A stretch of DNA of 25,170 bases from a virus: positions 1 to 25,170 of the IMG/VR virus record IMGVR_UViG_3300009079_000119. One strand, 5' to 3'. Position numbers and translations under genes: made by a program. Shown piece by piece: positions 1 to 25,170 of this stretch. The notes beneath the pieces were generated by a model that did no database searches, was not told the DNA's origin, and saw nothing but the letters and a program-made list of their open reading frames with translations. Every line of letters begins with the position of its first letter. Position 1 is the first letter of the stretch.

Positions 1-47
1 AGTAGTATGAATGCAACAATAAAATCTCTCAAAGATTATATTGAAGA

Positions 48-76
48 TTGACAATTAAGTCTCTATTTGTTATACT
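48..76 (+). promoter_or_regulatory. sigma70-like promoter for gene 32
   Basis: A TTGACA -35 box at 48-53 and a TATACT -10 box at 71-76 are separated by exactly 17 bases. The start codon of gene 32 lies 46 bases beyond the -10 box. This is a host-polymerase-type promoter, unlike the late-type motifs in front of the structural genes, and fits early or middle expression of a replication protein. It is assigned by consensus match only. Confidence 0.7.
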
Positions 77-121
77 ATCTAAGTAAATCCAAAACATCCA
101 AACTAATCTAAGGTAATCTAA

Positions 122-1042
122 ATGTCTTTTGCTGATCTTAAAAAGCAATCCAAACTGGGTTCTTTGACACAAAAACTAGTCAAAGAAGTCGAAAAAATGA
201 ATAATGCAAGTAGTTCAGGTGATGAACGTCTGTGGAAACTAGAATGTGATAAAGGCGGCAATGGTTATGCCGTTATTCGTTTCCTGCCTGCTCCTGAAGG
301 TGAAGACCTTCCATTCGTTAAACTCTATTCACATGCCTTCCAAGGTCCTGGTGGATGGTATATTGAGAACTCTCTGACGACTCTGAATCAGAAAGACCCA
401 ATGTCAGAATACAACACGATGCTGTGGAACAACGGCACTGATTCTGGTAAAGATCAGGCACGTAAGCAGAAACGTAAACTGACTTATGTTGCAAACATCT
501 ATGTCGTCAAGGATCCTGCTAATCCTGAGAATGAAGGTCGGGTAATGCTTTATAAATTCGGTAAGAAAATCTTTGATAAGATTACTGCCGCAATGCAACC
601 TGAGTTTGAGGACGAGGAAGCAATCGATCCGTTTGACTTCTGGCAGGGTGCTAACTTCAAACTGAAGGCAAAGAATGTTGCCGGTTATCGTAACTATGAT
701 TCTTCAGAATTTGCCCGTCAGGATGTACTTCTTGAAGATGATGAAGCAATGGAAGCAATCTGGAAGAAAGAGTATTCTCTCGAAGATTTTGTTGCTCCAG
801 ACCAATTCAAGTCTTATGATGAACTGAAGAAGCGTCTTGAATATGTTCTTGGTATCAAAGGAACAACTAAGTTCCAAGATCAAGAATCTGTTCAGGAAGA
901 AGAAGAGTTTCGTCAACAGAATCGTGCAGAATCAAATCCTGTCCCTCAGTCAATGAAAGAAGAACTGAACGATCTTTCTTCTACTAATACTGATGACGAT
1001 GATGATACTCTTTCATACTTTGCCGCACTCGCAGCAGATTAA
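122..1042 (+). CDS. gp32: single-stranded DNA-binding protein (T4 gp32)
   Basis: This 306-residue protein matches T4 gp32 (301 residues), which coats single-stranded DNA during replication, recombination and repair. The basic N-terminal segment (residues 1-26) corresponds to the cooperativity domain. The core keeps the recognisable GWYIEN, NIYVVKDPANPENEG, FGKKI and GANFKLK blocks (about residues 77-185). The C-terminus ends in a DDDDD run followed by a short hydrophobic tail, the acidic region that recruits partner proteins. The zinc-binding Cys/His cluster of T4 gp32 is missing: the stretch after WYIEN has none of the expected cysteines, and the only cysteine is near residue 43. It is monocistronic here, has its own sigma70-like promoter, and converges on gp53. 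Confidence 0.95.
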   Translation: MSFADLKKQSKLGSLTQKLVKEVEKMNNASSSGDERLWKLECDKGGNGYAVIRFLPAPEGEDLPFVKLYSHAFQGPGGWYIENSLTTLNQKDPMSEYNTMLWNNGTDSGKDQARKQKRKLTYVANIYVVKDPANPENEGRVMLYKFGKKIFDKITAAMQPEFEDEEAIDPFDFWQGANFKLKAKNVAGYRNYDSSEFARQDVLLEDDEAMEAIWKKEYSLEDFVAPDQFKSYDELKKRLEYVLGIKGTTKFQDQESVQEEEEFRQQNRAESNPVPQSMKEELNDLSSTNTDDDDDTLSYFAALAAD

Positions 1043-1055
1043 TTATTCTGCGAGT
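1027..1055. terminator. shared hairpin between convergent gp32 and gp53
   Basis: ACTCGCAG at 1027-1034 and CTGCGAGT at 1048-1055 form a perfect 8-bp stem with a 13-base loop. The hairpin includes the last codons of both convergent genes and both stop codons, which abut at 1040-1045. Its position suggests a two-way terminator, but no clear T-run follows on either strand, so intrinsic termination may be weak. Confidence 0.5.
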
Positions 1056-1708
1056 ACGATTCTAGTATTATCCACACGAATGAGAGACTCAGTTACAAAT
1101 TGTGAAGACCTATCATAAATCATAATTTGTTTCATATCATTTAAAAACTTCTGCAAATATCCTCTTTTTAGTAAATAAATTGAGGATTTTTTATTATTTT
1201 TAATAGTCTCATATTCTAAATTACTAATCCCTCTTCTTACATCACTACCAGATAGAGAAATTGCATTGCCATTATCAGTATAATTTAAAGTAAAATTTTC
1301 ATCTACGATTTTGCCTTCAGGAAGAATTAATCTACCACTTGAATTTTTGACTTCTTTAGTTTCATAATAATTAACATTAGATAAGTTTTCTACACCATAC
1401 TTATTTTCGATATATCTGTATAATACATAATTTGATAAAGGCCATTCATCTCTTACATTAATAATACCGGCAGTCATTAATACTACCCAATCAAGTTCTG
1501 CACTCCCATAAAATTCTTCGGCAACTGTATCGGGTCTTGCACCTTCTACAATTTCATACTTATCAAAAATTGTAAAGACATTCTGTAAATCATCACGTAA
1601 CTTATTTTTTCTGAATAAGTTTTTAACTCTTAAATATTCTTTAGATGAAATTGAATCAGAAAGAAATGACTGATAATCTACATCTGGTAATTCTCTGAAA
1701 TATGCCAT
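1043..1708 (-). CDS. gp53: baseplate wedge protein (T4 gp53)
   Basis: This 221-residue protein resembles T4 gp53 (196 residues), a baseplate wedge subunit that helps join wedges around the hub. The family signature is in the first half: an N-terminal YFRELPDVDY segment, then a domain around residues 40-100 in which a short degradation-like motif (VAEEFYGSAELDWVVL) leads into NVRDEWPLSNYVLYRYI. This central block resembles the LysM-like region described for gp53. It is the last gene of the leftward operon and starts one base after the gp48 stop codon, so the two are probably translated together. Its own stop codon abuts that of gp32. Confidence 0.85.
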   Translation of the reverse strand: MAYFRELPDVDYQSFLSDSISSKEYLRVKNLFRKNKLRDDLQNVFTIFDKYEIVEGARPDTVAEEFYGSAELDWVVLMTAGIINVRDEWPLSNYVLYRYIENKYGVENLSNVNYYETKEVKNSSGRLILPEGKIVDENFTLNYTDNGNAISLSGSDVRRGISNLEYETIKNNKKSSIYLLKRGYLQKFLNDMKQIMIYDRSSQFVTESLIRVDNTRIVLAE

Positions 1709-1709
1709 T

Positions 1710-2606
1710 TTAGTATCCTGTTCCTCCTTCTTCTTTTTGATCTATATCATAAACTGGTTCAATTTCTTTGAAAGATAAGTCCATAATCATCGCAACAGGT
1801 GTACCATCATCATAAGTACTATAAACTCCGGCACCTGTATAATTTACACTAATACTTTCTAAGAAGCACTGTTTAAATCTATGTAAGTATAAATGATCTT
1901 CACTGCCTTGTTTATATGTTAATTCAAATACACTTGGAGTTTTTAAAAAAGTATTCTCAATTGATGCACCTTCTACTCTCGGAGCCATATATTGTTTAAA
2001 TGCTCTTATTATTTCCTTAATTTTCTTACCTTCGTCTTTGGATCTTGGCACCATTTTAAATTGAAATCTAAAAGTTCTAAGAGTTGGACCATTAAATAAT
2101 AATTCTAAATTTGGATTTAAAATTTCCCCATTAGTTCTTGCTAATAGTTGGTCTGGAGTAATATTACCACCTATAGTACCAATTGCTGCAGAGGCAAGTT
2201 TCCTTGTTGCAAAACCCTGAATTCCACTTATACCACCAGCAGCATTTGCGACATTACTTCCACTCTGTAATGCACTATCATAAGCCTTTTGTAGTTTGGT
2301 TACTGCGTTTCCCTCTGTAGCACCTGCTTCCATAATACTAACTACACCACTAGCAGCAGCACCGATAATACTATTCAAACTGGAGTCACTATATTTTACG
2401 GCATTATTATCTGAGATATTGGATGGCATTGGAAGTAAAATTACTTCCTTTAGGTTTTTGCCTCGATTTTTTCTAGATTGTGGCGATCCAACTAATGATT
2501 TGTTATTAGAGTTTTTTCCAATAGGTATATAATCAACAATAGCAATTTTCAAATAGTCAGTTTTATCTGTAAATGTTGTTAGTGGATATCTTAAAGGTTC
2601 TGCCAT
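1710..2606 (-). CDS. gp48: baseplate tail tube cap (T4 gp48)
   Basis: This 298-residue protein resembles T4 gp48, which sits on the baseplate hub with gp54 and nucleates the tail tube. Matching features are the N-terminal PLRYP and TDYLKI elements, a glycine/alanine-rich middle (about residues 75-150), and a C-terminal tube-like domain. That domain contains FRFQFKMVPRSKDEGKKI followed by a FKQYMAP helix, and a FLESISVNYTG strand with a final SFKEIEPV element. T4 gp48 is longer (364 residues). A late-promoter motif lies just upstream inside the preceding gene, and gp53 follows after one base. gp48 and gp54 are structurally related, so the exact numbering is an inference. Confidence 0.75.
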   Translation of the reverse strand: MAEPLRYPLTTFTDKTDYLKIAIVDYIPIGKNSNNKSLVGSPQSRKNRGKNLKEVILLPMPSNISDNNAVKYSDSSLNSIIGAAASGVVSIMEAGATEGNAVTKLQKAYDSALQSGSNVANAAGGISGIQGFATRKLASAAIGTIGGNITPDQLLARTNGEILNPNLELLFNGPTLRTFRFQFKMVPRSKDEGKKIKEIIRAFKQYMAPRVEGASIENTFLKTPSVFELTYKQGSEDHLYLHRFKQCFLESISVNYTGAGVYSTYDDGTPVAMIMDLSFKEIEPVYDIDQKEEGGTGY

Positions 2607-2616
2607 TTATCTTTTT

Positions 2617-3135
2617 CTAAGTATTTAGAAACTTACCATAAGAAATTTCTCTCAAGTCAGAGATTTCTCCTGCATACACCTCATATATTTGACCTACTGT
2701 TCTATCTAAACGATATTTTCTATAATCTCCCCAATGATAATTAAGTCCTATAAAATATATATTTTCTTTTTCTTTAAAAATATTTGTGCAGGCAATTAAT
2801 GGATGTTGATCATATCTTATGTTTGGAGTTTTAGCAATGTAAATATAAGTATAAAATTTTCCAGGAATTGGAACAGGAGTTGCAGAACCTTTAACTGCTT
2901 CTAATATTTCTAGCATTTTATCATCTGATGTTTTCCCTTTTAAATTATTAACAATATTTCTTACTCGATTATTATCATCATCTGTTGGTCTATTTGGATT
3001 TTTTAAAACTCCATCATCATAAACATTAGAACCTACTTTTATATTTGGATCACTACTGTAAGTTACTTCACCAGTCTGAGAAACATAATAATATGATCTT
3101 CCCGTTCTTCCACCTCTTTTGATCGTTCTTGCCAT
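2617..3135 (-). CDS. conserved T4-like phage protein of unknown function
   Basis: I do not recognise the function of this 172-residue protein. The N-terminal 30 residues are very basic (repeated Arg, Lys and Gly). Residues about 35-80 are polar and probably flexible. Residues 90-172 form the best-ordered part, with a GKFYTYIYIAKTP strand, a YDQHPLIACT motif and a GLNYHWGDYRKYRLD motif. The last two are the kind of fixed aromatic/His/Asp clusters that mark a conserved fold. It sits between gp4 and gp48 in a leftward structural operon, with a good ribosome site (GAAGGT) before its ATG. This suggests a virion or assembly role, but nothing in the sequence proves it. Confidence 0.75.
   Translation of the reverse strand: MARTIKRGGRTGRSYYYVSQTGEVTYSSDPNIKVGSNVYDDGVLKNPNRPTDDDNNRVRNIVNNLKGKTSDDKMLEILEAVKGSATPVPIPGKFYTYIYIAKTPNIRYDQHPLIACTNIFKEKENIYFIGLNYHWGDYRKYRLDRTVGQIYEVYAGEISDLREISYGKFLNT
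2622..2628 (-). promoter_or_regulatory. late-promoter motif CTAAATA upstream of gp48
   Basis: The minus strand carries CTAAATA about 16 bases upstream of the gp48 start, inside the last codons of the preceding gene. The same motif precedes several structural genes in this window, and it resembles the T4 late -10 element TATAAATA. It is a motif match only. Confidence 0.4.
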
Positions 3136-3165
3136 TACTTAATACCTTCTTTATTAACGATATAA

Positions 3166-3609
3166 TTAAAATAATTCATTCTCAGTTAGTACCTGAAACT
3201 CATAACCATGATCTAAACACCATTCTTTGGCGGCATCCCACTTTGCCTGATTTTTAGCATACTCAACGACTTCATAGATATAACCTTTTGTCTTTCTTTT
3301 TTTGACTTTAGGTTCTTTTGTTTGTCTGAATGGTTTTATTTCGATAAGTGCTTTTTTTATTTTTCCGTTATTATCTTTATATTTGATGTAGAAATCAACA
3401 AAGTATCTGTGGTATCTGTTATCTACTGGTGATCTGTAGGGAATAACAACCTCCTCACTAGAATATTCTATAATATTTTTATTCATATCACAATAGTAGA
3501 GAAATTTTCTTTCCCAACTACTTCTATAAATGATATTGCAAACATCTCCTTTATACTTCTCTGGATTTGATGGTTTATATTTACCTTGTAGATATTCTTT
3601 TTTAGGCAT
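3166..3609 (-). CDS. gp4: head completion protein (T4 gp4)
   Basis: The 147-residue product matches T4 gp4 (also called gp50, 150 residues), needed to finish DNA-filled heads before tails join. It aligns through NPEKYKGD, YRSSWERKF, YFVDFYIKY and IEIKP. Residues E33, D72 and the E90-x-K92 pair form a PD-(D/E)XK nuclease-like pattern. The start at 3609 was chosen because it matches the length of T4 gp4 and has a good AAGGGA ribosome site 7 bases upstream. An in-frame ATG at 3666 would add 19 residues, but those bases are the coding end of the upstream endonuclease in another frame. The ATG overlaps the endonuclease stop codon. Confidence 0.88.
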   Translation of the reverse strand: MPKKEYLQGKYKPSNPEKYKGDVCNIIYRSSWERKFLYYCDMNKNIIEYSSEEVVIPYRSPVDNRYHRYFVDFYIKYKDNNGKIKKALIEIKPFRQTKEPKVKKRKTKGYIYEVVEYAKNQAKWDAAKEWCLDHGYEFQVLTENELF

Positions 3610-4153
3610 TTTTCCATCCCTTATGCGTCTTATTTCTTCCAGCAACGAGTTGTTGTAAGCACCCAATACTCAAATTATTATCTCTGGCAAATTTGGTAAG
3701 ATTTTTTATTTTTACTATTTCACCATTAGAATTTATTAATGTGTATTCTTTACTGTTTCTTTCCGATATTTTCTCTTTTTGTTTTTTGGAAAGTTTTTTT
3801 CCTTTCATAGGATTTTCATTATTTTTAAACCATTCTTTTCTTTTGTTGCTTTGTTTTAATTTTGTTTCTTCTGAATGTTTTTTCTTCCACATAGGATTTA
3901 ATTCACCAAATCGGGTACTTTGATACATTCCATTTTTTTCTCCAAAATTTGCCCTTGTCATTTTGAATTTTTCATCCTTACATAGTTCTAATGTTTTTTC
4001 TCTTAATATTTTTTTAGTTTCTTCTGTGTGCTTTTTTCCATAAAAACCATTATTTGCTCCATCACAACCACTATTAGATTCAATTTCATATGATTCTGAA
4101 ATTATCTCAATATTAGAATCTATTCCAAGTATCGTATTAAGATTTTTTGTATT
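3602..4153 (-). pseudogene. truncated homing endonuclease remnant (NUMOD3/NUMOD1)
   Basis: The open frame runs for 183 residues from an in-frame TAG (4154-4156); the first ATG inside it is at 3961. It carries several NUMOD3-like DNA-binding repeats (NNGFYGKKHTEETKK, LNPMWKKKHSEETK, NPMKGKKLSKKQKEKI). A C-terminal NUMOD1-like helix-turn-helix follows (LTKFARDNNLS ... LVAGRNKTHKGWKN). These are the specificity modules of GIY-YIG and HNH homing endonucleases. No nuclease domain is visible in the frame or in the short stretch above it, where an ATG at 4174 gives only MKKEYT before the TAG. It therefore looks like a decayed or beheaded endonuclease, though a short DNA-binding protein from 3961 could still be made. 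Its last codons supply the ribosome site of gp4. Confidence 0.75.
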
Positions 4154-4198
4154 CTAAGTATATTCTTTTTTCATACTGAAGAACTTGCTATTCTATAT

Positions 4199-4206
4199 TA
4201 TTTATA
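4199..4206 (-). promoter_or_regulatory. late promoter TATAAATA for the leftward operon
   Basis: The minus strand reads TATAAATA, the exact T4 late -10 consensus, about 25 bases upstream of the first ATG of the endonuclease remnant. It is well placed to drive the remnant, gp4, the unknown gene, gp48 and gp53. Confidence 0.6.
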
Positions 4207-4224
4207 ATATCCCTTATATGACAT

Positions 4225-4231
4225 CTAAATA
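4225..4231 (+). promoter_or_regulatory. late-promoter motif CTAAATA for the rightward hub operon
   Basis: CTAAATA lies 33 bases before the GTG start of the gp54-like gene and 19 bases from the opposing late promoter, which makes a divergent pair. A second CTAAATA on the minus strand at 4257-4263 could add leftward transcription. Confidence 0.5.
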
Positions 4232-4264
4232 ACTAATAATAAAGTAGTCGTATAGGTATTTAGA

Positions 4265-5125
4265 GTGGCTCGTCCTTATGTAAAAAGTATAAAAACACAG
4301 GAAGCAAAAGATATATTTGGGAGACTTTCACAATCTAATCAATATCAAGTAACTTTCAGTGGTCTTCCGGGAAAAGTTGTTACAAATATAGAGAGTAAAA
4401 CTGGAATAAAGGATATAGTCAATTATATGGGACGTAAAGGAAGTCTTCTTTGTTTCGAAGCTTCACTTCCATCCAGTTCTCTTGCAACTACTGAAATAAA
4501 AAATGACTTTATTGGAATTCCTCAAGAATTTGCACATACTAGATTATACACTGATATTGATTTTAGTTTTTATATTGATTATGATTATAAAAATTTAAGA
4601 ATATTTGAGGGTTGGATTGATTATATTGCAGGAGGAAGTGAATCTATGGATAATATGAAAGAAGAAAATGGAAATTATTATCGTAGGATGAGATATCCTG
4701 ATGATTATAAGACACAGACAATGTTTATTTCAAAATTTGAGAGAGATAATGGTCCCCAATTAGATTATCAGTTTTTTAATGCATTTCCAAAATTAATAAC
4801 TTCTATTCCACTTAGTTATGGTGGATCTAGTATATTAAAAGTTAATGTTTCTTTTAATTATGATCGATATATTATAAATCCAAAAACTACTAATAATGGA
4901 AATAAAGAAACTTCATCATTGACATTTGATAGGGTAGATCCAGAAGCAAAATCAAAGGTTCCTGGAACAAAAGTAGAAACACCAAAGGCTCCAACACCAC
5001 AAAAAGAACCGAAAGGGGCAGCACAACGAGCAGCAACACCAACAGAACAATTAAGAAATACTGGAAATGGTCGTGATGGAACATTTGGGGATGGAACATT
5101 TGGAGCAGGTAGACCTTCAGGTTGA
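4265..5125 (+). CDS. gp54: baseplate tail tube initiator (T4 gp54-like)
   Basis: This 286-residue protein resembles T4 gp54 (320 residues), which with gp48 forms the platform on which the gp19 tail tube polymerises. Visible matches are the QYQVTFSGLPG strand near residue 27 and a FEASLPSSSL strand. An FSFYIDYDYKNLRIFEGWIDYI segment (about residues 99-122) corresponds to the gp54 strand-then-helix element, and FPKLITSIPLSYGGSS and KVNVSFNYDRYI are the closing strands. Residues from about 220 to the end form a Pro/Ala/Gly-rich tail with a repeated DGTFG unit, probably disordered. The start is GTG, with a weak AGG ribosome site. It heads the rightward operon behind a late-promoter motif. Confidence 0.72.
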   Translation: MARPYVKSIKTQEAKDIFGRLSQSNQYQVTFSGLPGKVVTNIESKTGIKDIVNYMGRKGSLLCFEASLPSSSLATTEIKNDFIGIPQEFAHTRLYTDIDFSFYIDYDYKNLRIFEGWIDYIAGGSESMDNMKEENGNYYRRMRYPDDYKTQTMFISKFERDNGPQLDYQFFNAFPKLITSIPLSYGGSSILKVNVSFNYDRYIINPKTTNNGNKETSSLTFDRVDPEAKSKVPGTKVETPKAPTPQKEPKGAAQRAATPTEQLRNTGNGRDGTFGDGTFGAGRPSG

Positions 5126-5129
5126 CCAT

Positions 5130-5136
5130 CTAAATA
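5130..5136 (+). promoter_or_regulatory. late-promoter motif CTAAATA upstream of gp26
   Basis: CTAAATA lies in the 37-base gap between the gp54-like and gp26-like genes, 27 bases before the gp26 ATG. The spacing is like that of the other late motifs in the window. Confidence 0.45.
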
Positions 5137-5162
5137 AAAATAACTGAATTATATCAATTACT

Positions 5163-5885
5163 ATGCCTTTACCTAAGATTAATACTCCAACGTATGATTT
5201 GACGTTGCCTTCGACGGGAAAGAAAATTAAATATAGACCTTTTCTTGTGAGAGAAGAAAAGATTCTAATTATGGCAATGGAGTCTGAAGATATGACAGAG
5301 ATTACCAATGCAATTGTTCAAATTCTTTCAGATTGTATTATTTCGAAAGATGTTAAAGTAGAATCTCTTGCGACTTTTGATATTGAGTATCTATTTCTAA
5401 ATGTTAGATCAAAGTCTGTTGGTGAAACCGTTGATGTAAATATTACTTGTCCTGATGATGGAGAGACTCAGGTAGAAATGTCGATTGATATTGATTCAAT
5501 TAAAGTTCAGAAGAATAGGGGACATAAAAATATTATCAAACTTGATGATGAACTTTCATTGAAACTCAAGTATCCATCACTGGAACAATTTGTCGAGAAT
5601 AATTTTGAAACAACAGAAGGTGCAAGTGAAATTGGACAATCACTTTCAATGATTACATCTTGTGTTGAAATGATTTATAATTCTGAAGAAAGTTGGGAAG
5701 CATCAGAATATTCAAAGAAAGAAATGGATGAGTTTATTGAACAATTGAATACTAAACAATTCAAACAAATTGAGAAGTTCTTTACTACGATGCCAAAACT
5801 TTCTCATACTATTGCTGTAAAGAATCCAAAAACTGGTGTAGAGTCTGAAATTGTTCTGGAAGGATTGGCAAGTTTTTTCAGTTAG
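5163..5885 (+). CDS. gp26: baseplate hub protein (T4 gp26 family)
   Basis: This 240-residue protein fits the T4 baseplate-hub family that includes gp26. It begins with MPLPKINTPTYDLTLPSTGKKIKYRPF, a strand-rich opening common in this family. A VREEKILIMAMES helix follows, then a DCI...FDIEYLFLNVRSKSVGE block, and an ITCPDDGE segment that resembles a degraded zinc-knuckle turn with only one cysteine. The C-terminal half is helical. In T4, gp26 is involved in assembly of the central hub. The next gene begins three bases after this stop codon and is gp51-like, the same gene pair as in other T4-like phages, which supports the call. Confidence 0.82.
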   Translation: MPLPKINTPTYDLTLPSTGKKIKYRPFLVREEKILIMAMESEDMTEITNAIVQILSDCIISKDVKVESLATFDIEYLFLNVRSKSVGETVDVNITCPDDGETQVEMSIDIDSIKVQKNRGHKNIIKLDDELSLKLKYPSLEQFVENNFETTEGASEIGQSLSMITSCVEMIYNSEESWEASEYSKKEMDEFIEQLNTKQFKQIEKFFTTMPKLSHTIAVKNPKTGVESEIVLEGLASFFS

Positions 5886-5887
5886 GT

Positions 5888-6067
5888 ATGGCTCATACAA
5901 ATCTTGAGTCATACTACAAGATAAATTTTGCTTTGATGCAACATCATAAATATTCATTAACAGAACTAGAAAATATGATTCCGTGGGAGAGAGAAGTTTA
6001 TCTTGCTCTACTTCAACAATACATTGAAGAAGAAAACCTAAAGGCACAACAAAAGAGTGGAATCTAA
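5888..6067 (+). CDS. gp51: small hub-assembly protein (gp51-like)
   Basis: A 59-residue reading frame begins with ATG three bases after the gp26 stop. It reads MAHTNLESYYKINFALMQHH, then a helix with LTELENMIPWEREVYLALLQQYIEEE. The pattern 'short helix, then IPWEREVYL' occurs in small phage proteins encoded directly after gp26, annotated as gp51 (hub assembly catalyst), and resembles tail-assembly chaperones. The end overlaps the next gene by 11 bases. The short length makes the homology uncertain, but position, coding character and lack of any other gene in this gap make it very probably real. Confidence 0.65.
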   Translation: MAHTNLESYYKINFALMQHHKYSLTELENMIPWEREVYLALLQQYIEEENLKAQQKSGI

Positions 6068-7742
6068 CTTAAACATAAAGAAACCTGATACACCTAAGTT
6101 AAATGTAGAGACTGTTTCATCAGCAGTCTTTGGAAAAGAGGATGGTGCTGGAGGAGGTTCTGGAGAATCGATTAAAAATATTCATAAAACATTAAGTAAA
6201 TTATCTCGTCATATAAGAAAGTCTTTAATTCGTATTAAGGCATTAGAGTTTAATTTATCAATAATAACTCCCAAAGTTGAAGAAACAGAAAAGAAAGTAA
6301 TAGTTAATACTGAAAAAACGAATGAAGTAGAAAAGAAAGTAATAGTTAATACTGAAAAAATTACAAGAATTAAAAAAATATTAAAAGAACAAAAAAATAA
6401 TATAGGAAAAAAACTTCCTGGTAGTAATCAAGATGATTTAAATAAGAGTTTAATAGAAACAAATAAGATTCTTGTTCAAATTCAACAGGAACTTATGAGA
6501 AGTTCTGCATTGAGATCAGAACAAGAAAAAAATCAAATTAGTAAGCAAAAAAAAGCTTCTTCAAAAGCAAAACTTAGTAAAGAAGAAAGTGAATTAGAAC
6601 AATCATCAAAAAAACTTGGGTCTAATATAGCAAAAATATCCGATAAAATTCTTTCTCCTGTAAAAGGAATTTTTGGTAAGATTATGGATTTTGTTGGAAC
6701 TCTTGCACTTGGGTTTGCTACAAATGCAATATTTGAATGGTTGAAGGATAAAGAAAATCAAGAAAAAGTGCAGGGATGGTTTAATTGGATTAAAGATCAT
6801 TGGAAATGGGTTGCTGCAGGTATTGGTGTATTGTTTGCATTACCTTTGGTTGGAGCAATTGGAGGAGTAATTTCTACAATTGGAACTTTGGTTAGTGTCA
6901 TTGGAGCACTTGCCACACCATTATTAGGATTGATGTTAAATCCATTATTTTGGGCGGTTTTAGCCACAGTTGCAGGAGCTTTGGCTATCCCATTTATTGC
7001 GGATAAAATTAATGCCGACAGGAGAAAAGAGTTATATGGTGAAGGAAATATGAGTAAAGGACTTTTTGTTACTCTGGCGAAGAATGAATATGGAGCAATG
7101 GCCAGCCAAAAAAATAAAGATAAAATGACGGATCAAGAAAAAAAAGAATATAAAATGTTGCAATATTATGATAGACTCCTACAGCAGAGGCAAAAGACCA
7201 ATCAAAAATTATATGCCGCAGAAAAAAGTGGTGCATCTACAGAGAAAATATCAGAATTAGAGGAAAACCTTTCTCTTCAAGATACTGAAATAGGACGATA
7301 TGAAAGAGGTGCTGGTGGAGTTAAAATTCAAGGAAAATCTATAGGCGACCTTTTTAGTGCATATAAAACAACGGGAACACTACCACAAACTAGTTTATCT
7401 AAAGCAGGATTACAATATAGAGAAAAAGGTGGTCCAGTATCTGCGGGAACTCCATATCTGGTCGGAGAAAGAGGGCCAGAAATATTCTCTCCAAATATTG
7501 ATGGATCTATTGTCAATAATATGAGAACAGAAAAAATATATGAGATGATTACTTCTAAAAAAAGAGGTCGTGGAGGAGTAAATATACAAACTCTTCCAAC
7601 AATTACAAATCAAATGCCACCACCAGAAATGCCAAATATGGGTGTTGGAGATGGAGCAACAGAAGTTCCTGAAATCTCTAGTGTAAATATGGCAGATCCA
7701 TATCGTAAGTTGACACCGATGTTATATGGTATAACAGTGTAG
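6057..7742 (+). CDS. tape-measure-like baseplate hub / tail protein
   Basis: The 561-residue product has the layout of a phage tape measure or hub protein. Residues about 35-185 are a charged helical coiled coil (Lys/Glu rich). Residues about 195-225 form a segment like that of the next two genes (KISDKILSPVKGIFGKIMDFVGTLALGF). Residues about 250-320 are strongly hydrophobic and could cross a membrane. Near residue 460 comes GGPVSAGTPYLVGERGPE, a motif I know from the C-terminal part of many tape-measure proteins. It starts at GTG inside the end of the preceding small gene. By position it may be the counterpart of T4 gp29, the tail-length determinant, but sequence alone does not show this. 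Confidence 0.75.
   Translation: MESNLNIKKPDTPKLNVETVSSAVFGKEDGAGGGSGESIKNIHKTLSKLSRHIRKSLIRIKALEFNLSIITPKVEETEKKVIVNTEKTNEVEKKVIVNTEKITRIKKILKEQKNNIGKKLPGSNQDDLNKSLIETNKILVQIQQELMRSSALRSEQEKNQISKQKKASSKAKLSKEESELEQSSKKLGSNIAKISDKILSPVKGIFGKIMDFVGTLALGFATNAIFEWLKDKENQEKVQGWFNWIKDHWKWVAAGIGVLFALPLVGAIGGVISTIGTLVSVIGALATPLLGLMLNPLFWAVLATVAGALAIPFIADKINADRRKELYGEGNMSKGLFVTLAKNEYGAMASQKNKDKMTDQEKKEYKMLQYYDRLLQQRQKTNQKLYAAEKSGASTEKISELEENLSLQDTEIGRYERGAGGVKIQGKSIGDLFSAYKTTGTLPQTSLSKAGLQYREKGGPVSAGTPYLVGERGPEIFSPNIDGSIVNNMRTEKIYEMITSKKRGRGGVNIQTLPTITNQMPPPEMPNMGVGDGATEVPEISSVNMADPYRKLTPMLYGITV
6288..6371 (+). repeat. 42-base tandem duplication in the coiled coil
   Basis: Two adjacent 42-base units (6288-6329 and 6330-6371) are identical over their first 31 bases. 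Each encodes 14 residues beginning EKKVIVNTEK. Fourteen residues are two heptads, so the duplication lengthens the coiled coil without breaking its register. Confidence 0.85.
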
Positions 7743-7746
7743 AAAT

Positions 7747-9459
7747 ATGGTAGCACCACTTCTTACTGGATTAGGAAAAGCATTTGCAGGTAAGGCAACT
7801 AAACAAGTTGCGAGAAAAACGGTTAAAAAAATAGCAAAGGATAAAGTAAAATCTTTTGCTAAAAATAAGAAAGATAATAAAATATCTAAAGATTCTTCAC
7901 CACTGACATTAAATACTAGTAGTGGTGATATAGAAAAAAAAATATATGATAAGGAATCAAATGTAAATAGTTCGCAAAAATTAAAGACACCAACTCTCAA
8001 AATAAAATCAATATCAAAAACTGCTTCTCCAATACAGCAGTTAAAAATTAATGCGATCAATATTCGAAATTTTTTAGTTCAAGAAAATAAACAAAAAATT
8101 AAATTACAAAAAGAAAATCAGAGAAGAATTTTTGAGGAAATAAGTAAGCAAAAGAAAAAATTAAAAGAGAAAAAAATAGAATCCCCTATTAATAAATCAA
8201 TAAAAAATATAAAAAAATCAACTTCAAGTAAAAAACAAGGAAGTATTCTTGATAATTTATTGGAATTTATTGTACTTATAATAGGAGGAATTGTAGTTAA
8301 TGCACTTCCTGATATCATATCAAAAGTCAAAGAAGTTATTGATAATATTGTAAATTTTCTAACACCAATTCAAAGTGGATTTAATTTGATTAAGGGATTT
8401 TTTACTGGAGAGTTAGATCAAAAAGAGTATGATGTAGATAGAAAGAGAATTGATGATGCACTTGAATCATTTCAAGCAGATGGTGGATTAGTGGATCAAT
8501 TTGCACAAAAAATGGGACCTCTTGGAGCTCTTATTAAGCAATTGAAACCATTTATCAGTATGGTTAGAAAGGAAGTAAAAGGAAAAAATATAACTCTTGC
8601 TATAGTAGGAGGCAAGGAGGGAGTATTAAATACAGAAACTAATGAATTTATAGCAAAAGAGTGGACATCAGCAGAAAGAAAAAAAATGGGTGGTGGAGAA
8701 AGTTCATCTACTACGAGTGGAACTACTACTATTGATTCATCCGATTCAGGTCGTGAAGGAGATACTGTCACTTCTCGTGGAGAAACAAATCAGAATGAAG
8801 TTTCAGGATTTCCAATAAGTAGTCATTTTGGTCAGAGATGGGGCAGATTGCACGGAGGTATTGATGTTGGAACACCTACAGGAACACCATTAGCTCTTGC
8901 TCACGCAGGAAAAATTATGTATGCTGGATTGAATGGTGGATATGGTAATATGATTGATGCATGGGTTCCTAATCTTAATGTTCAGTTTAGATTTGCTCAC
9001 CTAACAAGTTTACTAAAAAAAACTGGAGATAATTTTAAAGCAAATGAAATTTTAGGTAAAACTGGTGGTGGTGCCGGAGATCCTGGAAGAGGTAGTTCAA
9101 CAGGACCTCACTTACATTATGAGATTGATACTCAAAAAAATGGAACAACATATGGTGGATCTAAAAATAGAAAACTATTATATGATATGGCAAAACATGT
9201 AATTCTTGGAACTTCTTTATCTTCATCTAGTGGTGAAGGTGGTAATATAATTCCACCAATTAAAGGAAATATGCCATCAGATGAAGTTGTTGGAAGAATA
9301 TCACATTCTACAATATCTGATCAAAATACTTCTACATATTATTATATTCAACCAATTGATACTGTTCAGAGTAAAGTTGTTCCATTTCCAGTTCTAATGA
9401 AAAAAACTTCAAATACTCCTACAGAACAATCTGAATTAAATCCAATATGGACGAAGTAA
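7747..9459 (+). CDS. hub-associated coiled-coil protein with M23 peptidase domain
   Basis: This 570-residue protein has four parts. The N-terminus (1-160) is basic and helical. Residues about 165-275 are a module shared with the next gene (ESPI, IVVNALPDII, LTPIQSGFNLI, FFTGELDQKEYD). After a Ser/Thr/Gly linker, an M23 metallopeptidase domain spans about 350-470, with zinc ligands H369 and D373 (HGGID), H418 (FAHL) and H455-L-H457 (GPHLHYEID). The C-terminus ends with a YYIQPIDT motif that the next protein also has. M23 enzymes cut peptide cross-links in peptidoglycan, and all key residues are present. It is probably a virion enzyme that opens the host cell wall during DNA injection. Confidence 0.85.
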   Translation: MVAPLLTGLGKAFAGKATKQVARKTVKKIAKDKVKSFAKNKKDNKISKDSSPLTLNTSSGDIEKKIYDKESNVNSSQKLKTPTLKIKSISKTASPIQQLKINAINIRNFLVQENKQKIKLQKENQRRIFEEISKQKKKLKEKKIESPINKSIKNIKKSTSSKKQGSILDNLLEFIVLIIGGIVVNALPDIISKVKEVIDNIVNFLTPIQSGFNLIKGFFTGELDQKEYDVDRKRIDDALESFQADGGLVDQFAQKMGPLGALIKQLKPFISMVRKEVKGKNITLAIVGGKEGVLNTETNEFIAKEWTSAERKKMGGGESSSTTSGTTTIDSSDSGREGDTVTSRGETNQNEVSGFPISSHFGQRWGRLHGGIDVGTPTGTPLALAHAGKIMYAGLNGGYGNMIDAWVPNLNVQFRFAHLTSLLKKTGDNFKANEILGKTGGGAGDPGRGSSTGPHLHYEIDTQKNGTTYGGSKNRKLLYDMAKHVILGTSLSSSSGEGGNIIPPIKGNMPSDEVVGRISHSTISDQNTSTYYYIQPIDTVQSKVVPFPVLMKKTSNTPTEQSELNPIWTK

Positions 9460-10839
9460 ATGGATAAGAATTTAGAACAGGTTAAAAAAATAAAACTAAA
9501 CACTTCCAATATTCGTAGTATTCTAATACAACGTAATAAGGATCAGAAAAAAACAATTTTAAAAAAAGAGAAATTATCTTTAAAGAAAGAAAGTAAAGAA
9601 AAAATTAAAAAGAAAGAGAAAAAAATAGAATCTCCAATCAAATCCTCATTAAGTGAAGTTAAAAAATCTGTCGGTTCTCCATCTGGTGGCAGTATTTTTG
9701 ATAAATTTTTTGAATTTTTGGGATTGATGCTCACAGGAATTATAGTTAATGCTGCTCCCGAAATAATTGAAAAAGTTAAGGAAGTTTTTGATATTGTTGT
9801 GGAAGTATTTACTCCAATCCAAAGTACATTTAATTTGATAGTTGGGTTTATGACTGGAGAAATTGATGACTCAAGATATGATGCAGATAAAAAAAGAGTT
9901 GATGGTGTAATTGAACAGTTGAATTCACCGGGTGGTAAAGTAGATAAATTAATTAGTAAAACTGGATTATTAGAACCATATATCAGAAAGTTTACAAAAG
10001 CTTTGAATATGGGATCAAAAGGTGTTGTTCTTGCAAAACAAGGAGGTATGGAAGGATGTAAAGATACAAAAACCGGAAAATTTACAAAAAAACAATGGAC
10101 AACTTCCGAAAGAAAATCATATGAATCATCAAAAATACAAAAAAAATCAGAAACATCTTCAGATAAAACTGCAACTCCCGTAACTAGTCTTGGGTCTGGA
10201 GGGGGATCTCTTAAAGATATGACAGATCAAGATTATAGTGACCTTGCTTTTGTCGTTAGTCATGAGGCATTAAGAAATACTGACGATGAGTATGGCGTAT
10301 CTGCTGCGGTTTTGAATAGAGTTGCTGATCCTAGGTATCCGAATACAATTATGGGAGTTGGCACTGCTCCTGGTCAATTTGAGGCAGTATTCAGTGGTAG
10401 GGCCTATAGAGATGAAAAACTTGCCAAAAAGTTAAAGGAGAATGAAGGTAAAATTGTTGAAGCATTAAAGAAATTGAATGGTAGAACTGACTTTAAGGCA
10501 GTCAGTAGCATGGGGCAATATATGGGAGATACTGATGTTATGTTCCATAAGAAAGGTAACTTCTATCATTATGCGGAGCAGAGAGGAAATGTAGATCCAA
10601 TTCCTTCAAATATTCCTCAGGATTGGAAGAAATTTGTCGGTGGGTCTAGTAAAGTAGAAACAGGTGAAGGAGGATCTCTTAGTATGTTTACACAAGTAAG
10701 ACCAGACGAAAGAAAAATGGCAGCAATTAATCAACCAATGTATGAGGATTTGGATGATGAAGAAGAAATGGTAAATGTTTATATACAACCAATAAATACT
10801 ACGAGAACAGTATATAATTATCAACCAATACCTGTATAA
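9460..10839 (+). CDS. hub-associated coiled-coil protein with SleB-type cell wall hydrolase
   Basis: The 459-residue product is a paralogue of its upstream neighbour and starts directly after that gene's stop codon. It shares a Lys/Glu coiled coil (1-65), the ESPI element, the IIVNAAPEII and FTPIQSTFNLI segments (about 90-130), a TGEIDDSRYDADKKRVDG stretch, a KQWTTSERK motif near 215 and a C-terminal YIQPINTT. The enzymatic part differs. From about residue 262 it has SHEALRN with E269 as probable catalytic acid, then VSAAVLNRVADPRYPNTI and GQFEAVFSG. This is the pattern of SleB-type cell wall hydrolases, which act on cortex or cell-wall peptidoglycan. The domain looks intact. Confidence 0.82.
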   Translation: MDKNLEQVKKIKLNTSNIRSILIQRNKDQKKTILKKEKLSLKKESKEKIKKKEKKIESPIKSSLSEVKKSVGSPSGGSIFDKFFEFLGLMLTGIIVNAAPEIIEKVKEVFDIVVEVFTPIQSTFNLIVGFMTGEIDDSRYDADKKRVDGVIEQLNSPGGKVDKLISKTGLLEPYIRKFTKALNMGSKGVVLAKQGGMEGCKDTKTGKFTKKQWTTSERKSYESSKIQKKSETSSDKTATPVTSLGSGGGSLKDMTDQDYSDLAFVVSHEALRNTDDEYGVSAAVLNRVADPRYPNTIMGVGTAPGQFEAVFSGRAYRDEKLAKKLKENEGKIVEALKKLNGRTDFKAVSSMGQYMGDTDVMFHKKGNFYHYAEQRGNVDPIPSNIPQDWKKFVGGSSKVETGEGGSLSMFTQVRPDERKMAAINQPMYEDLDDEEEMVNVYIQPINTTRTVYNYQPIPV

Positions 10840-10868
10840 TTTTTGGCATTATGGAGTGCATAAAATAA

Positions 10869-12149
10869 ATGGCAAACGCAGCAGACGCAGCAAATTATCA
10901 ATTACTCACACTTACAAAAGGTGATAAGGAAATTGTTTTAGAAGGAAAAACAACGAGTTTTGATTATTATGAAAGTTTATTATCTCCAAATATTACTGCA
11001 ATAATGACAATTGTTGATACTGGTGGAAGTATAGAATATGATAGTGAATATGATAGGCAGGAAAGATTTGGTGGAATTTATAATGCACTTCCTTTAACTG
11101 GTGACGGATCTGAAGAAGTAAAATTTAAAATTGCAAATGCACTTGGAACACTTGATTTCACAAGAAAACCATTATATGTTAATTGTTCAGTGAATCCCGA
11201 CCAAGAATCGCAAAGAGAGTCTATTATTTTAAGTCTTGTTTCAAAATCTGCTATTGTGAATCAAGAAACTCATGTTAAACAAAATTATTCAGCATCATCA
11301 AATAATTCAGAATCCGTTAGGTCAATAACAAAAAACTTATTGCAGATAGAAAACAATAATATTGAAATAGAAAAAACAACTAATAAGTATCCATTTGTTG
11401 GTAATAACAAATCACCTTTTGATGTAATTTGTATGTTAGCATCAAAATCGGCACCAGAAGATGGAAATCCTGGTTTTTTCTTTTACGAGAATCGTGATGG
11501 ACATAAATTTAAATCTATTGATAGTTTAATTGATCAAGAACCAGTTCAAGAATATTATAAGACTGATGTTAATCGTTCAAGTATTAACACTGAAACTAAT
11601 TTTAAAATTTCATCATTTAGTGTTAATAAAAATCAAAATTTAATTAATGCATTAAAATCTGGGGTTTATACAAATCGTACAGTATTTTTTAATCCTAAAA
11701 CATTTAAGGAAGAAGAAGTTTCATTTAATTTAGGAATTCTTGAAAAATCTCTTGGTAAAAATGAAGTACCTAAACCAGTAAATCGAGGGTATACAAGAAC
11801 TCTTTATAGTGTTAAAGATGTTGGGGCATTATCACCAAAAGTTGAAGAAGAAAATTTATCTGGACAACCTGAAACTTGGCAGGGAAAGGTTCAAATGAGG
11901 TATAATTTATTATTCAATCAAATGGTAAAAATACAAGTTCCTTGTAATCCAAATCTTAAGGCAGGTGATGTAATTAAATGTTATTTTGAAACAGTTACTA
12001 CTGATGAAAAAATTCAAGGATCATCTGATCCCGTTCAAAGTGGAAAATATTTAATTTTGGATTTATGTCATCATTATGATACTCAGAGATCATATACGGC
12101 AATGACTCTTGTTCGTGATGCATACGGTCTATATACTAATAAAAGCTAG
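10869..12149 (+). CDS. gp27: baseplate hub protein (T4 gp27-like)
   Basis: This 426-residue protein has the length and pattern of T4 gp27 (391 residues) and related hub proteins, which form the trimeric ring joining tube to spike. The N-terminal part has YQLLTLTKGDKEIVLEG, YYESLLSPNITAIMTIVDTGG and a LPLTGDGSEEVKFKI strand. A central helix (about 180-195, NKSPFDVICMLASKSAP) precedes an FFFYENRDGHKFKSIDSL strand, a hallmark of this family. The C-terminal MVKIQVPCNPNLKAGDVIKCYFE and GKYLILDLCHHYDTQ resemble the closing barrel. A GGAG ribosome site lies before the ATG. The gene sits directly before the OB-fold protein, matching the gp27-gp5 physical partnership in T4. Confidence 0.82.
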   Translation: MANAADAANYQLLTLTKGDKEIVLEGKTTSFDYYESLLSPNITAIMTIVDTGGSIEYDSEYDRQERFGGIYNALPLTGDGSEEVKFKIANALGTLDFTRKPLYVNCSVNPDQESQRESIILSLVSKSAIVNQETHVKQNYSASSNNSESVRSITKNLLQIENNNIEIEKTTNKYPFVGNNKSPFDVICMLASKSAPEDGNPGFFFYENRDGHKFKSIDSLIDQEPVQEYYKTDVNRSSINTETNFKISSFSVNKNQNLINALKSGVYTNRTVFFNPKTFKEEEVSFNLGILEKSLGKNEVPKPVNRGYTRTLYSVKDVGALSPKVEEENLSGQPETWQGKVQMRYNLLFNQMVKIQVPCNPNLKAGDVIKCYFETVTTDEKIQGSSDPVQSGKYLILDLCHHYDTQRSYTAMTLVRDAYGLYTNKS

Positions 12150-12151
12150 AA

Positions 12152-12655
12152 ATGGCAAGTAATCAAGGATATGATATTGGTACAAATAAATGGTTTTTAG
12201 GACAAGTACCACCGAATCAAAATCAGCATGTAAAGAGTCCTAAGTGGGTTGATACGCATGGAGATAGGGTAAAGGTCAGAATACCTGGAATGCATCCTAT
12301 GTCGAGTTCTGAGGACGCAACTGAACTTGTTGATGATAAATTACCATGGGCAATCGTTGCAAAACCAACAACACATGGAAATCGTAATAATCAATCAACA
12401 GGTATTTGGGGTGGAGAATGGGTAATTGGATTTTTTCTTGATGAAGATTGTCAAATTCCAGTAATTACTCAAGTTCTTGGTAATAATTATCCGGGAGAAA
12501 TTAGAGAATCTATAAATGGAACAACTTATGGTAAACCGGTTAAAAGATATCAACCAAGCAATCCTTCAATTAATACACAAATTGCATCTTCTGGAGACGT
12601 AAGATCTAAATATGAAAATGTCAATCCAAACTTTTATCAAAATGCCAAAAAGTGA
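12152..12655 (+). CDS. baseplate spike OB-fold protein (gp5 N-terminal domain)
   Basis: The 167-residue protein matches only the N-terminal OB-fold part of T4 gp5. Corresponding elements are NKWFLGQV, a DRVKVRIPGMHPM strand, the DKLPWAIVAKPTT segment (T4 has EKLPWMSVIQPIT) and VIGFFLDEDCQIPVITQVLG followed by GEIRE. In T4 this domain docks on the gp27 ring. Here the protein stops after a short Asn/Ser/Pro-rich tail: neither the lysozyme nor the beta-helical needle is attached. Those roles appear to be carried by the two following genes. It begins two bases after the gp27-like stop, in line with a joint complex. Confidence 0.85.
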   Translation: MASNQGYDIGTNKWFLGQVPPNQNQHVKSPKWVDTHGDRVKVRIPGMHPMSSSEDATELVDDKLPWAIVAKPTTHGNRNNQSTGIWGGEWVIGFFLDEDCQIPVITQVLGNNYPGEIRESINGTTYGKPVKRYQPSNPSINTQIASSGDVRSKYENVNPNFYQNAKK

Positions 12656-12662
12656 ATAAATA
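12656..12662 (+). promoter_or_regulatory. late-promoter motif ATAAATA
   Basis: ATAAATA follows the stop of the OB-fold gene, 26 bases before the ATG of the 816-residue gene and upstream of its AAGGAG ribosome site. It probably adds late transcription for the second half of the operon. Confidence 0.4.
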
Positions 12663-12687
12663 TCAAAATAAAGGAGTAAAATTATAA

Positions 12688-15138
12688 ATGTCTGCTTCAA
12701 TTAGCAATCAAGATAAAGAACTTTTAATAAGACTTGCTTTAGCAGAAGCAAGAGGTGAAGGTGTAGTTGGACAGGCACTTGTAATCAGAAGTGTTTTAAA
12801 TAGACAGAAAATAATACAAGAAGGAACATCTGGACCTAATGTCTTCTTGACAAATGGAGATTCTAGTATCAGATCCATTATAAATGCTCCAGGTCAATAT
12901 CAGCCAGTAAGGGACAATAGAAATTCTATAAATCAAACTTTTAGTAATGATTTATTATTAAATGGGGGAAAGGCATATCAATTAGCACTTAATCCATCAG
13001 AACTTCAACGACAAGTTGAATTGGATGGTATAAGTTCTGCAAATGCAAGAAATTTGGTATTGGCACCATCTTTTGATTCACTTGGTGGTCAAGGAAGAAC
13101 TGGTGCTGTCAATTATAGAAATCAAACATTTGTCGAGAATGTAAATAATTTTGGAGTAAGTGGAGATTCAATTTTTGCAGAGTCTTCATCACCACTTGAA
13201 CCTGAAATAGCAACACAAAATCCAGTTGGAGAAGGACCTGTACCTATACAAGTCATAACTTTTGAAGAAGCACAATCTGGTATTGGAACAAATTCATCAG
13301 TTGGTATTGGAACAACTTCACTATCAAACGCCAGAGAAACCACTAAGGGGATGAACTTAGAGGATTCTCCATTTAATGAAAAATTTATCAATTCTGTTTC
13401 TTTTGCAGAAGCAATAAAAATATATGAAAAAATTAGACCTTTACCAGATCCTTGTGGAGACTCTGAATTATCACAAATTAATTCAGCATTAAGTAACTTT
13501 TTTAATACTGTCAAAGGATTAAAAGCATATGCCGATCTTTATATAAATGGTGCTATTAATAAATTAAAAAATCTCACCTCTTTAATAAGAAGCACCGCAC
13601 AAATTATTGGTGGAATTCTTAAAACTTTGATAAATCGATTGAGAGATTTTTTAATTTCTCAAATTTATGGCAAGATTCGAGAAATTATAGATACAATTCT
13701 TCCTGTAGTTGCTAAAAGTATTAAAAATAGTATAATTCAAATAATTGTTGATAATATTTTTTGTGCCTTTAAAGATATTATTAATGGTCTTGTAAATTTG
13801 ATTACAGATTTCTTATTTGAGTTGGTAGGTAAAATTGTTAATGTTCCTTTTTGTGCAGCACAACAATTTACAAATGCTCTTGTGAATAATATTGCCGCAG
13901 TTATAGACGGAGCTATAGGACCTTTATTGGATGAAATTGATGATGTTCTTGGTGGAATAGTACAAGTTTCTGGAAGTGTGTTCGAAGCACTTGATTATAT
14001 TTTAGGATTTGAATCATTCTTGTGTGCAAAACCAAATTGCCCAGAAATAAAAGAATTCAAGGCAAGTCCTTGGGGTGGTCCAACACAATCTCAAATTGAT
14101 CAATTTCAAAATTTTGCCAATGTTCCAACAGCAGAAGGTGTTATTGGATCTGTGGATGATTATATAAGCAATATTGAAATATTTGGTCAAAAAATTGGAG
14201 ATGCCGGATTTGTAGATTCTCTTGGAGTAACTGATTGTGATCCATCAGTATTTGAATGTGGTCCACCGAGTGTTGAGATATTTGGTGGTGGAGGAATTGG
14301 AGCAGCAGCAGAAACTATCTTAGATCAAACTGGAAGAATAATTGGAGTAAATATTACAAATCGTGGTTCTGGATACAAAACACCTCCTTTTGTTGCTTTT
14401 GTAGATAGTTGTGAAAATACTTTTACGACTGGATATGCAGTAATTAGTGAATCCAATTCCTCCAATAATGCTGTTGTTTCTGATACAGGTGGAATTAGTG
14501 AATCCAATTCCTCCAATAATGCTGTTATTTCTGATACAGGTGGAATTAGTGAATCCAATTCCTCCAATAATGCTGTTATTTCTGATACAGGTGGAACTAG
14601 TAATACTTCGTTTGGTTCTGGATTTTCTGGAAGCAGAGCATCAGATGGTGAAGTAATTGAGATAGTTTTGACATCAAATACATGGGCTCGTTCAAAAGAT
14701 GGTTCAACTGAATTTGACCGAATACCAGTTGAAACTATCGATAGTTCGAGTGATTTTGTTGTTTGTTTAGATGGATTTAGAATTTTAAATAGTGGAACTG
14801 GATATAGTGTTAATGATAGCATATCTATTACTCCAGATATTCCAAATCTACAAGCAAATGTGAGAATATCAGATACTGGTCAAATCTTAGAGATTAAATT
14901 AACAGATACTATTTGTGGTATTTCCGGTTATCCAGAGATACAAATAAATAGTCCTACTGGTGAAGGTTTTGTTATCGAACCTAAACTTTCATTCATACCA
15001 ATACCAGAATCTCCAGATGTTGTTGATGGTATAGATATAGTTGAGATAGATTCGAGTATATCGAAACCTATACCAACTAATCAAGAGTTGGTAACTCTCA
15101 GAGGAAAAGTTGTTCGTATTGTAGATTGTGTAAGTTAA
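12688..15138 (+). CDS. large virion protein with N-terminal SleB-like hydrolase domain
   Basis: This 816-residue protein is modular. Residues about 8-160 resemble a SleB-type cell wall hydrolase: DKELLIRLALAEARGEG with E20 as candidate catalytic acid, then GQALVIRSVLNR, a GQYQPV element, and GAVNYRN near the end. Residues about 270-450 are long hydrophobic or amphipathic helices, perhaps membrane-active or a trimeric bundle. Residues about 530-816 are beta-rich, with GSGYKTPPFVAFVDSC and GTGYSVNDSISI repeats of the type seen in phage tail structural proteins, plus three copies of a 17-residue Ser/Asn repeat. Its place between the OB-fold and needle-like genes suggests it supplies the hydrolase function of T4 gp5. 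Its ribosome site is strong. Confidence 0.8.
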   Translation: MSASISNQDKELLIRLALAEARGEGVVGQALVIRSVLNRQKIIQEGTSGPNVFLTNGDSSIRSIINAPGQYQPVRDNRNSINQTFSNDLLLNGGKAYQLALNPSELQRQVELDGISSANARNLVLAPSFDSLGGQGRTGAVNYRNQTFVENVNNFGVSGDSIFAESSSPLEPEIATQNPVGEGPVPIQVITFEEAQSGIGTNSSVGIGTTSLSNARETTKGMNLEDSPFNEKFINSVSFAEAIKIYEKIRPLPDPCGDSELSQINSALSNFFNTVKGLKAYADLYINGAINKLKNLTSLIRSTAQIIGGILKTLINRLRDFLISQIYGKIREIIDTILPVVAKSIKNSIIQIIVDNIFCAFKDIINGLVNLITDFLFELVGKIVNVPFCAAQQFTNALVNNIAAVIDGAIGPLLDEIDDVLGGIVQVSGSVFEALDYILGFESFLCAKPNCPEIKEFKASPWGGPTQSQIDQFQNFANVPTAEGVIGSVDDYISNIEIFGQKIGDAGFVDSLGVTDCDPSVFECGPPSVEIFGGGGIGAAAETILDQTGRIIGVNITNRGSGYKTPPFVAFVDSCENTFTTGYAVISESNSSNNAVVSDTGGISESNSSNNAVISDTGGISESNSSNNAVISDTGGTSNTSFGSGFSGSRASDGEVIEIVLTSNTWARSKDGSTEFDRIPVETIDSSSDFVVCLDGFRILNSGTGYSVNDSISITPDIPNLQANVRISDTGQILEIKLTDTICGISGYPEIQINSPTGEGFVIEPKLSFIPIPESPDVVDGIDIVEIDSSISKPIPTNQELVTLRGKVVRIVDCVS
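14443..14595 (+). repeat. three tandem 51-base repeats in the 816-residue gene
   Basis: Units at 14443-14493, 14494-14544 and 14545-14595 are identical except for one G/A difference in the first copy. Each encodes 17 residues beginning ISESNSSNNAV and ending SDTGG. The frame is kept throughout. Near-identity points to recent expansion. Confidence 0.95.
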
Positions 15139-15735
15139 ATGTCAAAAAAACCAGAACAAATTATAACAGATAATGAATTTGGAACCATTTTAATGGGTCC
15201 TATTGGTGAAGAAGGTGAAATTGGAGAAAACATAGGCACAAATATGATTATGAGCCTTAAAGCAGGGCATAATCAAACATATACAATGACAGGGAATAAA
15301 GGAGAAATTGTTCCTGGATGTTCTCATGAAATAGTAGGAACAAATCTTAAACAAGATAGAAATGAAAGTGAAAAAGAAAATATTGCAAAATCAATTAATG
15401 CTGAGAATGGTGATATTGTATTAAATGCAGAAAATGGCAATATAAAATTAAGAGCAAAAAATATTTACATTGAAAGTGTTGGTCCAGATAGTGATGGTTC
15501 AGTTTTGATAAGAGCAAATGACCATATTATTATAGGAGCAAATGAACAGATTAATCTTGTTGGAGGTAAAGTTTGTGTAACATCATCTGATAGTGTTACA
15601 ATTAATGCAACAGGATTTATAAGATTACTGTCTAAAGATATTATACAAGGATCTCCATTTTCTGCATTAAGTTCGATATTTTCTGGGATTAATGTTGCAA
15701 CTTTAATTGAAAGTATTGCAAATAGTTGTAAATAG
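15139..15735 (+). CDS. beta-helical spike/needle-like protein (gp5 C-terminal type)
   Basis: The 198-residue product starts immediately after the preceding stop codon. It is dominated by short regular strands: NGDIVLNAENGNIKLRAKNIYIES (about residues 95-115) followed by GSVLIRANDHIIIGANEQINLVGGKV and DSVTINATGFIRLLSKD. Such repeats of alternating small and hydrophobic residues are typical of the triple-stranded beta-helix of gp5, VgrG and phage spike proteins. The first 90 residues may be an attachment domain, and the last 25 are helical with a terminal SCK. No PAAR-type tip protein was found next to it. The role as membrane-piercing needle is an inference from fold pattern and gene order. 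Confidence 0.7.
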   Translation: MSKKPEQIITDNEFGTILMGPIGEEGEIGENIGTNMIMSLKAGHNQTYTMTGNKGEIVPGCSHEIVGTNLKQDRNESEKENIAKSINAENGDIVLNAENGNIKLRAKNIYIESVGPDSDGSVLIRANDHIIIGANEQINLVGGKVCVTSSDSVTINATGFIRLLSKDIIQGSPFSALSSIFSGINVATLIESIANSCK

Positions 15736-15744
15736 GAGATTATT

Positions 15745-16623
15745 ATGCCATTCGAAAAACTAGAAACAGGTGTTCTTGATTGTTTCAGTTCTATTCCAGT
15801 CGAAGGAAGTTCTTTAGAACTTCCAAAATCTTTCTGGAAACCAGGATCAGGAGCAATTTATAATGCTTATACAGGAAAATCTTCATTACTTGTGTATGGG
15901 CAGGGGGCAATAAATGTTGGAATGAACCCAACAAATGTATTTGCTTATTGCGGAGCACCAGGAAATATAAATTATCATCGAGAATCAATAACTACTTATG
16001 TTGGTGATCATCGTGTAATTGGAAGATCTTCTGTTCAGGGTATAGAATTTAGAACAAACGTTTCAAATCTACAGTTGATTGGAGCAGTCTATTCACAAAT
16101 TTCTGCAGGAAAAGTTTCCGTTCAATCGGTAACAAATACTAATATTGGTGCAGGTGCTCTCGTTGATATTAGTGCATCATCCATTCTTTTAAATGGTAGG
16201 GCTTGGGATCCGGCAACGAAATTTTGGGACTCTAAGAAAAATTTCGACATTCCACATCCAACCAAAAAGGATCATCGATTAAGATATGTTTGTCTAGAAG
16301 GACCTAGTGCTGATGTTTTTGTGAGAGGTAGACTTAAAGACTCTAATATAATTAAATTGCCCAATTATTGGAAAGATTTAGTTGATGAAGAAAGTATTAC
16401 TGTAGAATTGCAACCTATTGGATCTAGACATTATCATCTTAATGTAGAAAAATTTGATAATAAAGAAATACATATAAAAGAATCTGATGATAAACCTATT
16501 GATTGTTTTTATCATGTATATGGAGAAAGAAAAGATACCACAAAAAATATACCCGAATATAAGGGCTTGACAATTCATGACTATCCAGGAGATAATAGGG
16601 AATGTCGTATTAATAGTAAATGA
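15745..16623 (+). CDS. tail/baseplate structural protein
   Basis: This 292-residue protein follows a strong TAGGAG ribosome site. Residues 25-150 are beta-rich and glycine-rich, including QISAGKVSVQSVTNTNIGAGALVDIS, which resembles the needle-like gene upstream. Residues about 165-275 form a domain starting with FDIPHPTKKDHRLRYVCLEGPSADVFVRGRL, then IIKLPNYWKDLVDEESITVELQPIG and CFYHVYGERKD. This 'IPHP ... LRY.CLEGP ... V.RGR' domain recurs at the ends of phage tail-fibre and baseplate proteins, where it is thought to serve structure or receptor contact. The stop codon overlaps the start of the next gene (ATGA). The exact virion location is unknown. Confidence 0.72.
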   Translation: MPFEKLETGVLDCFSSIPVEGSSLELPKSFWKPGSGAIYNAYTGKSSLLVYGQGAINVGMNPTNVFAYCGAPGNINYHRESITTYVGDHRVIGRSSVQGIEFRTNVSNLQLIGAVYSQISAGKVSVQSVTNTNIGAGALVDISASSILLNGRAWDPATKFWDSKKNFDIPHPTKKDHRLRYVCLEGPSADVFVRGRLKDSNIIKLPNYWKDLVDEESITVELQPIGSRHYHLNVEKFDNKEIHIKESDDKPIDCFYHVYGERKDTTKNIPEYKGLTIHDYPGDNRECRINSK

Positions 16624-17297
16624 ATAAAGTTCATGAAGTTTTTCCTTTGATTGTTTATCAAGGAAGTGTTGACTGTCATGAAGAATTTAAAAAAAAGAAT
16701 ATAGATTCTCTTCGTGATTATTGGTTTAATGGGTATGAAAATGAAAGTCCGGAATACTCAGGAAAAATTTTTGCACATTTAAATCCAGATTATAAAATTT
16801 TTTTTGAGTCCTTAAAGAAAAATATAAAAGAATATCTTGAGCATTTAAATGTTAATCATAAATTAATTGATTATCATATTGTTAAGTCATGGGTTGGATA
16901 CCATTCTGATGATATTACTCCACAACTAAATCCACATTATCATAATGAATCTAATATAAGTTTTGTATATTATCTCAAAACCGATTCAACATCAGACAAA
17001 TTTTGTGTATCTCAAAAAAATAATCAAAATGAATTTTCTGGAGGTTTATTTGAAACTTCAAAAGATAAAAATACGATTATAGGATTTAATAAGTATAATT
17101 GCAATCACTATACAATTACTCCAATTGAAGGAAGTGTCGTAATGTTTCCGAGTAATATTTTACACCAAACACAAAAATTTACAAAAAGAATAGGTGAAAG
17201 AATCGTAATAGCCGGTGATATTCGCACTACATTATCTAAAAATAATCCAGATTATCACCAAGGATGTACTCACCCATCACAATGGTTAGAAATATGA
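16620..17297 (+). CDS. 2OG-Fe(II) oxygenase
   Basis: This 225-residue protein fits the phage-rich group of 2-oxoglutarate and iron dependent dioxygenases (2OG-FeII_Oxy_5 type). The core double-stranded beta-helix shows NPHYHNESNISFVYYL, with H106 and H108 as candidate iron ligands. The SVVMFPSNILHQT segment holds the distal ligand H182, followed by R194 (ERIVIAGD), the probable 2-oxoglutarate anchor. These enzymes hydroxylate proteins, nucleic acids or small molecules; the substrate here is unknown. Its ATG overlaps the stop of the upstream structural gene by four bases (ATGA), so the two are translationally coupled, which hints at modification of a virion protein. Cyanomyoviruses commonly carry several such enzymes. 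Confidence 0.85.
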   Translation: MNKVHEVFPLIVYQGSVDCHEEFKKKNIDSLRDYWFNGYENESPEYSGKIFAHLNPDYKIFFESLKKNIKEYLEHLNVNHKLIDYHIVKSWVGYHSDDITPQLNPHYHNESNISFVYYLKTDSTSDKFCVSQKNNQNEFSGGLFETSKDKNTIIGFNKYNCNHYTITPIEGSVVMFPSNILHQTQKFTKRIGERIVIAGDIRTTLSKNNPDYHQGCTHPSQWLEI

Positions 17298-17299
17298 AT

Positions 17300-17306
17300 C
17301 TAAATA
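17300..17306 (+). promoter_or_regulatory. late-promoter motif CTAAATA
   Basis: CTAAATA immediately follows the oxygenase stop codon and precedes the next ATG by 27 bases, matching the spacing seen before gp26. Confidence 0.45.
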
Positions 17307-17333
17307 ATTATATCTTAAAAAATATGTTATAAA

Positions 17334-18197
17334 ATGGCAATTTCTGATGGGATAATGGGAAAATTAAAATTCTCATTAGAGACAGTTGAAAATTTTGGAA
17401 CTGATGCAAGTAAAGGTATTGAATCTCCAAAAGAAGTTAGTGTTATTTCTATTAACCCAACGTCTGATGGTAAATGGATTGAAACTGGAACTACAGAACC
17501 ATCTCCTGTAAAGAAAGATCTTGAGGCAAGAGATGATGAACTTGAATTTTACAAAGGGGAATTAGAAAATTTTTCTAAAATAACTGAACCTAATGATTTG
17601 GAATTGGTGACTATAATAGGAAATATAAATCAGAAAAAGCAAGAAATTTTAGATACAATTGGTGCTGCTATTGGAGCAGGATGTTCTGCTGGTATTAATA
17701 CAACACCTGGATATAATGCTACGGTAAATGGTGTGGTCATAGGAATATCTAATAAAGTAGTAGAAGATTATGCTTTTGCTAGTGTTTATACTAATTTAGA
17801 AGATACTTCTTCAGAATCACCATTTAAAAATCCAACTGATGTTGAATTAACTACAAGTAATGTAGGTATTGGATACTCATCAAATTATGAAATTAATTCT
17901 TCCGAAGGAGATGTTATATCAAATCCAGGTGTAGGAGTAACTTTTAAAGAACTTTCACCAATACAACTACCAGGAACATGTACTGATGCTCTCAACACTG
18001 TAAATCAATTAGCCACTGATATTGATAATCTTAGAAATTCTATTGATAATCAAAAAATTGAAGAAATAAATATGATAAAATCTATGAAAACTGAATATCA
18101 ATTGTTTGTATGGACTTATGAAAATGCAGATACTAGAGCAGAAGAAAGTAAATCGAGAATTGTTGATGCAATGAATTCTGTCAAGGCAGTTAGTTGA
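17334..18197 (+). CDS. probable virion structural protein, unknown function
   Basis: I do not recognise the family of this 287-residue protein. Residues 60-115 and 215-287 are predicted helical, with heptad-like patterns (KKDLEARDDELEFYKGELENF and CTDALNTVNQLATDIDNLRNSIDNQ). They flank a Gly/Ser/Thr-rich middle containing IGAAIGAGCSAGINTTPGYNATVNG. The two coiled-coil arms around a small-residue core suggest an oligomeric rod or connector. It has its own late-promoter motif and is the last gene of the hub operon before the accessory island, so a structural role is likely but unproven. Confidence 0.7.
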   Translation: MAISDGIMGKLKFSLETVENFGTDASKGIESPKEVSVISINPTSDGKWIETGTTEPSPVKKDLEARDDELEFYKGELENFSKITEPNDLELVTIIGNINQKKQEILDTIGAAIGAGCSAGINTTPGYNATVNGVVIGISNKVVEDYAFASVYTNLEDTSSESPFKNPTDVELTTSNVGIGYSSNYEINSSEGDVISNPGVGVTFKELSPIQLPGTCTDALNTVNQLATDIDNLRNSIDNQKIEEINMIKSMKTEYQLFVWTYENADTRAEESKSRIVDAMNSVKAVS

Positions 18198-18221
18198 AGA
18201 CCACTTCTCCAACCGGCACAC

Positions 18222-18250
18222 TTGACACCAGAACTCAAATGCCTTATAAT
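18222..18250 (+). promoter_or_regulatory. perfect-consensus sigma70 promoter
   Basis: TTGACA at 18222-18227 and TATAAT at 18245-18250 are separated by exactly 17 bases, the full bacterial consensus. The next ATG is at 18275. Since it is the host polymerase consensus in the middle of late structural genes, it likely drives early expression of the small genes that follow. Confidence 0.85.
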
Positions 18251-18274
18251 AACAAGGTAAACAACCAAAGCAAT

Positions 18275-18463
18275 ATGCAAGACGAGTTTCTCACACGATG
18301 TGTTGTAGACCCTACCAAACGCACATTCTACATCTATTCTAGTGAAGGAGACAACAAAGAAATTGTTTGTGATACTGTAGATCAGTTTATGGATGTTCTT
18401 GAGGTCATTCGCAATACTTGTCCAAAAGATACTTTGGTTTATGCAAAACCACTGGAGGTGTAA
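18275..18463 (+). CDS. small conserved-looking protein of unknown function
   Basis: The 62-residue product has a strand-like opening, then RTFYIYSSEGDNKEIVCDTVDQFMDVLEVIRN, which looks like a beta-hairpin followed by an amphipathic helix. I do not recognise a family. The frame is open further upstream to 18194, but that would need a TTG start and would include the consensus promoter. The ATG at 18275 lies about 18 bases after the expected transcription start, so it was preferred. The antitoxin-like gene begins with the next base after its stop codon, so the two form one early transcription unit. Confidence 0.7.
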   Translation: MQDEFLTRCVVDPTKRTFYIYSSEGDNKEIVCDTVDQFMDVLEVIRNTCPKDTLVYAKPLEV

Positions 18464-18637
18464 ATGGAAGTTTTTACCCTAAAAGAATGGGAAGACAATT
18501 TTGATGACCTTATGGAAAGAGTCGAAAAAGGTGAAACCATAGGTATTGTAAGAGAAGATGGTAAGGCAGCAGTCATGATGCCTGCCGATGATGAACTAAT
18601 ACGAATACACACTGAGAACAATAACGAAGCTCAGTAG
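18464..18637 (+). CDS. Phd/YefM-type antitoxin-like protein
   Basis: This 57-residue protein reads MEVFTLKEWEDNFDDLMERVEKGETIGIVREDGKAAVMMP. The pattern (short strand, helix, VEKGE turn, then I-x-I-V-R-x-x-G-K-x-x-A-V-M-M-P) is that of the N-terminal fold of Phd/YefM antitoxins. These bind operator DNA as dimers and neutralise a toxin with their C-terminal tail. It has a good GGAGGTG ribosome site overlapping the preceding stop. No toxin follows: the next 270 bases are noncoding. The acidic tail is short (about 15 residues), so it may act only as a repressor or as a decoy against host toxins. Function is inferred from the fold pattern. Confidence 0.7.
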   Translation: MEVFTLKEWEDNFDDLMERVEKGETIGIVREDGKAAVMMPADDELIRIHTENNNEAQ

Positions 18638-18647
18638 TTCATCATCT

Positions 18648-18735
18648 GCTCGTGAGACTTGGTAGTCAGGGGAGTTTTATAAACTCTTTGCACCCGATTA
18701 GTGCCTTTGAGGTGGATCGTAACCACCCACGAGTA
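18648..18735 (+). ncRNA. type II tRNA-like cloverleaf, probably degenerate
   Basis: The RNA folds as a full cloverleaf. The acceptor is 18648-18654 with 18728-18734 (7 bp, one G-U pair). The D stem is reduced to GAC/GTC. A 5-bp anticodon stem encloses a 7-base loop with UAU at 18678-18680. A long variable arm has a GCAC/GTGC stem, and the T stem GGTGG/CCACC is perfect and abuts the acceptor as in real tRNAs. The long variable arm is typical of Leu, Ser or bacterial Tyr tRNAs, which never normally carry UAU. The T loop is ATCGTAA, with A54 and T58 swapped from the usual T54 and A58. It may be a tRNA relic or a tRNA mimic. Confidence 0.45.
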
Positions 18736-18736
18736 T

Positions 18737-18857
18737 TGGATAGTTTGCGCTGGGACTGATAATCCAGAATGCTGCTATCCATCTAGTGTAGGTGTGATGT
18801 AAGGAAACACGCCTCTTCGGAGAGTAGTGCAGGTATCAAACCCTGTCATCTACACTA
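18737..18857 (+). ncRNA. two long stem structures after the tRNA-like element
   Basis: The first element pairs TGGATAG (18737-18743) with CTATCCA (18775-18781) and continues inward through GCG/TGC and CTGGG/TCCAG to an ACTGATAA loop. The second pairs 11 bases at 18784-18794 with 18847-18857, one of them a G-U pair. It encloses further hairpins, including C(TTCG)G at 18814-18819 and GCAGG/CCTGT near 18829-18846. The stems follow each other with almost no spacer. Neither fits a normal tRNA. No protein-coding frame was seen in 18638-18909. Confidence 0.45.
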
Positions 18858-18874
18858 TTATACATATATCATTT

Positions 18875-18882
18875 TATAAATA
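18875..18882 (+). promoter_or_regulatory. late promoter TATAAATA before the HNH gene
   Basis: TATAAATA, an exact T4 late consensus, lies 28 bases before the ATG of the HNH endonuclease gene and may also transcribe the downstream tRNAs. Confidence 0.6.
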
Positions 18883-18909
18883 GGTGTATGTATAACTTCA
18901 TTTACCATT

Positions 18910-19341
18910 ATGTTTACTACAATTACCAAATGCAAAGGTTGTGGATGCGACATTCTAAATGAAAGAGTGACGAAAGGACGACTAAAAAAATGGTGTAGTC
19001 AACCTTGTAGAGCAAAATGGAGGTATAAAAACGATTCTGTAATTAAGGACAGGAACACTTATACTGAACAAAAAGCAAGAGCATATTCTAATAAATGGAA
19101 AGCACTTCAATACAAAGGTGGTAAGTGTCAAACTTGTGGTGAAGATAGACCCGCAACTCTATGCTTTCATCACAGAGATCCATCAGAAAAATCATTTGCT
19201 CTTGATGGGAGAACCTTTGCAAATAGGAAGTGGGAATTTGTTAAGGAGGAAGTTGATAAATGCGACCTTCTTTGCCATAACTGCCATAATGTGCTACACT
19301 ATGGAGACAGTTGGGGAGAATTCCTAAACGAGCTGGTTTAG
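18910..19341 (+). CDS. HNH endonuclease
   Basis: The 143-residue protein has an N-terminal zinc ribbon-like part (CKGCGCDI ... KKWCSQPCRAKWRYKN, residues about 8-42) and a C-terminal HNH nuclease domain. The latter shows CQTCG near residue 72, FHHRDP with the paired catalytic histidines, and CDLLCHNCHNVLHYG closing the beta-beta-alpha-metal fold. All expected residues are present. Free-standing enzymes of this type cut DNA at specific sites and spread within phage populations as homing genes. It follows an exact late promoter. Its final codons (CTG GTT TAG) lie within the 5' acceptor strand of the tRNA-Met gene, an unusual 10-base overlap. Confidence 0.88.
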   Translation: MFTTITKCKGCGCDILNERVTKGRLKKWCSQPCRAKWRYKNDSVIKDRNTYTEQKARAYSNKWKALQYKGGKCQTCGEDRPATLCFHHRDPSEKSFALDGRTFANRKWEFVKEEVDKCDLLCHNCHNVLHYGDSWGEFLNELV

Positions 19342-19405
19342 CAATCTGGTAGAATGCTCGGAACTCATAATTCCGCGAAGGTGGGTTCAATTCCCTCAAC
19401 CAGCA
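19332..19405 (+). tRNA. tRNA-Met (CAU anticodon)
   Basis: A 74-base cloverleaf has a perfect 7-bp acceptor (GCTGGTT with AACCAGC) and discriminator A. The D arm contains GGTAGAA, the anticodon stem is CGGAA/TTCCG, and the loop CTCATAA puts CAT at 19366-19368. The T loop is TTCAATT with one T-T mismatch in its stem. The G1-C72 pair argues against an initiator tRNA. A lysidine-modified Ile tRNA reading AUA also carries CAU and cannot be excluded. No CCA is encoded. Confidence 0.85.
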
Positions 19406-19410
19406 TTAGA

Positions 19411-19542
19411 CGGGGAATGAGTTCGCCCGCGACGGTGCTAACCACACTGTGATCTAGAGAGTTGGTTACTTTCTTTTTGCTCCATTACAAACTGTCAGTA
19501 TGTTGGGTGTAGCGCCCACATAGCATACGGATAAGTGTAATG
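19411..19542 (+). ncRNA. structured noncoding stretch between the two tRNAs
   Basis: There are three visible structures. CGGGGAA (19411-19417) pairs with TTC-G-CCCG (19422-19429) over a UGAG tetraloop. TAACCA pairs with TGGTTA near 19438-19468. CATTACA (19483-19489) closes with TGTAATG (19536-19542) around a hairpin TATGT-T-GGG/CCC-ACATA with a 7-base loop (19499-19522). No open reading frame fits. It could be part of a tRNA precursor, a relic of further tRNAs, or a separate RNA. Confidence 0.4.
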
Positions 19543-19546
19543 TCTT

Positions 19547-19620
19547 GTGGGCGTAGTCCAATTGGAAGAGACATGGAGTTTAAGCCTCCATCAGTGCTGG
19601 TTCGAGTCCAGTCGCCCATA
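19547..19620 (+). tRNA. tRNA with UAA anticodon (Leu by decoding)
   Basis: A 74-base cloverleaf has acceptor GTGGGCG with CGCCCAT (one G-U pair), D arm containing ATTGGAAGA, anticodon stem TGGAG/CTCCA, loop TTTAAGC with TAA at 19581-19583, T arm GCTGG-TTCGAGT-CCAGT and discriminator A. UAA reads the UUA leucine codon. However, the variable loop is only five bases, whereas leucine tRNAs normally have a long arm. No CCA is encoded. Confidence 0.85.
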
Positions 19621-19659
19621 TTAACATTTACAACAAAGAAATAAATAGTCAAAAAGACT

Positions 19660-20001
19660 ATGAAATATTTTCAGCAATTTTCAGAAGATATGGCACAAAG
19701 ACGTGCTGACCTTGCAAATAAACAAAAAGAATATGTTCAAAATTATCAAGATAATTTAGCACGAGATTCCGAAGAATATGCTAAAGATTCTGAAGAAAGA
19801 AGACAAAAACAAGAAGCAGAGCAAGAAGCAAGAAATCAAGAACAAGAACAACTGGTGCAAAGAAGAAGAGAAGAACGTCAACAAAGAAAAGCAAGAAAAC
19901 AAGCAGAAAGAGAAGCAGAAAGAGAAGCAAGAGAACAACAAGCACAAAATGAATACTTGAGGTCTTTAGAAGCAAGAGTTTCTGAAACCGAAAATAAATA
20001 A
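19660..20001 (+). CDS. highly charged coiled-coil protein, unknown function
   Basis: This 113-residue protein is almost entirely Glu, Lys, Arg and Gln from residue 12 to 95. Repeated blocks such as EERRQKQEAEQEARNQEQEQ and QAEREAEREAREQQAQ predict one long helix or coiled coil, with only the N-terminal MKYFQQFSEDM and the final YLRSLEARVSE departing from this. I recognise no family. An ATAAATA motif lies only 13 bases before the ATG, and AGTC/GACT could form a small hairpin just before the start. Similar charged helices occur in phage and host scaffold-like proteins, so no function is assigned. Confidence 0.65.
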   Translation: MKYFQQFSEDMAQRRADLANKQKEYVQNYQDNLARDSEEYAKDSEERRQKQEAEQEARNQEQEQLVQRRREERQQRKARKQAEREAEREAREQQAQNEYLRSLEARVSETENK

Positions 20002-20017
20002 AAGAAAGAATAATATT

Positions 20018-20326
20018 ATGTCTTTCACAGTAACCACAAAGAAGTGTTGGTATAATGACTATAAAATGATAGTCAAAATGTTCTTTCTTAATGATGTGCC
20101 ATTTTCGTTTGATGATTTACCTGTAGGTTATTTGTATGACCGAGAAACAGTAAGAGAAGCATATAGTAATAAAGATTATTCGGTAGAAGATATTTACAAG
20201 GGTTCCAATTATTTGATATTGGAAAATTGTCATCCTTGCTTTGATGATATTGAGATATTAAATCCTGAAAACTTACCAGAGGAGATTCGAAGTTTTTATA
20301 ATGGAGAAGAAGATTTGCTAAGATAA
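20018..20326 (+). CDS. small protein of unknown function
   Basis: The 102-residue product is acidic and rich in Tyr, Phe and Asp. It has a strand-like start (FTVTTKKCWYNDYKMIVKMFFLNDVPFSFDDLP) and a GSNYLILENCHPCFDDIEIL strand in the second half. I recognise no domain. An ATAAATA motif (19994-20000) lies at the end of the preceding gene and an AAAGAAAG ribosome-like stretch precedes the ATG. It ends with two consecutive TAA stops (20324-20329), after which the same reading frame continues open as the giant structural gene. Confidence 0.6.
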   Translation: MSFTVTTKKCWYNDYKMIVKMFFLNDVPFSFDDLPVGYLYDRETVREAYSNKDYSVEDIYKGSNYLILENCHPCFDDIEILNPENLPEEIRSFYNGEEDLLR

Positions 20327-20362
20327 TAAATAAAGCATAGGAACAGTACCTGGTTTGGAAAA

Positions 20363-23300
20363 TTGCCATTAAATAAATTAGATTCAATTATCAAAAATAC
20401 TGATGGTCGTATAATCTATGTTAGTCCTTCCGATTTAGATTCTACCGATAGTATTGATAATCAAGGAAACTCACTAAATCGTCCATTTAAGACTATTCAA
20501 AGAGCACTGATCGAATCTGCAAGATTCTCATATGTCAGAGGAAGTAGTAATGATATAGTAGAGAAAACTACAATTCTCTTAATGCCTGGTATTCATACCG
20601 TAGATAATCGTCCAGGATATACAATTGACATTACGGGAGTAGTTGTAACTTCTGAAGGAGGTTCTTCCTCTAGGAATAATTTTAATTTATCATTAAATTC
20701 TAATTTTGACTTAACGGATAAAAATAATGATCTTTATAAGTTTAATAGTGTTTATGGTGGTGTAATTGTTCCTCGTGGAACTTCAATTGTTGGTCTTGAT
20801 TTACGAAAAACTAAAATAAGACCTCTTTATGTTCCCAACCCAACATTTTCTTCAATTCCCAATAGTGCAATTTTAAGGCTAACTGGAGCTTGTTATGCTT
20901 GGCAGTTCTCTATTTTTGATGGGGATGACTCTGGAACTGTTTATACACAACCAAATAATTTTGATATTAAATCTGTACCAACTTTTTCTCACCATAAATT
21001 ATCAGTATTTGAATATGCCGATGGTGTTAATGAAGTTGAAAATAAAGGTCTTACAGATCTTCAAATGTATTATGCCAAATTGTCATATGCATATTCCCCA
21101 AGTTCGGGTAGAGGAATTGCTAGTGAGGATGAGTATCTTGAAAATCCTGAAGGGTTTAGTCCAAGAAGACCTGAATATGAAATTGTTGGAGCATTTTCCT
21201 CAGATCCTATTTCAATTGCATCTATCATATCTGGTGATGGATTAACTGCATCACGAGTCATTACAGTTACTACAAATACTCCTCATGGATTAGACAAAGG
21301 AACTCCAATTCGTATTAGTGGAGTTTCGCAAGATCAATATAATATTTCAACTAAAGTCACATCAATTAGTGATACTAATGATAGTGTATTTACTTATGTA
21401 ATAGAATCTGATCCAAGATTTTTAACTCCATCATTAACGAGTCAAGGAATAGTAAATGTAGATACCGATACAGTATCTGGTGCCTCTCCTTATGTTTTTA
21501 ATGTGAGCATGAGATCTGTGTGGGGGATGAATGGATTAATTGCAGATGGAAGTAAGGCAACTGGATTCCGTAGCATTGTGATATCGCAATTTACTGGAAT
21601 TAGTCTTCAGAAAGATGATAGATCTTTTGTAAAATATGATGCATCTAATGGTAGAACTTATAGTGGATTGACAATTACTGAACAGTCAGGAAGTGAATTA
21701 TCAGCAAATTCTTCTTCGAGTGGAATAGTTTATCATCTAGATTCTGATTCAGTTTATAGGAAAGGTTGGCAACAGTCGCATATTAAAATAACAAATGATG
21801 CTATTTTACAAATAGTATCAGTATTTGCAATTGGATATAGTCAACAGTTTGTTTCCGAATCTGGTGGTGATGCATCGATAACGAACTCTAATTCAAATTT
21901 TGGACAATTATCTTTAGTTTCTGAAGGATTTAAAAAAACAGCATTTGATAAAGATAATAAAGCATTTATAACTCATATTATTCCACCAAGAGCAATTGAT
22001 CAAATTGAAGATAAAGTTGATTGGTTGTCAATTGATGTTGGAGTAACAACATCTGTTGCTGATAGTAATAAAATTTATCTTGCTGGATTTAAAAACGAAT
22101 CAGTCATTCCACCATCATTAACACAAGGATATCGTATTGGAGCAAGAGTATCTGATAAACTTTATTTAACTCTCAATACTTTAGAGTATTCTGCAGATAT
22201 TGTAATTCCATCTAGTAATCAATCTTCATTTGAAGAATATCTTGTAGGAGAACCTTCTTCAAATATATTCACTCTTTCTTCTGGAACTCATAGTTTATCT
22301 ACAGGTGAAAAAGTTATTATTATTAGTGAAGATGCAGATTTTCCAGAAAATTTAAGAACAAATGTAATCTACTATGCAATTACTCCTTCAAATACTACAA
22401 TTAAACTTGCCGCATCAGAGTCTGAAGCACTTTCTGGTCAAGAAATTAATGTTTTTGGTGGAACTAATTTAAAGATACAATCGAGAGTTTCTGATAAATC
22501 ATCTGGTGATATTGGACATCCAATTCAATGGGATTCGATTCATGAGCAATGGTATGTTAATGTAATCAACAATTTAATTACCCCGCAACTTTCTGGATCC
22601 GGAATATCAGAACCACTTTTTGTTAAAAGAATATCTGATTCTAGAAGTCTTGATGAGAAAATTTATAAGGTCAGAGTAGTAGTTCCTAGACAACTTACGA
22701 ATGGAAAAACTCCAGAATCTGGATTTATTGTTCAAGAATCAAGTTCTACAGGATTTTTTGAAGATACTGATGGATCAAGAACAACTATTGATGCTACAGA
22801 TTTTAATTATAATAAAAATCCGAGATTTATTAGTAATTGTTCCTTCTCCTCACCAATAGTAACAGTAGTTTCAGAAATTCCTCATAACTTAAATGTTGGA
22901 GATATAGTAATTATTAAAAATGTTACAGATTCTAGTGTTAGTGGTCTTGCATATAATGGAACTCATACTGTAACTTCTATTCCTAATGAATTAACATTTA
23001 CTTATAATACAGAATTAACTCCGGGAACATTTACAAATGATACTTCTGTTAGAACAAAATCACTTCCAAGATTTGAGAGAAATGATTTAAAATCAAATCT
23101 ATATATTTATCGAAATGAGATTATTTCCGAATATGATGATGGAGAAAGAAATGGCGTATATAAATTTTATATATTAAATTCTAATAATCAAGTTCAAACT
23201 GAATTTACAGATCTTAAATATGGACAAAATGTAGTTGACTTATATCCACAAAATGATAGAGATAATATTAATGAAAACCCAAGATCATCAAAATCATACG

Positions 23301-25170
23301 CATTAAGATCACCAATCGGAGATGTTCAAACAAATGATCTTAAAAATAGTATTACAAGAGAAAGTATTGATTTATTTGCAAAAACATTAGGTATTGGACA
23401 TAAAATTTCATCAATTACTGGTGCTGGAAATACTAATCCTACAATAACTTTTGATAGAAATCATAATTTTAATGGTATCGTAACTGGAAGTATTAATGCT
23501 TCCCCAACAGGATTTACTGCTGGAACATATTATAATGTAAAAATTTATAATAATTCTGAATTAACAATTTGGAACGGTGCTACTGCAAAAGTGGTTGTTT
23601 CTGGTGCAGGTATTATAACATCTACAGAAATTATAAATGGGGGATCTGGATATTCTGCCGGAACATATTACTTAGATACCAGTATCATTGGTTCTGGATC
23701 TAATAATGATTTTGTCGTTACTTCTAATGGAATTTCTTCTCCAGTAGGTCAAGTTGTTCAATTTACTGGTGTTGGAACTACATCAGATAATTATCATCGT
23801 ATCTCAGCAGTTACTTCCACAAATCAAATAACAATTGAAAGGTCTACAAGTGAACCAGTTATCGTTACAGATCAATATGCCCTTTTAATTGCACCTTCAA
23901 CATCATTCACCAGTATTGGTAATACAATTACTGCACCGAGTCATGGATTGGCAGTTGGAAATAGATTTAAATCAATTGACTCTTCAAATAATAATCTTGG
24001 AGATTATATTGTTGATAGTGTGATTAATGTTAATACCTTTACTGTTTCTGATGGAATTGGATCAAATTCTGGATTTATTCTGAAGCACGGATTATCATCT
24101 AATAAAGGAATTTCTGATGGTTCAAATGAAAATCTTGAGACAAGAGGAATCACTATCTTTGATGGAGAAAAGTTAACTCTTACAGAATCTGGAGGTATAG
24201 ACAGTTCAGAAACGCAATTTAGTGTTAGTCATTCTGGTACTGGAATTGTAGAAAGATTTCCACTAGGTTCTTATATTAAAGTTGATGGTGAAATTATGAG
24301 AATTGCAAGTAATTCTCTTAGTGGAGTTCCTGCAGATAAAATTACAGTCATTCGTGGAGTATTTTCATCTAAACAAAAATCACACCCTGAGAATTCATTA
24401 ATCACTAAAATTAAAATTCCTGCGGTTGAATTTCGTAGACCATCAATTATTCGTGCTTCTGGACATACTTTTGAGTATCTTGGATATGGTCCGGGAAATT
24501 ATTCTACAGCACTCCCACAAGTCCAGAATAAAACTTTATCAGAAAGAGAAGAATTTTTAGTTCAATCTCAAGAAAGATCATCTGGTGTTGTTGTTTATAA
24601 TGGTATGAACAATAAAGGAGATTTCTTTATTGGCAATCAAAAGAAGTCTTCTACAACAGGTGAGGAAACAACTTTTGATACTCCAATCCCTACTGTAACT
24701 GGACAAAGTGTATCAAGACTAAGTGAAGTATTTGATGAAGTCGCAATTAGGGAGAGATTAATTGTAGAAGGAGGAGACTCTGGACAATCACTTTCTCAAT
24801 TTAATGGATCTGTTACATTTAATGCAGAAACTAGATTTACAAATTCCAATGGAATAGAAGGATCTGCAGCAATAAATGTATCTAATACAAAACAATCAAC
24901 AGCAACAAATTCTGGAGCACTTATTGTTGCAGGTGGAGTTGGTATTGGAAAAGATTTATATGTTGGAGGAACAATATATGGTCTTGGTGGGTTATCTATT
25001 AGTTTGATAAATATATCTCCAAACCAAGTTCTTTTTGCAAATTCTAATTCTTTTCTTGATGGTGATAATGGATTTACTTTTGATCAATCAACATCAACAT
25101 TAGGAATTAATAGTATTTCAATATATGAATCTGGTGGAAATTCTTATATTGAAGAAATTGATTCTAAAGA
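20363..25170 (+). CDS. giant tail/baseplate structural protein (partial, runs off the window)
   Basis: An uninterrupted frame of at least 1,602 codons runs off the window. The start (LPLNKLDSIIKNTDGRIIYVSPSDLD ... GNSLNRPFKTIQRALIESARFS) resembles pectate-lyase-like folds of tail spikes. Later parts hold repeated NTPHGLDKGTPIRISGV, HNLNVGDIVIIKNV and HGLAVGNRFKSID units, which are beta-rich modules of large cyanophage tail proteins. A GGSGYSAGTYYL element occurs near 23640. Near 24905 comes NSGALIVAGGVGIGKDLYVGG, a motif I associate with cyanophage tail-fibre proteins. It is probably an adsorption or baseplate-periphery protein. The start is unresolved: TTG at 20363 is the first conventional alternative, while the frame is open from ATA at 20330 (IKHRNSTWFGK). 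Confidence 0.85.
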   Translation, partial: MPLNKLDSIIKNTDGRIIYVSPSDLDSTDSIDNQGNSLNRPFKTIQRALIESARFSYVRGSSNDIVEKTTILLMPGIHTVDNRPGYTIDITGVVVTSEGGSSSRNNFNLSLNSNFDLTDKNNDLYKFNSVYGGVIVPRGTSIVGLDLRKTKIRPLYVPNPTFSSIPNSAILRLTGACYAWQFSIFDGDDSGTVYTQPNNFDIKSVPTFSHHKLSVFEYADGVNEVENKGLTDLQMYYAKLSYAYSPSSGRGIASEDEYLENPEGFSPRRPEYEIVGAFSSDPISIASIISGDGLTASRVITVTTNTPHGLDKGTPIRISGVSQDQYNISTKVTSISDTNDSVFTYVIESDPRFLTPSLTSQGIVNVDTDTVSGASPYVFNVSMRSVWGMNGLIADGSKATGFRSIVISQFTGISLQKDDRSFVKYDASNGRTYSGLTITEQSGSELSANSSSSGIVYHLDSDSVYRKGWQQSHIKITNDAILQIVSVFAIGYSQQFVSESGGDASITNSNSNFGQLSLVSEGFKKTAFDKDNKAFITHIIPPRAIDQIEDKVDWLSIDVGVTTSVADSNKIYLAGFKNESVIPPSLTQGYRIGARVSDKLYLTLNTLEYSADIVIPSSNQSSFEEYLVGEPSSNIFTLSSGTHSLSTGEKVIIISEDADFPENLRTNVIYYAITPSNTTIKLAASESEALSGQEINVFGGTNLKIQSRVSDKSSGDIGHPIQWDSIHEQWYVNVINNLITPQLSGSGISEPLFVKRISDSRSLDEKIYKVRVVVPRQLTNGKTPESGFIVQESSSTGFFEDTDGSRTTIDATDFNYNKNPRFISNCSFSSPIVTVVSEIPHNLNVGDIVIIKNVTDSSVSGLAYNGTHTVTSIPNELTFTYNTELTPGTFTNDTSVRTKSLPRFERNDLKSNLYIYRNEIISEYDDGERNGVYKFYILNSNNQVQTEFTDLKYGQNVVDLYPQNDRDNINENPRSSKSYALRSPIGDVQTNDLKNSITRESIDLFAKTLGIGHKISSITGAGNTNPTITFDRNHNFNGIVTGSINASPTGFTAGTYYNVKIYNNSELTIWNGATAKVVVSGAGIITSTEIINGGSGYSAGTYYLDTSIIGSGSNNDFVVTSNGISSPVGQVVQFTGVGTTSDNYHRISAVTSTNQITIERSTSEPVIVTDQYALLIAPSTSFTSIGNTITAPSHGLAVGNRFKSIDSSNNNLGDYIVDSVINVNTFTVSDGIGSNSGFILKHGLSSNKGISDGSNENLETRGITIFDGEKLTLTESGGIDSSETQFSVSHSGTGIVERFPLGSYIKVDGEIMRIASNSLSGVPADKITVIRGVFSSKQKSHPENSLITKIKIPAVEFRRPSIIRASGHTFEYLGYGPGNYSTALPQVQNKTLSEREEFLVQSQERSSGVVVYNGMNNKGDFFIGNQKKSSTTGEETTFDTPIPTVTGQSVSRLSEVFDEVAIRERLIVEGGDSGQSLSQFNGSVTFNAETRFTNSNGIEGSAAINVSNTKQSTATNSGALIVAGGVGIGKDLYVGGTIYGLGGLSISLINISPNQVLFANSNSFLDGDNGFTFDQSTSTLGINSISIYESGGNSYIEEIDSK

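Follow-up and report, generated by a model that had tools for sequence, protein, structure and literature searches.

A homing-type NUMOD element without a nuclease domain probably holds the translation start of cyanophage gp4 hostage

Results

An element ORF overlaps the start of gp4

In the T4-like cyanophage DNA studied here, a homing-type element with NUMOD sequences and no nuclease domain is inserted in the head gene gp4, and it is probable that this element holds the translation start of the gene hostage. The window, that is, the whole 25,170-nt stretch that was analysed (IMG/VR record IMGVR_UViG_3300009079_000119, positions 1 to 25,170), has Synechococcus phage S-SKS1 as its closest named relative at the DNA level. 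On the minus strand, the element ORF (4174–3602) is followed by gp4 (3609–3166), and the pair lies between a divergent tail-tube-like gene on the plus strand (4265–5125, left flank) and a gp2-like gene, coding for a DNA end protector, on the minus strand (2617–3135, right flank). The element ORF comprises 190 codons and would encode a NUMOD-only DNA-binding protein; it opens with an ATG at 4174–4172, has an in-frame TAG at codon 7 (4156–4154) and is then open to a TAA at 3604–3602. The gp4 ATG (3609–3607) lies in its last codons, 8 nt (ATGCCTAA) being common to both genes, and the sequence AAGGGA is found at 3622–3617, seven nt 5' of this ATG. This is the arrangement that the original prediction had described.

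The same prediction held that the element retains NUMOD3 repeats, carries an early TAG and lacks a GIY-YIG or HNH domain, and here too it was borne out: Pfam returned NUMOD3 (PF07460) with an E-value of 5e-12 in three stretches, all past the stop and the best-scoring at 4010–4060 (minus strand), and gave no GIY-YIG or HNH model for the window ORF at E≤1. A C-terminal NUMOD/IENR1-like module with the KGW motif at its end occupies positions 3608–3787 of the same strand. The last 60 residues of the element match phrog_2081 (E 3e-9) and a longer stretch matches phrog_314 (E 6e-8), both of them homing-endonuclease PHROGs. NUMOD1, which had also been proposed, gave no Pfam match under that name in the window element; the module was recovered only as sub-threshold matches to the I-HmuI_NUMOD-like family PF22083 in some relatives. 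An AlphaFold2 model of the window-type (type A) protein was of moderate quality (pLDDT 71, pTM 0.33), with the C-terminal module modelled best. Its top Foldseek match was I-HmuI (E 0.0066), at TM-scores of only ~0.3, and a profile match of the element to the I-TevI DNA-binding domain was weak (E 0.018).

The TAG at codon 7 recurs in four more IMG/VR contigs (L003, L083, L005 and L084), which may represent one population; with this reservation, their agreement led us to reject a sequencing error as its source. Stop-codon recoding was rejected as well, since codon 7 encodes an amino acid in 23 relatives; for this check ARAGORN was run on the window and found tRNA-Met and tRNA-Leu only. A nuclease encoded 5' of the ORF was rejected, since the ORF's ATG (4174) lies only 90 nt from the divergent gene, which begins at 4265, and Pfam detected none within the ORF. 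As read from the sequence, the window allele would yield either a protein truncated at codon 7 or one that restarts at the ATG at 3961 and is without the first 71 residues; the gp4 start is, to judge by the same reading, intact despite the stop. Elsewhere in the window, positions 19015–19621 adjoin the tRNA-Met and tRNA-Leu genes and match S-SRM01 DNA that is annotated as an HNH endonuclease in RefSeq; the window ORF at 18910–19341 had no Pfam domain.

Empty and occupied alleles of the gp4 locus

Eighty gp4 loci, retained from at least 597, were compared. A native-type gp4 start is present in 60 (57 parsed as MSYKG or MAYKG, L069 and L071 assigned by eye, and L068 cut at the contig end), and 13 are occupied (eight by the window type, four by a 140-aa type and one by the S-SKS1 type). 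The rest consists of four relics, two element-free loci with an element-associated gp4 N-terminus (L007 and L008) and one locus, L062, with another insert. The latter (L062, 1980–2060) is a distinct short sequence at the gp4 start that encodes a CxxC zinc-finger-like peptide and has its own SD-like site, and is perhaps the relic of another endonuclease.

The closest empty allele, L067, is 100% identical to the window in gp2, and its left gene is 96% identical in the half adjoining the site and 81% in the far half; its alignment to the window breaks at 4203 and restarts at 3587. In the window, the native gp4 start persists as an 8-codon mini-ORF (MSYKGYYK and a stop) at 4198–4224 on the minus strand, which aligns with the gp4 starts of the empty loci L014 and L067. 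The sequence CTAAATA lies 5' of this native start, at 4257–4263 (minus strand), and is also present in element-free loci. A further sequence, TATAAATA, lies 5' of the element ORF at 4199–4206 (minus strand) and was found at most 60 nt upstream of that ORF in 11 of the 14 type-A loci checked. Both are called late-promoter-like, CTAAATA by comparison with the T4/cyanophage consensus.

A second comparison is provided by phages of the ACG-2014f group, in which the occupied isolate Syn7803C8 and the empty isolate Syn7803US7 are identical throughout the left flank (1784/1784 bases). The element ORF of these phages is annotated as 'group I intron endonuclease' and ends 13 nt into gp4, in another frame at that point. 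Three of 41 distinct isolates (45 matching records minus four RefSeq copies) are occupied, one of the three, KJ019096, having been called from span and annotation only. Presence or absence at one site between otherwise similar flanks, as observed for L067 and the window and within ACG-2014f, is a trait of homing endonucleases. Comparison of the allele sequences shows the element inserted in the first codons of gp4, with the native start stranded upstream.

The element carries a ribosome site for gp4

SD scores were calculated as the duplex energy between the 20 nt 5' of the gp4 start and an anti-SD sequence. Among 57 native cyanophage gp4 starts the values ranged from −3.2 to +1.7, and a strong SD was found in none of them (0/57). 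Occupied and relic loci gave −5.5 to −11.2 in 49 of 50 rows (the window, at −7.6 kcal/mol, is counted and a few contigs appear twice); the exception, L088 (−3.3), has an altered glycine in its KGW motif. L062, with its other insert, scored −7.7, and L007 and L008 scored +0.1 and +1.7. The calculation left out L001, L140, L145, L068, L069 and L071, as well as L201–L203, for which an inner ATG had been taken.

The SD-like site coincides with the codons of KGW, a conserved C-terminal motif (AARGGNTGG or AGRGGNTGG). The KGW residues and the SD are inseparable by codon choice, and a weak site is tolerated in L088. The element-free gp4 of T4 has its own AAGGAG, so it is these cyanophages that lack a strong SD, and not gp4 generally. 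Within the window the gp4 SD ranks among the stronger ones, so translational coupling may be unnecessary; SD use across the window is patchy and no strong SD precedes gp4 in native cyanophage loci, so that the SD need not be essential. Masking of the gp4 SD by RNA structure was considered and rejected, as the start region was predicted to be more accessible in type-A loci (0.54, 23 loci) than in native ones (0.27, 22 loci). These data support the interpretation, made from sequence comparison, that the element supplies both the SD-like site and the start codon of gp4. The original prediction had attributed the gp4 ribosome site to the element; element-free cyanophage relatives indeed start differently and without a strong SD, and the same gp4 ribosome site was not found among them.

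The survival of the element's 3' end had been explained in the same way, and relic loci agree with this, as they retain just the element tail with the gp4 start. By eye, what is left in L076, L077 and L080 is an S-SKS1-type tail of approximately 16 codons, with AAAGGGG and a gp4 GTG, and in L009 a window-type tail of approximately five codons. In L007 and L008 the element is lost and the gp4 start is again SD-less, indicating that the dependence of gp4 on the element is not absolute. In S-SKS1 itself (L001, 3733–4170), gp4 is seemingly split over frames and is annotated only as a 63-aa protein; intact copies are found among its relatives.

The element protein is constrained on the whole

Forty relatives of the element were obtained from viral contigs, 28 of them of the window type (57–100% identity). 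The ORF is uninterrupted in 23 of these 28, with an ATG at or a few codons from the equivalent of window position 4174; the four contigs named above have the codon-7 stop, and the frame is broken in L107. Further window-type contigs came from the gp4 locus set (L013 and L015) and from another search (L125, L126, L129–L132, L135 and L138, the element of L138 being cut off by the contig end). In L013 (3419–4444), element and gp4 form one 341-aa frame, possibly through an indel or assembly error in this single contig. Such a fusion was rejected as a general feature, a one-pattern scan of viral contigs having returned the same contig alone.

All 17 pairs with dS > 0.05 had a dN/dS (Nei–Gojobori) of 0.08–0.35, and third positions hold 54 of the 76 differences between L092 and L093. 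The other reading frames gave 0.69–7.1, with one value of 0.36. Very close pairs were higher (L003/L085, 0.46 with three changes; L003/L089, 0.62; L085/L088, 1.15 with six changes), and over the first 40 codons dN/dS exceeded 1 in three of ten pairs (L085/L091, L013/L015 and L003/L091), with few changes. Because dN/dS is low and the other frames are high, the nuclease-less protein of the contigs compared appears to have been under purifying selection on the whole.

These values bear on whether the element is an inert relic, i.e. a homing endonuclease, once complete, whose nuclease is gone and which persists only because the gp4 start lies in its 3' end. The original prediction had called it a beheaded remnant, and of this the nuclease-less state and the stop, present in the window plus four more contigs, stand, whereas the idea of a remnant sits poorly with the 23 intact ORFs and the low dN/dS. 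The early stop, the broken frame of L107, the loci reduced to a tail, the Ackermannviridae relative that occupies this site and has a nuclease, and the lack of clear constraint on the first 40 codons in the window's clade would all suit a relic. However, the ORF is mostly open, the protein as a whole is constrained, and an N-terminal motif, seen by eye in a MAFFT alignment, is shared by element types A–D in the place where a nuclease would be expected. We consider an inert relic unlikely.

Element types and the nuclease

At least five nuclease-less types were distinguished at gp4 in cyanophage-like contigs: type A (the window, ~190 aa), type B (L006, 140 aa), type C (S-SKS1, 112 aa, and longer in L040), type D (ACG-2014f, 110 and 145 aa) and type E (L140 and L145, 192–194 aa). 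When the 145-aa ACG-2014f element was used as a query, one weak relative was found in viral contigs. A nuclease domain was detected by Pfam (E≤0.05) in none of 16 scanned gp4-adjacent cyanophage elements, whereas 20 of the 27 relatives scanned from loci elsewhere had one, and five of the remaining seven appeared GIY-YIG-like by eye; the 27 represent 34 loci minus seven near-copies, are not independent and leave out ~30 further weak matches. A 360-aa ORF in L153 (2875–3957) combines NUMOD3 repeats with a match to a DUF559/MTES_1575-type nuclease.

A nuclease acting in trans was also sought. Five fragmentary contigs had no GIY-YIG match, and four complete genomes had sub-threshold GIY-YIG matches only, with no standout candidate. 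One HNH_3 match was obtained in S-SKS1, and NUMOD3 matches lie at other places in the S-SKS1 and Syn7803C8 genomes; within this set of four, the matches show no relation to the presence of the element.

The gp4 protein itself has nuclease features. It is a head completion/closure protein of phrog_218 (E 1e-57), matches a TnsA-like endonuclease family in Pfam (E 4e-23), is predicted to be a PD-(D/E)XK nuclease in PMC1189080, and retains the residues E, D and ExK in 18 of 18 aligned proteins, including those of element-free phages such as T4; searching PDB sequences with gp4 yielded no useful match. A split homing endonuclease could be imagined, in which the NUMOD protein provides the address and gp4 the cut. 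The contrast in nuclease domains between gp4-adjacent elements and their relatives elsewhere, the conserved gp4 residues, the overlap of the two genes and their in-frame fusion in L013 would fit such a division of labour, but the gp4 active site is conserved without the element too, the Ackermannviridae element at gp4 has a nuclease domain of its own, the fusion is known from one contig, and the nuclease activity of gp4 is itself a prediction. We regard this arrangement as quite improbable, and assign the same slight chance to its corollary, that a radiating nuclease-less family sits at the gp4 start because gp4 is the catalytic half, with capture of the ribosome site leading to joint synthesis. 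If true, an essential head protein would have been turned into the subunit that cuts within a split homing endonuclease.

A tract shared between divergent phages

The window element is 98–100% identical to those of L085, L011, L087 and L089, in which the first 200 nt of gp4 are 96–100% identical to the window, the remainder of gp4 79–80% and gp2, in a gapped alignment, 58–59%; those contigs that include the left gene are 58–66% identical to the window in it. No nuclease domain is seen in these elements. For L085 alone, the values are 99–100% for the element and for the first 200 nt of gp4, 80% for the rest of gp4, 58% for gp2 and 61–66% for the left gene. An anchor-based count gave 92–96% for the 5' part of gp4 vs 80% for the 3' part. 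As a control, 1028 of 1596 element-free pairs had a 3' part of 74–86%; their 5' part averaged 78% and reached 88% at most. The 5' part of the window gp4 is also 98% identical to that of L006, which hosts a different element type. This sequence pattern is the one expected from homing with co-conversion on the gp4 side, and could also arise by ordinary recombination.

The same data weigh against a resident, non-mobile regulatory gene of gp4 that is kin to homing endonucleases and was lost from many phages. Such a gene would account for the constraint on the protein and for its position between late-promoter-like sites and gp4. It is difficult to reconcile with near-identical copies in backgrounds only ~60% alike that share a gp4-side tract, with various element types at one site, and with empty and occupied isolates within one species; we hold it to be very improbable.

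Discussion

The reading that we favour is a nuclease-less homing-type element that has inserted in gp4 and retains its place through the gene's translation start. The KGW codons would double as the SD-like site, gp4 would start in the element's last codons, and the unit would move between phages along with ~200 nt of gp4, by recombination or by a nuclease in trans. An element lost imprecisely would be harmful to the phage, gp4 being an essential gene, and we infer that the translation start is in this sense held hostage. The intact protein would most likely bind the gp4 5' region and repress the adjoining late promoter, as the DNA-binding part of I-TevI does; a DNA-binding role near this promoter is suggested by analogy, only position and weak fold and sequence similarity pointing to an I-TevI-like autorepressor.

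In PMC3296691, F-LimII and its relatives are described as GIY-YIG homing endonucleases encoded 5' of gp4 in Ackermannviridae. In three Ackermannviridae records we find that this place is taken by a homing endonuclease gene with a stop that overlaps the gp4 ATG by one base; two were scanned and contain a GIY-YIG-type domain. Their C-termini read HKGWRKA (two records) or HKLWRKA (phiDP23.1), and in Salmonella phage barely these codons are AAAGGTTGGAGGAAAGCATAATG. F-LimII and the cyanophage element are thus alike in site, in a related C-terminal module and in a stop over the gp4 ATG; they differ in that the scanned cyanophage elements are without the GIY-YIG domain and have a short N-terminal motif instead.

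According to a review of T4 elements (PMC2988022), T4 endonuclease genes, among them segG 5' of gene 32, hold promoters of downstream genes, which favours their retention. Like segG as described there, the cyanophage element carries a signal needed by the downstream gene; it differs from segG in the kind of signal, a ribosome site with a start codon in place of a promoter, and in having no nuclease. The same review reports that I-TevI represses its own transcription through its DNA-binding domain, and the cyanophage element resembles it in having a NUMOD-type DNA-binding part next to a late-promoter-like site. In contrast, I-TevI has a nuclease, and repression by the cyanophage element is only putative. 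In phage Aeh1, the endonuclease gene mobE splits nrdA and function is kept. Here, too, a phage gene is split and still functional, but at gp4 the split affects no more than the first codons, and the gene receives a new start. Among the literature matches listed, no title or abstract opening mentions capture of the gp4 start or nuclease-less NUMOD elements at gp4, an observation that extends to those titles and openings and is no claim of absence from print.

Elements of this kind have apparently spread, and been maintained by selection, while encoding no nuclease themselves. How cutting is done for them is open to direct testing, since the sequenced ACG-2014f isolates include phages that have such an element and phages that lack it. 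The embedded ribosome site would be the translational counterpart of embedded promoters, and suggests that, beside promoters, there is a second way in which a homing-type element may resist loss, namely by carrying the site at which translation of an essential gene begins.
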